Below, piece by piece: positions 1-64,000 of a stretch of DNA of 64,000 nt. The notes below the pieces were generated by a model. The model did no database searches, had not been told where the DNA came from, and worked only from the letters and a program-made list of their open reading frames with translations. The DNA is from Rathayibacter sp. Leaf185 (GTDB lineage: Bacteria; Actinomycetota; Actinomycetes; Actinomycetales; Microbacteriaceae): the NCBI RefSeq assembly GCF_001423885.1, contig NZ_LMPP01000006.1:62001-126000 (forward strand). The letters are read 5' to 3'. The translations under genes were made by a program, and so were the position numbers. Numbering within the stretch: position 1 is the stretch's first letter; every line of letters starts with the position of its first letter.

Positions 1-631
1 CGGCCCCGACCAGCCGCGCCGTCATCTCGCGGCTCGGCATCCGCAGGGCGGAGTGGGCGCTCGCGACCACGACGTCCAGGCGCTCGAGCAGCTCGTCGGC
101 CTGGTCGAGCGAGCCGTCGTCGAGCACGTCGACCTCGATGCCGCTGAGCAGGCGGAGCGGCCCGGTCTCGAGAGTCGCCAGGTGCTCCAGCTGCTCCTCG
201 AGCCGCTCGGCGCTCAGCCCGTGCGCAACGCGCAGGCGCGGGGAGTGATCGGTGAGCGCCAGGTACTCGTGGCCGAGCGCCCGGGCGGCCTCGACCATCG
301 CGGCGACCGGAGTCGCGCCGTCCGACCACTCGCTGTGGCTGTGGAGGTCACCGCGCAGGCGGCTCCGCAGGGCGCTCACCGGCAGCGAGGCGGTCCCGCG
401 CAGCTCAGCGAGGTAGTCGGGCACCCGCCCCTCGCGCGCCTGGCTGATCACCGTGAAGGTGGTGTCGCCGATGCCTGCGGCCCGCCGCACCGCTGCGAGG
501 TCGTCGCGCTGGTCGTCGGGCATCGACTCCAGCACGGCGATCGCCGTGCGGAACGCCTTCGCACGGTACTTCGAGGCGCGCTCCTGCTCGAGCAGCGTGG
601 CGATCTCCTGCAGTGCCGCGACGGGGTCCAT
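1..631 (-). CDS. PHP-domain metal-dependent phosphoesterase, C-terminus cut by window edge
   Basis: The ATG is at 631 on the minus strand and the frame runs open to the window start, so about 210 residues are visible and the C-terminus is missing. The N-terminal ~85 residues look like the helix-hairpin-helix region of PolX-like proteins. A PHP domain follows with the metal-binding motif GDLHSHSEWSDG, then ALTDHSPRL and GIEVDVLDDG, and a later VVVASAHSALRMP. These histidines and aspartates are the usual three-metal ligands of PHP phosphoesterases. Actinobacterial proteins of this layout are about 340 aa and resemble the C-terminal half of DNA polymerase X without a polymerase core. The exact substrate is not known from sequence. 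Confidence 0.85.
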   Translation of the reverse strand, partial: MDPVAALQEIATLLEQERASKYRAKAFRTAIAVLESMPDDQRDDLAAVRRAAGIGDTTFTVISQAREGRVPDYLAELRGTASLPVSALRSRLRGDLHSHSEWSDGATPVAAMVEAARALGHEYLALTDHSPRLRVAHGLSAERLEEQLEHLATLETGPLRLLSGIEVDVLDDGSLDQADELLERLDVVVASAHSALRMPSREMTARLVGA

Positions 632-679
632 CGTCCCGGTCTAGCAGAGGCCCCGCCGCGGGTCAGCCCCTGCCGCGGG

Positions 680-1441
680 TCAGCCCCTGCCCTCGACCAG
701 GATCCGCAGGGCGTCGCGCACGAGGGCGGCGCCGGCCGCGCCTCCGTACTGCGCCGCGAAGCGCTCGTCGGCGACGTACATCTCGCCGAGCCCGAGCAGA
801 TACTCATCGGTCGGCACTCCGGAGGCGTCCCGCGGGGTTCCCGGGACCGTGCCCAGCCAGCGGCGGTGCCGCTCGGCCAGCGCCTGCGCCTCGGAACCGG
901 CAGGATCCGCCCCCGCCTGCGCGGCGGCCGCCCAGTCGTCGGCGAGCTGCTTCTGCGAGCGCTGCCACTCCTCCTTCTCGGCCGCGCTCATCGAGCGCCA
1001 CCACCGGTCGCCGTCCGCGTACGCGGCCGAGCCCCAGCGCTCGACGACCTCGTCCTCGTACTGCGTGTGCTCGAAGCCGTCGAACATGTCGTCCGCCATG
1101 AGCTCCTCCCCTTCTCTCATCGTCGTGATCGTCCTGCGCACCGCGGCGATCCGCCTCTGCAGCAGCTCGCCCTCCTCCTCGAGCCGATCGAGGTGCCGTT
1201 CGAGCGCCTCGGCCGCAACGGTCTCGCGACGGAGGATCCCGGCGATCGCCGGCAGCCCGAGCCCCAGATCGCGCAGCAGGAGGATGCGCTGCAGCCGCAC
1301 GAGCGCCTCGGCGTCGTAGTAGCGGTAGCCGTTCGCCGCCACCCGGCTCGGTTCGAGCAGCCCCTCGGCCCCGTAGTGGCGCAGGGTCCTGCTGGTCGTC
1401 CCCGCCAGGCGGGCGACCTCGGTGATGGGCCAGTCGCGCAC
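680..1441 (-). CDS. MerR-family transcriptional regulator with TipAS effector domain
   Basis: A 253-aa protein. Residues 1-70 are a MerR winged helix-turn-helix (ITEVARLAGTTSRTLRHY, then GYRYYDAEAL). A coiled-coil dimerisation helix follows at about 75-115, then a C-terminal all-helical domain that matches the TipAS antibiotic-recognition fold in length and in its aromatic-rich W/Y pattern. TipA proteins sense thiopeptide-like or other amphipathic ligands. No cysteine cluster for metal sensing is visible. The start is GTG at 1441, preceded by a strong GAGGAGGGG site. The promoter just upstream has the 19-bp spacer and embedded palindrome typical of MerR control, so the gene is probably autoregulated. 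Confidence 0.85.
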   Translation of the reverse strand: MRDWPITEVARLAGTTSRTLRHYGAEGLLEPSRVAANGYRYYDAEALVRLQRILLLRDLGLGLPAIAGILRRETVAAEALERHLDRLEEEGELLQRRIAAVRRTITTMREGEELMADDMFDGFEHTQYEDEVVERWGSAAYADGDRWWRSMSAAEKEEWQRSQKQLADDWAAAAQAGADPAGSEAQALAERHRRWLGTVPGTPRDASGVPTDEYLLGLGEMYVADERFAAQYGGAAGAALVRDALRILVEGRG

Positions 1442-1468
1442 GGCCCCTCCTCTCTCGCGGTGGCTCCG

Positions 1469-1499
1469 ACGGTAGGCGTTGACGCTGCGTCAAGGTCAA
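1469..1499 (-). promoter_or_regulatory. MerR-type promoter with 19-bp spacer and operator palindrome
   Basis: Read on the minus strand, a TTGACC -35 box (1499-1494) and a TACCGT -10 box (1474-1469) are separated by 19 bp, and the spacer contains the palindrome TTGACGCAGCGTCAA (1493-1479). An over-long spacer with the operator between the boxes is the hallmark of promoters activated by DNA distortion by MerR proteins. It lies 28-58 bp upstream of the merR-type start at 1441. Confidence 0.75.
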
Positions 1500-1544
1500 G
1501 GCCGTCGCTGATGAACAGCTGAGCCGCTGTTGCCGAGCGCGCAG

Positions 1545-1590
1545 ACGCGATATATCGTGTCTCTCATCAACTCGCGTTATATCGCGTGTC
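1545..1590 (+). promoter_or_regulatory. Two TATATCG-type palindromes, probable PadR operators
   Basis: ACGCGATATATCGTGT (1545-1560) is a near-perfect palindrome and CGCGTTATATCGCG (1573-1586) is a second imperfect copy, both followed by GTGTC. They stand about 28 bp apart, 35-80 bp before the DUF4097 start at 1624. AT-rich cores of this type are rare in this sequence and resemble the ATATATCG operators reported for actinobacterial PadR proteins. The PadR gene is the second gene of the operon, so autoregulation is inferred. Confidence 0.55.
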
Positions 1591-1623
1591 AGCAGCCCAC
1601 CCGGGCGCAGGAGGAGGAGCACC

Positions 1624-2511
1624 ATGTCGCTCGAGAAATGGCTCGTGCAGGCGGGCGAATCGAAGGTCGTCGACCTCGACGTCGTCCGGTCGGTCAAGAT
1701 CGCCCTGGTCGGAGGTCAGATCGACGTCATCGCTCACGACGAGCCGACGGCTCGCGTCGAGGTGCACAGCGTAAACGGCCGCGCGCTGAAGATCTCGATG
1801 GACGGCGACCGTCTCGAGATCGACCACATCCAGCTGCGCTGGGACACCATCGTCGACGTCGTGAAGGGCCTCGGCCGCCGCGGCGACCGCGCCGACGTCA
1901 GCCTCCTCGTGCCCCGCGGCGTCGAGCTGAAGTTCGACACCGTCTCGGCCGACGGCCTCGTCTCGGGCCTGCACAGCGATGCGCGCGTCTCGACCGTCGG
2001 CGGCGACATCGTCCTCGACGGCCTGCACGGCGACATCGAGGTGAACACGGTGCACGGCGAGCTCTCGGTCCGCAGCCACACCGGTCGCGTCACCGCGCAC
2101 ACCGTCTCGGGCGACGTGACCGCCGCCGGCGACCTCACCCGCTTCTCCGTCGACGGGGTCTCGGGCAGCGTCTTCGTCGACGCCGAGGGCACCCCCGACC
2201 AGATCCAGGCCAACACCGTCAGCGGAGACCTCACCGTGCGGATCGACGAGAGCCTCGGCGCCCGCTACCGCATCAACACCGTCTCGGGCACGCTCCAGCT
2301 CGACGGCGCCGTCGTCCGCGGCACCTTCGGCCGCGGCTACACCTCGACCACCGGCTCGCTCGACTCGCAGTGGATCGACATCGCCGCCAACTCGGTCTCG
2401 GGAGACGTCACCGTGGTCCGCCGCGTCGCCCCTCCGGCTCCGGTCGACGAGCACGCCGGCTGGGGATCGCCCGACGCCGGCTCCCGCCCCACCGACGGAG
2501 GCGTGCTGTGA
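1624..2511 (+). CDS. DUF4097-family beta-helix-like protein
   Basis: A 295-aa protein made of repeated short beta strands: many copies of a (N/H)TVSGD-like unit (for example HTVSGDVTAAGD, NTVSGDLTVRID, NSVSGDVTVV) from about residue 100 to 265. This is the pattern of the DUF4097 family, which is predicted to fold as a right-handed beta helix. There is no signal peptide or membrane segment. The ATG follows a GGAGGAGGAGCACC site. The stop codon overlaps the GTG of the PadR gene by three bases, so the two are translationally coupled. In related actinobacteria DUF4097 genes are often paired with PadR regulators; the biochemical role is unknown. Confidence 0.8.
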   Translation: MSLEKWLVQAGESKVVDLDVVRSVKIALVGGQIDVIAHDEPTARVEVHSVNGRALKISMDGDRLEIDHIQLRWDTIVDVVKGLGRRGDRADVSLLVPRGVELKFDTVSADGLVSGLHSDARVSTVGGDIVLDGLHGDIEVNTVHGELSVRSHTGRVTAHTVSGDVTAAGDLTRFSVDGVSGSVFVDAEGTPDQIQANTVSGDLTVRIDESLGARYRINTVSGTLQLDGAVVRGTFGRGYTSTTGSLDSQWIDIAANSVSGDVTVVRRVAPPAPVDEHAGWGSPDAGSRPTDGGVL

Positions 2512-3188
2512 GCCCCGTGTTCGCGCACGGACGCCTGCGCCTCTACCTGCTCAGCCTCCTCGCCGAGTCCCCCAAGCACGGCTACGAGCTCATCCAGGCG
2601 CTCAGCGAGCGCTTCGGCGGCACCTACGCACCGAGCGCCGGCACGGTCTACCCGCGCCTCGCGAAGCTCGAGGAGGAGGGCCTCGTCACGAAGGAGGCCG
2701 ACGGCCGCAAGACCGTCTACTCCATCACCGACGCGGGCCGCGCCGAACTGGAGAACCGCGCGACCGACCTCGGCGACATCGAGGACGAGCTGACCGACTC
2801 CGTGCGCCGGCTCGCCGACGAAGTGCGCCTCGGTGTCGCGGAGGCCATGAAGAGCCTGCGCGCCGACCTGGCGAGCGCTGCCCGCGACGCCCGCGAGCCG
2901 TTCGGATCACCGCGGAAGCCCGAGCACTCGACCGAGGAGCCGCGCGCGCAGGACGAGAGCGCCCCCGAGGCGAGCGAGAGCAAGGAGGCGCCCGCGACGG
3001 CCGACGCCCGCACCGCCTCCCGGCTCGCCCTGCGCGACGCGGAGGTGCTCCTCACCGAGTTCCGCGACGAGCTGCGCGCCGAGCTCCGCACCGCGGTCTC
3101 GCGCGGCGGAGTCACTCCCGAGAGCGTCGCCGCCCTGCGGTCCGCCCTCGACCAGGCTCGCGCGGCGGTCCGCTCGACTCTGAAGTAG
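2508..3188 (+). CDS. PadR-family transcriptional regulator
   Basis: A 226-aa protein starting at GTG 2508 inside the end of the DUF4097 gene (GTGA overlap). Residues 1-85 are a PadR winged helix (LYLLSLLAESPKHGYELIQAL, with APSAGTVYPRLAKLEEEGLV and VYSITDAGRAELE). The C-terminal ~130 residues are a charged, helical, low-complexity extension rich in Glu, Ala and Arg that may act in dimerisation. The palindromes at 1545-1590 upstream of the operon are its likely target. A strong hairpin terminator follows at once, so the unit is a two-gene operon. Confidence 0.85.
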   Translation: MSPVFAHGRLRLYLLSLLAESPKHGYELIQALSERFGGTYAPSAGTVYPRLAKLEEEGLVTKEADGRKTVYSITDAGRAELENRATDLGDIEDELTDSVRRLADEVRLGVAEAMKSLRADLASAARDAREPFGSPRKPEHSTEEPRAQDESAPEASESKEAPATADARTASRLALRDAEVLLTEFRDELRAELRTAVSRGGVTPESVAALRSALDQARAAVRSTLK

Positions 3189-3202
3189 CCAGTCGCACCA
3201 CC

Positions 3203-3242
3203 GCCGATGGCGGGGATCCCTCCGAGGGTCCCCGCCATCGGC
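3203..3242 (+). terminator. Intrinsic terminator-like hairpin after the PadR gene
   Basis: A perfect 14-bp stem, GCCGATGGCGGGGA (3203-3216) pairing with 3229-3242, with a 12-nt loop. No strong T-run follows, as is usual in this GC-rich sequence. It separates the PadR operon from the downstream catabolic operon. Confidence 0.7.
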
Positions 3243-3288
3243 ATGTCCACTGCCCCTTGCGCTCGTCGCCGTATTCCCGCACTCTATT

Positions 3289-3298
3289 TCCTATAGGA
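3289..3298 (+). promoter_or_regulatory. TCCTATAGGA operator before the + strand catabolic arm
   Basis: A perfect 10-bp palindrome TCCTATAGGA lies 48 bp before the ATG at 3346. The same core, extended to the 12-bp palindrome ATCCTATAGGAT, occurs at 10911-10922 about 55 bp before the DhaK-type kinase. Short palindromes with a TATA centre are typical of GntR/FCD-family operators, and a GntR/FCD gene sits between the two arms. The region is locally AT-rich and may overlap the -10 element. Confidence 0.65.
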
Positions 3299-3345
3299 TC
3301 TTTTGTGCGACCAACGCGGGCCGCACAGAGTGCAAGGGAGCACCG

Positions 3346-4338
3346 ATGACCGAAGTCACACGCGGAGCCCAGACCTGGGACGACGTCGACTGGAACCCCG
3401 ACACCTGGACGGCCGAGACCTGGCCGATCGCCACCTGCCTGCACGGCATCCCGCCGGTCGGCCGTGACGGCGTCGCGCTGCACGACGCGGCCCCCGAGGT
3501 CTGGGACGACATGTTCGCCCAGGTCGAGCAGGTCGGCTTCACGCTCGCCGAGCTCGCCGACAGCCACGTCCGCCCGGCCGACCTCGAGCCCTCGCGGCGC
3601 GACGAGTTCCTCAGCATCGCGAAGTCGCACGGCATCGGCATCCCCTCGGTGCACCTGCAGCGCCAGAGCGTGATCATGCCCGGGCACGAGGAGAAGAACC
3701 TCGCCTACGCGCACCGCACCATCGACGCGGCGGCCGAGTGGGGCATGCAGGTCTTCTCGACGGGCCTGCACCAGCCGTTCAGCGCCGCGCAGAAGCGCGC
3801 GCTGTGGTTCTGGACAGCCGAGGGCCCGAAGGACCCCGACGACCCCGACGTCTGGAACGCGGCCGTCAGCCGCATCCGCGAGCTCGGCAAGCACGCCGCC
3901 GACGTCGGCCTGCCCCTCGCGCTCGAGCTCTACGAGGACACCTACCTCGGCACCGCCGACAGCGCCGTCCGTTTCGTCGAGGAGGTGGGTCTCGACAACG
4001 TCGGCCTCAACCCCGACGTCGCGAACCTCATCCGTCTGCACCGCCCCGTCGAGGACTGGCGCGAGCTGTTCGCCAAGACGCTCCCCTACGCCAACTACAT
4101 GCACGTGAAGAACTACACCCGCGACGAGTCGGCCGACGGATCGTGGGCGACCTCGGTCCCCTCCACCATGGAGGCCGGTCTCATCAACTACCGCCAGGTC
4201 CTGCGCGACGCCGTCGAGGGCGGCTTCCGCGGCATCCTCCTCGCCGAGCACTACGGCGGCGACAGCCTCGGCATGTGCGGCACCAACCAGACCTACATCC
4301 GCTCGCTGCTGCCTCGCGCGGCCCGGACCTCGAAGTAA
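3346..4338 (+). CDS. Sugar phosphate isomerase/epimerase-like TIM-barrel enzyme
   Basis: A 330-aa protein of the xylose-isomerase-like (AP endonuclease 2) TIM-barrel superfamily. Candidate metal ligands sit on the strand ends LALELYEDTYLG, VGLNPDVAN, NYMHVKNYT and ILLAEHYGGD (Glu, Asp, His, Glu). Family members isomerise, epimerise or decarboxylate sugars and sugar acids. It is the first gene of the + arm, 12 bp before the dehydrogenase gene, and carries the shared TCCTATAGGA operator upstream. In this setting a role on a 3-keto sugar acid (isomerase or decarboxylase, as for the apionate-pathway enzyme OiaC) is plausible but inferred. The start has a fair site, AAGGGAGC, 6 bp upstream. Confidence 0.75.
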   Translation: MTEVTRGAQTWDDVDWNPDTWTAETWPIATCLHGIPPVGRDGVALHDAAPEVWDDMFAQVEQVGFTLAELADSHVRPADLEPSRRDEFLSIAKSHGIGIPSVHLQRQSVIMPGHEEKNLAYAHRTIDAAAEWGMQVFSTGLHQPFSAAQKRALWFWTAEGPKDPDDPDVWNAAVSRIRELGKHAADVGLPLALELYEDTYLGTADSAVRFVEEVGLDNVGLNPDVANLIRLHRPVEDWRELFAKTLPYANYMHVKNYTRDESADGSWATSVPSTMEAGLINYRQVLRDAVEGGFRGILLAEHYGGDSLGMCGTNQTYIRSLLPRAARTSK

Positions 4339-4350
4339 GGAAGCACCATC

Positions 4351-5304
4351 ATGACTGCACGCAGAATCGCCGTCGTCGGCTCCGGCTACATGGGGGGCGG
4401 GATGGCCCAGGTCCTCGCGCTCTCCGGCGCCACCGTCGTCATCGCCGACATCTCGGAGGAGATCGCCCGCAGCAACTACGAGCGCCTCCTCACCGAGACC
4501 GCTCAGTTCGTCTCCGACGGCCTGTTCCCGTCGGACGCGGTGGAGCGCATCCGGCAGAACCTCTCGCCCGCCCCGTCGATCGAGGAGGCCGTCGCGGACG
4601 CCGACTTCATCGAGGAGGCGGTGCCCGAGAAGATCGAGATCAAGCACGAGACCCTGCGCCGCATCAGCGCCGCGGCTCGCGCCGACGCCGTCATCGGATC
4701 GAACACCTCGACCATTTTGATCGGCTCGCTCGCCGAGGCGGTCACGAACCCCGAGCGCTTCCTCGGCGTGCACTTCTCGAACCCGGCGCCGTTCATCCCC
4801 GGCGTCGAGCTGATCCCGCACGAGGGCACCTCCGAGAGCGCGATCGCGCTGGCCGAGGAGATCGTCGCGGCGACCGGCAAGGAGACCGCGCGGGTCAAGG
4901 ACTCCACCGGCTTCGTGCTCAACCGCCTGCAGTACGCGCTGTTCCACGAGGCGACCCAGATCGTCGAGGAGGGCATCGCGACCCCCGAGGACATCGACAC
5001 GATCGTCCGCACCACCTTCGGCTTCCGCCTCCCGGTCTTCGGCCCGTTCGCGATCGCCGACATGGCCGGGCTCGACGTCTACGCGTTCTGCTACGCCTCG
5101 CTGCAGACCCGCTGGCCCGAGCGCTTCGCGACCCCGGAGTCGCTCGCCGCTCTGGTCGACGCCGGCAAGTTCGGCACCAAGTCGGGCGCCGGCTACCTCG
5201 ACGTGCCCGCCGAGCGCACCGCCGAGCTGATCGCCTACCGCAACAAGGCCTACGTCGCGATCAAGAAGCTGATGGACGAGCTGGGCCCCGCCCCGATCGC
5301 CTGA
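4351..5304 (+). CDS. 3-hydroxyacyl-CoA dehydrogenase-type NAD-dependent dehydrogenase
   Basis: A 317-aa two-domain protein. The N-terminal Rossmann domain has GSGYMGGGMAQ (residues 10-20) and an acidic residue near 33 that suggests NAD. GVHFSNPAPFIPGVELIP contains the catalytic His of the family. The C-terminal helical domain ends with FGTKSGAGYLD. Proteins of this size that stand in sugar operons, such as L-gulonate 3-dehydrogenase relatives, oxidise the C3 hydroxyl of sugar acids rather than acyl-CoA. There are no thiolase, enoyl-CoA hydratase or acyl-CoA ligase genes nearby, which favours the sugar-acid reading. It lies 12 bp after the TIM-barrel gene. Confidence 0.75.
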   Translation: MTARRIAVVGSGYMGGGMAQVLALSGATVVIADISEEIARSNYERLLTETAQFVSDGLFPSDAVERIRQNLSPAPSIEEAVADADFIEEAVPEKIEIKHETLRRISAAARADAVIGSNTSTILIGSLAEAVTNPERFLGVHFSNPAPFIPGVELIPHEGTSESAIALAEEIVAATGKETARVKDSTGFVLNRLQYALFHEATQIVEEGIATPEDIDTIVRTTFGFRLPVFGPFAIADMAGLDVYAFCYASLQTRWPERFATPESLAALVDAGKFGTKSGAGYLDVPAERTAELIAYRNKAYVAIKKLMDELGPAPIA

Positions 5305-5345
5305 CCCGCAGAACACCTCCCGACACCGTCGTCAGAAAGGCACCC

Positions 5346-6107
5346 ATGTTCCCCGAGTCCCGCACCGTCGTCCTCACCGGCGCCGCCTCGCCCCGCGGCA
5401 TCGGCCGCTACTCCGCCCACCACCTCGCCGAGCAGGGCTGGAACGTCGGCATCATCGACCTCCAGGCCGAGGCCGCCGAGGAGGTCGCCGCCGAGATCGC
5501 CGAGCAGCACGGCGTCCAGGCCGCCGGCGCCGGCGCGAACGTCGCCGACGACGCCCAGGTCCGCGCCGCGTTCGACACCCTCGAGGCGGCTCTTCCTCCG
5601 GTCGTCGCCCTCGTCAACCTCGCCGGGATCGCCTCGCCCGTCTCGTACCTCGAGGTCACCCCCGAGGAGTGGCAGCGCGTCATCGACGTCAACCTCAACG
5701 GCGTGCACTTCACCACGCGCCGCGCGGTCGAGTCGATGGTGACCCGCGGAGTCGGCCGCGTCGTCAGCCTCTCCTCCGTCTCCGCCCAGCGCGGCGGCGG
5801 AACCTTCAGCAAGACCGCCTACTCCGCAGCGAAGGCCGGAGTCATCGGCTTCACCCGCAGCGTCGCCCGCGAACTCGGCCACCAGGGGATCACGGTCAAC
5901 GCGATCTCCCCCGGCCCGATCGACACCGACATCATGGGCGGCACCCTCACCGAGGAGCGCAAGACGGCCATGGCCGCCGACGGCGTCCTCCCCCGCATCG
6001 GCACGCCGCGCGACATCGCGGCGGCCATCGCGTACCTCATCAGCGAGGACTCCGGCTTCGTGACGGGTCAGACCCTGAACGTCGACGGCGGCCTCTACAT
6101 GCATTGA
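5346..6107 (+). CDS. Short-chain dehydrogenase/reductase of the sugar-catabolic arm
   Basis: A 253-aa classical SDR. The cofactor motif is TGAASPRGIGRYSA (a longer TGxxxxxGIG variant), NLAG is the structural motif, and the catalytic Ser-Tyr-Lys are in LSSVSAQRGGG and YSAAKAG. The C-terminal signature is PGPIDTDIMGG then NVDGG. A good AGAAAGG site precedes the ATG at 5346. It is the third gene of the arm. A polyol, lactol or sugar dehydrogenase role is likely; D-threitol dehydrogenase (DthD) of mycobacterial threitol catabolism is one SDR partner of DhaK-type erythrulose kinases, but the substrate cannot be read from sequence. Confidence 0.8.
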   Translation: MFPESRTVVLTGAASPRGIGRYSAHHLAEQGWNVGIIDLQAEAAEEVAAEIAEQHGVQAAGAGANVADDAQVRAAFDTLEAALPPVVALVNLAGIASPVSYLEVTPEEWQRVIDVNLNGVHFTTRRAVESMVTRGVGRVVSLSSVSAQRGGGTFSKTAYSAAKAGVIGFTRSVARELGHQGITVNAISPGPIDTDIMGGTLTEERKTAMAADGVLPRIGTPRDIAAAIAYLISEDSGFVTGQTLNVDGGLYMH

Positions 6108-6124
6108 CCCTGATCGGAAACCTC

Positions 6125-6235
6125 ATGAGCAAGCTCGTCGGAACGTGGTCGATCGGCCGCTTCATCTTCCTCGGCGTCGGAGTCCTCCTCGTCGGCATCG
6201 GCGCGGCGCAGATCCTGCCCGCGCTGGGCTCCTGA
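6125..6235 (+). CDS. Small single-span membrane protein (36 aa)
   Basis: An ATG at 6125, 17 bp after the SDR stop and with a weak GGAAA site, opens a 36-codon frame: MSKLVGTWSIGRFIF and then a glycine/valine/leucine-rich hydrophobic stretch ending AQILPALGS. It predicts one transmembrane helix. It sits just before the MFS transporter gene in the same operon. Its place suggests a transporter-associated micropeptide, but no family is recognised. Confidence 0.5.
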   Translation: MSKLVGTWSIGRFIFLGVGVLLVGIGAAQILPALGS

Positions 6236-6316
6236 CCCTCCGGGTCTCGCGCCGCCTCCCTCCCTCCGCACCACCGCTCGCCAACACACACTGGTCAACC
6301 CTCAAAGGAGAGTGCC

Positions 6317-7693
6317 TTGTCCACCCCTTCGCCGTCCGCGGCCCTCGGATCCACCCGTGATCCCGCATTGAAATCCGCCATCTCCAAGGCGTCCCGGCAT
6401 CTCATGCCGATGCTCGTCATCCTCTACTTCGTCGCGTTCCTCGACCGCACCAACGTCGGCTTCGCGGAGGAGGCGCTCTCGGTCGACCGTGGCATCTCGG
6501 ACGGAGCGTTCGCGCTCGGCGCCGGCATCTTCTTCATCGGCTACGCGATCTTCGAGATCCCGAGCAACCTGCTCCTGAAGCGCTTCGGCGCCCGCTTCTG
6601 GCTCGCCCGCATCGCGGTGACCTGGGGCATCGTCGCGGCCTGCTTCGCCTTCACGACCGGCGACACGATGTTCATCATCCTGCGCTTCCTCCTGGGCGTG
6701 ACCGAGGCCGGGCTGTTCCCGGGCGTGATCATGTTCCTGTCGGAGTGGTTCCCGAACAAGGTCCGTGTGCAGATGTTCGCGATCTTCTACCTGGCGCAGC
6801 CGTTCTCGCAGATGCTCGGCGCACCCCTCAGCGGCGGCCTGATCAGCATCGGCAACCAGATCACTCCCTGGGAGGGGTGGCAGGTGATGTTCTTCACCGA
6901 GGGCGTGCTCGCGGTGATCGCCGGCTTCGCGGCGCTGAAGTTCCTGACCAACCATCCGCAGAAGGCGAAATGGCTGACGCAGGGCGAGAAGGACTCCTTG
7001 ACGGCGGCGATGGAGCGCGAGGACACCGTCCGTCAGGCCGACGGGCCGACCGGCATCTGGCGCGCGATGGCGAGCTGGAAGGTCTGGTACTTCACGATCA
7101 TCTACTTCTGCCTCCAGATCGCGGTCTACGGCACGACCTTCTACCTCCCGCAGCAGGTCGCCAACCTGATCGGCCAGGACGTCGGCTTCCAGGTCGGACT
7201 CGTCTCGGCCATCCCGTGGCTGGTGGGACTGTTCGCCTGCTACTACGTGGGCCAGCACGCCAACACGATCCGCCGCCGCCGCTCCTGGGGCGCGATGTTC
7301 TACATCTTCACGGGCCTGTCGATCTTCGGGTCGGCGTGGGCGGGAGCGACGGAGCAGCCGATCCTCGGCCTGCTGTTCATCACCCTCGCGGTGGCGAGCT
7401 TCCTCTCGGTCGGACCGATCACCTGGGCCTACCCGACCGCCTTCCTCACCGGAGCCGCGGCCGCCGCCGGCATCGGCCTCATCAACTCGCTGGGCAACCT
7501 GGGCGGCTTCGTCGCCCCGCTGATGCGCAACGGCTTCAACGAGGCCGCTCCGACCGACAGCGGGGTCTGGGGAATCGTCTCCCTCGGCGTCTTCGCGTTC
7601 CTCGCGGCCGGGATGATGTTCAGCACCAAGTTCTTCCGAGGCTCCAAGGCCGACGAACTCCTCGAGACGACGAGCGTGCAGGCCGGTCACTGA
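6317..7693 (+). CDS. MFS transporter of the anion:cation symporter (ACS) family
   Basis: A 458-aa, 12-helix MFS protein. ACS hallmarks are the N-terminal FLDRTNVGFA after the first helix and FEIPSNLLLKRFGARFWLAR between helices 2 and 3, followed by GVTEAGLFPGVIMFLSEWFP. ACS members import organic anions such as hexuronates, galactonate and tartrate, which points to a sugar acid as the substrate of this locus. The start is TTG at 6317, chosen because AAAGGAG lies 6 bp upstream and no ATG competes. It is the last gene of the + arm. Confidence 0.85.
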   Translation: MSTPSPSAALGSTRDPALKSAISKASRHLMPMLVILYFVAFLDRTNVGFAEEALSVDRGISDGAFALGAGIFFIGYAIFEIPSNLLLKRFGARFWLARIAVTWGIVAACFAFTTGDTMFIILRFLLGVTEAGLFPGVIMFLSEWFPNKVRVQMFAIFYLAQPFSQMLGAPLSGGLISIGNQITPWEGWQVMFFTEGVLAVIAGFAALKFLTNHPQKAKWLTQGEKDSLTAAMEREDTVRQADGPTGIWRAMASWKVWYFTIIYFCLQIAVYGTTFYLPQQVANLIGQDVGFQVGLVSAIPWLVGLFACYYVGQHANTIRRRRSWGAMFYIFTGLSIFGSAWAGATEQPILGLLFITLAVASFLSVGPITWAYPTAFLTGAAAAAGIGLINSLGNLGGFVAPLMRNGFNEAAPTDSGVWGIVSLGVFAFLAAGMMFSTKFFRGSKADELLETTSVQAGH

Positions 7694-7705
7694 CCCGTTG
7701 ACACC

Positions 7706-7740
7706 CGAAGGCCCGGTCGCATCCTGCGGCCGGGCCTTCG
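7706..7740 (+). terminator. Terminator hairpin closing the + catabolic arm
   Basis: CGAAGGCCCGG pairs with CCGGGCCTTCG (7706-7740), 13 bp after the transporter stop. The inner bases extend the stem (TCGCA/TGCGG, imperfect). Confidence 0.75.
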
Positions 7741-7764
7741 TCGTGCGCGCCGGGCCACACCCCC

Positions 7765-7835
7765 GGCTCGCAGAAACCCGTTCGGCTCGCGAAAACCACC
7801 GATTCCTGCGAGCCCGACCCGATTCCGCGAGCCGA
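7765..7835. repeat. Four-unit GGCTCGC(A)GAAA repeat, two direct and two inverted
   Basis: Two direct units (GGCTCGCAGAAACCC and GGCTCGCGAAAACC) are followed by two inverted units (GATTCCTGCGAGCC and GATTCCGCGAGCC). The block could fold into a large hairpin and lies between the convergent transporter and GntR genes. A 22-bp segment, 7765-7786, recurs at 34987-35008 with one mismatch, so it is a dispersed element. Confidence 0.6.
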
Positions 7836-7854
7836 AGGTCGGTCAGTGCGGCGC

Positions 7855-8568
7855 TCAGCGCACGGAGTCGCGGCGCGAGCGCTCGCGGACGCGCTCGATG
7901 TGCGAGCGCATGGCCGCGGCCGCCGCCTCCGGGCCCGCCGCGAACGCGTCGACGATCGCCCGGTGCTCGAGCACCGCCTCGTCGGCGTCGCTCACGCCGG
8001 TCTGCACCGTCTGGCGCATGCGGTGCACCCGCGTCGAGATCGCGTCCGACATGTCGATCAGGAACGGATTGTGCGTCCCCTCGAAGATCAGGTGGTGGAA
8101 GTTCCAGTCGACCGCGAAGTACTCGCGCAGCAGCGCGAGGGGCAGCTCGCCGGACGAGGAGGCGGCCCGCACGACGACGGTCATCGCCTCGTGCTCGGCG
8201 AGCGCCTCCTGCAACCGCGGCACGAGCGCCGCTTCGTGGACCGAAGCGAGAGCGGCCGCTCCACCCTCGAGCACCAGCCGCGCGTCGAAGAGCGCGTCGA
8301 GCTGGTCGTCGGCGAGCGGAGGCGCGACCCGGTAGCCCTTGTTGGCCACGCGGGTGACGAGGCCGGTGCGCTCGAGCTGCACGAGCGCCTCGCGCACGGG
8401 GGTCGGCGAGACGCCGAGCTCGCGCGCCACGGCATCGATCGACAGGCGCATGCCCGGTTCGATGTCGGAGCCGAGCAGGACGTCGAGCACCCGGTCGTAG
8501 ACGTGGTCGCGCAGGCCCCGGCGCTCGATCGACTCCGCACCGGTGAGGCGGAACACGGCGTCGGTCAT
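7855..8568 (-). CDS. GntR-family regulator, FCD (FadR) subfamily
   Basis: About 237 aa. The N-terminal winged helix is clear (LRDHVYDRVLDVLL, then VARELGVSPTPVREALVQL at about 47-65). The C-terminal all-helical FCD domain has its metal-ligand pattern in DWNFHHLIFEGTHN, in LEHRAIVDAF and in RSHIERV. FCD regulators usually bind sugar acids or other carboxylates and are repressors. The ATG at 8568 is preferred over the GTG three bases upstream because a GAGG site then lies 5 bp away. It follows the isomerase gene by about 75 bp on the same strand, in the middle of the catabolic locus. Its likely operators are the TCCTATAGGA sites at 3289 and 10911. Confidence 0.85.
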   Translation of the reverse strand: MTDAVFRLTGAESIERRGLRDHVYDRVLDVLLGSDIEPGMRLSIDAVARELGVSPTPVREALVQLERTGLVTRVANKGYRVAPPLADDQLDALFDARLVLEGGAAALASVHEAALVPRLQEALAEHEAMTVVVRAASSSGELPLALLREYFAVDWNFHHLIFEGTHNPFLIDMSDAISTRVHRMRQTVQTGVSDADEAVLEHRAIVDAFAAGPEAAAAAMRSHIERVRERSRRDSVR

Positions 8569-8643
8569 CACAGCCTCGCGGAGTCGGGGGTCACAGGGGA
8601 GGACGCCAGCATACGCAGTCGCGGGCGCCCGTCCCTGAGCCGG

Positions 8644-9105
8644 TCAGGCCTTCTCGTACGCGACGATCTCGGCGACCTTCCCGGCCGACGCGCTCGACGT
8701 GTCGAACACGTAGCCGAGCCACTCGCGCACGTTGCGGCGCGCGAGCTCGATGCCGACCACGCGCTGGCCCATGCAGAGCACCTGCGCGTCGTTCGAGAGC
8801 ACGCTGCGCTCGACCGAGAAGCCGTCGTGCGCCGTCACCGCGCGGATGCCCGGCACCTTGTTCGCCGCGATAGCGACTCCGAGGCCCGTGCCGCAGATCA
8901 GCAGTGCCCGGTCGGCGTCGCCCCGCGCCACCATCTCGCCCGCGGTCGTCGCGACCGTCGGGTAGGCGGTGTGCCCGTCGGCGTCGACTCCGACGTCGAC
9001 CACCGAGACGACGCGGTCGTCGGCCTCGAGATCGCGCTTGAGGATCTCCTTGTAGTCGTAGCCGGCGTCGTCGGATCCGATGACGATCCTCCAGGTGGTG
9101 CTCAC
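8644..9105 (-). CDS. RpiB/LacAB-family sugar-phosphate isomerase
   Basis: A 153-aa protein with the family signature [22 protein letters not shown] (presented in part: CGTGLG at about 71-76, Cys71 being the expected base) and [12 protein letters not shown]. The usual DHAG near the N-terminus reads DDAG (Asp12-Asp13). Length fits the family. It overlaps the kinase gene by 4 bp (9102-9105), so kinase and isomerase are translationally coupled. Ribose 5-phosphate isomerase B itself would not need such a partner. The coupling fits the D-erythrulose 4-phosphate isomerases (DerI/EryI type) that act after DhaK-type erythrulose kinases and give D-erythrose 4-phosphate. Confidence 0.8.
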
Positions 9106-10856
9106 GGGGTCTCCTTCGTCGAGGCGGTGGTGTCGGTCAGCAGCGCGGCGATCGTCTCGACGATCAGCGCGAACGAGATCGCTCCGGGGTCGGGGGTGCC
9201 GAGCGACTTCTCGCCGTGCGAGCGCGCCCTCCCGAGGCCGGGCATGAGGTCGGAGGTGGCGTCGGCGGCCACGCGGGCACTACCGGCGGCAGTGGTCCAG
9301 GCGGAGGCGAGCGCATCGCCCGCCGACACGCGCTCGGCCAGCGTGTTCACGAACGGCACGAGCGCGTCGACCATCGTCTTGTCGCCGATCGTCGCCTTGC
9401 CGTACTCGCGCACCGCATCGGAGGCGGCTGTCGCGCCGGCGCTCACGTCCTGCGCGGTCACGGCGCGGTCGTCACCGAGCGCGCCGCCGAGCTTGTTCAG
9501 GATCACGCCCCAGAGCGCTCCGGAGGTTCCGCCCGCGCGGTCCGACCACGCGTCGCCCGCTCGGGCCAGGAGCGACTGCGCGCCCGCACCGCGCTCGAGG
9601 ACGGCGGCGGCCTCCTCGGCGGCGGCCCTGGCCCCGCGCTTCATGCCGATGCCGTGGTCGCCGTCGCCGGCGATCGAGTCGAGGCGCCCGAGCTCGTCGG
9701 CGTTCGCGTCGATCACCTCGCGTACGGCGGCGAGCGCCGAGGCCAGCACGACCGCGGCGGAGCGCGACTCCTCGCTCGACTCGGCGAGCTCCTCCTCCGC
9801 GACCTCGTCGCTGGAGGCGGCGACCGTGACGAGCGCGCCGCCGTCGACCGAGCCCGTGCGGTAGGCCGGGGTATCGCTCGGAGCCGTCCACAGGGTCTCG
9901 AGCTCGTCGTCGACCCAGAAGAGGGTGAGCGAGACGCCGGCCATGTCGAAGCTCGTGCAGAACTCGCCCACCTGCGGGTCGACCAGGGTCACGCCGCGCG
10001 CCTCGAGGAGGTCGGCGATGGTGCTGTAGACGACGAAGAGCTCCTCGCTCTTCACCGAGCCGAGCCCGTTCAGGATCGGCACGACGCGTGCGCCGTCGAT
10101 GGAGACGCCCTCGGGGATCTCGGCGTCGGCGAGCAGGTGGGTGACGAACAGCTCGCCCAGCTCGGCCGCACTCGGGATGTCGACCTCGTCGATGCCCGGC
10201 TCGCCGTGGATCCCGAGGCCGACGGCCATCCGCCCCTCGGGAACGGTGAAGAGCGGCTCCTCCGCGCCCGGCAGCGTGCAGCCCGTGAAGGCGACGCCGA
10301 GCGAGCGGGTGCGGTCGTTGGTGGCCACCGCGACCCGCTCGACCCCGTCGATGTCGTAGCCGGCGGCGGCCGCGGCCCCCGCGACCTTGAACACGGTGAG
10401 GTCGCCGGCGATCCCCCGGCGCTTGTGCGCCTCGGCGGGCGGCGCGCTGAAGATGTCGTCGGTGACGGTGACGGTGCGGCAGTCGATGCCCTCGGCGCGC
10501 ACCACGTCCTGTGCGGCGGTGAAGTGCAGCACGTCGCCGGCGTAGTTGCCGTAGCTGAGCAGCACGCCGCGGCCCTGCTCGCTCGCGCGGATCACGCCCT
10601 CGACCTGGTGCGCCGACGGCGAGGCAAAGAGGTTGCCCATCGCGGCGCCGTGCGCGAGGCCGGGGCCGACGAGACCGGCGAACGCGGGGTAGTGGCCGGA
10701 GCCGCCTCCGATGACCACGGCGACCTCTGGCTGCTCGGAGCGGGTGGAGCGCGAGACGCCTCCGACGACCTTGCGGACCCAGCGGCCGTTGGCGCGGACG
10801 AAGCCGTCCACCATGTCGTCGGCGAAGTCGGCCGGTTCGTTCCACAGTCGGGTCAT
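9102..10856 (-). CDS. Fused DhaK-DhaL dihydroxyacetone/erythrulose kinase
   Basis: About 584 aa. The DhaK domain (1-330) has [12 protein letters not shown] and the covalent substrate-binding His217 in GLGIHGEPG. The DhaL ATP-binding domain (about 360-584) has [12 protein letters not shown] at 397-408. This single-chain, ATP-dependent layout is shared by Citrobacter-type dihydroxyacetone kinase and by the mycobacterial erythrulose kinases DerK and LerK. ATG 10856 (MTRLWN) is preferred over the upstream ATG at 10877 because it matches the family N-terminus and has GAGGAG 10 bp before it. It is first in the - arm, with the ATCCTATAGGAT operator upstream. Absence of a glycerol dehydrogenase and coupling to an RpiB isomerase favour a tetrulose over dihydroxyacetone. 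Confidence 0.85.
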
Positions 10857-10910
10857 GCGCGCGGTGCTCCTCATCATCGAGTCGTCCGGCCCTCCGGCCG
10901 AACACCCTCG

Positions 10911-10922
10911 ATCCTATAGGAT
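10911..10922 (-). promoter_or_regulatory. ATCCTATAGGAT operator before the kinase arm
   Basis: A perfect 12-bp palindrome 55 bp upstream of the kinase start at 10856. Its core is identical to the site at 3289-3298. This pair is the strongest evidence that both arms form one GntR-controlled regulon. Confidence 0.65.
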
Positions 10923-10948
10923 TCTGCTCCGACGGGCCAGCGTCGCGG

Positions 10949-12514
10949 CTACTGCCGCCCGACCGCCAGCGCCTCCTCCTCCACGTCCAGGAACGCCAGC
11001 GCGCTGACCACCGCGGGCTCCTGGTAGCGCCCCTCCGCGCGGGCCTTCAGCACCGCCTCGCGCTCGGCCTCGATCATCACGCGCCGCAGCCGGTTGTACG
11101 AGCGGGTGAGCGGCTCGCCGTCGGCCGGAGGGTTCTCGAGCGCGTCCGCGAGGAAGGTCGCGTTCCGCCGCAGCCGGTCGAGCACCCGCTCCTCGACGCC
11201 GTCCTGCGGCTCTTGGTCGAGGCGCGCGAGACCGGCGGTCTGCGCCTCGGCGAGCAGCATCTGCTTCTCGATGTGCTCCTGCATCTCGTTCGGCGGCGGC
11301 AGCTCGAGCGCGCGGACCAGGCGCGGCAGTGCGAGCCCCTCCACGAGCGTCCCCGCCACGACGACGAACGCAAGGAACTGCAGGAACGCGCGCTGCGGGG
11401 TCTCCGCGGGCAGCAGGAACGCCGCCGCGAGCGTCACCACTCCGCGGATCCCCGCGAACGAGACGCCGATCGCGGTCGGCCAGGTCCAGCCGCGCTGCTG
11501 CAGCCTCCGCGGCCCGTGCCGGAACAGCACGGTGGTCATGATCATCCAGAGCACCCGGCTGCCGATCAGGGCCGTGAGGATCGCCGCGCTGATCCCCACC
11601 GTCTCCCACACCCCGATGCCCGAGTCGGCGGTGGCCTCGACGACCGAGGCGAGGCTCAGCCCGATGAAGAGGAACACCGCGTTCTCGAGCAGGAACTGGA
11701 TCGTGCGCCAGTTCAGCGACTCCGCGATGCGCGCCTGCGCCGACTGGATCACCGGTGAGCGGAAGCCCAGGAACAGCCCCGCGACGACCACCGCGAGCAC
11801 CCCCGACCCGTGCAGCAGCTGCGCCGGGATGAACGCGACGTAGGGCGTCACCAGCGAGACGCTCGTGTCGAGCACCGACGACTGCACCTGCTTGCGCACG
11901 AAGCCGAGCACCACGGCGACGAGGACGCCGACTCCCGCGCCGACCACCACGGCGAGCACGAAGTCGAGCGCGATGCCGCCCGGAGTGACGGTGCTCACGA
12001 TCGCGAGCAGGGAGGCGTTCAGCGCGACCAGCGCCGTCGCGTCGTTGAGCAGGCTCTCGCCCTCGAGCACGGTGAGCATGCGCCGGGGCAGGCGGAGGCG
12101 CCCCGCGATCGCCGTCACCGCCACCGCGTCCGTCGGCGCCACGATCGCCCCGAAGGCGAGGGCTGCGGCGATCGAGATCGCCGGGACGATGGCCCACGCC
12201 ACCGCGCCGACGACCAGCACCGTGAACACCACGAGCCCCACCGAGAGCAGCAGGATGCTGTCGCCGCGGGCCCGGACATCGAGCACGGAGGTGCGGATCG
12301 CCGCCGCGTAGAGCAGCGGCGGCAGGATCCCGTAGAGCACCACGTCGGGCTCGACCACCACCTCGGGGATCCCCGGCACGAACGAGACCAGCGCGCCGAC
12401 GAGAACCAGCGCGACCGGAGCCGACCAGCCCACGCGCCCCGAGAGACCCGTCACGATGACGGTCACGACGACGAACGAGACGATCCAGATGATCGCGACG
12501 ACAGGCTCCTCCAC
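10949..12514 (-). CDS. Na+/H+ antiporter, CPA1 (NhaP) type
   Basis: A 521-aa protein with 11-12 hydrophobic helices in the first ~400 residues. CPA1 markers include the re-entrant FGAIVAPTDAVAVTAI and LEGESLLNDATALV, which contains the conserved Asp pair region. The last ~120 residues are a charged cytoplasmic helical tail, usual for bacterial NhaP-like antiporters. It exchanges cytoplasmic Na+ (or K+) for protons. It stands alone between the kinase operator and the oxidoreductase gene. The start is ATG 12514, and the run-in VVAIIWIVSF is the first helix. Confidence 0.85.
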   Translation of the reverse strand: MEEPVVAIIWIVSFVVVTVIVTGLSGRVGWSAPVALVLVGALVSFVPGIPEVVVEPDVVLYGILPPLLYAAAIRTSVLDVRARGDSILLLSVGLVVFTVLVVGAVAWAIVPAISIAAALAFGAIVAPTDAVAVTAIAGRLRLPRRMLTVLEGESLLNDATALVALNASLLAIVSTVTPGGIALDFVLAVVVGAGVGVLVAVVLGFVRKQVQSSVLDTSVSLVTPYVAFIPAQLLHGSGVLAVVVAGLFLGFRSPVIQSAQARIAESLNWRTIQFLLENAVFLFIGLSLASVVEATADSGIGVWETVGISAAILTALIGSRVLWMIMTTVLFRHGPRRLQQRGWTWPTAIGVSFAGIRGVVTLAAAFLLPAETPQRAFLQFLAFVVVAGTLVEGLALPRLVRALELPPPNEMQEHIEKQMLLAEAQTAGLARLDQEPQDGVEERVLDRLRRNATFLADALENPPADGEPLTRSYNRLRRVMIEAEREAVLKARAEGRYQEPAVVSALAFLDVEEEALAVGRQ

Positions 12515-12583
12515 GGCGGCACCCCTCCCCGGCGCACCGCGCCTCGGGGACCATTCTGGCGGCGCGCAGGCGCCTCGGGGTCG

Positions 12584-13579
12584 CTACGCCCGGGACTCGT
12601 GCACGTCGCGCGCCTTCGTCACCCGGGCGGAGTCGACCGGGTTCATGCCGATCACGATCTTGCCGCGCGAGTGCCGCTTCTCGAGGTCGTCGAAGGCGTC
12701 CTCGATGTGGTCGAAGGGGTAGAAGCCCGAGACGAGCACCCGCAGCTTCTGCGCGCCGACCAGCGCGACCAGCTCACCGAGGATCTCCGTGTCGCGCCGG
12801 GCGGTCTCGGCGTCGGGCCAGACGGCCCGCAGCTCGATCTCCTTGCGGTCGTCGCTCGAGTGGAAGCGGCCGGACTCGATGCCGAGCTCCTCGGCCAGCG
12901 CCGCGTTGTCGCCGCCGAAGTTGTCGAGGAACACGCTCACGCCGTTCGGAGCCGCGGCGCGGATGCGGTCGGCGATCCCGTCGCCGTAGACGATCGGCTT
13001 CACGCCGAGCTGGCGGAGGTAGTCGAAGTTGCGCTCGCCGCAGGTGCCGAGCACCGTCGCGCCGCGGAGCTTCGCGAGCTGGATCTCGAGGCTCCCCACG
13101 CCTCCTGCGGCCGCCGACACGACGACCGTGTCGCCCTCGCGCACCCGCGTCGCCTCGAGGGCGCGCCAGGCGGTGACGCCCGCGAGGAACAGCGCGCCGC
13201 CCACCTCCCAGCTGACGGAGGCGGGCTTGAGAACGAGGTTCTCGCGGGGCACGACGACGTGGGTCGCGTGGGAGCCGACGAGCGCGTGCCCGACGACCTC
13301 GCTGTTCAGCTTCAGGTCTCGGACGTCCTCACCGAGGGCGACGACCCGGCCTGCGAGGTCGGTCCCCTGCCGCATGGGGAACGCGGCGGAGTGGTCGGAA
13401 TCGAACAGGCCCTGGCGGATGAACGCCTCCATGTGGTTCACGCCGGCCGACAGGACCTCGACGAGCACCTCGCCCCGGCCGGGCCTCGGTCGCTCGACCT
13501 CCGCGATCTCGAGCACGTCCGCCCCGCCGAAGCGGGAGTACTGGACGACACGGCTGGAATCGGAGCGCAGACGGACCAT
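12584..13579 (-). CDS. NADP-dependent MDR oxidoreductase (quinone reductase-like)
   Basis: A 331-aa zinc-independent medium-chain dehydrogenase/reductase. The N-terminal GroES-like domain has SRFGGADVLEI and SAGVNHMEAFIRQG; the Rossmann domain has SAAAGGVGSLEIQLAKL (AAxGGVG motif). The end is HSRGKIVIGMNP. No structural or catalytic zinc cysteines are present. Relatives reduce quinones or enones with NADPH. It is a single gene with a long divergent-free upstream region holding a large hairpin. Confidence 0.8.
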   Translation of the reverse strand: MVRLRSDSSRVVQYSRFGGADVLEIAEVERPRPGRGEVLVEVLSAGVNHMEAFIRQGLFDSDHSAAFPMRQGTDLAGRVVALGEDVRDLKLNSEVVGHALVGSHATHVVVPRENLVLKPASVSWEVGGALFLAGVTAWRALEATRVREGDTVVVSAAAGGVGSLEIQLAKLRGATVLGTCGERNFDYLRQLGVKPIVYGDGIADRIRAAAPNGVSVFLDNFGGDNAALAEELGIESGRFHSSDDRKEIELRAVWPDAETARRDTEILGELVALVGAQKLRVLVSGFYPFDHIEDAFDDLEKRHSRGKIVIGMNPVDSARVTKARDVHESRA

Positions 13580-13770
13580 GCCTCATCCTCTTCCCATCCC
13601 CCCGCATTCGAGTGACCCCCGAAGGGGGACGTGCGCTCCGGAACCACCGAGCGAAGGCGACCCTGTCCACCCGGCGTCCCGCTGGTCGATCAGCCGCCGC
13701 CGGCGGCGTCCCGAGACCCACCCTCTTCAGCACGCCGGCCCACCGCGCCCACCTTGAATAGGGTCTGCGA

Positions 13771-13835
13771 GACAGAAAGAAGGGGAGCAGGAGGGTGTGC
13801 ACACGGCACGCCCTCCTGCTCCCCTTCCTTCTGTC
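13771..13835. terminator. Strong 25-bp stem-loop between the subtilase and oxidoreductase genes
   Basis: Bases 13771-13795 pair with 13811-13835 with one mismatch in 25, with a 15-nt loop that itself contains TGTGCACA. Both flanking genes run on the minus strand, so it most likely ends the subtilase transcript before the oxidoreductase promoter. It is unusually long for a terminator and has a purine-rich and a pyrimidine-rich arm. Confidence 0.65.
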
Positions 13836-13863
13836 TTAGGAGAACACTGTCTTAGGAGAACAC
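13832..13863. repeat. Exact 16-bp tandem duplication TGTCTTAGGAGAACAC
   Basis: Two perfect back-to-back copies (13832-13847 and 13848-13863), the first overlapping the right arm of the 25-bp stem-loop, ending 5 bp before the subtilase stop at 13868. This looks like a recent slippage duplication. Confidence 0.8.
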
Positions 13864-13867
13864 CGAC

Positions 13868-15928
13868 TCAGTTCGCGACGCGAAGCGAGACCGCGGGGCT
13901 GACGCCCACGTTCCCGGCCTTGTCCTGCGCCCGAGCGGTGATCGCGTAGGTGCCGTTCGGGTAGGCGGCCGAGCTCGCCGAGAGCGCCCAGGTCCCGTTC
14001 GACTGCGCCACACCGTTGCCGAGCTTGGTGGTGCCCGCGTAGAAGACGACGGAGGTCACTCCGACGTTGTCACTCACCGTGGCCACGAGCCGGATGGATC
14101 CGGCGACGGTAGTGCCCGAGGAGGGCGAGGTGATGCGAGCGGTCGGCTTCTCCGTGTCCGTCGGTCCGGAGGTCGGGCTCGCGGTCGGCGACGCCGTCGG
14201 CGATGCCGTGGGGCTCGAGGTCGGCGCGGGCGTCGAGCTGGCGGCGACGCGCAGCGAGATCGCGGCACTGGTGGCCGTGTTGCCCGCCGCGTCCTGGGCC
14301 CTGGCGGTCACCGCGTAGGTGCCGAAGGGGTACCCGGCGGTGCTCGTCGAGAGCGCCCACGAGCCGTCGGCCTGCTGCGTGCCGTTGCCGAGCTTGGTCG
14401 TGCCGGCGTAGAAGGCGACGGCGGTCACTCCCACGTTGTCGCTCGCGGAGGCGACGAGCCGGAACGAACCGGCGACCGTCGTTCCCGTGGCGGGCGAGGT
14501 GATCGAGACCGTGGGCTTCTGCGTGTCCGTGGTCGGGGGCGTCGTGGGAGGAGTGGTCGGCGGCGTCGTGGGCGGCGTCGTCGGGGGCGTCGTCGGCGGC
14601 GTGGCGTCCGTCGGGACCGTGCTCACGGCGTAGCCGAAGTAGCGGCCGCTGATCGGGTTGGTCGGGTCGCCCTTGAAGGTGCGGCCGCGCTCGGTGGCGG
14701 ACTTGGCCTGCGCGACGATCTGCGCGCGGACCTGCGCGGGGCTCTTGCCGACGCAGGACCCGCCGGAGCTGAGGCAGTCGAGGACGACGCCGCTCACCGC
14801 GGCGGCCGACATGCTGGTGCCGGACTGGACGTAGGCCAGCGAGCCGCCGAGCTTGGTGGTGTACGGGCAGACGCCGGGGGCGGCGACCGTGTGGGCACGG
14901 TCGGCGGCCGACACGGCGAAGTTGCTCTTGCCCGCGGTGGTGTCGTCGGCGGTGTCGACTCCGGCGCACGGCGCGGCGGCGAGTCCGCCGGGCTTGCCGT
15001 CGTAGTTGGCGATGTTGGTCGCCGTCAGGACCTCGTCGTAGGCGGCGGGGATGGCCGCGGCCAAGTCCTTGCCGCCCGTCGTGTTGCCGGCCGAGCTGAC
15101 GATCGTGACGCCCTTGGCCTCGAGCTCGCAGACCATCTGGTGGATGACGTCGTTGTTCGAGCGACCGCAGTTGCCGTCGTCGCTGCCCGTCGTGGCGAGC
15201 GACATGTTGACGACCTTGATGTTCTTCGAGGCCGCGTTGTTCGAGACCCAGTCGAGGGCGCAGACGATGCCCTCGGCGGTTCCCTTGTTCTTGTCGTCGA
15301 GCACGCGGACCGAGTAGATCGGCGCACCGGGGGCGATGCCGACCGTGCCGTTGGCGTCGTCGATGGCGGCCATGTAGCCCGAGACGGCCGTGCCGTGCCC
15401 GTTCGTGTCGCTCGCGTCTCCGGAGCCGTAGCAGTTGACCTGCTCGCGGAGGTCGTAGTTGCTGTTCGGGTTCACACCCGAGTCGATGACCGCCACGGCG
15501 GGGCCGTTGTAGTTCGTCACTCCGTCACCGGCGCGGACGGGCGCCTTGTCGGCCTCGGTCGCGAGCACGTGCGAGGGGACGACCTGCGCCTGGCCCTCGA
15601 ACACGACGTCGGCGGGTGCGACGGCCAGCACGCGCGGGTCGGCCTCGAGGGCTGCCTGCTGGCGAGAGGTCAGGGTCGCCGTGAAGCCGGCGGTGCCGCC
15701 CTCGTAGGTGATGAGGTCGCTGACACCGAGGGCGGTGACGAGCTGCTGCGAGACCGACTTCGAGTCCACGGTCACGAGGTAGCGCCCGGCGGTGTCGGCC
15801 TGGGCGGGGGTCGAGCCGGCGACGGCGAGACCGGCGCCGACGGCGACCGCCACAGCGAGGGCCGCGACGCGGCGGAAGAGGGAGCCTGCCGGCGGCGCTG
15901 AGGCCGTGGCGGAGCGGGTGGAGGACAC
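13868..15928 (-). CDS. Secreted S8 (subtilisin-like) serine protease with two Ig-like domains
   Basis: A 686-aa protein. A signal peptide spans about 1-44 (RRVAALAVAVAVGAG, then AQA). A short inhibitor I9-like propeptide lies at about 47-115. The S8 domain (140-430) has the triad Asp149 (AVIDSG), His178 (NGHGTAV) and Ser372 (SGTSMSAAAV), with oxyanion Asn282 (SAGN). A PTTPP-repeat linker follows (about 443-467), then an Ig-like domain (DNVGVTAVAFYAGTTKLGNG), a second linker of SPTASPT repeats, and a second Ig-like domain near-identical to the first, clearly a duplication. There is no LPXTG anchor. It is predicted to be an exported protease whose Ig-like modules hold it near the wall or a substrate. 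Confidence 0.9.
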   Translation of the reverse strand: MSSTRSATASAPPAGSLFRRVAALAVAVAVGAGLAVAGSTPAQADTAGRYLVTVDSKSVSQQLVTALGVSDLITYEGGTAGFTATLTSRQQAALEADPRVLAVAPADVVFEGQAQVVPSHVLATEADKAPVRAGDGVTNYNGPAVAVIDSGVNPNSNYDLREQVNCYGSGDASDTNGHGTAVSGYMAAIDDANGTVGIAPGAPIYSVRVLDDKNKGTAEGIVCALDWVSNNAASKNIKVVNMSLATTGSDDGNCGRSNNDVIHQMVCELEAKGVTIVSSAGNTTGGKDLAAAIPAAYDEVLTATNIANYDGKPGGLAAAPCAGVDTADDTTAGKSNFAVSAADRAHTVAAPGVCPYTTKLGGSLAYVQSGTSMSAAAVSGVVLDCLSSGGSCVGKSPAQVRAQIVAQAKSATERGRTFKGDPTNPISGRYFGYAVSTVPTDATPPTTPPTTPPTTPPTTPPTTPPTTDTQKPTVSITSPATGTTVAGSFRLVASASDNVGVTAVAFYAGTTKLGNGTQQADGSWALSTSTAGYPFGTYAVTARAQDAAGNTATSAAISLRVAASSTPAPTSSPTASPTASPTASPTSGPTDTEKPTARITSPSSGTTVAGSIRLVATVSDNVGVTSVVFYAGTTKLGNGVAQSNGTWALSASSAAYPNGTYAITARAQDKAGNVGVSPAVSLRVAN

Positions 15929-16345
15929 GGATTCCGTCGATTCTGTCGGCGGCGATGGCCGACGGTTCGGTGGTGGAGTGCGAGAAGTCGGGGCGCAGGG
16001 ACCGGGCGCCCGCGCCGCTGCTGCGGGACTCGGGAGGGCGCCGGGAGGCGGCAGTTTCGGGTGAATCCCCCGAGCGAAGACAGGCCGATGACCCGCTCGC
16101 TCCCCCCTTCGGAGTGACTCACCCCCGACTTCAACAGACTTCGGGTCGTTTCACAGCATCGGGGCTGACCCCAGTACGGGGGTGATTTGACCCCCTGTCC
16201 CACAATTGATGACCGTCCACGGCACCCCTCGGGACACTCCGATGCCCGGCCCTCGAAAGCCCCGGTCACAGCGCGGGTTCAGCGACCTTTCGCCCCGCGT
16301 CCACGCGGCTTGACTCGCCCTTCGCGCGGAGTAGTGTCGTCGCTC
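15929..16345. other. 417-bp divergent intergenic region without a gene
   Basis: This region lies between the start of the subtilase (-) and of the permease (+). I see no convincing reading frame. It is less GC-rich than its surroundings at 16120-16220 (ACTTCAACAGACTTCGGG, TTTCACAGC) and contains a small ACCCC-agtac-GGGGT inverted repeat at 16168-16183. The right end holds TAGTGT (16332-16337), a probable -10 box for the permease. Promoters for both genes must lie here; their -35 boxes are not clear. Confidence 0.5.
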
Positions 16346-18487
16346 GTGACACACGAGGCCCCTCCGTCCGACGCGGAGGAATTACCCACCGATCCGAACG
16401 AGCTCCGCACCGCGAAGCACTTCTTCATCGGTGAGCCGCTGCCGAGCGACAAGCTCGAGGGGCAGCTGCTGCAGAAGCGCCTCGCGCTCCCCATCTTCGC
16501 GAGCGACCCCCTCTCCTCCGTGGCCTACGCGCCGCAGGAGCTGCTGATGATCCTGCTGCTCGGCGGGCTCTCGTTCCTCACCTTCGCTCCCTGGGTCGCC
16601 GGCTGCGTCGTCGTCCTGCTCGTCGTGGTCGTCCTGAGCTACCGGCAGCTGATCAAGGCGTACCCGTCGGGAGGCGGTGACTACGAGGTCGCGCGCACCA
16701 ACATCGGCGAGACCGCGGGGCTGACCGTCGCCGCGGCGCTCCTCGTCGACTACGTCCTCACGGTGGCCGTGTCGGTCGCCTCCGGAGTCGACAACATCAT
16801 CTCGGCGGTGCCCGAGCTCGCCCCGCTCCGGGTCGAGCTGGCGATCCTCTTCGTGGTGCTCCTCGCCGCGGTGAACCTCCGCGGCGTCTCGGAGTCGAGC
16901 AAGGCCTTCGCCGTCCCCACCTACCTCTTCGTCGCGAGCGTCTTCGTGATGGTCGTCGTCGGACTCGCCCGCACCGCCTTCGGCGACACCCCGGTGTCCG
17001 AGTCGGCCGGCTTCACCGTCGAGGGCGAGCAGCTCACGCAGGCCGCGGTCGTCCTCCTCCTGCTGCGCTCGTTCGCGAGCGGATGCGCCGCCCTCACCGG
17101 AGTCGAGGCCATCTCGAACGGCGTCCCCGCCTTCCGCGTCCCCAAGGTCAAGAACGCGCAGCGCACGCTCGTCGCGATGGGCACGATCGCCATCACCCTC
17201 TTCGTCGGGCTCACCGCTCTCGCCCTGCTCTCGAACGTGCACTACGCCGAGCGGGCCTGCGATCTGGTCGGCTTCGCGAACTGCGAGACGACTCCGCAGC
17301 GCTCGGTGATCGCCCAGGTCGCCGCCGCCACCTTCGGCAACAACACGATCCTCTTCTTCGTGATCCAGGCCGCCACCGCCGCAGTGCTGCTGCTCGCCGC
17401 CAACACGGCCTTCAACGGCTTCCCGCTGCTGGGCTCGGTGCTCGCCCGCGACGGCTACGCACCCAAGTCGCTGAACACCCGCGGCGACCGCCTCATCTAC
17501 TCCAATGGAGTGATCATCCTGGCGCTCGTCGCCGCGATCATCCTGCTCGTCTACCAGGCGTCGCTGACCAGCCTGGTGCAGCTCTACATCATCGGCGTCT
17601 TCGTCTCCTTCACCCTGGGCCAGTCGGGCATGGTGAAGCACTGGATCCGGATGATCAAGAACGGGGAGGGCTCCCGCACCGTCTACACGAGCCTCGGCAT
17701 CAACCTCTTCGGCGCCACCCTCACCTTCGCCGTGCTCGTCGTCGTCACGATCACGAAGTTCACCCACGGGGCCTGGCTCGTCTACCTCGTGATGCCGATC
17801 CTCGGCTTCCTGATGGCGGGCGTGTACCGCTACTACCGCGATGTCGAGAAGGAGATCGAGGTCGACCCGACCACGACCTTCGGAGCCAACGGCGACCACG
17901 CGATCGTGCTCGTCGGCCGGATGAACAAGCCGACCCTCAAGGCGCTCGACTACGCGATCGCCGCGCGGCACGAGAGCCTGGAGGCGGTGCACTCCTCCAT
18001 CGACGACGCGCAGACCGCGCAGCTCAAGGCCGACTGGGCGAGCATGGACATCGAGGTGCCGCTGCGCTGCATCGCCTCGCCCTACCGCGACATCTCGTAC
18101 CCGCTGATCAAGTACATCAAGGCGCACCGCCTCGAGCACGGCTCCGAGATCATCACCGTCTACATGCCGCAGTACATCGTCGGGCACTGGTGGGAGACGC
18201 CCCTCCACAACCACAAGTCGCGGCGGATCCGCCAGAAGCTGCTGCTCGTGCACGGAGTGACGGTGGCGCTGGTGCCGTGGCTGCTCGACTCCTCCGAGGT
18301 GATCTACGGACGCCGCTCGCGCCCGATCCCCGGGCAGACGCGCCGCGGCGAGCCGATCCGCCCGGTGACGCGCCGCCCGATCCCGCCCGCCTCGGTGCTC
18401 CCCAAGGGTGCCGCGGGCGAGGGCGCACCGCGCAGGCCCGCGGAGCGGCCCTCGGCTGCCGCGCGCAATCGCGCCAAGCGCCGCTGA
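16346..18487 (+). CDS. APC-superfamily permease with cytoplasmic C-terminal domain
   Basis: A 713-aa protein. Residues about 50-480 form 12 hydrophobic helices of an APC-type permease (SDPLSSVAYAPQELL, AYPSGGGDYEVARTNIGETAGL, GVEAISNGVPAF). After them comes a ~230-aa cytoplasmic domain (HAIVLVGRMNKPTLKALDYA, EIITVYMPQYIVGHWWE) of the kind fused to KUP/APC-like potassium or amino-acid permeases in actinobacteria. Two GTG codons compete. GTG 16346 is chosen because TAGTGT, a good -10 box, ends 8 bp before it, which suggests a leaderless mRNA; GTG 16334 would lie inside that box. Substrate not determinable. Confidence 0.8.
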   Translation: MTHEAPPSDAEELPTDPNELRTAKHFFIGEPLPSDKLEGQLLQKRLALPIFASDPLSSVAYAPQELLMILLLGGLSFLTFAPWVAGCVVVLLVVVVLSYRQLIKAYPSGGGDYEVARTNIGETAGLTVAAALLVDYVLTVAVSVASGVDNIISAVPELAPLRVELAILFVVLLAAVNLRGVSESSKAFAVPTYLFVASVFVMVVVGLARTAFGDTPVSESAGFTVEGEQLTQAAVVLLLLRSFASGCAALTGVEAISNGVPAFRVPKVKNAQRTLVAMGTIAITLFVGLTALALLSNVHYAERACDLVGFANCETTPQRSVIAQVAAATFGNNTILFFVIQAATAAVLLLAANTAFNGFPLLGSVLARDGYAPKSLNTRGDRLIYSNGVIILALVAAIILLVYQASLTSLVQLYIIGVFVSFTLGQSGMVKHWIRMIKNGEGSRTVYTSLGINLFGATLTFAVLVVVTITKFTHGAWLVYLVMPILGFLMAGVYRYYRDVEKEIEVDPTTTFGANGDHAIVLVGRMNKPTLKALDYAIAARHESLEAVHSSIDDAQTAQLKADWASMDIEVPLRCIASPYRDISYPLIKYIKAHRLEHGSEIITVYMPQYIVGHWWETPLHNHKSRRIRQKLLLVHGVTVALVPWLLDSSEVIYGRRSRPIPGQTRRGEPIRPVTRRPIPPASVLPKGAAGEGAPRRPAERPSAAARNRAKRR

Positions 18488-18547
18488 CCGGGCAGCCGAC
18501 CGACGCCGCCCTCAGCGGGCAGAGCCGCTCGTCAGCGGGCAGAGGTA

Positions 18548-18577
18548 GAGGGCCCGCGGCTCAGCCTGCGGGCCCTC
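18548..18577 (+). terminator. Terminator hairpin after the APC permease
   Basis: GAGGGCCCGC (18548-18557) pairs with GCGGGCCCTC (18568-18577), 10-nt loop, followed by GATTTTCC-like sequence. It lies 60 bp after the permease stop. Confidence 0.75.
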
Positions 18578-18665
18578 GATTTCCCCTTGTGCCTTCCCCC
18601 GAAGGCGGCCCGCCCCAACGGGCCACCTCGACGGTATCGGCGGGCTATGCACCGCCGCATCCTCC

Positions 18666-19469
18666 TCACGACGGATCCGCGCCCACTTCTGGACGAGGCG
18701 CCGCCGGACGGGTCGCCGACGAGAAGCCGAGGCGCCACAGCACCGCCACGCCGACGATCGCCACGACGCTCCAGGTGACGACGAGGATCGCCGCGTCGAC
18801 GACGTACGAGCGGTACGCCTCCTCGAACGGGTCGAGGCCGGTGCCCGCGAGCACGACGCCGGCCGGCACGACCGCCGCCGCGAGCACGGCGGTCCAGGCG
18901 GCGAGACGGGCGGGCCCTCGCGCGTCGGTCCCGATCAGGTGCGGCTTCCGCGTGACGTACCAGACCGCCGCGCCGATCACGAGGCCGAGCAGCCCGAGCA
19001 CTCCACTCGCGTACTGCGCCCACTTGTAGGCGGGGAACGGGCCGATCTGCTCCAGGAGGAACGGCGCCGCCGCCACGAACGGACCACCCAGGTGCGTGAA
19101 GCCGTCCCACAGCACGTGACTCGCCGATCCGATCACGAGCCCCGCCGCCGCCAGGAGCAGCGCCGAGACCCACGCGCGCGCACCCCTCGGCCGCGGCGCG
19201 GGCGGGCGGAGGCGCACCCGCACGATCCAGGGGGCGAGGTCGCGCCAGGCCGGGGCGAGCAGCAGGTTCCACAGCACGAGGCAGACGGCGCCGAGGAGCA
19301 GGTCGACCGTCACGACGCCGAGGAGCGAGTGCGTCGACTCCCGCGCCCACCGCACCGGCAGGTAGAGCCCGATATCGGGAGTCATGGCGCCGACGGCCAC
19401 TGCGGCGGCAGGGATCCGCCCGTTCGAGAACGCCAGCGCGACGACGGCGTGGCTGGGGGTGAACGGCAT
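18666..19469 (-). CDS. DUF4184-family membrane protein
   Basis: A 267-aa protein beginning MPFTPSHAVVALAF at ATG 19469, the conserved N-terminus of the DUF4184 family (MPFTxSHxA). It has about six transmembrane segments, with conserved GAMTPDIGLYLP, STHSLLG and SASHVLWDGFTHLGG, whose His/Asp pattern resembles membrane metal-dependent hydrolases. The family has no established function. TACCGT lies 5 bp before the ATG on the minus strand, a possible leaderless promoter. The upstream start extensions lack such homology and were not used. Confidence 0.8.
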   Translation of the reverse strand: MPFTPSHAVVALAFSNGRIPAAAVAVGAMTPDIGLYLPVRWARESTHSLLGVVTVDLLLGAVCLVLWNLLLAPAWRDLAPWIVRVRLRPPAPRPRGARAWVSALLLAAAGLVIGSASHVLWDGFTHLGGPFVAAAPFLLEQIGPFPAYKWAQYASGVLGLLGLVIGAAVWYVTRKPHLIGTDARGPARLAAWTAVLAAAVVPAGVVLAGTGLDPFEEAYRSYVVDAAILVVTWSVVAIVGVAVLWRLGFSSATRPAAPRPEVGADPS

Positions 19470-19592
19470 AGTGCACGGTATCCCGGACACCCCGCCCGCG
19501 GTCGACCGATCGCGGGGAGCTCCGAGCGGCGCGACCGTAGAATCGCACGATGGTCCGGCCCCACCGGGCGGGGTGCGACGGATCGGAGCGGT

Positions 19593-20312
19593 GTGCGGAA
19601 GGCGTTCGCGATCCTCCGGCTCGCTCTCGCGGGCATCGGAGTCGTCGGGCTCGTCGCCGACTTCCTCTACACGCTCGGCTTCCGCGCCTTCCAGATCGAC
19701 AACTTCTTCGCGTACTTCACGACGCAGTCCAACATGGCCGGAGTCGTCGTGCTCGCCCTCTCGGGGCTCGCCACCCTCGCTCGCGAGCGCGAACCGCGCT
19801 GGCTGAGCGGCGTGCGCGCGCTGGTGCTGACCTACATCGTCGTCTCGGGGATCGTCTTCGGACTCATCGCGGTGGAGGCGAACAACCGCGGGGTGCGCGT
19901 CGACGTGCCCTGGTCGAGCGCGCTCCTGCACTTCGTCATCCCGACCCTGGCGGTCCTCGACTGGATCCTGGCCCCTGGCCGGCAGCCGGTCCGCTGGCGC
20001 GCCGCCCTCACCGTCCTCGGCTTCCCGGTCGTCTGGGGCGTCATCACGCTCGTCCGCGGGGCGCTGATCGGCTGGTACCCCTACTTCTTCCTCGATCCGG
20101 GGCAGGTCGACGGCCCCGTCGCCTTCGTGCTGTACGACGTGATCGTGCTCGGGCTCATCTCGGGCATCGCGGCGTTCGTCGTCGCGCTCAGCCGGGTGCG
20201 ACCGCTCGGTGCCCCCCGCGCGGCGGAGTGGCGGGGCCCGTTCGCGAGGCTGCGCGAGCTCGTCAGCCGGCGACGGTCGCGAACGGCTCCAGCGCCGTCT
20301 GCGCGACCGTGA
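19593..20312 (+). CDS. Pr6Pr family membrane protein
   Basis: A 239-aa protein with six predicted helices. Typical segments are YFTTQSNMAGVVVLAL, PWSSALLHFVIPTLAVLDW and GWYPYFFLDP, which match the actinobacterial Pr6Pr (FAR-17a/AIG1-like) family. No enzymatic function is established. The GTG start at 19593 follows GGAG by 4 bp, and TAGAAT at about 19538 is a likely -10 box giving a short leader. The last 50 bp overlap the 3' end of the convergent amine oxidase gene. Confidence 0.75.
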   Translation: MRKAFAILRLALAGIGVVGLVADFLYTLGFRAFQIDNFFAYFTTQSNMAGVVVLALSGLATLAREREPRWLSGVRALVLTYIVVSGIVFGLIAVEANNRGVRVDVPWSSALLHFVIPTLAVLDWILAPGRQPVRWRAALTVLGFPVVWGVITLVRGALIGWYPYFFLDPGQVDGPVAFVLYDVIVLGLISGIAAFVVALSRVRPLGAPRAAEWRGPFARLRELVSRRRSRTAPAPSARP

Positions 20313-21723
20313 GCAGCTCGTCGTCGCTCAGCGCCTGCAGCGACAGCGCCTGATCGGCCCCGAAGAGTCCGACGAGCACGGCCTCGCCGGTGACCGGCTG
20401 CAGGTTGACCCACTCGGTGATGCCCGCCTCCGAGCCCACGAGCGACCAGCGCGAGGCTGTCACCGCGTCGACGTCCCAGAACGGCTCGTCGAAGCGGAGC
20501 CAGAGCGACTCGACGACTCCGGAGCCCAGTGCCGCGATCGCCGCGCGGTGCGCGAACGGCAGGGCCGGGTCGAACGCGATCGCGTCGCTCTTGAGCACCC
20601 CGATCGGCACGGTGATCAGGACGCGGTCGGCCGTGAACGACTCCCCCGTCGCCAGGCGCACGCTCGCGCCGTCCTCGTCGTAGCCGATGCCGCTGACGGC
20701 GGCTCGGAGCGACACCTCGACATCCTCGAGCAGCGTCTCGACCAGGGGCGCGAGTCCGTTCGCGACGGTGCTGTCGGAGGCGTCGCTCACGTCCTCCGCG
20801 GTGGTCGCGGCGGAGGCGTCGCCCAGCCCGTACCAGGCCGACAGCTCGGCGGGCGCCGCCCCGGTGCGCAGCGCGGCGCCTCCGGCGAGGTAGGCGGCGA
20901 CCCGCTGCGCGTCGCCGTCACCGCTGCCCGGCTCGGCACTCGCCGGGTCGGGCGCGCCCGAGCCCGCGAACGCCTCGGCGAGCGGGAGGTCCTCGGGCTG
21001 CTCGGCGCCCCACTCGAGCGCGCGGGTGAGGGCCTCGGGGCCGGTCTCCTCGGCGTCGAGGTCGGCGCCGTCGGCGGTGACGGAGCGGACGGTCTCGAGA
21101 TCGATCGACGACAGGGCGATGCCCGCGTCGAGCACGCTCTCGCGCAGCGCCGGGCCGGCCTCGGTCAGCGCCCAGGCGCCGGAGTCGACCGCGATCGGCC
21201 AGTCGTCGGGCGTCGAGGTGGCGATGCGCCCGCCGACCCGGTCGCGCGCCTCGACCAGAGTCACGTCGTAGCCGGCGTCGAGGAGGCGGCGCGCGGCGAC
21301 CGCGCCGGCCAGACCCGCGCCGATGATCGCGATCCGCTCGCCGTCGTCGGCGATCGCGGCGATCTCGCCCGCCGCGCGCACACCCGAGTTCCACGCGCCC
21401 TGCAGTGTGGCCGGCGCCTCGGTGTCGGTGGCCTCGCCCGCGAAGAAGAGCCGGTCGAGCACGTTCTGCGCGAGGTCGTCGCGGTGCTCGGGGGTCGCTC
21501 CGACGGGGAGGAAGGAGGCGGAGCCGAGCGAGTACGCGTCGGTGCCCCAGGCGGAGCGGACGAAGGCCGCGGGGGTGGGGACGGCGGTCGTGCTCGGAGT
21601 GGGGACCGGCGCCTTCGTGACGGATCGGGTCGGCGTCGGACGCGGCGGCGTGCACCCCGCGAGGACCAGGACGCCGATGCCCGTGGCGGCTCCCGACAGG
21701 AAGGTGCGGCGTCCGATCGTCAT
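20263..21723 (-). CDS. Flavin amine oxidase-like lipoprotein with circularly permuted C-terminal motif
   Basis: A 486-aa exported protein. The N-terminus has twin arginines (GRRTFLSG) and a lipobox LAGC (Cys24), then a Pro/Thr linker. Residues 59-120 carry WGTDAYSLGSASFLPVGATP and RLFFAGEATD...LQGAWNSGVRAAGE, which in normal monoamine-oxidase-type enzymes is the C-terminal FAD-contacting segment. Only after it comes the Rossmann motif IIGAGLAGAVAARRL (133-147) with VEARDRVGGRI, and the chain stops at the point where the C-terminal motif should begin. So the order is permuted, not truncated. ATG 21723 is chosen because TAGGAT lies 7 bp upstream (leaderless). Predicted periplasmic-face amine or polyamine oxidase; substrate unknown. 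Confidence 0.85.
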   Translation of the reverse strand: MTIGRRTFLSGAATGIGVLVLAGCTPPRPTPTRSVTKAPVPTPSTTAVPTPAAFVRSAWGTDAYSLGSASFLPVGATPEHRDDLAQNVLDRLFFAGEATDTEAPATLQGAWNSGVRAAGEIAAIADDGERIAIIGAGLAGAVAARRLLDAGYDVTLVEARDRVGGRIATSTPDDWPIAVDSGAWALTEAGPALRESVLDAGIALSSIDLETVRSVTADGADLDAEETGPEALTRALEWGAEQPEDLPLAEAFAGSGAPDPASAEPGSGDGDAQRVAAYLAGGAALRTGAAPAELSAWYGLGDASAATTAEDVSDASDSTVANGLAPLVETLLEDVEVSLRAAVSGIGYDEDGASVRLATGESFTADRVLITVPIGVLKSDAIAFDPALPFAHRAAIAALGSGVVESLWLRFDEPFWDVDAVTASRWSLVGSEAGITEWVNLQPVTGEAVLVGLFGADQALSLQALSDDELLTVAQTALEPFATVAG

Positions 21724-21809
21724 CCCCGTCATCCTACGTTCTCGCGCTCGCCCCCGGGCCGATGGCAAGGCCGCGCGGATGCTCGGCCCGCAGTGGTAGG
21801 ACTAGGGGC

Positions 21810-22091
21810 ATGAGCAACGACATCCGCGAACTCTCCGAGGGCGAGAGCTATCTCGCCTTCTTCCAGGGCGGGCCGTTCGACGGCCAGACCGAGACCCGTG
21901 TCAGCACCGAGGGCGGCTACGAGAAGGAGGTCGACGTCTATGCGGCCGTCGACGGCCAGGAGACGCACCTGGTCTACACCTCCGTCGCCGCGAAGGAGGT
22001 CGGCGAGTCGGTCCACGTGACCTACACGCTCGACACCCCCGACTCCGATCCGATCGAGGACCCGGAGGACCGCGGAGGCGGATTCCAGTAG
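21810..22091 (+). CDS. Hypothetical protein (93 aa)
   Basis: A short acidic protein, MSNDIRELSEGESYLAFFQG, then GPFDGQTETRVS and a run of beta-strand-like segments ending in an Asp/Pro-rich tail. Charge and strand pattern suggest a small soluble cytoplasmic protein. No family is recognised. The ATG at 21810 is 7 bp after TAGGAC, a leaderless arrangement, and the gene is divergent from the amine oxidase, whose own promoter box lies only about 60 bp away. Confidence 0.65.
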   Translation: MSNDIRELSEGESYLAFFQGGPFDGQTETRVSTEGGYEKEVDVYAAVDGQETHLVYTSVAAKEVGESVHVTYTLDTPDSDPIEDPEDRGGGFQ

Positions 22092-22245
22092 CCCGCGCTC
22101 CCTCCTGAGATGCCGTTCCGGTCGCGTTCCGCGCGACCCGAGCGGCATCTCGTTCGTTCGCAGGCGGATATCGACCTCGCCGGTATGGTCAGCGCTAAAC
22201 TGACAGTTCCTCATCTGCGGTACCGCGACTCGACAGGGAGCCATC

Positions 22246-22779
22246 GTGACAGCGCACTCCTCATCGACGCCCCTGCGCGACTCCGCCGCTCGCGACTGGC
22301 TGCTGGCCCGCGGGGTGCTGGCCGGGCACGCCCCAGCCCTCACCCTCGTCCCGCAGGAGTGGACGACGCCCGGCGTGGTCCTCCGCCGCCTCTGGCTCAC
22401 CGCCGCGGAACTGCGACGCGCGGGATCGGATGCCGGGGCGACGCTGCTCGTTGTCCCGCTCGAGGGCGTCGTCACGTTCACGACGCAGGGCGGGGCGACC
22501 GCCGAGCTCGGGAGGGGCCGGCTCGCCGCGCTCCCCGCCTCCGCGACCCTCACGACCGCAGCGCCGAGCGCTCGCCTCGAGCTGCTGAGCCGCAGACCCG
22601 GCCCCGCCCCGGAGCCGGCCGTCCTCGCCTCCCCGGCGCTCCCGGTGCTCATCGCCACGGCCAACGCGATCCTCGACGGCCCGCGCGACCCCGACGAGCC
22701 GAGCCGTGCCGGGCTCGGCAGCGCTCTCGAGAGCCTCCTCACCGCGGTGCTGGCCGGCTCACCCCGTGACGGTTTGTGA
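22246..22779 (+). CDS. AraC-type cupin effector domain without a DNA-binding domain
   Basis: A 177-aa protein from GTG 22246. The sequence (LWLTAAELRRAG, LLVVPLEGVVTFTT, LPASATLTT, then GLGSALESLLTAVLAG) resembles the N-terminal cupin-like effector domain of AraC-family activators, including the helix that usually leads into the DNA-binding part. The chain ends there; no helix-turn-helix follows in any frame before the peroxiredoxin gene 83 bp on. It may be a decayed regulator or a stand-alone sensor. Function unknown. Confidence 0.6.
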   Translation: MTAHSSSTPLRDSAARDWLLARGVLAGHAPALTLVPQEWTTPGVVLRRLWLTAAELRRAGSDAGATLLVVPLEGVVTFTTQGGATAELGRGRLAALPASATLTTAAPSARLELLSRRPGPAPEPAVLASPALPVLIATANAILDGPRDPDEPSRAGLGSALESLLTAVLAGSPRDGL

Positions 22780-22862
22780 CCCTTCCCGGGGTGAATCGGA
22801 GGCGTCGCTCCTACGATCGCGCCGGGGACGGCCGATCGACGGCCGCCCGGACGGAGACGACG

Positions 22863-23531
22863 ATGCCCACCGAGCAGACCACCTCGACGATCGGCGCCCA
22901 GTCCGCCGAGTTCACCACCGGCTTCACCGAGACCATCGGCGACGAGCTCGCCGCGGTCTTCGCGGCCGAGCAGGCCGACCTGGTGTCCAGCGGAGTCCCC
23001 GACGGCGCCGTCTCGGTCGGCGACCGGCTGCCGAGCGCGACGGTCGTGACCGCCGGCGGCGAGACCGTCCACCTCGCCTCCGTCCTCGGCCGGGGAGCGG
23101 CGGTGCTCGTGTTCTACCGCGGCGCCTGGTGCCCGTACTGCAACCTCACCCTGCGCCACTACAACGCCACCCTCGCCCCCGAGCTCGCGGAGCGCGGCGT
23201 CACCCTGGTAGCCGTCAGCCCGCAGACGGCCGACGCCTCCGCATCGGTCGCGGACGGCGAGCTCGGCTTCACCGTCGTCACCGACCCGGGGAACGTGCTG
23301 GCGGCCGAGCTCGGCATCGTCACCGCCCCGAGCGAGGCCGCCATCGACGCGCACACCCGGCTCGGCTTCGCGGTCAAGGACTCCAACGCCGACGACACCG
23401 CCGCGATCCCGTTCCCGACGGTGCTGGTGCTCGACGAAGCCGGAGTCGTGCGGTTCGCCGACGTCCACGTCGACTACACGACGCGCACCGAGACCGAGGA
23501 GATCCTCGCCGCGGTCGACGCGATCGTGTAA
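22863..23531 (+). CDS. Peroxiredoxin-like (AhpC/TSA) protein
   Basis: A 222-aa thioredoxin-fold protein. The active site is FYRGAWCPYCNLTL, with Cys90 and Cys93 in a CxxC, which differs from the single peroxidatic Cys of typical AhpC and is common in the AhpC/TSA-like YPR-type group. An N-terminal helical extension (1-50) precedes the fold. It has a GGAG site 6 bp before the ATG. Likely role: thiol-dependent reduction of peroxides or disulfides in the cytoplasm. It is followed by a hairpin and then by an alpha/beta hydrolase of the haloperoxidase type, which hints at shared oxidative-stress use. Confidence 0.8.
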   Translation: MPTEQTTSTIGAQSAEFTTGFTETIGDELAAVFAAEQADLVSSGVPDGAVSVGDRLPSATVVTAGGETVHLASVLGRGAAVLVFYRGAWCPYCNLTLRHYNATLAPELAERGVTLVAVSPQTADASASVADGELGFTVVTDPGNVLAAELGIVTAPSEAAIDAHTRLGFAVKDSNADDTAAIPFPTVLVLDEAGVVRFADVHVDYTTRTETEEILAAVDAIV

Positions 23532-23539
23532 CCAGTCCG

Positions 23540-23570
23540 GGGAGGGGCTGTCAAGGGTCCCTCCCCTCCC
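23540..23570 (+). terminator. Terminator-like hairpin after the peroxiredoxin gene
   Basis: GGGAGGGG (23540-23547) pairs with CCCCTCCC (23563-23570) nine bases after the stop. Short stem, so moderate support. Confidence 0.5.
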
Positions 23571-23650
23571 AGCCTCCTCCCCATCCGCGCCGTCACGCTC
23601 CTTCGAACACACCATGACGCCGAGGCACGGCGCCGGAAGGAGCACGACTC

Positions 23651-24487
23651 ATGGCAGAGATCACCGCCCACCACGGACTCTTCAAGGACACCGACCTCCA
23701 CGTCGACGACACCGGCGGCTCGGGCCGTCCGATCGTCCTGATCCACGGCTGGCCCCTCTCGGGCGAGTCCTGGAGCGAGCAGGTCCCGGCCCTCACGGCC
23801 GCCGGATACCGCGTCGTCACCTACGACCGCCGCGGCTTCGGACGCAGCGACAAGCCGCTGACCGGCTACACCTACGACACCCTGACCGAGGATCTGCACA
23901 CGCTGCTCACCGAGCTCGACCTGCAGGACGTCACCCTCGTCGGCTTCTCGATGGGCGGCGGCGAGGTCGCCCGCTACTTCTCGAAGTACGGCGCCGAGCG
24001 TCTGCACAGCGTCGTCTTCGCCTCCGCGGTGCCGCCGTACCTGATGAAGACCGACGACAACCCGGAGGGCCCGCTCGAGAAGTCGGCGGCCGCCGAGATG
24101 ACGGCCGGCCTCACGAAGGACCAGGACGCCTTCTACGACCAGTTCACGACCGAGTTCTTCTCGGTCGACGGCGTCCTGAAGGTCACGGAGGCGCAGCGTC
24201 AGGACGCGCTCGCCCTTGCGAAGCAGTCGTCCAAGCACGCGGCGCTGGCCTGCATGACCGCGTTCGCGACCACCGACTTCCGTGAGGACCTGCCGAACGT
24301 CTCGGTCCCCGCGCTGGTCATCCACGGCGACGGCGACGGCACCGTGCCGTTCGAGGGCTCCGGTGCACGCACGCACGCCGCGATCCCCGGCTCCGAGCTG
24401 TACGTCGTCGCGGGCGCCCCGCACGGCGTCAACGTGAGCCACGCGGAGGAGTGGAACCGGGTCGTCCTCGAGTTCCTCGCCGAGTAG
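23651..24487 (+). CDS. Alpha/beta hydrolase, non-haem haloperoxidase-like
   Basis: A 278-aa alpha/beta hydrolase. The nucleophile Ser100 lies in VGFSMGGGEVARY, the acid is in HGDGDGTVP (Asp227/229), and the base is His258 in AGAPHGVNVSH. The oxyanion region is HGWPLSGESW. YDRRGFGRSDKP matches the bacterial chloroperoxidase/perhydrolase (non-haem haloperoxidase) group, in which halogenation is a side activity of a perhydrolase or esterase. GGAAGGAG precedes the ATG. It is monocistronic, between two hairpins. Confidence 0.85.
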   Translation: MAEITAHHGLFKDTDLHVDDTGGSGRPIVLIHGWPLSGESWSEQVPALTAAGYRVVTYDRRGFGRSDKPLTGYTYDTLTEDLHTLLTELDLQDVTLVGFSMGGGEVARYFSKYGAERLHSVVFASAVPPYLMKTDDNPEGPLEKSAAAEMTAGLTKDQDAFYDQFTTEFFSVDGVLKVTEAQRQDALALAKQSSKHAALACMTAFATTDFREDLPNVSVPALVIHGDGDGTVPFEGSGARTHAAIPGSELYVVAGAPHGVNVSHAEEWNRVVLEFLAE

Positions 24488-24499
24488 AGCGCCACGGCC

Positions 24500-24537
24500 C
24501 GGAGGGGGCGCTCCGCTGCGGCGGGGCGCCCCCTCCG
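24500..24537. terminator. Bidirectional terminator between convergent genes
   Basis: GGAGGGGGCGC (24501-24511) pairs perfectly with GCGCCCCCTCC (24526-24536), with a closing C-G pair outside. It lies 13 bp after the hydrolase stop and 26 bp before the end of the convergent ABC operon. Confidence 0.75.
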
Positions 24538-24562
24538 TCGTCCCCGCTGGCGGACGCCGGCG

Positions 24563-25477
24563 TCAGCCCTTCTCGGCGCCCTCGGTCGTGTTCATGATCC
24601 GCTTCTGGAAGACGAAGAACAGCACGGCGACCGGGATCGACATCAGTACCGCGGCTGCGAGCTGCAGCGGGTACTGGTTGCCAGTGCCCAGCTGCCCCGA
24701 CACCAGCGAGGCGACCCCGGTGGTCAGGGTGTTCAGCTCCGGCGACTGCCGCGACACCACGAAGTGCGAGAACTCGTTCCACGAGCCCTGGAACGACAGG
24801 ATGAACAGCGTCACGATCGCCGGACGCGCCATCGGCACCACGATCGACCGGAAGGTGCGGAACACTCCCGCCCCGTCGATCCGGGCGGCCTCCTCGATCG
24901 ACAGCGGGATCGAGTCGAAGAACTGCTTCATGATGAAGATGCCCGCCGCGTCGACGATCAGCGGCACGATCATCCCGGCGTAGCTGTCGTAGAGGCCCAG
25001 CTGCTTGAGGATCAGGAATCGCGGGATCAGCAGCACCACGGCGGGCACGCTCATCACGCCGATGAAGAGGGCGAACAGCAGCCCGCGACCGCGGAAGCGC
25101 AGCCGCGAGAGCGCGTACCCCGCGAGCGAGTCGAAGAAGACGCGGCCGACGGTCACGAACACCGTCACGATCACCGAGTTCAGCGTCCAGAGCGGCAGCG
25201 GCACGTCGGTGAAGAGGCGCTCGTAGGAGGCGAACGACCAGGTCGCGGGCAGCAGGGACAGCGGGTTCGCGGTCGCGTCGGAGTCGGTCTTGAACGACGA
25301 CGCCACCGAGATGAGGAACGGGTAGATGTAGACCAGCGCGAGCCCGATCAGCAGCAGGTAGCCGCCGATGAGCGACGCGCGACCGCGGGCGCCGAGGCGG
25401 ACGCGACGGTGCGGGACGCGGGCGGGAGGCTCCTCCCGGGGCGGGACCTCGGTGCGGTCGGACACGAGCGTGCTCAT
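24563..25477 (-). CDS. Carbohydrate ABC transporter permease (MalG type)
   Basis: A 304-aa protein with six helices. The EAA loop EEAARIDGAGVFRTFRSIVV is the contact site for the ATPase. The layout (LLIGLALVYIYPFLISVASSFK near the N-terminus, and MSVPAVVLLIPRFLIL) is that of CUT1-family MalG-like permeases. The ATG overlaps the stop of the upstream permease gene by 4 bp (ATGA at 25474-25477). No ATPase gene is present in the operon; CUT1 systems in actinobacteria often share one MsiK-like ATPase encoded elsewhere. Confidence 0.9.
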   Translation of the reverse strand: MSTLVSDRTEVPPREEPPARVPHRRVRLGARGRASLIGGYLLLIGLALVYIYPFLISVASSFKTDSDATANPLSLLPATWSFASYERLFTDVPLPLWTLNSVIVTVFVTVGRVFFDSLAGYALSRLRFRGRGLLFALFIGVMSVPAVVLLIPRFLILKQLGLYDSYAGMIVPLIVDAAGIFIMKQFFDSIPLSIEEAARIDGAGVFRTFRSIVVPMARPAIVTLFILSFQGSWNEFSHFVVSRQSPELNTLTTGVASLVSGQLGTGNQYPLQLAAAVLMSIPVAVLFFVFQKRIMNTTEGAEKG

Positions 25478-26580
25478 CGCACACCTCCCGTGGTGAGGGT
25501 CGTCGCGGCGTCGGCGCGAGCAGAGCGGCCCAGGCGCTTGCGCGGCTCGCCCTTCTCCCGGAGGAGCGCGCGCTGCAGCAGCGTGAGGACGACGATGATG
25601 AAGAACAGGATGAAGGCGATCGCGGCGCCCTGGCCCCAGCGCAGATCGGTGAACGAGGACTCGTAGGCGAGGTAGGCCGGGGTGAGCAGCGTCTTGCCGG
25701 GCGATCCGCCTCCGGTCAGGTAGATCTGGTCGAACACCTGCCAGGTGCCGATGAGGCCCAGGGTGAGCACCGTGAAGAGCGTCGGCCGCAGCATCGGCAG
25801 CGTCACCGAGAAGAACTTCCGGAGGGGACCCGCGCCGTCCATGAGCGCCGCCTCGTCGATCTCGGCGCCGATGTTCTGCAGCGCTGCGAGGAACAGCAGC
25901 ATGAACGTTCCCGAAGTGGTGAAGATCGCCATCGTGATCAGCACGCACATCGCGACGGAGGGTCCCGACAGCCAGTCCCACCAGGTGAGCCCGAGCGGGC
26001 CGGCGGCGGTGGAGCCCGAGCCGTCGATCCCGAGAGAGCCGAGCAGGGTGTGCAGCACGCCGGTCGGGTCCGCCATCCAGGTCGGCCCGTCGGCCCCGAA
26101 CCAGCCGAGCACGGCGTTGACGACGCCCGAGGCGCTGAAGAGGAAGAGGAAGATCACGGTGATCGCGATCGACGAGGTGACCGAGGGGAAGTAGAACGCG
26201 GTGCGGAAGAAGCCGCGCCCGCGCAGGATCCGCCGGTTGACCTGCACCGCGAGGAACAGTGCGAGCGCGGTCTGCAGCGGCACGACGAGCAGCACGTAGT
26301 AGACGTTGTTGCGGATCGCGGTGCCGAAGTCCTTCTGCGCGAGACCGGAGTCGAGCAGCACGGCGCGGTAGTTGTCGGCGCCGACGAACTGCGCGGTCGG
26401 GCCCAGCGGCGAGCCGAGCCCGTTCCAGTTGCTGACGCTCACCCAGAGGGCGAGCCCGATCGGGACGACCAGGAACACGCCGATCACCAGGATCGCCGGC
26501 AGGGTGAAGAGCCAGCCGTAGCGGGCCTCGTGCCCGCGGATGCCGGAACGGCGACTCCGCGCGGCGACGGTGGTGCTCAT
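25474..26580 (-). CDS. Carbohydrate ABC transporter permease (MalF type)
   Basis: A 368-aa membrane protein with the EAA loop DEAALMDGAGPLRKFFSVTL. An inserted extracytoplasmic loop of about 60 residues (GADGPTWMADPTGV, GSGSTAAGPLGL) lies between helices 3 and 4, a feature of MalF-like subunits. It forms the heterodimeric channel with the next gene, to which it is coupled by a 4-bp overlap, and lies 78 bp after the binding-protein gene. Confidence 0.9.
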   Translation of the reverse strand: MSTTVAARSRRSGIRGHEARYGWLFTLPAILVIGVFLVVPIGLALWVSVSNWNGLGSPLGPTAQFVGADNYRAVLLDSGLAQKDFGTAIRNNVYYVLLVVPLQTALALFLAVQVNRRILRGRGFFRTAFYFPSVTSSIAITVIFLFLFSASGVVNAVLGWFGADGPTWMADPTGVLHTLLGSLGIDGSGSTAAGPLGLTWWDWLSGPSVAMCVLITMAIFTTSGTFMLLFLAALQNIGAEIDEAALMDGAGPLRKFFSVTLPMLRPTLFTVLTLGLIGTWQVFDQIYLTGGGSPGKTLLTPAYLAYESSFTDLRWGQGAAIAFILFFIIVVLTLLQRALLREKGEPRKRLGRSARADAATTLTTGGVR

Positions 26581-26657
26581 CGATGCGTCTCCTTCGACGG
26601 TCGTGATGCTGGGGGTCCGGGAGGCGGCGGTCGGGTCCGCCGCCCCCCGGAGTCGGG

Positions 26658-27905
26658 CTACTTCGCGTTCGCGGTGTCGAGCGCGTCCTGCAGGTTCGTC
26701 TGCAGATCCGCGAGGATCGCCTCCGGATCGCCCGTCGCCAGGCCCTCGAGCGCCGAGTTGAAGTCGGTGATCACGGTGGCGGCGCCGGCGAACGCGACCG
26801 GGCTGACCGCGTAGTCGTTGCCCGAGACGAAGGCCGCGTTCTCGGGGTACTTCGTCGCGTACTCCGCCGCTCCGGTCTCGGTCGACGGGATCACGCCGAA
26901 CGCGTCGGAGAAGGCGAGCTGCTGCTCGTCGGAGGTCAGCGCGGCGACGAGCGACTCGGTCTGCTCGGCGGTGTCGCTGCCGACCGGGATGCCCCAGCAG
27001 TTGCTGAACGTGAACGTCGACTTCCCGCCCGGGCCGGCGGGGAGCTCGGCGACGGTGTAGTTCACGTCGGGGTAGTCGGCCGCGAGCGCACCGTTGATCC
27101 AGGGGCCCTCGATGACCATCGCGGCGGCGCCCTTGCCGAACGCCTCACCCGACCAGCCGGAGTCGAGGTCGGCCGGGAACTTCAGCGTCCCGGCCGTCAG
27201 CAGCGTCTTGACCTCGGTGAGGCCTGCGACGTTCTCCGGGGTGTCCGCGGTGACCGTCTGGCCGTCCTCCGACAGCAGGGAGCCGTCGGCCTGGTTCATG
27301 AACGTGCCGATGCGGGCGTACTCGGCGCCGAACGAGAGCCCGGTGACGCCGTTCGCCGTCAGCGTCGTCGCGGCGGACTCGAGCGACGCCCAGTCGGTGG
27401 GGATGTCGGCGTCGGTGAGGCCGGCCGCTGCCCAGAGGTCGGTGTTGATGACCAGGCCGAGCGTCGAGAAGTCCTTGGGCTCGCAGTAGAACTGGTCGTC
27501 GTAGGTGAACGCGTCGCGCAGCGCCGGGTAGAAGGCGTCGGCGTTCGAGGAGTCCTGCGCGTAGGGCTCGAGGTAGCGGTTGCTCGCGTAGGTCTGGAAC
27601 TGGTCCCAGCTCATGTAGAAGAGGTCGGGCGGGTTGCCGCCCGAGAAGCCCTGGCCGAGCTGCTGGGTGAGGTCGCTCGCGGCGACCACGTCGACGCTCG
27701 TGCCGTTCTCCTCGCCCCAGCTGGTGACCGCGTCGGTGACGGCGGTGGTCTCGGCGTCCCCGGAGGAGCCGATCATCACGGTGAGACCGGCGGAGTCGCT
27801 CGAGCCGCCGGAATCGCCGCCGCTCGAGCAGGCGGCGAGGCTGAGCATCGTCGCGGTCGCGATCAGTACGGCACCCCATCGTGCCGCGGTGTGGGTGGGT
27901 GTCAT
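26658..27905 (-). CDS. Extracellular sugar-binding lipoprotein of the ABC importer
   Basis: A 415-aa solute-binding protein (SBP family 1). A lipoprotein signal peptide ends at LAAC (Cys26), followed by a Ser/Gly/Asp-rich tether. The mature domain has the two-lobe pattern, with DLFYMSWDQFQTYA, FSTLGLVINTDLW and AAAMVIEGPWI. It captures an oligosaccharide or glycoside on the cell surface and delivers it to the two permeases. It is the first gene of the operon, 95 bp downstream of the LacI gene on the same strand. Confidence 0.9.
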   Translation of the reverse strand: MTPTHTAARWGAVLIATATMLSLAACSSGGDSGGSSDSAGLTVMIGSSGDAETTAVTDAVTSWGEENGTSVDVVAASDLTQQLGQGFSGGNPPDLFYMSWDQFQTYASNRYLEPYAQDSSNADAFYPALRDAFTYDDQFYCEPKDFSTLGLVINTDLWAAAGLTDADIPTDWASLESAATTLTANGVTGLSFGAEYARIGTFMNQADGSLLSEDGQTVTADTPENVAGLTEVKTLLTAGTLKFPADLDSGWSGEAFGKGAAAMVIEGPWINGALAADYPDVNYTVAELPAGPGGKSTFTFSNCWGIPVGSDTAEQTESLVAALTSDEQQLAFSDAFGVIPSTETGAAEYATKYPENAAFVSGNDYAVSPVAFAGAATVITDFNSALEGLATGDPEAILADLQTNLQDALDTANAK

Positions 27906-27955
27906 GGTCGGAGCCTTTCGTGTGGGGATGGCCGCTTCGGGCGCGGCCGGGCGGG

Positions 27956-28014
27956 TCAGTGCTGGTGCGATCAGTGCTGGTGCGATCAGTGCTGGTGCGA
28001 TCAGTGCTGGTGCA
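27956..28014 (-). repeat. Four-copy 15-bp tandem repeat duplicating the lacI stop region
   Basis: The unit TCAGTGCTGGTGCGA occurs at 27956, 27971, 27986 and 28001 (the last copy ends GCA). On the minus strand each 5-codon unit reads CAC CAG CAC TGA in the LacI frame, so the true stop (28003-28001) is followed by three further in-frame copies of the same stop context. It lies between the LacI stop and the binding-protein start. Confidence 0.85.
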
Positions 28015-29032
28015 GGGGCGTCCGCACGACGAGGTGCGGCTCGATCAGGCGGTGCGCCTCGCCCGGGGCGAGGTCGCGGTGGACGATGTCATCGCCGTGC
28101 TCGCCGAGCAGCAGCTCCAGCGCTCCGGCCGCGACCGCGCCGAGGTCCTGATCGACGCTCGAGAGCCCGACCGCCGCGGCGACCGGGGTGTTGTCGAAGC
28201 CGACGATCGGCAGCTGCGCCCGGCCGACCGCGACGGCCGCCATCGACGCGCCGAGGGCCAGCGAGTCGGAGGCGCAGACGAGGCCGTCGATCCCGGAGTC
28301 GCCGCGGAGCAGCGCGATCGCCGCCGACCGCGCGCGCTGCACGTCGTCCTCGGCCGTGGCGAGCGTCAGGGGCACGCCGGGCAGTCGCTCGCGGAGCACC
28401 CGCTCCCAGCCGTTGCGCCGGTCGTCACCGGTCGCGGATCCGTCGGGCCAGCCGAGGAACGCGATGCGGGTGCAGCCCTCGGCGACCAGGTGTTCGGTCG
28501 CCTGCGCGACTCCGGAGGCGCCGTCGACGTCGACCCACAGGTGCTGCGGGTCGTTCTCGTCGTCGACTCCCCAGGGCCGGCCGAAGGTGACGAAGGGCAC
28601 CCCCTCGGCGATCAGCCAGGCCGTGCGCGGGTCGCCGTAGAAGGTGGAGGTGAGCACGAAGGCGTCGACGTCGGCGCCGTCGCGCAGGCGGCCGATCTGC
28701 GCGATCTCCTCCTCCGGCGTCCGTGCGGTGTAGAGCAGGATGCGCATCCCGCGCTCGTCGGCCTGCTCGGTCACGGCGTGCAGGAAGCGGTCGAGGAGGC
28801 TGCCGGACACTCCGTCGAGCACGCGGTCCATCCGGACACCGATGGTGCCGGACTTGCGGGTGCGCAGGCGGCGGGCGGAGGCGTGCGGTCGGTAGTTCAG
28901 GTCGGCGATCGCCGCCTCGACCCGCTCGCGCGTGGCGTCGCGGACGATCGCGGGGCTGTTGAGCACGTTCGAGACGGTCTGCCGCGACACTCCAGCGGCG
29001 CGGGCGACGTCTGCGACGGTCGGCAGTGCCAT
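28001..29032 (-). CDS. LacI-family transcriptional regulator
   Basis: A 343-aa protein. Residues 1-50 are the LacI helix-turn-helix and hinge (TVADVARAAGVSRQTVSNVL). The periplasmic-binding-like effector domain spans 60-340 (GTIGVRMDRVLDG, LVCASDSLALGA, PIVGFDNTPVAAAVG, SSVDQDLGAVAAGAL). It most likely represses the ABC importer and the divergent glycosidase, and is relieved by the imported sugar. Two copies of a TTSGATCGWTCAA operator lie in the 188-bp divergent region. The C-terminal codons fall in the tandem repeat 27956-28014. Confidence 0.9.
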   Translation of the reverse strand: MALPTVADVARAAGVSRQTVSNVLNSPAIVRDATRERVEAAIADLNYRPHASARRLRTRKSGTIGVRMDRVLDGVSGSLLDRFLHAVTEQADERGMRILLYTARTPEEEIAQIGRLRDGADVDAFVLTSTFYGDPRTAWLIAEGVPFVTFGRPWGVDDENDPQHLWVDVDGASGVAQATEHLVAEGCTRIAFLGWPDGSATGDDRRNGWERVLRERLPGVPLTLATAEDDVQRARSAAIALLRGDSGIDGLVCASDSLALGASMAAVAVGRAQLPIVGFDNTPVAAAVGLSSVDQDLGAVAAGALELLLGEHGDDIVHRDLAPGEAHRLIEPHLVVRTPLHQH

Positions 29033-29048
29033 GCGTCCTCCTCGACGG

Positions 29049-29096
29049 TTCGATCGTTCAAATCCCAGCGGGCATCGCGGGATTTGATCGATCCAA
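29049..29096. promoter_or_regulatory. Pair of LacI-type operators in the divergent promoter region
   Basis: TTCGATCGTTCAA (29049-29061) and, on the other strand, TTGGATCGATCAA (29096-29084) agree in 11 of 13 positions. They are centred 35 bp apart and flank an AAATCCC...GGGATTT inverted repeat. TACATT at 29106-29111 is a candidate -10 box for the + strand gene. CG-centred palindromes of this type are typical LacI-family operators. Confidence 0.65.
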
Positions 29097-29163
29097 TTCG
29101 AGTGCTACATTACCTCCGACCGCGGTGGTGTCAACCGGGTGACCGCCGGCACCTCACCCGACC

Positions 29164-29209
29164 GACGATTCAGTGCCGACGATGACGATTCAGTGCCGAC
29201 GATTCAGTG
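29164..29209 (+). repeat. Three copies of GACGATTCAGTG before the glycosidase start
   Basis: Exact copies at 29164-29175, 29184-29195 and 29198-29209, separated by CCGACGAT and CC. The last copy runs into the GAGGAG ribosome-binding site of the gene at 29221. They fall in the 5' leader and look like slippage products. Confidence 0.75.
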
Positions 29210-29220
29210 AGGAGTCGCCC

Positions 29221-31227
29221 GTGACGACCGAGCACGACGACCGTCCGCTCCAGCCGCTCCTCCATGACGCCGTCGTCCTGCTCCGCGCCCCGTCGCAGCT
29301 CTGGTGCGACGACGCCGGAGACCTCGGCGGCCCACCCGTCCACGGGCTCTACCACGGCGACGTCCGGGTCCTGTCGGGCGCACGTCTGGTCGTCGGGGGA
29401 CGGGCTCCGGAGCCGATCGCGACAGGGCGCGACGGCGCCTCCTCCGCCCGCTTCACCGGGCTCCTCCGGCACCTCGACGACGCCTCGGCCGACCCGCGGA
29501 TCCGCGTGATCCGCTCGCGCACGATCGCGGCCGGGTCGCTGCACGAGACCGTCCGACTCGAGTCGGCCCTGCCCGAGCCCGTCGCCACGCGCGTCGAGCT
29601 CGCGCTCGAGGCCGACTTCTCGCTCGTCCACGTGGTGAAGGCCGGACTGCGCGACGACGTCACGATCGAGACCGCTCGCGGCGACGGCTCCCTCGAGTGG
29701 CGCCACGGCACCACCCGGGCCGTCGTGCGCGCCGAGGGCGCCACGATCGAGGGCGGCGCGGAGGCGGTGCTCGCGTGGGACGTCGTCGTGCCCGCACGCG
29801 GGGCGGTCGAAGTCTCGTGGAGCGTCGAGATGGACGACTCCGCCGCGGTCGTGGCCGCCGCCCCCGGCGACGCCGAGTGGACCGGTGCGAGCGTCGAGTC
29901 GGGCGATTCGCGCCTCGCCTCCTGGTGCCGCGCCGCCCTCGACGATCTCGACGCCCTGCGGATGGTCACCGTCGCGCGCCCGGATGAGACGTTCCTCGCC
30001 GCGGGCGCGCCCTGGTTCTTCACCCTCTTCGGCCGCGACTCGATCTGGGCGGCGCGGATGCTCCTCCCGCTCGGCACGGAGCTCGCCGGCTCGACCCTCC
30101 GCGTCCTCGCCGGTCTCCAGGGCACCCGCGACGATCCCGAGACGGCCGAGCAGCCCGGCAAGATCATGCACGAGCTGAGGGCGACCACCCTCGATATCCC
30201 GGGCGAGGGCGTCTCCCTGCCACCGCTCTACTACGGCACGGTCGACGCCACCGCGCTCTGGGTGTGCCTCCTGCACGACTCCTGGCGCTGGGGGCTGGCC
30301 GACGACGAGGTCGAAGCGCTGCTGCCCGCGCTCGAGGAGGCGCTGCGCTGGCTCCGCGACGACGGCGACTCCGACGGCGACGGCCTGCTCGAGTACGTCG
30401 ACACCACCGGCCACGGCCTCGCCAACCAGGGCTGGAAGGACTCGGGCGACTCGATCCAGTGGCGCGACGGCACCCTCGCCGAGGGGCCGATCGCCCTGTG
30501 CGAGGTGCAGGCCTACGCCTACGAGGCGGCCGTCGGAGGCGCGGCGCTGCTCGAGCGCTTCGGTCGCGACGGCGCACCGTGGCGCGAGTACGCCGCCGCG
30601 CTGAAGCAGCGCTTCGCCGAGTCGTTCTGGATCCCGACTCCCGACGGGGGCTTCCCCGCGATCGCCCTCGACGCGAGGAAGCGCCCCGTCGACACCGTGA
30701 CCAGCAACATCGGGCACCTGCTCGGCACCGGCATCCTCTCGACCGAGCACGCGACGCGGGTCGCCGAGCTCCTGGTCTCCCCCGAGCTCGACTCCGGCTA
30801 CGGCCTGCGCACCCTGTCGACCGACTCCGCCGGCTACTGGCCGCTCTCGTACCACGGAGGCTCGGTGTGGGCCCACGACACGGCCATCGCCGTCACGGGG
30901 CTCACCCGCGAGGGCTTCGGGGCGGAGGCGACGACCCTGTCACGCGGGCTGCTCGCCGCCGCCGAGGGCTTCGGCTACCGGATGCCCGAGCTGCACTCCG
31001 GAGATCCGCTCGGTGCCGCTCCCGTCCCGTACCCGTCGTCGTGCCGTCCGCAAGCCTGGTCGGCCGCCGCCGCGATCGCCGTGCTGACCGCCGCGCTCGG
31101 CCTGAGGCCCGGAGACGACTCACTCGGGGTCACGCCGCTCTCGCCCGCCCTCGCGGGGCCGCTGCGCGTGCACGGGATCCGCTATCGCGGCGTCGACGTG
31201 CCGATCGACACGCAGAACATCAGCTGA
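29221..31227 (+). CDS. Glycogen-debranching-type (amylo-alpha-1,6-glucosidase-like) glycosidase
   Basis: A 668-aa protein. An N-terminal beta-sandwich domain (1-220, the glycogen debranching N-terminal domain) is followed by an (alpha/alpha)6 barrel. Barrel motifs include PWFFTLFGRDSIWAARMLLP, EQPGKIMHELR, NQGWKDSGDS and PYPSSCRPQAWSAAA. This matches GH15/GH63/GH133-like glycosidases; acid residues in GRDSIW and GWKDSGD are candidate catalytic groups. GTG 29221 is chosen for the GAGGAG site 6 bp upstream. No signal peptide, so it acts on the sugar after uptake. It is divergent from LacI and likely co-regulated with the ABC importer. Confidence 0.8.
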   Translation: MTTEHDDRPLQPLLHDAVVLLRAPSQLWCDDAGDLGGPPVHGLYHGDVRVLSGARLVVGGRAPEPIATGRDGASSARFTGLLRHLDDASADPRIRVIRSRTIAAGSLHETVRLESALPEPVATRVELALEADFSLVHVVKAGLRDDVTIETARGDGSLEWRHGTTRAVVRAEGATIEGGAEAVLAWDVVVPARGAVEVSWSVEMDDSAAVVAAAPGDAEWTGASVESGDSRLASWCRAALDDLDALRMVTVARPDETFLAAGAPWFFTLFGRDSIWAARMLLPLGTELAGSTLRVLAGLQGTRDDPETAEQPGKIMHELRATTLDIPGEGVSLPPLYYGTVDATALWVCLLHDSWRWGLADDEVEALLPALEEALRWLRDDGDSDGDGLLEYVDTTGHGLANQGWKDSGDSIQWRDGTLAEGPIALCEVQAYAYEAAVGGAALLERFGRDGAPWREYAAALKQRFAESFWIPTPDGGFPAIALDARKRPVDTVTSNIGHLLGTGILSTEHATRVAELLVSPELDSGYGLRTLSTDSAGYWPLSYHGGSVWAHDTAIAVTGLTREGFGAEATTLSRGLLAAAEGFGYRMPELHSGDPLGAAPVPYPSSCRPQAWSAAAAIAVLTAALGLRPGDDSLGVTPLSPALAGPLRVHGIRYRGVDVPIDTQNIS

Positions 31228-31275
31228 GGAAGGGGTCCCTCCCTCCACAGCGGAGGCACCCCCCTCTCAGCTGAT
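31219..31275. terminator. Convergent terminator formed from two gene ends
   Basis: ATCAGCTGAG (31219-31228) pairs with CTCAGCTGAT (31266-31275), with further GGGGT/ACCCC pairing inside. The left arm contains the glycosidase stop codon. It serves the glycosidase (+) and the flavoprotein gene (-). Confidence 0.65.
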
Positions 31276-31283
31276 GGTGCGCG

Positions 31284-32390
31284 TCAGGACAGCCGGGCGA
31301 CGACCGCGCGCGCGATCCTCCGCCCGGAGCGATTGGCGCCGATCGTCGACGCCGTCGGACCGTAGCCCGCGAAGAACACCCGCGGGTCCGTGAGCGAGGC
31401 GCCGTCGGCCACGGCGACTCCGCCCTCGCGCTCGCGCAGGCCGAGCGGCGCCAGGTGCCGCAGCTCGGGGCGGAACCCGGTGGCCCAGATGATCGCGTCG
31501 GCGCGGCTGAACGAGCCGTCGGGCCAGCGCACGCCGTCCTCCTCGAGCGCACTGAACATCCCGCGCTCCCGGAGGATCCCCCGCTCGATGCCCGCGACGA
31601 CCCGCCGGGTGCGCTGCACACCGGTGCCGCCGACGATGCTCGGCAGGGCGCGACCGGCCCGGGCCGCACTGTCCTGCTCGGCCACGGCCTCCACCGCCGA
31701 GTTCAGCGCGAGCTGCTCGCCGTCGTGGTAGCGGACCGGGCGCCGCGTCGCCCAGGTCACCGAGCGGGCCACCCGCTCCAGCTCGAGGAGGAACCCGATC
31801 GCCGAGGTGCCGCCGCCGACGACGACCACCTGCTGTCCGGCGAAGTCCTCTGCCCGCACGTACTCGCTGGTGTCGATCTGCGCACCGCGGAACCGCTCGC
31901 GTCCGGGGTAGTACGGCACGAAGGGCGAGCCCCACGTGCCCGTCGCGTTGACGAGAATCCGCGCCCGCTGGGTCGAGTGATCCGTCTCGACGACGAGTTC
32001 TGCCGTGCGGTCGCCCGGCGTCGCACTGCTGACGCTGCGCACCGCCTCCGGCCGCCGCACGACGAGTCCGTACTCGTCCTCGTAGCGCCCGTAGTACTCG
32101 CTGACGACGTCCCTGGCGGGCCGGCGGCGGTCGGCCGTCGCGAACGACAGGCCGAGGCGGTCCATCCCGGGCAGATCGTGCACGCGGTGAGCAGAGCCGA
32201 GTCGCAGCGCCTCCCACCGGAACTGCCAGGCCCCACCCGCCCGCGGCCCGCGGTCGAGGACGACGAAGTCGGTGCCCGGGACGAGGCCGAGACGGCGCAG
32301 GTAGTAGGCCACCGAGAGGCCCGCCTGGCCCGCGCCGATGACCACGACCGGGTGCGCAGCGGCGGAGCGCGGAGCGAGCGCACGGGTCAC
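31284..32390 (-). CDS. Flavin-containing monooxygenase-like NAD(P)/FAD oxidoreductase
   Basis: A 368-aa protein with two dinucleotide motifs: VVVIGAGQAGLSVAYYLRRL for FAD near the N-terminus and QQVVVVGGGTSAIGFLLEL for NAD(P)H in the middle. ATGFRPELRHLA is the ATG motif seen in FMO, Baeyer-Villiger and YUCCA-like enzymes. GGAWQFRWEALRL resembles the GGxW substrate-side loop. The GTG start at 32390 follows GGAGC by 4 bp. Likely reaction: NADPH-dependent oxygenation of a small nucleophile; the substrate is unknown. It is monocistronic. Confidence 0.8.
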   Translation of the reverse strand: MTRALAPRSAAAHPVVVIGAGQAGLSVAYYLRRLGLVPGTDFVVLDRGPRAGGAWQFRWEALRLGSAHRVHDLPGMDRLGLSFATADRRRPARDVVSEYYGRYEDEYGLVVRRPEAVRSVSSATPGDRTAELVVETDHSTQRARILVNATGTWGSPFVPYYPGRERFRGAQIDTSEYVRAEDFAGQQVVVVGGGTSAIGFLLELERVARSVTWATRRPVRYHDGEQLALNSAVEAVAEQDSAARAGRALPSIVGGTGVQRTRRVVAGIERGILRERGMFSALEEDGVRWPDGSFSRADAIIWATGFRPELRHLAPLGLREREGGVAVADGASLTDPRVFFAGYGPTASTIGANRSGRRIARAVVARLS

Positions 32391-32556
32391 GGTGCTCCCA
32401 ACGGGGTCGAGGGGCCGAGGCGGCCCGACGAGTCAGGGCCGGAGTGGCGGATGCCCTGTCTGCTAAACTACCGGCTAGATTTCATTCTTCTCTGTCTGCT
32501 TCTTTTCCCCAGCTGGCTCACCGCCCGTCTGGCCTGTCATCGTGAGGGGGTCACCC

Positions 32557-32757
32557 ATGGGGCGCGGCCGTCAGAAGGCAAAGAACACCAAGATCGCTCG
32601 GGAGCTGAAGTCGTTCAGCCCAACGGTCGATTACAGTGCGCTCGAGCGCGAGCTCAGCCACCCGGACGAGCCGGACTACTCGAAGTGGATCGACCCCTCG
32701 GACGACGAGGGCGACGACACCGACTTCGTCGAGGAGCAGCACCAGAAGCGTGCCTGA
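32557..32757 (+). CDS. DUF3073 domain-containing protein
   Basis: A 66-aa protein, MGRGRQKAKNTKIARELK then PTVDYSALERELS, the conserved core of DUF3073, and a strongly acidic C-terminus. The family is nearly universal in actinobacteria and has no known function; the basic head and acidic tail suggest nucleic-acid or ribosome contact. GAGGGGG precedes the ATG. The ~165-bp upstream region is locally AT- and pyrimidine-rich (TAAACTACCGGCTAGATTTC), so a long leader is possible. The stop overlaps the start of the Nudix gene by 8 bp. Confidence 0.9.
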   Translation: MGRGRQKAKNTKIARELKSFSPTVDYSALERELSHPDEPDYSKWIDPSDDEGDDTDFVEEQHQKRA

Positions 32758-33370
32758 AGCACCGTCACCATCGGGGTCGCTCGGTTCGAGCGGCCCCGAT
32801 GCGCGTTCCGAGGACGCTTCTCCGGGCGTCGTCGAGCAGCTGTCGAGCCGGGTCGCCTACGAGACGCCGTGGATCCGGGTCCGTGAGGACGAGGTCCTCT
32901 GGCCCGGCGGGAGCACCGGCGTCTACTCGGTCGTCGAGCGCGCCGACTACGCGCTCGTGCTGCCGCGCGAGCGCGACGGCTTCTGGCTCGTCGAGCAGTA
33001 CCGGTACCCGATCGGGCGGCGCGCGTGGGAGTTCCCCGCGGGCGGCTGGCCGCACGGGTCGGCCGGCGGAGACGCGACAGCGCTCGCCCGCGCCGAGCTG
33101 CGCGAGGAGACGGGGCTGCGCGCCGGCCGCCTCCAGCACCTCGGGCGCCTGAGCGAGGCCTACGGATTTGTCGCGCAGGCCGTCGAGATCTACCTCGCCG
33201 AGGATCTCGAGCACGGGGAGCACGAGCGCGAGGCCACCGAGTCCGACATGGTGCAGCGCTGGTTCTCGGACGCCGAGGTCGCGGACATGGTGCGCTCGGG
33301 AGCGATCCTCGAGACGGCCGCCGTCGCCGCGCTCGGCCTGTTCTGGATGCACCGGGGACTCGTGCCCTGA
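32750..33370 (+). CDS. Nudix hydrolase with a degenerate Nudix box
   Basis: A 206-aa protein from GTG 32750, overlapping DUF3073. It has the layout of ADP-ribose pyrophosphatases (YETPWIRVREDEV, EQYRYPIGRRAWEFPAGGW, then the box around ALARAELREETGL). In the box the first conserved Glu appears as Gly and the Arg of the RE pair is Ala, while the metal-binding EExG core is kept. So hydrolysis of a nucleoside diphosphate sugar is likely but catalysis may be altered. Coupling to DUF3073 suggests co-expression. Confidence 0.75.
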   Translation: MPEAPSPSGSLGSSGPDARSEDASPGVVEQLSSRVAYETPWIRVREDEVLWPGGSTGVYSVVERADYALVLPRERDGFWLVEQYRYPIGRRAWEFPAGGWPHGSAGGDATALARAELREETGLRAGRLQHLGRLSEAYGFVAQAVEIYLAEDLEHGEHEREATESDMVQRWFSDAEVADMVRSGAILETAAVAALGLFWMHRGLVP

Positions 33371-33431
33371 CGCCGACCGGCTCGGCAGCCGTGCTCGGCT
33401 CGATGTCAGGGGTGGCTGCGAGACTGTCGGG

Positions 33432-34388
33432 ATGAGTTCCCTCCCGTTGTCGCGGCAGCCGAACTGGCACTCCGACTTCCGCGGGAACGACCTCGACGAG
33501 GCCCGCGACTTCTACGCGCGCGGCTACAACGGCTCCGGCTTCCGCGCCGAGCGCTCGCGCGTGCCGTTCTCGTACCGCTACGCCTCGACCCCTCCCGGCC
33601 CCGTCAGCCTGCACTCGGCGTCGTTCCTCGGATCGGTGCGCGGCGCGGTCGATCCCGGAGACGTCTATGTCGTGCTCTGGCTCACGCAGGGACGGGCCGC
33701 GGTCGACATCGGCCGCGACGAGAACCGTCTCGCGATCGGGCGGCCGGCGGTCTTCCCGACAGGCCGCCCGTTCGGCTTCGACGCTCACGAGTACCGCGAC
33801 GCCCTGGTGCACATCGAGGCGGCCTACCTCGAGCGCATCGCCGCCGAGCGGCACGGGACCGCGCCCGGTCCCCTCCGATTCGCGCCGACACCCGGCGACA
33901 CCGCGCGCTGGTGGGCGGCCGTCCGCCTCCTCCGCGACACTCTCGCCTCCCCGACCCCGCCGTCCGCCCTGCAGCGCGACGCGGCCCACCGCATCGCCGC
34001 CGAGGCGATGCTCCAGACCTTCGCCCACCGCGTCGCCCCGCTGCCCCCGGCCCTGCCCGCGGTGAGCGGGCGCCGGCTGCGGCGGGCCGTCGAGTTCGTG
34101 CACGCCAACGCCGATCTGCCCCTCGGAGTCGCCGACATCGCCGACGCGGCCGGCCTCACCGTCCGCGGGGTCCAGCTCGCGTTCCAGCGCGCCTTCGAGC
34201 AGTCGCCGCGCCACTACCTGCGCGCCGTCCGGCTCGACCGCGCGCGCGAGGAGCTCGTCGCGGGCGACCCCGGCTCGCTCGTCGTCGGCGACGTCGCCGC
34301 CCGATGGGGCTTCGTCGGCGGCGGCCGCTTCGCCCAGCAGTACGCGCAGCGCTTCGGCGAGCTCCCGAGCGAGACCCTTCGCGCCTGA
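33432..34388 (+). CDS. AraC-family transcriptional regulator
   Basis: A 318-aa protein. Residues 1-190 are an AraC-binding-like effector domain (RSRVPFSYRYAS, PAVFPTGRPFGF). The C-terminal ~100 residues hold the two helix-turn-helices (LPLGVADIADAAGLTVRGVQ and VVGDVAARWGFVGGGRFAQQY). No obvious target is adjacent on the same strand. It lies between the Nudix gene and a membrane protein gene. Confidence 0.85.
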   Translation: MSSLPLSRQPNWHSDFRGNDLDEARDFYARGYNGSGFRAERSRVPFSYRYASTPPGPVSLHSASFLGSVRGAVDPGDVYVVLWLTQGRAAVDIGRDENRLAIGRPAVFPTGRPFGFDAHEYRDALVHIEAAYLERIAAERHGTAPGPLRFAPTPGDTARWWAAVRLLRDTLASPTPPSALQRDAAHRIAAEAMLQTFAHRVAPLPPALPAVSGRRLRRAVEFVHANADLPLGVADIADAAGLTVRGVQLAFQRAFEQSPRHYLRAVRLDRAREELVAGDPGSLVVGDVAARWGFVGGGRFAQQYAQRFGELPSETLRA

Positions 34389-34479
34389 CGCGCAAGGGTG
34401 TCGCCGCGAGGAGCGTGCGGGCGTAGGGTCCGAGGACGGCCCGTGGAACGACCCGCGGGCTCGCGTCGATGGAGCCGCG

Positions 34480-34971
34480 ATGTTCGAACCCGAAGGATCC
34501 GTGCGCCCTGTGGCACGGATCAGCTATGTCACTGCCGCCCTGCTGGTCGGCGCGATCCTGGTCGGCGGCGCCGTGGGCGCCGCGGTGGCCCTCGTCCTGT
34601 ACCTGCCCGCCGCCCTGCGCGCGGGCACCCTCGATCCGTCGGCTCTCGTGAGCTTCGGGATGCTGATGGGCATCGCCTCCGGAGCCGGGATCGGGCTCAC
34701 GGGCGGGGTGGGAGCAGTCGCCGGGATGGTGTCGGCCCGGGCGATCAGCCGCGGGGACCGCGCCTTCGTCGTCGGCACGAGCCTCGGCTCGGCGACCGGC
34801 GTGCTGATCGCCTCCGCGAACCTGCTGGTCAGCCGGGACGCGTCGACCTGGCTCGCCGCGCTGCTGGCGACCGCCACCGCTCTCGTCCTCTGCGCCCTCG
34901 GCGCGCACCGGCTGACCCGCCACGAGCACTCCTGGGAGCGCGCGCACGCATCACGGAGCCGCTCCGCCTGA
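34480..34971 (+). CDS. Hypothetical four-helix membrane protein
   Basis: A 163-aa protein with four hydrophobic segments (AALLVGAILVGGAVGAAVAL, a Gly/Met-rich second, a third around LGSATGVLIASANLLVS, and a fourth LAALLATATALVLCAL) and a short basic tail. No family recognised. TAGGGT about 60 bp before the ATG is a possible -10 box. Ribosome-binding site GGAGCCGCG. Confidence 0.6.
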   Translation: MFEPEGSVRPVARISYVTAALLVGAILVGGAVGAAVALVLYLPAALRAGTLDPSALVSFGMLMGIASGAGIGLTGGVGAVAGMVSARAISRGDRAFVVGTSLGSATGVLIASANLLVSRDASTWLAALLATATALVLCALGAHRLTRHEHSWERAHASRSRSA

Positions 34972-34986
34972 CCTCGGAGCGCCTCC

Positions 34987-35008
34987 GGCTCGCAGAAACC
35001 GGTTCGGC
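34987..35008. repeat. Second copy of the dispersed GGCTCGCAGAAACC repeat
   Basis: GGCTCGCAGAAACCGGTTCGGC is identical to 7765-7786 except for one base. It lies in the convergent gap between the membrane protein gene and the end of purM and is followed by GAGCCCGGGCTC, a palindrome. Confidence 0.7.
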
Positions 35009-35018
35009 GAGCCCGGGC

Positions 35019-36128
35019 TCAGCCGGCGTACGCCCCGACCAGCCGCACCGCGCCTCCGTCGACACCCTTCGCGCCCTGCTCGAACCCGTCGAGCCCGCGC
35101 TCGCCGATCGTGACGCGTCCCGCGATCCAGGAGGGGACTCCCACGCGCTCGAAGCTCGCGATCACCGCGCGGGCCGAGTCGGCCTCCACCACGGCGAACA
35201 TCCCGATCCCGAGGTTCCACGTGCCCTCGGTGCTCTCGAGCGACGCCCCCGACATCGAGGCGAGCGCCCGGAACACGTCGGCGGGGCTCCACGAGCCCCG
35301 GTCGACCTCGACCCAGGAGCCGCGGGGCAGCACGCGCGCGAGGTTGGCCGCGATGCCGCCTCCGGTGACGTGGCTGATCGAGTGCACGCTCGACCCGAGG
35401 ACCTCGTCGTCGAGCACGGCCAGCAGCGGCGCCGTGTAGAGGCGGGTGGGCTCGAGGAGCACCTCGCCCACGACACCGCCCAGCTCGTCGGAGCGGTCGG
35501 TGAAGCCGACGCCGCGGTCGGCCAGGATGCGGCGCACCAGCGAGAAGCCGTTCGAGTGCAGTCCGGAGGAGGCCATCGCGATCACGAGGTCGCCGTCGCG
35601 CACGCGGTCGGCGCCCCGCACGGCGTCCGCCTCGACCGCGCCGACGGCGGCGCCCGCCACGTCGTAGTCGTCGGGCCCGAGCAGGCCGGGGTGCTCCGCG
35701 GTCTCGCCGCCGACGAGGGCGGTCCCCGTCGCGGAGCAGGCGCGCGCGATCCCGGCGACGATGTCGGCGATGCGCGTGGGCACAACCTTGCCGCAGGCGA
35801 TGTAGTCGGTCATGAAGAGGGGGCGGGCGCCGACCACGACGATGTCGTCGACGACCATGCCGACGAGGTCCTGGCCGATCGTGTCGTGCTTGTCGATCGC
35901 CTGCGCGATCGCGACCTTCGTGCCGACGCCGTCGGTGGAGGTCGCGAGCAGCGGAGCCCGGAAGTCCTTGAGGAACGACACGTCGTAGAGCCCGGCGAAC
36001 CCGCCGACTCCCCCGAGGACGTTGCGGTCGTGGGTCGCCGACACCGCCGCCTTCATCAACTCGACCGCGAGGTCGCCCGCCGCCGTATCGACTCCGGCGC
36101 GGGCGTAGCTGCTCGTCTCATTCGTCAC
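35019..36128 (-). CDS. purM: Phosphoribosylformylglycinamidine cyclo-ligase (AIR synthetase)
   Basis: A 369-aa protein that makes aminoimidazole ribonucleotide from FGAM with ATP, step 5 of purine synthesis. Family motifs are YARAGVDTAAGD, LLATSTDGVGTKVAIA, MVVDDIVVVGARPLFMTDY, LVGGETAEHPGL, SSGLHSNGFSLVRR and HVTGGGIAANLARVLP. Length is normal. The GTG at 36128 is preceded at 6 bp by TAGGGT (36140-36135, minus strand), a leaderless promoter. It is divergent from a GNAT gene and 700 bp from purF. Confidence 0.95.
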   Translation of the reverse strand: MTNETSSYARAGVDTAAGDLAVELMKAAVSATHDRNVLGGVGGFAGLYDVSFLKDFRAPLLATSTDGVGTKVAIAQAIDKHDTIGQDLVGMVVDDIVVVGARPLFMTDYIACGKVVPTRIADIVAGIARACSATGTALVGGETAEHPGLLGPDDYDVAGAAVGAVEADAVRGADRVRDGDLVIAMASSGLHSNGFSLVRRILADRGVGFTDRSDELGGVVGEVLLEPTRLYTAPLLAVLDDEVLGSSVHSISHVTGGGIAANLARVLPRGSWVEVDRGSWSPADVFRALASMSGASLESTEGTWNLGIGMFAVVEADSARAVIASFERVGVPSWIAGRVTIGERGLDGFEQGAKGVDGGAVRLVGAYAG

Positions 36129-36174
36129 GCGACGACCCTACCCAAGGGCGCTACCGCCCGCCGGGGATCGACGT

Positions 36175-36678
36175 GTGCCACCGCCCGACGCGAGGATCGT
36201 CGTCGTGCCTCTCCTCGCCGCCGCTCCCGACGATCTCGCCGCCCTCCGCGCGTTCCTCGCCGAGGCCGACCTCACCCTCGCCGGTCTGGACGATCCCGCG
36301 GTCCGTCTCTGGATCGACCGCGAGGACGGCGGAACGATCATCGGGAGCACCGGCTTCGAGCTGAGCGCCGACGGCGCGCACGCGCTGGTCCGCAGCGTCG
36401 CGGTCGCCGCCTCCCGTCGTGTGGCCGGTGCCGGCTCCCGCCTGGCGAGGCATGCGCTGACCGAGGCGATCGCCGCCGGAGCGACGCGGGCCTGGCTCTT
36501 CTCGCGCCGCTCGGGCCCCTTCTGGCAGACGCTCGGCTTCGGGCCGGCCGATCGGGGCGAACTGGCTCGAGTTCTGCCCGACACCCATCAGGTGCGGCTC
36601 TTCACCGAGACGGGGCAGCTCGAGCGCGAGGTCGCGTGGTCGCGGGAGCTCCTGGAATCGGGACGTGCTCGTCGATGA
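36175..36678 (+). CDS. GNAT-family N-acetyltransferase
   Basis: A 167-aa protein with a GNAT fold: strand VRSVAVAASRRVAGAGSRLARHAL gives motif A (in part RRVAGAGSRL, acetyl-CoA pyrophosphate loop), then AWLFSRRSGPFWQTLGFGPADR. GTIIGSTGFEL and the overall layout resemble ArsN-like acetyltransferases. The GTG start at 36175 is tentative; there is no strong ribosome-binding site. Substrate unknown. Confidence 0.75.
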   Translation: MPPPDARIVVVPLLAAAPDDLAALRAFLAEADLTLAGLDDPAVRLWIDREDGGTIIGSTGFELSADGAHALVRSVAVAASRRVAGAGSRLARHALTEAIAAGATRAWLFSRRSGPFWQTLGFGPADRGELARVLPDTHQVRLFTETGQLEREVAWSRELLESGRARR

Positions 36679-36835
36679 CCAACCGAGCCCGCCGTCCCAC
36701 CGATCGGCCTGACGGTTGCACGAAGCAGCCCCTCGCGCCGACGGATCCGCCGACGGCGAACCATTAGGGCGAGCGTCCACCGCGTGTCAGGATGGACCGT
36801 CATCCCCCCTCCATCCCCTTGGGAGCCCATCCGGC

Positions 36836-38311
36836 ATGTGCGGAATCGTTGGAATCGTCTCCTCGGGACCCGTCAACCAGTCCATCTACGACAGCCTCTC
36901 GCTCCTGCAGCACCGCGGCCAGGACTCGACCGGCATCGCGACGGCCGACGGCAGCACGCTGCACATCAAGAAGGCGGCGGGGCAGGTCAGGGAGGCGTTC
37001 CGCACCCGCGACATGCGCTCGCTGATCGGCACGATGGGGCTCGGCCACGTCCGCTACGCGACCAAGGGCAACGCGGAGCGCGAGGAGGAGGCGCAGCCGT
37101 TCTACGTGAATGCTCCGTACGGCATCATCCTCATCCACAACGGCAACCTGACGAACACGCGCGAGCTCACCGAAGAGCTCTTCCGCGTCGACCGGCGCCA
37201 CCTCAACACCACGTCCGACACCGAGCTGCTGGTCAACGTGCTCGCGAACGAGCTGCAGGCGTCGATCTCGGGCCGCGACCTCGACGCCGATGAGGTCTTC
37301 GACGCCGTCGCCCGCGTGCACGAGCGCGTCGAGGGCTCGTACGCCACGATCGCGCTGATCGCCGGCCACGGCCTCCTCGCCTTCCGCGATCCGTTCGGCA
37401 TCCGCCCGCTGATCGTCGGCCGCCGCGCTGGTGCCCTCGGGGCAGGTGGCGTCAACGGACCGGACGACTGGGTGGTCGCCTCCGAATCGCTGGTGCTCGA
37501 GGCCCAGGGCTTCGAGATCGTGCGCGACGTCGCCCCCGGCGAGGCGATCTTCATCACGCCCGACGGCCGGATGACCAGCCGTCAGTGCGCGAAGAACCCG
37601 CGCCTGATCCCCTGCTCGTTCGAGTACGTCTACCTCGCCCGCCCCGACTCCGTGCTGTCCGGGATCTCGGTCTACGAGGCGCGCCTCCGCCTCGGCGACC
37701 GCCTCGCCGACACCATCGCGGCCTACACGCCGGGCGGCGCCATCGACGTGGTCATGCCGATCCCCGACTCCTCGCGCCCCGCCGCGATGCAGGTCGCGCA
37801 GAAGCTCGGCATCCCCTACCGCGAGGGCTTCTACAAGAACCGATACGTCGGGCGGACGTTCATCATGCCCGGCCAGGCGGTGCGCAAGAAGTCGGTGCGG
37901 CAGAAGCTCAACGCGATGTCGAGCGAGTTCAAGGGCAAGAACGTGCTGATCGTCGACGACTCGATCGTGCGCGGCACGACGTCGAAGGAGATCGTCGACA
38001 TGGCCCGCACGGCCGGAGCGAACACGGTCACCTTCGCCTCGGCCGCCCCTCCCGTGCGCTACCCGCACGTCTACGGCATCAACATGCCGTCGCGGCAGGA
38101 GCTCGTCGCCCACAACCGGCGCATCCCCGAGATCTCGGAGGCCATCGGCGCCGACTACCTGATCTACCAGGAGGTCGCCGACATGACGGCGGCGATCATC
38201 GAGGGATCGGACGTCACCGATCTCGAGACGAGCTGCTTCACCGGCGACTACGTCACCGGGACCGTGACTCCGGAGTACCTGGACTGGGTCGAGCGCACGC
38301 AGCTCAGCTGA
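36836..38311 (+). CDS. purF: Amidophosphoribosyltransferase
   Basis: A 491-aa enzyme for the first committed step of purine synthesis, PRPP plus glutamine to phosphoribosylamine. The mature N-terminus is Cys2 in MCGIVGIV, the glutaminase nucleophile, so the start at ATG 36836 is secure. HRGQDSTGIA and LGHVRYATKG belong to the Ntn-hydrolase domain. The PRPP loop VLIVDDSIVRGTTSKE lies near residue 370. No iron-sulfur cysteine set is obvious beyond the common spacing. The 157-bp leader has no recognisable riboswitch. Confidence 0.95.
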   Translation: MCGIVGIVSSGPVNQSIYDSLSLLQHRGQDSTGIATADGSTLHIKKAAGQVREAFRTRDMRSLIGTMGLGHVRYATKGNAEREEEAQPFYVNAPYGIILIHNGNLTNTRELTEELFRVDRRHLNTTSDTELLVNVLANELQASISGRDLDADEVFDAVARVHERVEGSYATIALIAGHGLLAFRDPFGIRPLIVGRRAGALGAGGVNGPDDWVVASESLVLEAQGFEIVRDVAPGEAIFITPDGRMTSRQCAKNPRLIPCSFEYVYLARPDSVLSGISVYEARLRLGDRLADTIAAYTPGGAIDVVMPIPDSSRPAAMQVAQKLGIPYREGFYKNRYVGRTFIMPGQAVRKKSVRQKLNAMSSEFKGKNVLIVDDSIVRGTTSKEIVDMARTAGANTVTFASAAPPVRYPHVYGINMPSRQELVAHNRRIPEISEAIGADYLIYQEVADMTAAIIEGSDVTDLETSCFTGDYVTGTVTPEYLDWVERTQLS

Positions 38312-38313
38312 TC

Positions 38314-38374
38314 GGGTGCTCGGTTCGGCCCCGCACACTGCTCGGCGGCGCGCAAGCGGGTGATCCGAGCACCC
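38314..38374 (+). terminator. Long-loop hairpin after purF
   Basis: GGGTGCTCGG (38314-38323) pairs with CCGAGCACCC (38365-38374) across a 41-nt loop that can fold further. It begins 3 bp after the purF stop. Confidence 0.45.
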
Positions 38375-38433
38375 CCGGCATCGCATGATCGTCAGCGTGC
38401 CCGATCCTGGGCGCCCCGAGACGAGGAGTCCCC

Positions 38434-38553
38434 GTGATTTACCGCCTGCTGCCGTTCCTGCTCACGTTCATCGCCGGCCGCGTGAAGAAGTCGCAGAAGG
38501 CCAAGCGCGCGGCGCAGACCCAGGCCCGCCGCACGGCGCGCAAGGGTCGCTGA
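38434..38553 (+). CDS. Small basic membrane-anchored protein (39 aa)
   Basis: GTG 38434 with GAGGAG 6 bp upstream opens a 39-aa frame: a hydrophobic head IYRLLPFLLTFIAG and a very basic tail (RVKKSQKAKRAAQ, RRTARKGR). The head-plus-Lys/Arg-tail form suggests a small membrane protein that touches nucleic acid or acidic lipid. The good ribosome-binding site supports translation. No family recognised. Confidence 0.55.
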   Translation: MIYRLLPFLLTFIAGRVKKSQKAKRAAQTQARRTARKGR

Positions 38554-38653
38554 CCTCGCTGCGGCCCCCGGGAGGGTGCGGCCGCGCGGTCCCACTCTGC
38601 GCAGCCTCGTCCCGATGGTCATCGACGTCCTGGGCCGCTGAGAGGCTGGAGCC

Positions 38654-39319
38654 ATGACCACTGGACAGCCCATCACGATCGGCATCCTCGGCGCGGGCAA
38701 GGTCGGCACCGTCCTGGCCCGCCTCGCCCTCGCCGCGGGGTACCGCGTTCTGATCAGCAGCTCGCGCGATCCCTCCGCCATCGCCCTGACCGTCGACGTG
38801 CTCGCGCCCGGAGCGGAGGCCGTGACGGCCGCCACCGCGGCGGCGGAGGCGGACATCGCGATCCTCGCGCTCCCGCTCGGCAAGTACCGCTCGATCCCGG
38901 TCGACCCGCTCGCCGGGAAGCTCGTCATCGACACGATGAACTACTGGTGGGAGATCGACGGAGTGCGCACCGATCTGACCGACCCGGACGTCACGACGAG
39001 CGAGATGGTCAGCCGGTTCCTCCCGGGCTCACGAGTCGTCAAGGCGTTCAACCACATGGGCTACCACGACCTCGACGAGGAGCCGCGCCCCGTCGGCGCA
39101 CCCGGGCGCAAGGGCATCGCGATCGTCGGCGACCGTCCCGTCGACCGCCGGGAGGCCGCCGTCCTGGTCGACGCGCTGGGCTTCGACCCGGTGGATCTTG
39201 GGGCGCTGCGCGAGGGACGGATCCTGCAGCCGGGTGGCGCGCTGTTCGGCGCCGACATCAGCGCGGAGGAGATCCTGGCGGTCCACGGCCGAGCCTCCGC
39301 CGAGCCTCCGGTCTCCTGA
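38654..39319 (+). CDS. NADPH-dependent F420 reductase-like dehydrogenase
   Basis: A 221-aa protein with an N-terminal Rossmann motif IGILGAGKVGTVLARLAL and SSSRDPSA, the form seen in F420H2:NADP oxidoreductases and related NADP-binding enzymes. DIAILALPLGKYRSI and DTMNYWWEIDG follow, and VVKAFNHMGYHDL is close to the conserved AFN of the family. Whether it uses F420 cannot be read here, since the F420-side residues vary. A truncated relative lies 130 bp downstream. Confidence 0.75.
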   Translation: MTTGQPITIGILGAGKVGTVLARLALAAGYRVLISSSRDPSAIALTVDVLAPGAEAVTAATAAAEADIAILALPLGKYRSIPVDPLAGKLVIDTMNYWWEIDGVRTDLTDPDVTTSEMVSRFLPGSRVVKAFNHMGYHDLDEEPRPVGAPGRKGIAIVGDRPVDRREAAVLVDALGFDPVDLGALREGRILQPGGALFGADISAEEILAVHGRASAEPPVS

Positions 39320-39448
39320 CGTCAGCGGAGACATCCCCGTCCCTCCGGGGTACGTCACCTGACGGAAGGCGCCGCGGCTCAGCGGGCGGAACATGGTCAG
39401 GAGGCGCACGGGTGCGTGCGCCACTCGAGAGTGGAACAGGAGTCCTCG

Positions 39449-39547
39449 ATGACGACGATCGCGGTGATCGGCACCGGCCGGGTAGGGGCGGGTTTCGCTG
39501 AGGCCGCCGTCGCGGTGGGGCACAGCGTCGTACTCGCCAACTCGCGA
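39449..39547 (+). pseudogene. Truncated F420-dependent reductase-like gene (N-terminal 33 codons)
   Basis: ATG 39449 opens MTTIAVIGTGRVGAGFAEAA, a fresh Rossmann nucleotide-binding start of the same family as the gene at 38654, and continues to LANSR. Homology then ends abruptly exactly where the minus-strand gene (stop at 39549) begins; the rest of the frame is its antisense. This is a deletion or insertion remnant. A short CCACTC-GA-GAGTGG inverted repeat lies 15 bp upstream, so the old promoter region may survive. Confidence 0.65.
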
Positions 39548-39548
39548 T

Positions 39549-39917
39549 CTAGCGGGCGGAGTCGTCCGGGGCGTCCTCGGGTGACTCCGCGCTCTCCTCC
39601 GCCGTCTCGCGGGCGACCGTGCGCTCGGCGGTGACGCGGACCACCCTGCGTCCCACGAACCGGTCGAGGATCACCACGATGAGCCCCGCGAGGGCCCCGA
39701 AGAGCGTGATGAACAGCAGCAGGCTGAATCCGAAGATCTGACCCTTCGAGAAGCCCTCGGTCTCGGGGAGCGCGAAGGTCAGGACGAAGGCGACGATGGC
39801 ACCGATGCCGGCGCCGAGCGCCAGGATCCGCCAGACCCGCGGCGAGCGCCGCATCTCGACCTCTTCGCGCGTGATCTCGACATCGGAGCGCGGCGAGGAG
39901 TCGAGCGGGTCGGTCAT
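39549..39917 (-). CDS. Hypothetical two-helix membrane protein
   Basis: A 122-aa protein from ATG 39917. A charged N-terminal ~30 residues (DSSPRSDVEITREEVEMRR) precede two hydrophobic helices (ILALGAGIGAIVAFVLTFAL and FGFSLLLFITLFGALAGLIV) with a short loop, then an acidic, Glu/Ala-rich tail. No signal peptide. Proteins of this form are common hypothetical membrane proteins in Microbacteriaceae. Its 3' end abuts the truncated reductase. Confidence 0.65.
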   Translation of the reverse strand: MTDPLDSSPRSDVEITREEVEMRRSPRVWRILALGAGIGAIVAFVLTFALPETEGFSKGQIFGFSLLLFITLFGALAGLIVVILDRFVGRRVVRVTAERTVARETAEESAESPEDAPDDSAR

Positions 39918-39979
39918 GCCTCCATTGTCTCCCGCGCGACCGCACGTGAGCGACGACTTGCGCCCGCGCCGGCGGCGCC

Positions 39980-40882
39980 TCACATCGTGTGCACGATACG
40001 GCCGGCCTGCGCCCGCAGCTCGCGCACGACCGTGCGCACCGACAGCCGCTCCGCGCGGTCCGGGCGCATCAGCGCGACGATGTGGCGCACCGAGTTCACT
40101 CCGCGGAGCGGCTTCACGACGATCCCGGCGGTGCCCGCCGTGTAGCGCGGGACCACCGCGATGCCCAGGCCGGCCGCCACGAACGCCTCCGTGACCCTCG
40201 TCGAGGCGAAGCGCTGCTCGACGCGGACGGGCCCACCGGAGGCGGTCTCGATCTCCTGCATGATCCGCTCGAACGGGAAGCCGTCGGGCACCCCGATCCA
40301 GGTCTCGCCGACGAGGTCGGCGGCCGTCACCGTCGCGCGGTCGGCGAGACGGTGGTCGAGCGGCAGGGCGATGTCGAGCGGCTCGACCATCAGCTCCGCC
40401 ATCGCGAGGCCGCGGCCGGCCCAGGCGCTGCGTCCGTTCGGCGAGTGGCCGAGCACGATGTCGAAGTCCGCGGTGAGATCGGCGAACTCGTCCGTTCCCG
40501 GATCCGCGTCCTCGCACTGCACGACGAGCCCCTCGACGCTCCGCAGGGCGACCAGTGCCCTGGGGAGGAGCATCTGCCCGGCCGTCGGGAACGTCGCGAT
40601 GGTCACCTCGCCGATCGGGTTGTTCTTGAAGGTCTGCCAGACGGCGTCGGCGCGCTCGAGCGCGATCGCGATCTCGGTGGCGCTCCGGGCGAGCTCACGG
40701 CCGGCCGCGGTCAGCACGACTCCGCGTCCCGAGCGTTCGATCAGCGGCACTCCCGCCTCGCGCTCGAGCACTTTCAGCTGCTGCGAGACAGCGGAGGGGG
40801 TGCGGTGCGTCGCCTCAGCCACCTCGGTGATCGAGCGCCGCATCGAGAGCTCTCTGAGCAGTTCCAGCCGCCGCACGTCCAT
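39980..40882 (-). CDS. LysR-family transcriptional regulator
   Basis: A 300-aa protein. Residues 1-60 are the winged helix (LELLRELSMRRSITEVAEAT and HRTPSAVSQQLKVLE). Residues 90-290 form the two-lobed effector domain (VTIATFPTAGQMLLPRAL, VTEAFVAAGLGIAVVPRY). It is divergent from the 36-aa membrane protein gene at 41012, its most likely adjacent target, with about 130 bp between the starts. Confidence 0.85.
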   Translation of the reverse strand: MDVRRLELLRELSMRRSITEVAEATHRTPSAVSQQLKVLEREAGVPLIERSGRGVVLTAAGRELARSATEIAIALERADAVWQTFKNNPIGEVTIATFPTAGQMLLPRALVALRSVEGLVVQCEDADPGTDEFADLTADFDIVLGHSPNGRSAWAGRGLAMAELMVEPLDIALPLDHRLADRATVTAADLVGETWIGVPDGFPFERIMQEIETASGGPVRVEQRFASTRVTEAFVAAGLGIAVVPRYTAGTAGIVVKPLRGVNSVRHIVALMRPDRAERLSVRTVVRELRAQAGRIVHTM

Positions 40883-41011
40883 GAAGCAACGCTACATGTC
40901 GGGCCAAGAACCGTGTGATGGTCCTAAGGAACAGACGGGGCCACAGTGGACGTTGTACCGAATAACCGGGCGGATGGATCAGACTCCGCCACAACGAAAG
41001 GCAGAACACTC

Positions 41012-41122
41012 ATGAGCATCGCAATCCTCGTCGTCCTCAGCGCCCTCGCTGCGTGGGGCACGGTGTCGACGGTGCTCGTCGCCAGCCGCGACGGCTACCG
41101 TCAGGTCCCCGCCCAGCACTGA
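41012..41122 (+). CDS. Small membrane protein (36 aa) divergent from the LysR gene
   Basis: ATG 41012 with GAAAGGCAG about 8 bp upstream opens MSIAILVVLSALAAWGTVST then VLVASRDGYRQVPAQH. One N-terminal transmembrane helix is predicted, with a short polar tail. A matching hairpin follows 34 bp after the stop, so the unit looks like a complete tiny gene with its own terminator. No known family. Confidence 0.6.
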   Translation: MSIAILVVLSALAAWGTVSTVLVASRDGYRQVPAQH

Positions 41123-41156
41123 GCTCCGCGCTCAGCGACAGCACCTCATCGCGTTC

Positions 41157-41187
41157 GAACGCCGTCTCCCAGGTGGGAGGCGGCGTT
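41157..41187 (+). terminator. Hairpin after the 36-aa protein gene
   Basis: GAACGCCG-CTCCC pairs with GGGAG-CGGCGTTC across a 4-nt loop (41157-41187, one bulge on each arm). Confidence 0.55.
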
Positions 41188-41226
41188 CCTGCGTTCCCGG
41201 GGTGCTTCCGCGTTCCCGGGGGCATG

Positions 41227-41262
41227 CAGAAGGCCCCGCGACCGGAGCCGCGGGGCCTTCTG
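41227..41262 (-). terminator. Terminator hairpin of the 5'-nucleotidase gene
   Basis: CAGAAGGCCCCGCG (41227-41240) pairs perfectly with 41249-41262 across an 8-nt loop, nine bases after the minus-strand stop at 41272. Confidence 0.75.
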
Positions 41263-41271
41263 CTGCGTGGA

Positions 41272-43536
41272 CTACTTGACGGTCGAGCGGCGGCGCAGGC
41301 GTGCCGCCGTCATCCCGAGGCCGAGCAGCAGAGCCGCGATGCCGGCGGCGAAGGCCGGAGTCGCGTCGACGCCGGTCGCCGCGAGGTGCTTCGTCGGCGT
41401 GGTCGGCGCGTGCACGGCGGGAGCCGGCGTCGACGGGGTGGTCGGAACCACGGTCTCGACCGGGGTGGGCGCCGGGGTGGGCGTGGCCGACTCCGTCACC
41501 GTGAGCGTGTAGAGCACCGAGACGCCCGTGGTGGGCAGCACGAACTCGAGCTCGTGGTCACCCGCGGCCAGCTCGCTGATGGAGAAGCCGACCGAGGCGC
41601 GGCCCTGCTCGTCGGTGGTGTCGACGATGCTGTGGTCGATGGGAGCGGTGGTGACCTGCTCGCCGTCGATCAGTACCTGGACCTCGTCGTCACGGACGGT
41701 CGAGTTGTTCACGTCGAGCGAGGACAGGTCGTAGCTCAGCGTCTCGGCGCCCTCCTCGCTCGTCTCGACGATCCCGATCGAGCGCGATGCGGGGTCGGGC
41801 GTGACGGGCGAGAACGCCGCCATGTAGTCGGTGAAGGCGTTGAGGTCGACGCGGCCGGAGTCGGCCTTGTCGGTCCCGTTGCCCAGCTCGGTGAAGTTGT
41901 CGCCGCCTGCTCCGAGGAACGAGTTCGTGACGATCTTGAAGGTCGCGTCATCGGCGATCGGCTCACCCTGGAAGAAGACTCCCGTGATGTGCGACCCGAC
42001 CTCGGCGGTCGGGTCGTAGGTGTACGACAGGTCGGCCGAGATGCCGAGGTGCAGCTCGGGACGCGACTTGCCCGGCTGCCACTGCTGCTCGAGGACGGTC
42101 TTGATCTGCGCGCCGGTCAGCGTCTCGGTGACGAGCGTGTTGGCGAAGGGCTGCACGATCGCGGCCTCGCGGTAGGTGACGTTGCCGTCGGCATCGCCCT
42201 CGCCGCTGGTGGCGTAGGTGATGTCCTGGCGGATGCCGCCCGGGTTCATGAAGGCGATCTGCGTGCCGAGCTCGGCCTGGGTGGCCCAGAGCTGCGCGTC
42301 GGCGACGAGGTTGCCGATCGTCGACTCCGCGCCGCGGTTCTCGGTGCCGTCCGACTGCACGCCGCGGCGGATGTCGGCGGTGACGGAGCCGATGGAGACG
42401 GCGCCCTCGACGTTCGCGACGTCGACCGCGTCCTGCACGAGCGCGGCGACCGTCTGGCCCACCGGGGTCGAGTCGGCGGTGTAGATCGGCTGGTAGACGG
42501 TCGAGACGACGCCCTTCGGGTCGGTCACCTGCACCGGCTGGAGCAGGTCGACGAGGTTCGACGTGATCGACGTCAGGTCCTTCGTGGCCGGGTCGACGGT
42601 GAGCTCGAGGTGGCCGAGGTAGGTGCCGTAGCTGCCGGTCTGGAGGACGGGGAGGGTGTTGCCGTCGACCGTCACCTCCTGGTCGTACGCCTGGTGGGTG
42701 TGGCCGGAGACGATCGCGTCGACGTTCCCGCCGATCCCGTTGACGATCGTGCCGAAGACGGACGCCGGGTCGGTGAAGCTCACGTCGGGCGACGCTGCGC
42801 CCTCGTGCATGACGGCGATGACGACGTCGGCCTCGAGGTTCTTCTGCTCGGCGGGGATCGAGGCGTCGGCGCTGTCGTCGATGCCGTCCTGCAGGCGAGC
42901 GGTCTCGTCGTTGATCGAGTCGACGATCGGTGCGACGTCGAGGGTCGCGATTCCGTCGGGGCTGACCAGGTAGGGGAGGTCCTCGGTGACGGCGCCGATG
43001 AAGCCGACCTTCACTCCGTCGAAGTCCTGCACGTACGACGGCGCGTAGGCGTGCTCGTCGGTCCCCTTCTCGAGGAGGTTGGCCGAGATGTGCTCGTAGT
43101 CCGCACGCGGGATGATGCGGTCGTCGAGGTCCTCGCGCCCGTGGTCGAGCTCGTGGTTGCCGATCGCCGTGGCGCTGAGGCCGATCTCGTTGAGCGCGTC
43201 GATGGTGGGGTTGTCGTCCTGCACCAGCGAGGTGAAGGTCGAGGCGCCGACGTTGTCCCCCGCCGAGACGAGGATCGAGTTGTCGGGGTTCTCGGCCTTG
43301 AGGGTTGAGAACGCCGAGGCGATCGACGCGGCACCTGCGGTGCTCTGCGAGACGGAGGCGCCCGCGGTCGCCTCGAGGCGGCCGTGGAAGTCGTTCATCG
43401 TGTAGACGTCGATGATCGTGGCATCGGCGGCCATCGCGGGCGCGGCGCCCAGCAGGGCCGCTCCGGCGACGGCGCCGACGGCCGCCGCGGAGAGGAATCG
43501 GGAGAGGCCGCTTCGGCCGGAGGGTGCGCTGTGCAT
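41272..43536 (-). CDS. Surface-anchored 5'-nucleotidase/UDP-sugar hydrolase with LAATG sorting signal
   Basis: About 754 aa. A signal peptide (SRFLSAAAVGAVAGAALLGA, AMA cleavage) leads to a metallophosphoesterase domain with YTMNDFHGRLEA, SAGDNVG, GNHELDHG and VSGHTHQAYD. The 5'-nucleotidase C-terminal domain follows (NPGGIRQDI, TNSFLGAGGDNFTELG). An Ig-like beta region and a Pro/Thr linker then lead to LAATG, a hydrophobic helix and RRRS at the C-terminus. LAXTG is the motif of class E sortases. It hydrolyses extracellular nucleotides and UDP-sugars to nucleosides. Start uncertain: 43536 gives the cleanest signal peptide, but ATG 43557 and 43590 are in frame. Confidence 0.85.
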   Translation of the reverse strand: MHSAPSGRSGLSRFLSAAAVGAVAGAALLGAAPAMAADATIIDVYTMNDFHGRLEATAGASVSQSTAGAASIASAFSTLKAENPDNSILVSAGDNVGASTFTSLVQDDNPTIDALNEIGLSATAIGNHELDHGREDLDDRIIPRADYEHISANLLEKGTDEHAYAPSYVQDFDGVKVGFIGAVTEDLPYLVSPDGIATLDVAPIVDSINDETARLQDGIDDSADASIPAEQKNLEADVVIAVMHEGAASPDVSFTDPASVFGTIVNGIGGNVDAIVSGHTHQAYDQEVTVDGNTLPVLQTGSYGTYLGHLELTVDPATKDLTSITSNLVDLLQPVQVTDPKGVVSTVYQPIYTADSTPVGQTVAALVQDAVDVANVEGAVSIGSVTADIRRGVQSDGTENRGAESTIGNLVADAQLWATQAELGTQIAFMNPGGIRQDITYATSGEGDADGNVTYREAAIVQPFANTLVTETLTGAQIKTVLEQQWQPGKSRPELHLGISADLSYTYDPTAEVGSHITGVFFQGEPIADDATFKIVTNSFLGAGGDNFTELGNGTDKADSGRVDLNAFTDYMAAFSPVTPDPASRSIGIVETSEEGAETLSYDLSSLDVNNSTVRDDEVQVLIDGEQVTTAPIDHSIVDTTDEQGRASVGFSISELAAGDHELEFVLPTTGVSVLYTLTVTESATPTPAPTPVETVVPTTPSTPAPAVHAPTTPTKHLAATGVDATPAFAAGIAALLLGLGMTAARLRRRSTVK

Positions 43537-43697
43537 CTGGTGGAGGACTCCAAGCATCGAGCGGCGTTTCGGAGAGAACTCCTGCCGCATAAGGGGAACT
43601 TTCCCAGACAACCCGACGGCACGGCTCCCGTCAAACGGTTCGGCGGAGGCGGCTCCTGCGTTTACGAGAAGTTAATGCGTCGTCCGTCGATCGGGCC

Positions 43698-43752
43698 GGT
43701 CGGCTCAGGCCGGGCCAGGCCGGGCCAGGTCGAGTCGGGCCGGGCCCTGTCG
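43698..43752. repeat. GGCCGGGCCAGG / GTCGAGTC short-repeat patch
   Basis: The stretch contains two CAGGCCGGGC units, a GGGCCGGGCC unit and two GTCGAGTC units in 55 bp. It lies just beyond the end of the sterol-carrier-like gene and before the 5'-nucleotidase promoter region. No function seen. Confidence 0.5.
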
Positions 43753-43754
43753 AG

Positions 43755-44117
43755 TCAGGTCAGTCGGAGGATCGGCAGGAACGCCGTGAGGTCGGCCCGC
43801 ACCCCCGAGGCGTGGATCCGCCCGCTCGCGAGTCCTTCCTGCCAGGGCAGCGAGCCGGTGGCGAGCGGCAGCCAGGTCGCGGCGTCCATCTCGATCACGT
43901 TGGGCGGAGTCCCGCGGGTGTGGCCCGGGCCCTCGACGCACTGAGCGGCACCGAACGGGGGGACGCGCACCTCGACGCTGCGCCCCGGCACGTTCGTCTC
44001 GATGATCTGCAGGAGGAAGCGGACCGCCGTCGCCGTAGTGTTCCGGTCGACCGCCCCGGCGAGCGCCGCGCGCACCGCCTCCTGGCCGCTCTGCTCGTCG
44101 ATCCTGCCCTTGGCCAT
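43755..44117 (-). CDS. Sterol carrier family (MSCP-like) protein
   Basis: A 120-aa protein from ATG 44117. MAKGRIDEQSGQEAVRAALA is followed by LLQIIETNVPGRSVEVRVPP, GAAQCVEGPGHTRGTPPNVI and EMDAATWLPLATG. This matches the bacterial sterol carrier family proteins found beside purD in many actinobacteria, with the mixed alpha/beta SCP-like fold. Ligand unknown. It is divergent from purD with 63 bp between the starts. Confidence 0.75.
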   Translation of the reverse strand: MAKGRIDEQSGQEAVRAALAGAVDRNTTATAVRFLLQIIETNVPGRSVEVRVPPFGAAQCVEGPGHTRGTPPNVIEMDAATWLPLATGSLPWQEGLASGRIHASGVRADLTAFLPILRLT

Positions 44118-44180
44118 GCGTCCATTCTCCCGCGCCGGCGGAAGGGCGGGCGCCTCGCAGGCCGGGCCTATCCTGTCAGG

Positions 44181-45452
44181 GTGAAGATCCTCGTCCTCGG
44201 TTCGGGTGCCCGTGAGCACGCCATCATCACGGCTCTCCTCGCGGAGGAGGAGCGGCACGAGATCATCGCCGCGCCCGGCAACGCCGGCATCGCGCGCGAC
44301 GTCGAGGTCATCCACTTCGACACCAACAGCCCCCGTCTCGTCACCGACTTCGCGCTCGAGCAGGGCATCGAGCTCGTCGTCATCGGCCCCGAGGCGCCTC
44401 TCGTCGCCGGAGTCGCGGACGCCCTGCGTCAGCGCCGCATCGCGACCTTCGGACCCGACCGCGCCGCCGCCGCCCTCGAGGGCTCGAAGACCTTCGCGAA
44501 GCGCGTGATGGACATGGCGCGCGTGCCGACGGGCCGCGCCACCCGCGTCTCGACGCTCGTCGACGCGAGCCGCGTCATCGACGAGTTCGGCGCCCCCTAC
44601 GTCGTCAAGGCCGACGGTCTCGCCGCGGGCAAGGGCGTCCTCGTGACGGAGTCGCGGAGCGCGGCGGTCGCGCACGCCGAGTTCTGGCTGCAGTCGGGCG
44701 ACGTGCTCATCGAGGAGTTCCTCGCCGGCCAGGAGGTCTCGCTGTTCCTCCTCTCCGACGGCCACGACGTCGTCCCTCTCTCGCCGGCGCAGGACTACAA
44801 GCGGCTCGGCGACGGCGACGAGGGCCCGAACACCGGCGGCATGGGCGCCTACTCCCCTCTCCCCTGGCTCGCCGACCGCTGGGCCGACGAGCGCGCCTTC
44901 GTCGACGAGGTCATCGACACGGTCGCCATCCCGACCATCCGCCAGCTCGAGCGCGAGCGCACCCCGTTCGTCGGACTCCTCTACTGCGGGCTCATCGTCA
45001 CCGACGACGGCATCCGCGTGATCGAGTTCAACGCCCGCTTCGGCGACCCCGAGACGCAGGTCGTTCTTCCCCGCCTCGCCTCGCCGCTCTCGGCCCTGCT
45101 GCACGCGGCGGCCACCGGCTCGCTCGCCTCCGTGCCGTGGCCCGTCTTCACCGACGAGGTCGCGGTCACCGTCGTGCTCGCCAGCGAGGGCTACCCCGAG
45201 AACGCGGTCACGGGCCGTTCGCTCAGCGGCCTGGAGGCAGCAGCAGCGGTCCCCGGAGTCACGATCGCCCACGCGGCGACCCAGCTCGTCGACGGGCGCT
45301 TCGTCGCCACCGGCGGCCGGGTGCTCAACGTCGTGGCCCGCGGCGCCGACTTCACCGAGGCCCGCGCGCGGGCGTACCAGGCGCTCGACCTGATCCACCT
45401 CGACGGCGGGCAGTACCGTCGCGACATCGCGGCGCGCGTCGCGAAGTCCTGA
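44181..45452 (+). CDS. purD: Phosphoribosylamine-glycine ligase (GAR synthetase)
   Basis: A 423-aa ATP-grasp enzyme for step 2 of purine synthesis. Motifs are ILVLGSGAREHAI at the N-terminus, GPEAPLVAGVADAL, PYVVKADGLAAGKGVLV (ATP-grasp loop), NTGGMGAYSP, VIEFNARFGDPETQ and LASEGYP. GTG 44181 is preferred because TATCCT (44169-44174) ends 6 bp before it, a leaderless arrangement, and there is no Shine-Dalgarno sequence. Length is normal. Confidence 0.95.
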   Translation: MKILVLGSGAREHAIITALLAEEERHEIIAAPGNAGIARDVEVIHFDTNSPRLVTDFALEQGIELVVIGPEAPLVAGVADALRQRRIATFGPDRAAAALEGSKTFAKRVMDMARVPTGRATRVSTLVDASRVIDEFGAPYVVKADGLAAGKGVLVTESRSAAVAHAEFWLQSGDVLIEEFLAGQEVSLFLLSDGHDVVPLSPAQDYKRLGDGDEGPNTGGMGAYSPLPWLADRWADERAFVDEVIDTVAIPTIRQLERERTPFVGLLYCGLIVTDDGIRVIEFNARFGDPETQVVLPRLASPLSALLHAAATGSLASVPWPVFTDEVAVTVVLASEGYPENAVTGRSLSGLEAAAAVPGVTIAHAATQLVDGRFVATGGRVLNVVARGADFTEARARAYQALDLIHLDGGQYRRDIAARVAKS

Positions 45453-45491
45453 CCGTTCGAGCCTGTTCCCGGCAGAGCGAGATCCACTCCG

Positions 45492-45532
45492 CAGAAGTTG
45501 TCGTACTCGATACTCGAGTACGACAACTTCTG
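45492..45532. terminator. Perfect 19-bp inverted repeat between purD and the epimerase gene
   Basis: CAGAAGTTGTCGTACTCGA (45492-45510) is the exact reverse complement of 45514-45532, with only three loop bases. It lies 40 bp after purD and 35 bp before the end of the convergent epimerase gene, the place of a two-way terminator. It is AT-richer than other hairpins here and could also be a protein-binding site. Confidence 0.6.
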
Positions 45533-45566
45533 GACACTCGAGATCCGGGCCCAGCGCAGGGTCGCC

Positions 45567-46535
45567 TCAGCGAGACGTGGCGACGATGTCGCGGAGGGCC
45601 TCGCCCAGGTCCGGGTGGGTGAAACGGAAGCCGGCGTCCTCGAGGCGGGCGGGGACGACCCAGCGGCTCTTCAGGAGGAGCTCGGGCTCGGTGCGGAGCA
45701 GCAGGGTCGCCGGCTCGAGGACGAAGCGCGGAGCGGGCAGGCCGAGGCGGCGCCCGACGGCGGCGCGCAGGAGCCGCGACAGCTCGGTGTTGTCGCTCGG
45801 GTTCGGCGACGCGAGGTTCACCGGCCCCTCGAGGGCCGACTCCTCCAGGAAGAGGATCGAGCGGTGCACGTCCTCGACGTGGATCCAGCTGAAGTGCTGG
45901 CGCCCGTGCGTCGGCCGGTACTCGTGGTGCACCCCGGCCTCGCGCCGCGCGCGCGTGCCCGGCCAGCGGCCGTCGTACTGCGGCCCGCCGAGCCCGAGGC
46001 GCGCGAGCCGCAGCAGGATCGCCGTCGCAGGCCCGTCGCCGAGCACGATCGCCATCCGCAGCGAGACGCGCCGGGTAGCGGGCGTCTCCGGGCCGAAGAA
46101 CGCCGCCTCCCACGCGCGGGCGATGTCGACCGAGAACCCCTCGCCGAGCACGCCCTCGTCCTCGGTGTGGGCGCGCTCCTCCTCGTGGCGGTAGATCGTG
46201 GCCGTGCTCGCGTTCATCCAGGTGGCCGGAGGAGTCGCTGCGGCGGCGACCGCACGGTGCAGCTCCTCCGTGGTCTCGATGCGCGAGCGGAGGATCTCGG
46301 CGCGGTTCGCCGCGGTGTAGCGGCAGTCGACGCTCTTCCCGGCGAGATTCACCAGCAGCCGGGCACCGTCGAGGGCCCGCGTGACGCTCGCGGTGTCGCC
46401 CCAGCTCGCGTCGGGGCCGGTACGGCCGATGCGCCGCACGTCCCAGCCGTCGGCGGTGAAGCGGCGGGCGAGGTCGGTGCCCAGGAATCCGCTCGCTCCG
46501 GCGAGGACGACGACGGGTCGATCGGAGGCGCTCAT
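45567..46535 (-). CDS. TIGR01777-family NAD(P)-dependent epimerase
   Basis: A 322-aa extended-SDR protein of the TIGR01777 (YfcH/SulA-like) group. The nucleotide motif is VVLAGASGFLGTDLARRF. LLVNLAGKSVDCRYTAANRA and FSWIHVEDVHRSI are the family signatures, and the C-terminal DUF1731-like part is APRFVLEPATLLLRTEPELL. Function is not established. ATG 46535 matches the family N-terminus. It lies 14 bp after the Nudix gene on the same strand. Confidence 0.85.
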   Translation of the reverse strand: MSASDRPVVVLAGASGFLGTDLARRFTADGWDVRRIGRTGPDASWGDTASVTRALDGARLLVNLAGKSVDCRYTAANRAEILRSRIETTEELHRAVAAAATPPATWMNASTATIYRHEEERAHTEDEGVLGEGFSVDIARAWEAAFFGPETPATRRVSLRMAIVLGDGPATAILLRLARLGLGGPQYDGRWPGTRARREAGVHHEYRPTHGRQHFSWIHVEDVHRSILFLEESALEGPVNLASPNPSDNTELSRLLRAAVGRRLGLPAPRFVLEPATLLLRTEPELLLKSRWVVPARLEDAGFRFTHPDLGEALRDIVATSR

Positions 46536-46549
46536 CGCCCCATCGTGCA

Positions 46550-47104
46550 CTACCGGCGCTCGCGAGCGGCCGCGACCGCCCCATGGAGCCGCGCCGCGAA
46601 CTCCGGCGGCACCTCCTCCGGCAGGGTATCGACGGGCCACCACGCCACGTCGTCGCTCTCGTCACTGACGACGAGCGGCGCCTCCGGATCGGCGATCGCC
46701 GCGTAGCCGACATCCCAGTGCGTGCTGCAGCGGCCGAAGCCCGAGCTCAGCGCGTGCCGGTCGAGGTCGACCGGCAGCGACCCGAGCAGCCGCAGGTCGC
46801 CCACTCCGCTCTCCTCGCGCGCCTCCCGCAGCGCCGCAGCGCTCAGCGACGCGTCGTCCGGCTCGAGGTGCCCGCCGAGCTGCACCCAGAAGCGCCCCTT
46901 GCGGTGGTAGCAGAGCAGCACCCGGTCGAGCGCGGGCGACAGCACGAAGCAGCTCGCCGTGAGGTGCTCGGGCCCGCCGTCGCGCTCGAGAGCCGAATCG
47001 CCCCGTGCCGCCACGAACCCCAGGTACTCGTCCCGGAGCCGTTCGAGCGGCCCGGGCCGCCACTCCTGCAGTTCACCGACGGCCTGCTCCGCACGCGCAC
47101 TCAT
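46550..47104 (-). CDS. Nudix hydrolase
   Basis: A 184-aa protein with a Nudix box GGHLEPDDASLSAAALREAR then EESGV. ASCFVLSPALDRVLLCYHRK and FWVQLGGHLEP fit a Nudix domain that starts at about residue 48. The substrate is a nucleoside diphosphate derivative of unknown type. The ATG at 47104 is taken rather than the GTG three bases before it. It probably forms an operon with the epimerase gene, 14 bp downstream. Confidence 0.8.
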   Translation of the reverse strand: MSARAEQAVGELQEWRPGPLERLRDEYLGFVAARGDSALERDGGPEHLTASCFVLSPALDRVLLCYHRKGRFWVQLGGHLEPDDASLSAAALREAREESGVGDLRLLGSLPVDLDRHALSSGFGRCSTHWDVGYAAIADPEAPLVVSDESDDVAWWPVDTLPEEVPPEFAARLHGAVAAARERR

Positions 47105-47188
47105 CACCCGGGCGAGCGTAGGCGCGTCTCAACTCGAGTGCGCGATGGGCTGGGTGCGCTGCGCCCGAGCAGAGACTCGCGGGGGGCG

Positions 47189-47932
47189 TCAGACGGCGAG
47201 ACCCGCGAGGCCCTCGCGGTCGACGCGGCGGTGGAAGCGCATGCCGGCGAGCCCGCCGAGCACCGCGCCGACGAGCGAGACGACCAGGGCGGCGAGCGCC
47301 GTCACGATCGCGGCAACGGTGGCGTCGCCCGCGTCGAGCGGGATGGTCGGGAAGCCGCTGACCGCGGACAGCACCTGACTACCTCCGGTGATCGCGGAGG
47401 CGATGCCCACCAGGATCGCGACGATCACGGCCCAGGCCCACACCGCCACGCCCTGCTTGGCACCGTTGAAGCGGGCCATGCGCCCGGCGACGTAGCCGCC
47501 GGAGTAGTAGGCGACCAGGAGGATCACCAGCAGCGCGATCGCGCCGACCCAGCCGAACGCGGCCGGGTCCGCGGCGAGATCGGCCGTGACGTCCTGCGTG
47601 CCGACGACGGCCGCCCCGATCGCCGTGACGAGGGCGGTGAGGATGACCGCGAGCCCGGTCGCCGCGAGCCAGCCGAAGAAGGCGCAGCCGATCTTGAGCC
47701 CGCCGAACCTGTCGCGCTCGCGCTGGTGGATGTCCTTGCGGGCGGCGGCGCGGGCCTGCTTCGCCTCGGCGGAGTCCTGATCGACCGGGGCGCGGTGCTC
47801 AGGTGCCGAGCCGGTCGCGGGGTGGGCGGGCGTCGCGCCGGTCGCGGGACGGGTCGACGTCGAGCCGATCCCGTCGGGAAGCTGCTCCGTCCGGTTCGGG
47901 TCGGAGCCGTCGCGGTCGCTGGGCATGCTCAT
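47189..47932 (-). CDS. Hypothetical four-helix membrane protein
   Basis: A 247-aa protein. The N-terminal ~85 residues are hydrophilic and rich in Pro, Thr, Asp and His. Four hydrophobic segments follow (CAFFGWLAATGLAVILTALV, WVGAIALLVILLVAYYSGGY, a third around AVWAWAVIVAILVGIASAI, and a fourth LAALVVSLVGAVLGGLAG). GGYVAGRMARFNGAKQGVAV resembles small YrzE-type membrane proteins. GAGGAGG precedes the ATG at 47932. Function unknown. Confidence 0.7.
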   Translation of the reverse strand: MSMPSDRDGSDPNRTEQLPDGIGSTSTRPATGATPAHPATGSAPEHRAPVDQDSAEAKQARAAARKDIHQRERDRFGGLKIGCAFFGWLAATGLAVILTALVTAIGAAVVGTQDVTADLAADPAAFGWVGAIALLVILLVAYYSGGYVAGRMARFNGAKQGVAVWAWAVIVAILVGIASAITGGSQVLSAVSGFPTIPLDAGDATVAAIVTALAALVVSLVGAVLGGLAGMRFHRRVDREGLAGLAV

Positions 47933-48117
47933 GAGGGCCTCCTCGGTGGGCCGCGGAGTAGCGGCAGTGGACCCAGTGAAGCGCCTGGCCACCTCCGGTG
48001 TCTCGGGGTTGACGGGGCCGTCAAGCCCCTGGGGAGGCACCGCCCGACCCTGTTGCATGGACATCGAGACGTCGCCTGAACGAGACGTCGCCAGAGCATC
48101 GAGACGAGAGGACCGCC

Positions 48118-48957
48118 ATGACTCCGGAATCCCCCGAGCAGACGCCGCCCGGCACCGAGGCAGAGCTGACCCCGAAGGCCGACCACGGCGAGACCAGCTA
48201 TCGCGGCACCGGCAGACTCAGCGGCAAGGTCGCCCTGGTCACCGGAGCCGACAGCGGCATCGGCAAGGCCGTCGCGATCGCCTTCGCCCGCGAGGGCGCC
48301 GACGTCGCGATCTCGTACCTCGACGAGCACGAGGACGCGGAGGACACCGCGAAGTGGGTCCGCGAGGCCGGGCGCGAGGCGCTCCTGCTCCCGGGAGACC
48401 TGCGCGACGCCGCCCACTGCCGCCAGGTCGTCGCCAGCACGGTCGAGACGCTCGGCCACCTCGAGGTCCTCGTCAGCAACGCCGCGTTCCAGATGAGCCG
48501 CGAAGAGGTCACCGACATCCCCGACGAGGAGTGGGACCGCACCGTGGCCACCAACCTCAGCGCGTACTTCCACCTCGTCAAGGCGGCGCTGCCGCACTTG
48601 AAGGAGGGCGCCTCGATCATCGCGACCAGCTCGGTGCAGTCGGATCAGCCGTCGTACCAGCTGCTCCCCTACGCCGCCACGAAGGCCGCGATGCTCAGCA
48701 TGACGGCGTCGCTCGCCCAGGCGCTCGGCTCGAAGGGCATCCGCGCGAACAGCGTCGCCCCCGGCCCGATCTGGACCCCGCTCATCCCCTCGACGATGCC
48801 GCAGGAGGCTGTCGCCGAGTTCGGCGAGCAGGTCCCGCTGGGCCGCCCCGGCCAGCCGGCCGAGGTCGCGCACGCCTACGTGCTCCTCGCCTCCGACGAC
48901 GCCAGCTACATGAGCGGCTCGACGATCGCCGTCACCGGCGGGAAGCCGATCCTCTGA
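48118..48957 (+). CDS. SDR oxidoreductase of the general-stress (YdaD/YhdF-like) group
   Basis: A 279-aa classical SDR. The protein begins with a Pro/Thr/Glu-rich tail of about 35 residues and GTGRLSGKVALVTGADSGIG, typical of glucose dehydrogenase/general-stress protein 39-like SDRs. NAAFQMSREE is the NAG-like region, SSVQSDQPSYQLLPYAATKA has the Ser/Tyr/Lys set, and PGPIWTPLIPSTMP and SGSTIAVTGGKP close the chain. NAD(P)-dependent dehydrogenase of unknown substrate. AGAGGACC precedes the ATG. Confidence 0.85.
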   Translation: MTPESPEQTPPGTEAELTPKADHGETSYRGTGRLSGKVALVTGADSGIGKAVAIAFAREGADVAISYLDEHEDAEDTAKWVREAGREALLLPGDLRDAAHCRQVVASTVETLGHLEVLVSNAAFQMSREEVTDIPDEEWDRTVATNLSAYFHLVKAALPHLKEGASIIATSSVQSDQPSYQLLPYAATKAAMLSMTASLAQALGSKGIRANSVAPGPIWTPLIPSTMPQEAVAEFGEQVPLGRPGQPAEVAHAYVLLASDDASYMSGSTIAVTGGKPIL

Positions 48958-48997
48958 GCGGCGGGAGCTCCCACCGGCGTGCGGTAGGTTCCGGCGC

Positions 48998-50113
48998 GTG
49001 AGCGTGCACATCCGGAGCATCGAGACCGCGGTCCCGTCGACGGTGCTGCAGCAGTCGGGCATCCGCGACCTCTTCGTCGAGCAGCCGGGGGTCACGCGGC
49101 TCGCCTCGCGGCTGATCGGGGCGGCGTTCAACGCCTCCGGCATCGACACCCGCCACACGGTGGTCGACGAGCTCGACCGCGGGACGCACGAGGGCGACAG
49201 CGTCTTCTACGACCGCGAGTCGGGGCGCCTGCTCGACCCGGGCACCTCGGCCCGCAACGCGCTCTACACGGCGCGCGCACCCGAGCTCTTCACGGAGGCG
49301 TCGCGCCGAGCACTCGAGTCCGCCGGATTCGCGGCGGCCGACGTCACGCACGTCGTCACCGTCTCGTGCACCGGCTTCTACGCGCCCGGCCCCGACTACC
49401 AGCTCGTGCGCCGGCTCGGCCTCGCGCCGACGACGCAGCGCTTCCACCTCGGCTTCATGGGCTGCTACGGCGCGTTCCCCGGCCTCCGCGCCGCGCAGGC
49501 CTTCTGCGAGGCCGACCCCGGGGCCGTCGTGCTCGTCGTCACGGTCGAGCTGTGCAGCATCCACCTCACCGCCTCCAACGATCCAGAGCAGATCGTCGCG
49601 TCCTCGGTCTTCGCCGACGGGGGCGCGGCGGCCGTCGTCACCGCCCGCGAGCCGTCCCCGGGTACTCCCGTCCTCGAGATCGACGCACTCGCGTCCACCC
49701 TCACGCCCGAGGGCGAGGACGAGATGGCCTGGACGATCGGCGACCACGGCTTCTCGATGCGACTCAGCACGTACGTGCCGTCGATCATCGGCGCGAACAT
49801 CACGGACGCGCTCGCCGCTCCGCTCGGCGAGGCCGGCCTCGAGGTCGGCGACGTCGCCCGCTGGGCCGTGCACCCCGGCGGCCGCAGCATCCTCGACCGG
49901 GTGCAGAGCGCGCTCGAGCTCTCGGACGAGCAGCTCGCTCCCTCGCGCGAGGTGCTGCGGACGAACGGCAACATGTCGAGCGCGACGGTCCTCTTCATCC
50001 TGCGCCGCCTCCTGCACGGCGAGGCCCGCGACGGCGAGCGGATCGGCGCGATGGCGTTCGGCCCGGGCCTGACGGTCGAGATGGCACTGCTCACCAAGCG
50101 GGGCGGAGCGTGA
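48998..50113 (+). CDS. Type III polyketide synthase (chalcone synthase-like)
   Basis: A 371-aa homodimeric ketosynthase. The triad is intact: Cys156 in GFMGCYGAFPG, His292 in RWAVHPGGRSI and Asn325 in NGNMSSATVLF. GPGLTVEM is the C-terminal signature (GFGPGxT type). It extends an acyl-CoA starter with malonyl-CoA to a resorcinol, phloroglucinol or pyrone. The start is GTG 48998 with TAGGTT 7 bp upstream, a leaderless promoter. The methyltransferase gene overlaps by 4 bp. No fatty-acyl or starter-supplying gene is adjacent. Confidence 0.9.
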   Translation: MSVHIRSIETAVPSTVLQQSGIRDLFVEQPGVTRLASRLIGAAFNASGIDTRHTVVDELDRGTHEGDSVFYDRESGRLLDPGTSARNALYTARAPELFTEASRRALESAGFAAADVTHVVTVSCTGFYAPGPDYQLVRRLGLAPTTQRFHLGFMGCYGAFPGLRAAQAFCEADPGAVVLVVTVELCSIHLTASNDPEQIVASSVFADGGAAAVVTAREPSPGTPVLEIDALASTLTPEGEDEMAWTIGDHGFSMRLSTYVPSIIGANITDALAAPLGEAGLEVGDVARWAVHPGGRSILDRVQSALELSDEQLAPSREVLRTNGNMSSATVLFILRRLLHGEARDGERIGAMAFGPGLTVEMALLTKRGGA

Positions 50114-50811
50114 GCGTCCGCGCTCCACTCCGCCCCGACCTCCGGCAGCGCGAGGCCGAGGCGCAGGAGCTGATGGACGACCCCGAGTGCGACCGCGCAC
50201 TGCTCGACGCGACCTACGCGCGGTTCCCGACGGTGAACCGTCTCGTCTCGGGGTGGCGCGGCCTGTACCGCGCCCGGGTGCGGCCCCTCCTGAGCGCGAA
50301 CGAGCCCACGCGACTGCTCGACATCGGCTCGGGCGGCGGCGACATCGCCCGCTCGCTCGCCGGCTGGGCTCGCGAGGACGGCCTGCGCCTGGCCGTCACC
50401 GCGGCGGATCCGGACGAGCGCGCCTACGCTTTCGCCACCTCCACGCCCGCGCCGGCCGGGGTCGAGTTCCGCCGGGCGAGCAGCTCCGAGCTCGTCGCCG
50501 AGGGTGCGCGCTACGACATCGTCGTCTCGAACCACCTGCTGCACCATCTCGCTCCGGAGGCGCTCCAGTCGCTCCTCGCGGACAGCGAGCGACTCGCTCC
50601 CCGTGCCCTGCACAACGACATCGAGCGCTCGCGGCTCGCCTACACGGCCTACGCCATGGCGACCCGGCCGATCGCGGCGGGCTCGTTCCTGCACTACGAC
50701 GGCTCGCTGTCGGTGCGGCGCAGCTACACCGCTCCGGAGCTGCGCGCCGTGGCACCCGAGGGCTGGCGGGTCGAGCGGGCGGCTCCGTACCGGCTGCTGC
50801 TGGTCCGCTGA
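50110..50811 (+). CDS. Class I SAM-dependent methyltransferase of the polyketide operon
   Basis: A 233-aa protein. The SAM motif is LLDIGSGGGDIARSLA, and the acidic cofactor residue is in TAADPDERAY. NHLLHHLAPEALQSLL and the C-terminal RRSYTAPELRAVA are usual for UbiE-like methyltransferases. The GTG overlaps the polyketide synthase stop (GTGA), so the two are translationally coupled. It most likely O- or C-methylates the polyketide product. Confidence 0.85.
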   Translation: MSVRAPLRPDLRQREAEAQELMDDPECDRALLDATYARFPTVNRLVSGWRGLYRARVRPLLSANEPTRLLDIGSGGGDIARSLAGWAREDGLRLAVTAADPDERAYAFATSTPAPAGVEFRRASSSELVAEGARYDIVVSNHLLHHLAPEALQSLLADSERLAPRALHNDIERSRLAYTAYAMATRPIAAGSFLHYDGSLSVRRSYTAPELRAVAPEGWRVERAAPYRLLLVR

Positions 50812-50878
50812 GCCGGGCCGTTTCTCCTCCTCTCCGGGGAGTCCGTCGCGGTGCCTCCGCCGTTAGATTGAGCGGGAG

Positions 50879-52147
50879 ATGAGCGTCGACCCCGATTCCC
50901 GTGCGTGGCAGAGGCCGCCGGTGACGGCCGACCAGCGCAGAGTCGACGCCGCGACCGCCGCCGCCCTCCTCGGCGCCGGCATCCTCTCGCTCGTGCTGGG
51001 CCGCGCGATCGGCATGTGGCCGGATCCCGCCGAGCCCGCCCTCAGCATCGGCCTCCTCGCGCTGGTGACGCTCCCGCTCGCCTTCCGCCGCGTGCAGCCC
51101 GTCGCCGTGCTCGCCGTCACCGGCGCGGCGTTCGTGGTCGCCGGCGAGCTGAGCGTCCCCGAGGTGACCATCACCAACATCGCCCTCTTCATGGCGCTGT
51201 ACAGCGTGGGAGCGTGGGATCCGGACCGGCGGCGGGCGACCTGGGCGCGGGGCGTGCTCGTCACCGCGATGGGCATCTGGCTGTCGATCACCTTCTTCCG
51301 CGCGAGCACCCAGGATCTCGACTTCGACGGCGAGGGGATCGGCGCGCTCACCCCGGTCGCCGCGTACATGCTGCAGCAGGTCCTGGTGAACGTCCTCTAC
51401 TTCGCCGGCGCCTGGTGGTTCGGCGAGCACGCCTGGTCGTCGGCGCGCCAGCGGGCGCTGACGGCCTTCCGCACCCGGCAGCTCGAGGACGAGCAGTCGA
51501 AGGTCGCCCGGCAGGCGATCACCATCGAGCGCCTGCGGATCGCGCGCGAGCTGCACGACGCCGTCGCGCACCACGTCTCGCTGATGGGGGTCCAGGCCGC
51601 GGCCGCGCGGACGCTGCTGAGCACCGACCCGGGGCGGGCGCGCGGGCAGCTCGAGGCTCTCGAGGGATCGTCGCGGGCGGCGGTCGGCGAGCTCTACCAG
51701 CTCCTCGGGACCCTCCGCGACGAGGAGGCCGACCTCGGGCCGGTCACCGCGTCGCTCGACCTCGGCTCGCTCGACGCACTGATCGACGACGCCGTGGCGG
51801 CGGGCCTCCGCGTCTCGCTCGAGCGGGTCGGGACGCCGTTCGAGGTGCCTCCGATGGTGGGGCTGAACCTCTACCGCATCGCTCAGGAGTCGCTGACGAA
51901 CGTCCTCAAGCACGCCGGTCCCGGGACCCGGGCGCGCGTGCACCTGCGGTACAGCGGCGATGGGGTCGAGCTCGAGGTGACCGACGACGGACTCGGCCGC
52001 CCCGGCCCGAAGCAGCGCAGCGGCGGCCTCGGCCTGCTCGGCATGCGGGAGCGCGCCGCGACCCTCGACGGCACCTTCGAGGCGCTGCCGCGCGCCGGCT
52101 CCGGATGGGTCGTGCGGGTCACCGTCCCCCTGGGGGTGCGGGTATGA
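50879..52147 (+). CDS. NarL-type sensor histidine kinase
   Basis: A 422-aa protein. Five or six hydrophobic segments fill residues 25-185. The HisKA_3 dimerisation motif follows, with phospho-acceptor His226 in RIARELHDAVAHHVSLMGVQ. The HATPase domain is at about 310-420 (ESLTNVLKHA, VTDDGLG, GGLGLLGMRERA). Lack of a separate periplasmic domain suggests sensing in or near the membrane. TAGATT lies 9 bp before the ATG, with a GGGAG between. It overlaps the regulator gene by 4 bp. Confidence 0.9.
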   Translation: MSVDPDSRAWQRPPVTADQRRVDAATAAALLGAGILSLVLGRAIGMWPDPAEPALSIGLLALVTLPLAFRRVQPVAVLAVTGAAFVVAGELSVPEVTITNIALFMALYSVGAWDPDRRRATWARGVLVTAMGIWLSITFFRASTQDLDFDGEGIGALTPVAAYMLQQVLVNVLYFAGAWWFGEHAWSSARQRALTAFRTRQLEDEQSKVARQAITIERLRIARELHDAVAHHVSLMGVQAAAARTLLSTDPGRARGQLEALEGSSRAAVGELYQLLGTLRDEEADLGPVTASLDLGSLDALIDDAVAAGLRVSLERVGTPFEVPPMVGLNLYRIAQESLTNVLKHAGPGTRARVHLRYSGDGVELEVTDDGLGRPGPKQRSGGLGLLGMRERAATLDGTFEALPRAGSGWVVRVTVPLGVRV

Positions 52148-52803
52148 GCGACGTCCGCGTCGTCCTCGTCGACGATCACGCTCTGATGCGGCAGGGGATC
52201 AGCACGATCCTCTCGGTGCAGCCCGGCATCGTCGTCGTCGGCGAGGCGTCCAGCGGCGAGGAGGCCCTCGAGGTCGTGGCGAGGACCCGCCCCGACGTGG
52301 TCTGCATGGACGTCGAGATGCCCGGGATCGGGGGGCTCGAGGCGACGCGGCGGCTGCTCGCGGATCCGCAGGAGAGCGCCCGGGTGCTGATGCTGACGAC
52401 CTTCGAGCGCGAGGACTACCTGCTCGAGGCCCTCGACGCCGGTGCGAGCGGATTCCTGCTGAAGAACTCGCCCCCCGAGCACCTGGTCTACGGCGTGCGG
52501 GCGGTCGCGGCGGGGGAGGCTCTGCTCGCCCCGGAGCTGACCCGCGCCGTCATCGAGCGGGCGGTCGCCCGCGACAGGATGCCGGACGCGCCGATGACCG
52601 CGGCGGCCGATCAGCTCACCCGTCGTGAGACCGAGGTGCTCCGCCTGATGGCGCAGGGACTCTCGAACGACGAGATCGCCGAGCGGCTCGTCGTCGGCCG
52701 CGCGACCGTGAAGACCCACGTGTCGAACGTGCTGCTCAAGCTGTCGCTGCGCGACCGGGTGCAGGCGGTCGTCTACGCCTACCGGTCCGGGCTGGTCGAC
52801 TGA
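52144..52803 (+). CDS. NarL/LuxR-type response regulator
   Basis: A 219-aa protein. The receiver domain has the acidic pair DD at 10-11, phospho-acceptor Asp56 in DVVCMDVEMPG, and Lys in FLLKNSPPEH. The LuxR-type helix-turn-helix is LTRRETEVLRLMAQGLSNDE with RATVKTHVSNVLLKL. It is translationally coupled to the kinase. The ABC exporter genes that start 104 bp downstream are the likely targets, since many DesKR-like pairs control adjacent exporters. Confidence 0.9.
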   Translation: MSDVRVVLVDDHALMRQGISTILSVQPGIVVVGEASSGEEALEVVARTRPDVVCMDVEMPGIGGLEATRRLLADPQESARVLMLTTFEREDYLLEALDAGASGFLLKNSPPEHLVYGVRAVAAGEALLAPELTRAVIERAVARDRMPDAPMTAAADQLTRRETEVLRLMAQGLSNDEIAERLVVGRATVKTHVSNVLLKLSLRDRVQAVVYAYRSGLVD

Positions 52804-52906
52804 CACCTCGGCTCCTCCTCGAGGAGGAGCGGCGGCGTCACCCTCGGGCCGGAAGCGCTCGACACGGCCCGCTCGTAGCGTGGAGGCATCCACTCGAGGA
52901 GGTCGC

Positions 52907-53830
52907 ATGCTCAGCGTGCAGAACATCAGCAGGAGCTTCGGCAGCCATCGCGCCGTCGACGACGTCAGCTTCGACGTCGGGCGGGGGCGCCTCACCGGCT
53001 TCGTCGGAGGCAACGGCGCCGGCAAGACCACGACGATGCGGATGATCCTGGGGGTCCTCCGGCCCGACTCCGGAACCGTGATGCTCGACGGCGCCCCCGT
53101 GGGCCAGGCCGCGCTGCACGGCTTCGGCTACATGCCCGAGGAGCGGGGGCTCTACCCGAAGATGGAGATCGGCGAGCAGCTGGCCTACCTCGCGCGGCTG
53201 CACGGCATCGACAAGGCGACGGCCGTCCAGCGCGCCGACGATCTGCTCGAGCGCCTCGGTCTGATCGAGCGCCGGCGCGACAAGCTCGAGGCGCTGTCGC
53301 TCGGCAACCAGCAGCGCGTGCAGGTGGCGGCGTCGCTCGTGCACGACCCCGACGTGCTGATCATGGACGAGCCCTTCTCGGGGCTCGATCCGCTCGCCGT
53401 CGACGAGGTCGTCGCCGTGATCGCCGAGCACGCGGCGCGGGGCATCCCGGTGCTGTTCTCCTCCCACCAGCTCGACGTGGTGGAGCGCCTGTGCGACGAC
53501 CTCGTGATCATCGCCGGCGGCACGGTGAAGGCGGCGGGCTCGCGGGAGGCGCTGCGCGAGCAGCACTCGGGCGACAGGTGGTCGCTCGAGATGACAGGCG
53601 ACGCGGGCTGGGTCCGCGGCGTCCCGGGCGTCCGTGTCGAGGAGCTCGCCGGGACGAGCGTGCTGTTCCACGCGGACGCGGCGGCGGCGGACGTCGTCCT
53701 CCGCGCGGCCGTCGAGCGCGGGACCGTCACGTCGTTCCGGCCGGTGCGGCCGACGCTCGGCGAGATCTTCCGCGACATCGTGGTGAACGCGCCCGCGGGC
53801 GCCGAGGAGAAGGTGGCGGTGGCCTCATGA
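52907..53830 (+). CDS. ABC transporter ATP-binding protein (NatA type)
   Basis: A 307-aa ATPase. Walker A is GGNGAGKTT (34-42), the signature is LSLGNQQRVQVAASL, Walker B is VLIMDEPFSGLDP, and the switch His is in FSSHQLDVVE. The C-terminal ~90 residues (TLGEIFRDIVVN) are the DUF4162-like tail of Na+/drug exporters of the NatAB group. ATG 52907 has a strong GAGGAGG site. TAGCGT (about 52876) may be its -10 box. It overlaps the permease gene by 4 bp. Confidence 0.9.
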   Translation: MLSVQNISRSFGSHRAVDDVSFDVGRGRLTGFVGGNGAGKTTTMRMILGVLRPDSGTVMLDGAPVGQAALHGFGYMPEERGLYPKMEIGEQLAYLARLHGIDKATAVQRADDLLERLGLIERRRDKLEALSLGNQQRVQVAASLVHDPDVLIMDEPFSGLDPLAVDEVVAVIAEHAARGIPVLFSSHQLDVVERLCDDLVIIAGGTVKAAGSREALREQHSGDRWSLEMTGDAGWVRGVPGVRVEELAGTSVLFHADAAAADVVLRAAVERGTVTSFRPVRPTLGEIFRDIVVNAPAGAEEKVAVAS

Positions 53831-54936
53831 GCACGAACAGCAGCACGGCGGACATGCGACTCGGCACCTGGAGCGCGACCCTCCTGGTCGCCGAGCGCGA
53901 GATCCTCTCGCAGGTCCGGTCGAAGGCCTTCATCATCTCGACCGTGATCACGCTCGCCCTGGTCATCGGCGGGATCGTCCTCTCGAGCGTTCTCGGCAAC
54001 CGGGCGGTCGACGCGACCCCCGTGGCGGTCGTCGGGTCGGTGCCCGCCGCGGTCGCCGACGCCGACACCCTCGACGTCACCGAGGTGACGACCCGGGGAG
54101 AGGCCGAGGAGCTGGTCCGCTCCGGATCTGTCGATGCGGCACTCGTCCCCGACGACTCCGCGATCGGATTCTCGCTCCTCGCCCTCGACGAGGCTCCGGA
54201 CGGCCTGGTCTCGGCACTCTCGGTCAGCCCCGCGGTCGAGCTCCTCGATCCCGCCCAGACTCCCTCGGGCCTGCGGACCCTGATCGGCCTGGCGTTCGGG
54301 CTGGTCTTCATGCTCGCCGTGATCGGCTCGGGCGCGACGATCATGCAGAACACCGTCCAGGAGAAGCAGTCGCGCATCGTCGAGATCCTGCTCGCGGCCG
54401 TCCCCGCGCGAGCACTGCTGGCCGGCAAGATCCTCGGCAACTCGGTGATCGGAGTCGGCACCGCCGCCGCCATCGCCGCCGCGTCGGCGCTCGGGCTGGC
54501 GATCACCGGTCAGACGCAGCTGCTCGATCTGCTGTCGGCTCCGCTGATCTGGTTCGTCGTGTTCTTCGTCTTCGGCTTCGTCCTGGTGGCGAGCGTCTTC
54601 GCCGCCGGTGCCGCGCTGGTGTCGCGGCAGGAGGACACGGGCTCGGTGATGACCCCCGCGATGATGCTCGTGATGGTCCCGTACTTCGGAGTCGTGTTCT
54701 TCGGCGACAACGCGCTGATCATGACGATCCTGTCGTACGTCCCGTTCAGCGCCCCCGTCGCGATGCCCGTCCGCCTGTTCTTCGGCGAGGCGGAGTGGTG
54801 GGAGCCGCTGGTCTCGCTCGCGCTCCTGGTCGTCGCGACCGCGGCCGTGATGGCCGTCGCGAGCCGGATCTACACCAACTCGCTGCTGCGGATGGGATCG
54901 CGGGTGAGCCTCCGCGACGCTCTGAAGGGGAGCTAG
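53827..54936 (+). CDS. ABC-2 type permease (NatB type)
   Basis: A 369-aa membrane protein. One N-terminal helix (IISTVITLALVIGGIVLSSV) is followed by a large extracellular domain of about 110 residues and then five C-terminal helices (LIGLAFGLVFMLAVIGSGAT to VVATAAVMAVASRIY). QEKQSRIVEILLAAVPARAL is the conserved cytoplasmic coupling region. With the ATPase it forms an exporter of Na+, peptides or drugs. The stop TAG shares CTAG with the convergent gene. Confidence 0.9.
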   Translation: MSTNSSTADMRLGTWSATLLVAEREILSQVRSKAFIISTVITLALVIGGIVLSSVLGNRAVDATPVAVVGSVPAAVADADTLDVTEVTTRGEAEELVRSGSVDAALVPDDSAIGFSLLALDEAPDGLVSALSVSPAVELLDPAQTPSGLRTLIGLAFGLVFMLAVIGSGATIMQNTVQEKQSRIVEILLAAVPARALLAGKILGNSVIGVGTAAAIAAASALGLAITGQTQLLDLLSAPLIWFVVFFVFGFVLVASVFAAGAALVSRQEDTGSVMTPAMMLVMVPYFGVVFFGDNALIMTILSYVPFSAPVAMPVRLFFGEAEWWEPLVSLALLVVATAAVMAVASRIYTNSLLRMGSRVSLRDALKGS

Positions 54937-55130
54937 AGCTTCGGCGGTCCGTCCGCCGAGTCGGAGCCGTGCGAGCGGCTGTACTGCCAGCCGGCGAGCG
55001 CCAGGATCAGCACGCCGCACGCGATGGTGATGACGTCGGGAACGGTCGCGCCGTCGGTCACGGCGGAGGAGATGCCCGCGCCGAGGATCAGCACGCCTCC
55101 GATGAGGTAGAAGATGACCCTCGTCTTCAC
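54933..55130 (-). CDS. Hypothetical two-helix membrane protein (65 aa)
   Basis: A 65-aa protein MKTRVIFYLIGGVLILGAGI with a second segment VITIACGVLILALAGWQY and a polar Ser/Asp/Gly tail. The two-helix form is that of small membrane proteins. Its stop codon and that of the ABC permease share the palindrome CTAG (54933-54936). The ~200-bp region to 55338 is divergent and holds promoters for both sides. Confidence 0.65.
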   Translation of the reverse strand: MKTRVIFYLIGGVLILGAGISSAVTDGATVPDVITIACGVLILALAGWQYSRSHGSDSADGPPKL

Positions 55131-55337
55131 AGCACTTCGCTTTCGTCGATCGGCACGGACTCCAGGAGGGTACCCGGTCCGGCTGGCAGGGTAGGGCGAC
55201 CTCCGCTAAACCGAGTGCCGCGACCTGTCAATGGGTGCGCGGCGTGTCTGGGCGCTGGTTCGCCTCGCGAGCGGCGAGCGGATACCGTCCCCGGGAGGCC
55301 GTCCGCCAGGGGCGGTCCGAACGCCCGAAGGGGGCAC

Positions 55338-55655
55338 ATGGCCACGCTCACCTACGGACCGCAGAACCTCGAGATCGAGTTCGAGGAGCGCGTCCTCGCG
55401 CACCTCAAGGTCGCCGTGCTCTCGAAGCTCCGGCGCAACGAGGCCTTCTCGCTCTCCTGGTCGGAGGACGCCTCCACGGGTCACGGCCGCAGCTCGGTCT
55501 GGCTGCACCCCTCCGTGCCCCTGCACTTCCGCTTCGCCGAGGCGCACCAGCCCCGGCTCAACCGCGCCTGGATCGAGCAGATGCTCAGCGTCGCCAGCAT
55601 GCACGGCGAGCTCACCGTCCTCCCCGAGCCGGAGGAGCAGCGGCAGGGTTCCTGA
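55338..55655 (+). CDS. DUF7882-like small protein
   Basis: A 105-aa protein: ATLTYGPQNLEIEFEERVLA, then VAVLSKLRRNEAFSLSW, DASTGHGRSSVWLHP, VPLHFRF and QPRLNRAWIEQML. This pattern is a ~100-aa family found almost only in Microbacteriaceae, often listed as DUF7882 or misnamed ATP-dependent DNA ligase. It has no ligase motif (no KxDG). ATG 55338 follows GGGGGC. Function unknown. A true LigD gene lies 1.1 kb downstream. Confidence 0.75.
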   Translation: MATLTYGPQNLEIEFEERVLAHLKVAVLSKLRRNEAFSLSWSEDASTGHGRSSVWLHPSVPLHFRFAEAHQPRLNRAWIEQMLSVASMHGELTVLPEPEEQRQGS

Positions 55656-55781
55656 GCCCGCGGCGCTTGCCTCTCAGACCCGCGCTCGTCAAGCCCACCC
55701 CCCCGTCTCAGGGTCGCGTCGTAGCGTCGTCCTCAGCGACCGGCGGTGCTCCGCCGGGCGCGACGACGGACGGAGACGATG

Positions 55782-56162
55782 ATGACCGAGACCGCGCGAA
55801 CGAACGACCGGCCTGCCTTCAGCACCACCCAGGAGCCGGTCTCCGGCGTGACGAAGGAGCCGACCGAGGCCCGTCGTGTGCCCGACTCGGCCTCCACCTC
55901 GAGTCAGCCGGTCCTCGGCTGCCGGATCGACGTGAGCGGCCGCACCTTCACCGTGGAGCTCGAGATGGCCGGGATCTTCCTGCGTCAGGTGCGCCGGAGC
56001 CTCCGCGACGGCACCGGGGCCTCGGTGCTGCTGCGCCACGTCGACGGGATCGAGATGATCCCGTTCACGCGCGCGACACCGTTCGAGGTGTCGGACATCG
56101 TCTGCCCCGAAGGGGTCGAGCCGGCTGCCGCGCGCGCGGCGGCGGGATTGCGCGCGCGCTAG
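55782..56162 (+). CDS. Hypothetical protein (126 aa)
   Basis: Two ATGs compete; 55782 is chosen because GGAG then lies 6 bp away, the same spacing as at the peroxiredoxin gene. The N-terminal ~50 residues are polar and disordered-like (Thr, Pro, Glu, Ser). The C-terminal ~70 residues, GCRIDVSGRTFTVELEMAGI then FLRQVRRSLRDG and VDGIEMIPF, form an alpha/beta core. No family is recognised. It is convergent with the glutathione peroxidase gene and shares the stop palindrome CTAG (56159-56162). Confidence 0.6.
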   Translation: MTETARTNDRPAFSTTQEPVSGVTKEPTEARRVPDSASTSSQPVLGCRIDVSGRTFTVELEMAGIFLRQVRRSLRDGTGASVLLRHVDGIEMIPFTRATPFEVSDIVCPEGVEPAAARAAAGLRAR

Positions 56163-56644
56163 TCCTGGGTGGTCAGCGACTGCTCGATCAGGCCGACGAT
56201 CCGCGGGTCGTCGGGCTCGACCGTGGGGCGGAAGCGGTGCACGGTGCCGTCGGCGGTGACGAGGAACTTCTCGAAGTTCCACTTCACCCGGCCGGCCTTG
56301 CCGCTGTCGTCCTCGGTCTTCGTCAGCTCCGCGTAGAGCGGGTGGGCCGAACGCCCGTTGACCTTGACCTTCTCGAACATCGGGAACGTCACGCCCCACG
56401 TGGTCGAGCAGTACTCCTTGATGCGGTCCTCGTCGCTCAGCTCCTGCAGGAACTGGTTGCTCGGGAAGCCGAGCACCGTGAATCCGCGGTCGGCGTAGGC
56501 CTTCTGCAGGGCCTCGAGCTTCTCGTACTGCGGAGCGAGACCGCAGCGGGAGGCGACGTTGACGATGAGCTTCACCGGCGCGTAGTCGGCGAGCGTCGAC
56601 GGGGTGCCGTCGATCGTGGTGAGCGGGATGTCGGTGATCGACAC
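56159..56644 (-). CDS. Glutathione peroxidase family (thioredoxin-dependent) protein
   Basis: A 161-aa protein with peroxidatic Cys34 in NVASRCGLAPQYEKL, FPSNQFLQEL (active-site Gln), and WNFEKFLVTADG (Trp/Asn). The selenocysteine site is cysteine, as is normal in bacteria, and actinobacterial members use thioredoxin or mycoredoxin rather than glutathione. It reduces hydroperoxides in the cytoplasm. Monocistronic. Confidence 0.9.
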   Translation of the reverse strand: MSITDIPLTTIDGTPSTLADYAPVKLIVNVASRCGLAPQYEKLEALQKAYADRGFTVLGFPSNQFLQELSDEDRIKEYCSTTWGVTFPMFEKVKVNGRSAHPLYAELTKTEDDSGKAGRVKWNFEKFLVTADGTVHRFRPTVEPDDPRIVGLIEQSLTTQD

Positions 56645-56791
56645 GTGATCTCCTTCAGAGACGGGATCGCCAGGCTATCCACCTGAGCAGGGAGCGCGCC
56701 GCGAGTCCTCCACAGGCTCTCCCTGTCACCGATCCCGTCGTCTCGGCACAACTCCCTCCCGCGGGCGGCCTCGCGGCGCCACCATGGAGCC

Positions 56792-59305
56792 ATGGCCCCC
56801 TCCCCGCAGCAGCTCGTCTCGGTGGGTGGGCGGCGCCTCCGGCTGACCAACCTCGACAAGCTCGTCTACCCGGAGGCGGGATTCACCAAGGCCGACGTCC
56901 TCGCGTACTACGCCTCGGTCGCCTCCGCGATGCTGCCGCACCTCGCCCGGCGCCCGGTGACCCGCAAGCGCTGGGTCGACGGAGTGGGCACGGCCGAGCA
57001 CCCCGGCGAGGTCTTCTTCGAGAAGAACCTGCCCTCCTCCGCGCCCTACTGGATCAGTCGGACGCGGCTGACGCACTCGTCGCGCGACGTCGAGTACCCG
57101 CTCGTCGACGACGTGGCCGGCCTGACCTGGCTCGCCCAGCAGGCCGCGCTCGAGCTGCACGTGCCGCAGTGGCGGGTCGGGTCCGACGGCGAGCGCCGGC
57201 CGCCCGACCGCCTGGTGCTCGACCTCGACCCGGGCGAGGGTGCGGGGCTCGCCGAGTGCGCCGAGGTCGCGTTCCTCGCCCGCGACCTGCTCGAGGGGAT
57301 GGGACTCGAGCCGTTCCCCGTGACGAGCGGCAGCAAGGGCATCCACCTCTACTGCCCACTCGACGCGTCCGCCTCGAGCGACCAGATCTCCTCCGTCGCC
57401 CACGAGCTCGCGAAGGTGCTCGAGGCCGACCACCGCGATCTCGTGGTGTCCGACATGAAGAAGACGCTGCGCGACGGCAAGGTCCTCGTCGACTGGAGCC
57501 AGAACAGCGCCGCGAAGACGACGATCGCGCCGTACTCGCTGCGCGGGCGCCTCCTGCCGCGCGTCGCCGCTCCGCGCACGTGGGAGGAGATCGGGGCAGC
57601 GGATCTGCGGCACCTCGCGCCCGACGAGGTCGTCGATCGGCTGCGCTCCGACGGGGATCTGCTGCGCCCGGTGCTGGCTGCGCGCGGGGCGGGTCTCGAG
57701 CCGACTCCCCAGCGGCTCGCCGGGTTCGCGGCGACCGACGCCTCCGCCGACCGCCTCGCCGCCTACCGGAGCATGCGCGACGCGTCCAAGACCCCCGAGC
57801 CCGTGCCCGACCCCGGCGCGGGGATCTCCTCCTCCGGCGACACGTTCGTGATCCATGAGCACCACGCACGCCGGCTGCACTACGACTTCCGCCTCGAGCA
57901 CGACGGCGTGCTCGTGAGCTGGGCCGTGCCCAAGGGGCCGCCGCTCGAGGGCGACCCCAACCGGCTCGCGGTGCAGACGGAGGATCATCCGCTCGAGTAC
58001 GCGACCTTCGAGGGCACGATCCCGGCGAAGGAGTACGGCGGCGGCGAGGTGCGGATCTGGGACGAGGGCACCTACTCGCTCGAGAAGTGGCGCGAGGGCG
58101 AGGAGGTGATCGCGGTGCTGACCGGCCGGCCCGACGGCGGGCTCGGTGGCGAGCCGCGGCGGTACGCGCTCCTGCACACGGGGGCGAAGGGCGGCAGGGG
58201 CGACGAGAAGAACTGGCTGCTGCACCTGATGACGGGCGGTCCCGGCAAGCACGCGCCTCAGGGCCGCGGAGTCGCCACAGCGACTCGCAAGGCACCGGCG
58301 CGAACCCCGGAGCCCCGGACGACCGTGGACCTCCGCCCCATGCTGGCGACCGCGGGCCGCCCCGGCGAGATCGCGCCCGACTCCGCCATCGAGATGAAGT
58401 GGGACGGCTACCGTGCCCTGGTGCGCGTCGATGAGGGCGTCGTCACCCTGACCAGCCGCAACGGCAACGATCTGACGCCCGCTTTCCCCGATCTGCTCGC
58501 GCCGATCGCCGAGGCCTGCGGAGACGCGGTGCTCGACGGCGAGATCGTCGCGCTCGACGCCCGCGGACGCCCCGACTTCGGCCTGCTGCAGACGCGGGGC
58601 GGTCTGACGAAGCCGCGCGAGATCGAGGCCGCGGTGCGAGCGACTCCGGTGCACCTGATGGTCTTCGACGTGCTCGAGCTCGCCGGCTCACCGGTCACCG
58701 GAGTCGCGTACGACGACCGTCGCGCCGCCCTCGTGGACGTCGTGGTCGAGAACGAGCGCGTGCACGTCCCCGCGGTGTTCGACGGCGACCTCGACGAGGC
58801 GATGGCGACCAGCCTCGCGCTGGGCCTGGAGGGAGTCGTCGCCAAGCGCCGCTCCTCGCCGTACCAGGCGGGCAGCCGCTCCCGCGACTGGATCAAGCTG
58901 ACCCACCACCGCGTGCAGGAGGTCGTGATCGTCGGCTGGCGCCTCGGCGAGGGCGGACTGCAGGGCTCGGTCGGCTCGCTGCTCACGGCGATCCCCGCCG
59001 CCGACGGCCGCCTCGAGTACTCGGGCCGCGTCGGCACCGGCTTCAGCGACCGCGAGCGGCGCGGCCTCGTCGACCGCCTCGCCGAGCACGCGACCGACGA
59101 GCCCGCCGTCTCGGTGCCCCCGGAGGAGTCGCGCGGCGTCCGCTGGGTCGCCCCCGTCCTCGTCGGCGAGGTCCGCTACCGCGAGCGCACCGCCTCCGGC
59201 ACCCTGCGCCACAGCGTCTGGCGCGGCTGGCGCGCCGACAAGTCGGCGGCGGAGGTGCGTGCGGAGCAGGTCGCCGGGACGACGCGAGACGGAGGACCGG
59301 CATGA
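56792..59305 (+). CDS. ligD: Multifunctional ATP-dependent DNA ligase LigD (Pol-PE-Lig)
   Basis: An 837-aa enzyme for non-homologous end joining. Residues 10-300 are the archaeo-eukaryal primase-like polymerase, with catalytic DLD at 144-146 (VLDLDPGEG) and SGSKGIHLYCPL. Residues 345-500 are the 3'-phosphoesterase (VIHEHHARRLHYDFRLEHDG). Residues 510-837 are the ligase with nucleophile Lys536 in EMKWDGYRAL, DGEIVALDARG, GLEGVVAKRRS and DWIKLTHHR. The Pol-PE-Lig order is the mycobacterial one. A ku gene is not in the window. The start at ATG 56792 gives the usual N-terminus. Confidence 0.95.
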   Translation: MAPSPQQLVSVGGRRLRLTNLDKLVYPEAGFTKADVLAYYASVASAMLPHLARRPVTRKRWVDGVGTAEHPGEVFFEKNLPSSAPYWISRTRLTHSSRDVEYPLVDDVAGLTWLAQQAALELHVPQWRVGSDGERRPPDRLVLDLDPGEGAGLAECAEVAFLARDLLEGMGLEPFPVTSGSKGIHLYCPLDASASSDQISSVAHELAKVLEADHRDLVVSDMKKTLRDGKVLVDWSQNSAAKTTIAPYSLRGRLLPRVAAPRTWEEIGAADLRHLAPDEVVDRLRSDGDLLRPVLAARGAGLEPTPQRLAGFAATDASADRLAAYRSMRDASKTPEPVPDPGAGISSSGDTFVIHEHHARRLHYDFRLEHDGVLVSWAVPKGPPLEGDPNRLAVQTEDHPLEYATFEGTIPAKEYGGGEVRIWDEGTYSLEKWREGEEVIAVLTGRPDGGLGGEPRRYALLHTGAKGGRGDEKNWLLHLMTGGPGKHAPQGRGVATATRKAPARTPEPRTTVDLRPMLATAGRPGEIAPDSAIEMKWDGYRALVRVDEGVVTLTSRNGNDLTPAFPDLLAPIAEACGDAVLDGEIVALDARGRPDFGLLQTRGGLTKPREIEAAVRATPVHLMVFDVLELAGSPVTGVAYDDRRAALVDVVVENERVHVPAVFDGDLDEAMATSLALGLEGVVAKRRSSPYQAGSRSRDWIKLTHHRVQEVVIVGWRLGEGGLQGSVGSLLTAIPAADGRLEYSGRVGTGFSDRERRGLVDRLAEHATDEPAVSVPPEESRGVRWVAPVLVGEVRYRERTASGTLRHSVWRGWRADKSAAEVRAEQVAGTTRDGGPA

Positions 59306-59428
59306 GGGGTTCCGCGCGTCCGACCGGGTGGTTCCTCTCTGGTGCGCCGGGTTGCGACCCCCTACGCTCGCATCGATCGGATGGTGCGGCACGGCCCCTG
59401 GTCACGGATGGCCCGAGAGGACGCGGAC

Positions 59429-60157
59429 ATGGCCGACAGCGATGCGCCCGCCCGGACCGCCCCTCGGCACCGGGTGATCGTCTGGGGTGCTCTCGCGTCT
59501 CCGAGTGGCGATGAGGGCCGTTTCGGCCGACCGGTGGCGAGGGCCGACGCGGAGCTGTCGGGGTACCGCCTCACATCGGAGCACTCCGGAGCGCCCGTGC
59601 CCGCGTCGCACTTCGAGGGCACCGTGCTGAGGAGGGGGACCTCCCTGGACCGCCTGCCGGTGACGGTCCTCGAGCTGACCTATCCGGAGATGCGCGGCCT
59701 CGACGCCGACTGCGAGCCGCTCTCCGGCCGTATCTCCGTCCCTGTCGATCCCGGGCCCGAGGCGTGGCTCTACTCCCCGAGGTCCGGGCTCGAGCCGACG
59801 CGGCCCGAGTTCTCGGCCGCGCCCCTGATCCTGGCGACGCCGGTCGAGGGCCGTCCGGTACCCGAGCCAGGGCAGGACATCATGCTGGTCGGCACGCACC
59901 GCGGTGATGACGTGACCAGACGGGTGATCCTGCGCGTCCGGCTCGTCGACGCCACCTGGGGTCCGAACGACCTCGTCCGCCTCGAGGGTGTCGTCCGCAG
60001 CGGGGAGTGGACGATCGGCGCGACCGCCACGATCCGGATCGGCACGACCGACGCGACGGAGGGAAGCCTCCTGGTCACCGGGCGCGCCGCCTTCGATGAT
60101 CGGGGATCCGACGGGCCACCGCCGTCCGATCTCCTCCGCCTCAGCGAGGAGCGGTGA
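59429..60157 (+). CDS. Hypothetical protein, possible gamma-glutamylcyclotransferase-like
   Basis: A 242-aa protein. ATG 59429 has GAGAGG 8 bp upstream, better than ATG 59408. The middle part (RHRVIVWGALASPSG, LSGYRLTSEHSGA, VTVLELTYPEMRGLDADCE, ISVPVDPGPEAWLYSPR) has the sequence of strands of a gamma-glutamylcyclotransferase-like fold but lacks a clear YGSL motif and catalytic Glu. The C-terminal ~100 residues are a second beta-rich region, unassigned. Its stop overlaps the next gene by 4 bp. Confidence 0.5.
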   Translation: MADSDAPARTAPRHRVIVWGALASPSGDEGRFGRPVARADAELSGYRLTSEHSGAPVPASHFEGTVLRRGTSLDRLPVTVLELTYPEMRGLDADCEPLSGRISVPVDPGPEAWLYSPRSGLEPTRPEFSAAPLILATPVEGRPVPEPGQDIMLVGTHRGDDVTRRVILRVRLVDATWGPNDLVRLEGVVRSGEWTIGATATIRIGTTDATEGSLLVTGRAAFDDRGSDGPPPSDLLRLSEER

Positions 60158-60645
60158 CGGCGCTGATCCTCGTCGATGTCGACGGGGTGCTCGATCCGGT
60201 CGTCGCGCTGGACCTGGTCGAGCAGAGGTTCACTGCTCGGCTGACTCCGGATCGCCTGCAGCACCTCGAGAGGATCACTGAGCTCGGGCGCGTCGCCTGG
60301 GCTTCGACCGCTCACCTCGACGTGACGACAGCGATGTCGGACTCCGTCGGCAGTGGGGCCCGCTTCGAGCGCGTCACCCTCGTCGACCGCCTCCCCGCTC
60401 AGGAGGGATTCCCCGGGGAGACCCCGAAGCTGCAGTCGGTGGCGAGGTGGATCGAGCGGATCGACGCGGACGAGCGCCCGACCTGCATCGTCTGGATCGA
60501 CGACGTGCTGGGCAGGGACGCGTTCCTGTGGGCGGAGTCGATGACGCCTCCGACCCTCCTGATCAGGACCGACCCCGACCACGGCCTTCTCGCCGACCAC
60601 GTCGATCGGATCGAGCAGTTCACCAGCCGGTGGGCGCCCGCCTGA
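60154..60645 (+). CDS. HAD-like domain protein
   Basis: A 163-aa protein from GTG 60154, overlapping the previous stop (GTGA). It starts with LILVDVDGVLDP, the HAD motif I (DVDG). VAWASTAHLDVT is a candidate motif II with threonine, and CIVWIDDVLGRDAFLWAE fits motif IV. It is shorter than most HAD phosphatases and lacks a cap domain. Likely a small phosphatase or phosphate-binding protein of unknown substrate, co-translated with the upstream gene. Confidence 0.65.
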   Translation: MTALILVDVDGVLDPVVALDLVEQRFTARLTPDRLQHLERITELGRVAWASTAHLDVTTAMSDSVGSGARFERVTLVDRLPAQEGFPGETPKLQSVARWIERIDADERPTCIVWIDDVLGRDAFLWAESMTPPTLLIRTDPDHGLLADHVDRIEQFTSRWAPA

Positions 60646-60678
60646 TCCTCAGGAGACGCGCCTGACCGCGCCCGGGCC

Positions 60679-61836
60679 TCAGTCCAGCCGCACCCCGCGC
60701 AGCAGCACCAGCGTCGAGCCGACCACCACGCCCGTCCCGATGAGCACCCCGCCGGCACCCGCCGCCGCAGCGATCACGCCGAGCAGCGACGGCAGCGCGA
60801 TGAGGCCGAGGCGGTTGCCCGCGAGTCGGAGCGACAGCGCGCGGCCGTGCCGGTCGGCCGGGGTCCGCTCGATCAGCCACGACATCGTGATCGGCTGGCC
60901 GATGCCGAGTCCGAGTCCCATCAGGGCGACGGCGATGAACAGCAGCACCGTCGGCGCCGGCAGAGCGACCAGCACCAGGCAGACGGCCGAGACGACGATC
61001 CCCGCGACCATCACGCGGGTGCGACCGAGACGCGCGGTGACCACTCCGAGCAGGAGGCGCGACGCCATCGAGGCGAGCGCCCGCACCGTCAGCAGCGCCC
61101 CGACGACGCCGGCGGGCAGCCCGCGCTCCGCGCCGAGGGCCGGGAGGTAGACGACGGTCAGGTCGACGGCGGCCACCACGATCGCGCTGGTCGTCAGCGC
61201 CCGGGCGAGGCCGGGCATCCGCAGCAGGCTCAGCGTCGAGCCCTCGGAGGGAGCCTCCGCGACCCTCCGCGGCGCCGACCGGATCACGGCCGTCACCGCG
61301 AGCAGCGCCACCGCCAGCACCCCGCCGACGACGAACAGCGGCGCCGCGTCCGGCCGCACCGCGCCGCCCGCGAAGAGCGGGATGAACGCCGGACCGATCG
61401 CCTGCCCGAGCGACGCGGCGAACGTGTAGTAGCCGAACCGGCTGTCGAGGCGCGTGCCCGCCGCGCCTCCCGCGACCACCGCCTGCTGGCCGACGACGCA
61501 GCCCAGGTGGCCCGCCCCGAGCAGGGCGATGCCGACGAGCAGCCCGGCGATCGTACCTCCCGCGAGCAGCAGCACGGCAGCGGAGGCGACCGTCACGGCC
61601 GACCCGCACGCCATCACCACCCGCGCACCGACCCGGTCGACCAGCCCGCCGACGGGCAGCGCGATCAGCAGCGGCACCACCGCGAACGAGGCGCCGAGGG
61701 CCCCGAGCGCGAAGGCCGGCACGTCGAGCTGGATCGCCTGGTAGACCGCGGCCGGGCGCAGCAGGAACGCGACGGCCTGGATCAGCGTCGCGTGCACGAG
61801 GAGCGCCGACGTCGACAGAGCGGGGCGGTCTCGCAC
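60679..61836 (-). CDS. MFS transporter
   Basis: A 385-aa, 12-helix MFS protein. GGLVDRVGARVVMACGS is the motif A loop between helices 2 and 3, and GVVTARLGRTRVMVAGIV is its repeat between helices 8 and 9. The GTG at 61836 is chosen because GGGAGG lies 5 bp upstream. It is probably a drug or metabolite efflux carrier; no gene nearby suggests the substrate. Confidence 0.8.
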   Translation of the reverse strand: MRDRPALSTSALLVHATLIQAVAFLLRPAAVYQAIQLDVPAFALGALGASFAVVPLLIALPVGGLVDRVGARVVMACGSAVTVASAAVLLLAGGTIAGLLVGIALLGAGHLGCVVGQQAVVAGGAAGTRLDSRFGYYTFAASLGQAIGPAFIPLFAGGAVRPDAAPLFVVGGVLAVALLAVTAVIRSAPRRVAEAPSEGSTLSLLRMPGLARALTTSAIVVAAVDLTVVYLPALGAERGLPAGVVGALLTVRALASMASRLLLGVVTARLGRTRVMVAGIVVSAVCLVLVALPAPTVLLFIAVALMGLGLGIGQPITMSWLIERTPADRHGRALSLRLAGNRLGLIALPSLLGVIAAAAGAGGVLIGTGVVVGSTLVLLRGVRLD

Positions 61837-62019
61837 TCCAGCCTCCCTCACCGCGGCTCGCTCGGAGCGGACCGGACCGCACGACCGGACGCGCTCGAAC
61901 ACGCTAGCGCCTGGCGACCGGTCCTGAAGAGGCCCGTGCCGGCTCACTCGACTGCCACCGACGAGGCCCGGCGGGCAAGCCCCTTGCCGGGCGGGGACCG
62001 GCTTTCCGAGGATCGGAGT

Positions 62020-62358
62020 ATGCAGAAGATCTACTACGCGAGCGGCTTCGTCCTCGTCGGAGACGCCATCTGTACCGCAGTGCTCGAGTACGCGAGAGCG
62101 CTGGCCGATGTCGGCAAGTCGGACCTCGTGAGCGTCCCCTCGATGTCCGACGAGGGCCTGCGCGGCGAGGTCAGGCTGCTGCTCGGCCCCGCCAGCCAGA
62201 TCTTCGCGGCACCCGCTCTCGACCGGGGAGTCGATCTCGAGGACGACGAGGCGGTCGCCTCGATGCGCGACAAGACCGCGCGCCTGCAGCTGTCGCGACC
62301 GCAGGCAGGCGATCAGGATCAGCAGGGCCCCAGCCTCGACTTCGACACCGACTACTGA
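62020..62358 (+). CDS. Hypothetical protein (112 aa)
   Basis: A protein starting MQKIYYASGFVLVGDAICTA, followed by VLEYARALADVGKSDLVSVP, LRGEVRLLLGPASQIF and an acidic, Gln/Asp-rich C-terminus ending FDTDY. It has a predicted alpha/beta core and no signal peptide or membrane helix. GAGG lies 9 bp before the ATG. No family recognised. It is divergent from the MFS gene and convergent with the APC permease. Confidence 0.6.
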   Translation: MQKIYYASGFVLVGDAICTAVLEYARALADVGKSDLVSVPSMSDEGLRGEVRLLLGPASQIFAAPALDRGVDLEDDEAVASMRDKTARLQLSRPQAGDQDQQGPSLDFDTDY

Positions 62359-62393
62359 CTTCGGTCACTCGGGAGTGGGGGACCCGACCGGGC

Positions 62394-63857
62394 TCACTCG
62401 ACCCGAGCGTGCTCCGGCAGCGTCCCCACGCGGTGGCGACCGCGCACCCCGAACCAGCCCAGCCCCGCCGCCACCACGACGCCGATCACCGCGAAGGCGA
62501 TGAACCGGAGCGGTCCGTCGCCGTACACCTCGACGCGCGGCCAGGCGAGGTTCACGGCCATCGCCGCTCCCCAGAGCACTGCGACGACGTTCACCGGCAG
62601 CCCGAGCCGCCCGAGTGAGAAGTAGCCCGCGGAGGAGGGAGACCACTGCCCGCGCAGCCGCTTCAGCAGCAGCGGCACCGTGACCAGGAGGTAGGCGACG
62701 TAGATCATGATCACGGCCACGCTCGTCACCGCCGTGAAGATCTCGGGAGTGCCGATGTTCACCGCCAGGATCAGCACGGCGAGCACTCCGATGACCACGG
62801 CGGGCAGCACCGGGGTGCCGTGCCGGGAGTCGATGCGAGCGAGGTGGGCGCTCCCGGGCAGCGCGTTGTCCCGGGCCATGGCGAAGACCATCCGGATGCC
62901 CGCCGTGTGCACGGCCAGCGCGCAGACGGTGATCGCGACGACGACGCAGACCAGCAGCACCCGGCCGAGCGGACCGCCCAGCACCTGGAGCACGATCAGC
63001 TGCAGCCCGCCGGTCGCGAGCGCAGGGTCGGACAGGTCGGGCGCGGCGAGGATCCCGAAGAGGAGGATCAGCCCGCCGATCACGAACGACGCGACCACGG
63101 CGCGCAGGATCGCGGTCGGGGCTGTGCGCCGCGGATCGATCGTCTCCTCGCCGAGCGAACCGGCGGTGTCGAAGCCGTACATCACGTAGGCGGAGGCGAC
63201 CGCGGCGATCAGGAAGGCTCCCGCGTAGCCTCCGGGCTCGGCGCTCGGGATCTCGACCAGCACGCTCGGCGGGTTCACGACGTTCACCGCCAGCAGGATC
63301 ACGAGCAGCACGGCCGCGATCAGCTCGATCAGCACGCCCGCGCTGTTGATCCGCGCCATCAGCCTGACCCCGAAGGCGTTGACCACCGTCGTGAACGTCA
63401 CGAGGATCGCGCCCCAGATCACCGCGCTGACGCCGGCGCTCGCGCCCGTCCCGTCGCCGACGAGCTGGAACCCGCTCCAGATCTGCGGGAGCGTCACCTG
63501 GTAGGCGAGCACCACGGCGGCGAGCGTGACGACGGAGGCGGTGGCCATCATCCAGCCCGCGAGCCAGCTGACCGTCGGGCCGGCCACGCGCTTGCTCCAG
63601 TTGTAGACCGAGCCGGCCACCGGGTACCGCGCTGCGAGCTCGGCGAAGCAGAGCGCCACCGCCAGCTGGCCGACGAACACCATCGGCCACGACCACCAGT
63701 AGGCGGGGCCGCCGAAGCCGAACCCGAAGCCGAAGAGCTGGAACGTGCCGGTCAGGATCGAGATGTAGCTGACTCCGGCCGCGAAGCTCCCGAACCGTCC
63801 GATCCCGCGGGTCAGCGACTGCCGGTACCCGAACTCGGCCATCCCGTCGTCGCTCAC
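62394..63857 (-). CDS. APC-family amino acid/amine permease
   Basis: A 487-aa, 12-helix permease. The N-terminal FGSFAAGVSYISILTGTFQL and AELAARYPVAGSVYNWSKRV are characteristic of the APC amino acid/GABA permease (BAT1-like) group, as are MYGFDTAGSLGEETIDPRRT and RHGTPVLPAVVIG. It imports an amino acid, GABA, choline-like or polyamine substrate with H+ or Na+. The GTG start at 63857 has GGGGAG upstream. A 15-bp operator-like palindrome lies 16 bp before the start. Confidence 0.85.
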   Translation of the reverse strand: MSDDGMAEFGYRQSLTRGIGRFGSFAAGVSYISILTGTFQLFGFGFGFGGPAYWWSWPMVFVGQLAVALCFAELAARYPVAGSVYNWSKRVAGPTVSWLAGWMMATASVVTLAAVVLAYQVTLPQIWSGFQLVGDGTGASAGVSAVIWGAILVTFTTVVNAFGVRLMARINSAGVLIELIAAVLLVILLAVNVVNPPSVLVEIPSAEPGGYAGAFLIAAVASAYVMYGFDTAGSLGEETIDPRRTAPTAILRAVVASFVIGGLILLFGILAAPDLSDPALATGGLQLIVLQVLGGPLGRVLLVCVVVAITVCALAVHTAGIRMVFAMARDNALPGSAHLARIDSRHGTPVLPAVVIGVLAVLILAVNIGTPEIFTAVTSVAVIMIYVAYLLVTVPLLLKRLRGQWSPSSAGYFSLGRLGLPVNVVAVLWGAAMAVNLAWPRVEVYGDGPLRFIAFAVIGVVVAAGLGWFGVRGRHRVGTLPEHARVE

Positions 63858-63872
63858 GCGCGCTCCCCACTG

Positions 63873-63887
63873 GTCTGGCGGCCAGAC
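63873..63887 (-). promoter_or_regulatory. Operator-like palindrome GTCTGGC-n-GCCAGAC
   Basis: A perfect 7-bp inverted repeat around one centre base, 16-30 bp upstream of the permease start at 63857. The position over the expected transcription start suggests a repressor site. The shape resembles GntR/FCD-family operators of the TGGTC...GACCA class. The regulator is not in the window. Confidence 0.55.
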
Positions 63888-64000
63888 TGCCAGCTGCGAG
63901 CGCCGACACGCTCACGCGGCCGCTCGCGACGATCGACACTGCTCTCGACGCGATCCTCCGAGGGCGGCTGCACCCCTGAGCCGCCGCTCCCTCGGGGCCG
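63888..64000. other. Right-edge sequence with no recognised gene
   Basis: The final 113 bp hold no open frame that I can support. GCGGCTGCACCCCTGAGCCGCC near 63963 looks like a small hairpin. It may be the promoter region of the permease or the end of a gene that lies beyond the window. Confidence 0.3.

Follow-up and report, generated by a model that had tools for sequence, protein, structure and literature searches.

The gene at 20263..21723 (minus strand, stop codon included) of the window, by which we mean the whole 64,000-nucleotide stretch of Rathayibacter sp. Leaf185 DNA that was analysed, raises the question of whether a flavin amine oxidoreductase can carry its C-terminal FAD segment ahead of its Rossmann motif, and what such a protein would do at the membrane. 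From the open reading frame, its translation and the family profile PF01593, the 486-amino acid product was identified as a circularly permuted FAD amine oxidoreductase. Residues 51-125 (21349..21573, minus strand) form the displaced segment, which is the C-terminus of the canonical chain, and residues 126-486 (20266..21348, minus strand) form the main part, comprising the Rossmann FAD-binding start and the substrate domain. The displaced segment contains WGTDAYS (residues 59-65), FFAGEATD (residues 93-100; 21424..21447, minus strand), which does not vary among 34 aligned permuted proteins, and GAWNSGVRAA (residues 109-118). The dinucleotide-binding motif IIGAGLAG follows at residues 133-140 (21304..21327, minus strand), then EARDRVGGR at residues 158-166, and the chain ends at residue 486. 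The canonical order, with GxGxxG first and the GEAT segment last, is therefore reversed.

The first-pass annotation had proposed this rotated order and had claimed that nothing is missing from the protein, and both claims were confirmed. In a profile search of its own genome, the piece matching PF01593 positions 368-442 lies towards the 5' end of the gene (56.7 bits, E 5.6e-15) and is followed directly by the piece matching positions 1-363 (139.6 bits, E 1.9e-40). The protein scores 190.2 bits in total against a curated cut-off of 19.8, in two stretches of a model of length 443. The pieces leave only four profile positions between them, so a large deletion is absent. Human LSD2, the nearest sequence among solved structures (phmmer, E 9.1e-37), gave the same picture: query 47-123 corresponds to chain 699-775, the C-terminus of LSD2, and query 317-477 to chain 525-690. 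The protein thus has the complete segment set of the family in rotated order, with its old ends joined, its new ends at a formerly internal site and nothing lost, as in a circular permutant. The rotated PF01593 order exceeds chance, and judged by these profile and sequence matches the protein is a permuted variant within PF01593 rather than a standard member.

A frame error, or a second C-terminal copy further downstream, would have offered a simpler account. The gene is open from end to end and the same order recurs in independent genomes, which excludes a frame error, and neither the ORFs nor a six-frame search held a second copy downstream. No ORF of at least 250 residues holding the main part contained two C-segments, and the six-frame search, covering 84 permuted loci and window positions 14001-28000, returned no further C-segment among pieces of at least 20 residues. 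It did return five partial matches to the main part, all of them weak (11.8-21.8 bits; L178, L179, L185 and L190) and probably other flavoproteins. Duplicated intermediates with C-segments at both ends were absent from the ORFs examined. The long tails of two permuted ORFs, L220 and L223, gave no C-segment match above 8 bits; the tail of L220 may come from reading through a tRNA-like stretch and that of L223 from a frame change. Truncation of the window gene was rejected on profile order, ORF classification, the six-frame search and the comparison of loci. Both the C-segment and the main part are under purifying selection, with dN/dS of 0.06-0.54 in seven of seven comparisons.

We analysed the distribution of the rotated order among homologues. 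Other proteins with GEAT ahead of GxGxxG, whose existence the first-pass annotation had left to be searched for, proved numerous: after removal of identical proteins, 107 of 171 classified homologues were rotated and 64 canonical, a ratio that is not a population frequency because the probe was a permuted profile. This set excludes ORFs that had no C-segment match, as well as seven ORF entries that were short or partial. The old termini are joined by 0-11 residues in the 107 rotated proteins, and in 105 of them the chain ends within 24 residues after the main part, at the new end. Our first homologue set comprised 79 loci, taken from the best 80 of 294 stretches, and its 77 classifiable ORFs were permuted in 67 cases and canonical in 10. 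The permuted ORFs came from Microbacteriaceae (Rathayibacter, Microbacterium, Naasia and others), from Acidimicrobiia, or from records named at the level of Actinomycetales or Actinomycetota; the canonical ten came from Halomonas, Pseudomonas, Ralstonia, Paracoccaceae, Nocardiopsis, Phycicoccus, Verrucomicrobiota and Chloracidobacterium. Within the best 80 of 294 stretches, the closest named relative was Rathayibacter sp. VKM Ac-2754 (L009), at 92% identity. We also built a profile from 34 permuted proteins and ran it over 345 whole genomes of the class. Among the matches listed, at least 23 genomes (12 of 17 Microbacteriaceae and at least 11 of 328 others) had a one-piece match running from profile position 1-6 to 382-407, not counting two genomes with fragments only. 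Whole-genome profile searches identified further permuted homologues in other classes of the phylum.

A sequencing or frame artefact, or a pseudogene, is hardly conceivable against this distribution. Such a reading could point to three Rathayibacter records, namely genome G003, in which the gene is split into two separate matches (L101, L103), genome G014, which has only part of it (L102), and the R. tanaceti record L063, which has only its start, at a contig end. It is refuted by conservation, as full-length open copies occur in 13 of 15 Rathayibacter genomes and in many other genera. On the evidence of these comparisons, the rotated order is a real, natural circular permutation conserved in many related bacteria.

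We utilized AlphaFold2 to predict the structures of two members, modelled as chains without FAD. The models reached pTM values of 0.89 (window protein) and 0.88, and the displaced segment had pLDDT values of 90-98 over residues 59-120 of the window protein and of 78-95 in the second model. The inputs, of 34 and 19 rows, were drawn from the window and related loci of the first set, and the second consisted of 5 Acidimicrobiia-type and 14 Microbacteriaceae rows; because of these shared sources and Microbacteriaceae rows, the two models are not fully independent. Their nearest folds were LSD1 and LSD2. VIA-align placed model residues 77-436 on LSD1 276-738; in chain order the displaced segment had no match, as must be the case in a permutation. 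The two-domain fold of MAO, PAO and LSD1, with its Rossmann FAD-binding domain, was thereby found for the main part, the only part aligned in chain order. Whole-chain model confidence, together with strong conservation, supports the view that residues 59-120 would complete the FAD domain.

The permuted chain begins with a Tat-type lipoprotein leader, recognised from the sequence (residues 1-24; 21652..21723, minus strand), in which the twin arginine R5R6 is followed by the lipobox LAGC with its predicted lipidated Cys24. This leader, already described in the first-pass annotation, recurs widely: in a regular-expression test, 86 of the 107 permuted proteins had a twin arginine with a lipobox, 16 had a twin arginine without one and 5 had no leader pattern, the corresponding numbers for the 64 canonical proteins being 13, 16 and 35. 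The pattern is that of a Tat-exported lipoprotein, and the protein should accordingly be exported by Tat and lipid-anchored on the outer side of the membrane. The annotation had also placed the displaced segment next to the tether, and this arrangement is general, the lipobox Cys and the displaced segment being 10-38 residues apart in the 86 rotated proteins whose lipobox was recognised. Between them in the window protein lies a Pro/Thr-rich linker (residues 25-50; 21574..21651, minus strand). The linker is 81-100% identical to that of six named Rathayibacter relatives despite dS of 0.5-1.2, and its conservation equals or exceeds that of the leader and of the two FAD parts, which is odd for a mere spacer.

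The leader stands first in permuted and canonical orders alike, so the rotation would have taken place behind it, most simply via tandem copying followed by internal losses. On trees built from both parts set side by side, the permuted proteins form several groups. The best trees implied three changes of order with 75 rows (a quick tree; 3 of 130 rows dropped, then near-copies), four with 59 rows (16 of those 75 dropped, being long branches or Microbacterium near-copies) and six with 74 rows (27 of 171 dropped, namely L223 and remote canonical proteins, followed by near-copies). Branches with good support require at least one change in the 59-row tree and at least two in the 75-row and 74-row trees. 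A single change appeared in 0% of 200 bootstrap trees for the 59-row and 74-row sets, and the AU test did not reject one permuted clade (p = 0.279 and 0.176, respectively). Among 25 permuted rows outside Microbacteriaceae, the nearest relative was also permuted for 25 of 25 C-segments and 24 of 25 main parts. This result leans to few origins. L218:970-2880 encodes a permuted protein behind a GNAT acetyltransferase domain (PF00583) and without a Tat leader; it sits among canonical rows on a long branch of the 74-row tree, and a canonical copy (L198) is present in the same genome, G933. It may represent a separate permutation event.

The same data bear on the idea that the protein is a fusion, in which a truncated amine oxidase received, at its front, the C-segment of another such enzyme, either foreign or encoded nearby. 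A leader that is still first makes a simple whole-frame rotation insufficient and calls for a tandem copy with internal losses, and the permuted proteins do not fall into one clade on the trees, both of which suit a fusion. Nevertheless, we regard it as improbable, since the nearest C-segment was permuted in all 25 of the rows outside Microbacteriaceae, the six-frame search showed no relics of a C-segment nearby, and the distances of the two parts agree as they do in canonical proteins (Mantel r 0.65 in permuted and 0.56 in canonical proteins, with none of 999 permutations reaching such values). In any case, fusion and subsequent loss would yield an identical end product, and the matter concerns origin rather than present function.

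Ser406 (codon at 20506..20508, minus strand) occupies the column that we take to be that of the flavin-N5 lysine, on the basis of alignment with LSD2 and maize polyamine oxidase. phmmer aligns residue 406 with a Lys of LSD2, and query 334-417 pairs with residues 228-311 of maize polyamine oxidase over an equal length, which if ungapped equates residue 406 with Lys300, a residue named in the title of entry 3kpf. A K/Q following 'GVL' had also been considered as the catalytic lysine and was dropped for the column aligned with LSD2. All 64 canonical proteins have a basic residue in this column (62 K, 2 R), as do all 35 of the permuted proteins from outside Microbacteriaceae (33 K, 2 R). Of the 72 permuted proteins from Microbacteriaceae, 70 have a non-basic residue there (56 T, 7 S, 3 V and one each of M, C, A and L) and 2 have Lys, a count that includes L024 and L059, which are named only to order or phylum and group with Microbacterium in the 74-row tree. 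Passages of PMC12224317 describe the N5 lysine as nearly universal in the superfamily and as enhancing the reaction with O2, and suggest that its replacement by Glu could partly account for the slowest O2 reaction measured there; passages of PMC12272882 agree that the lysine is key to this reaction. O2-using oxidases of the MAO, PAO and LSD1 type have a lysine hydrogen-bonded through water to flavin N5, and because the window protein has Ser406 at this place we do not file it as an oxidase. The name 'amine oxidase' used in the first-pass annotation is thus probably the wrong activity label. The substitution pattern suggests poor oxidase activity in the Microbacteriaceae branch, whose members are most likely dehydrogenases or, failing that, inactive.

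Next to the permuted gene, and convergent with it, lies a gene for a Pr6Pr family membrane protein (19593..20312, plus strand, with a GTG start at 19593 as read here), which matches NF038065 at 144 bits against a cut-off of 30 (E 4.2e-42). Its end at 20312 overlaps the 3' end of the permuted gene by 50 bp. The tail-to-tail arrangement occurs in 64 of 66 Microbacteriaceae permuted loci (67 loci minus L063, which has no main part), with -110 to +161 nt between the last sense codons; these loci belong to one family and are not independent. Pr6Pr is absent at L015 and about 1.8 kb away at L027. Outside Microbacteriaceae, none of 21 permuted loci had a Pr6Pr gene anywhere in the stretch examined. 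Among 17 Microbacteriaceae genomes, all 12 carriers of the permuted gene have Pr6Pr beside it. The neighbouring Pr6Pr proteins form one clade apart from their paralogues (support 99/95; 20 neighbour rows and 18 paralogues), and none of nine Pr6Pr genes from five Microbacteriaceae genomes without the permuted gene belongs to it. Eight of these were placed by the tree, and the ninth was excluded by its score of 88.9 bits on a profile built mostly from the neighbour clade, two loci of which scored 229 and 281 bits. The motifs NFxAYxTxxSN, LHFxxP and GWYPYxFLD are invariant in 13 aligned members of the clade. An operon partner was looked for and rejected: in that comparison no other neighbour recurred as Pr6Pr does, which was at 55 of 64 loci, the next clusters, which may include spurious frames, being at 19, 12 and 11 of 64. 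The linkage could nonetheless arise from block loss or from the overlapping 3' ends, without joint function.

Taken together, we favour, with a probability of roughly 0.62, a natural permutant of an LSD1/polyamine-oxidase-like FAD enzyme that is lipid-anchored and that, in the Microbacteriaceae branch, would oxidise amines while reacting poorly with O2 and using another electron acceptor. In this protein the old N- and C-termini are fused by a few residues, and the new ends lie between the last substrate-domain helix and the final FAD-binding segment. The chain would fold with FAD in the cytosol before Tat export and lipid anchoring on the outer side of the membrane. As the leader had to remain first, the permutation would have shifted the tether, once attached where the Rossmann fold begins, to the front of the C-terminal segment, a shift that may alter how the enzyme sits on the membrane. 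Comparison shows that in Microbacteriaceae the N5 lysine was replaced after the permutation, mostly with Thr or Ser, and that a Pr6Pr protein from a separate clade is a constant neighbour. Their enzyme, probably an amine dehydrogenase avoiding O2 to judge from these residues, would oxidise an amine outside the membrane and pass the electrons on, possibly through the Pr6Pr membrane partner. A more tentative extension, possible though doubtful, is that the permutation was imposed because the leader must stay first, and that it re-seated the enzyme and so allowed both the lysine loss and a dedicated pairing with Pr6Pr, creating a new two-gene amine dehydrogenase system at the membrane surface.

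Several observations count against a dehydrogenase. Loss of the lysine is equally compatible with an enzyme that is weak or dead, the known dehydrogenases of the superfamily mostly retain the lysine (NicA2 carries Lys340) according to excerpts of PMC12224317, and no cytochrome c gene was found by a Pfam scan among six neighbouring genes, so that the adjacency seen with NicA2-type enzymes is missing. The Pr6Pr partnership is likewise weakened by the convergent orientation, which places the gene outside an operon. Catalysis might instead have been lost in Microbacteriaceae, leaving an exported, permuted flavoprotein that binds or senses as a lipoprotein together with Pr6Pr. The disappearance of a near-universal lysine from 70 of 72 proteins, its replacement by residues as varied as T, S, V, M, C, A and L, as at a released site, and the constant membrane-protein neighbour all fit this account; we consider it rather unlikely, as the FAD-type motifs are invariant across 34 aligned proteins, purifying selection persists and Thr or Ser is strongly favoured (63 of 72). 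Less likely still is an ordinary O2-using amine oxidase whose order was permuted by chance, whose lysine loss has little effect and whose neighbour is incidental. Its fold and sequence are overall those of amine oxidases, all 35 permuted relatives from other groups than Microbacteriaceae have Lys or Arg at the site, and according to passages of PMC12224317 the majority of tested enzymes that have a Tat leader and no cytochrome c gene close by react fast with O2; however, the residue that passages of PMC12224317 and PMC12272882 treat as key for that reaction is missing from the window protein.

The permuted dehydrogenase that we favour can be set beside well-known relatives. LSD1 possesses histone-binding and tower domains. 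The window protein shares the FAD amine oxidase domain with human LSD2 and LSD1 (KDM1B and KDM1A), but it is bacterial, has a rotated order, Ser406 in place of the N5 lysine and an export leader, and lacks a histone-binding or tower domain. The flavin of MAO is covalently bound. Maize polyamine oxidase (1b37) and MAO A/B belong to the same fold family and have the canonical order, and the maize enzyme keeps the lysine (Lys300, 3kpf title). The Halomonas (L071) and Pseudomonas (L087) enzymes are among the closest canonical matches in the best 80 of 294 stretches, and several canonical bacterial amine oxidases also have Tat-like leaders; in these enzymes the GEAT segment is C-terminal and the lysine is kept, unlike in the window protein. 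NicA2/Pnao-type amine dehydrogenases have the canonical segment order. They are likewise Tat-exported flavin amine oxidoreductases that avoid O2, but as far as the excerpted text of PMC12224317 goes they have the lysine and an adjacent cytochrome c, both of which the window protein lacks.

The monoamine oxidase/LSD1 superfamily is among the best studied flavoenzyme families, and our search of open-licence literature found no earlier report of a natural circular permutation in it. Canonical proteins, permuted proteins with the lysine and permuted proteins without it form a natural series in which the relations among chain order, membrane attachment and O2 reactivity can be tested. Comparison tools bound to chain order can misread permuted proteins as truncated or fragmented.

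The open-licence literature searched gave no use of the name Pr6Pr. A possible kinship of the family with the AIG1/FAR-17a hydrolases was unsupported by profile searches of Pfam and PDB; the sole PDB profile match, to a lectin (E 0.00058), was judged to be due to chance. Window positions 18666-19535 encode a DUF4184 protein with a weak match to zinc-dependent phospholipase C.
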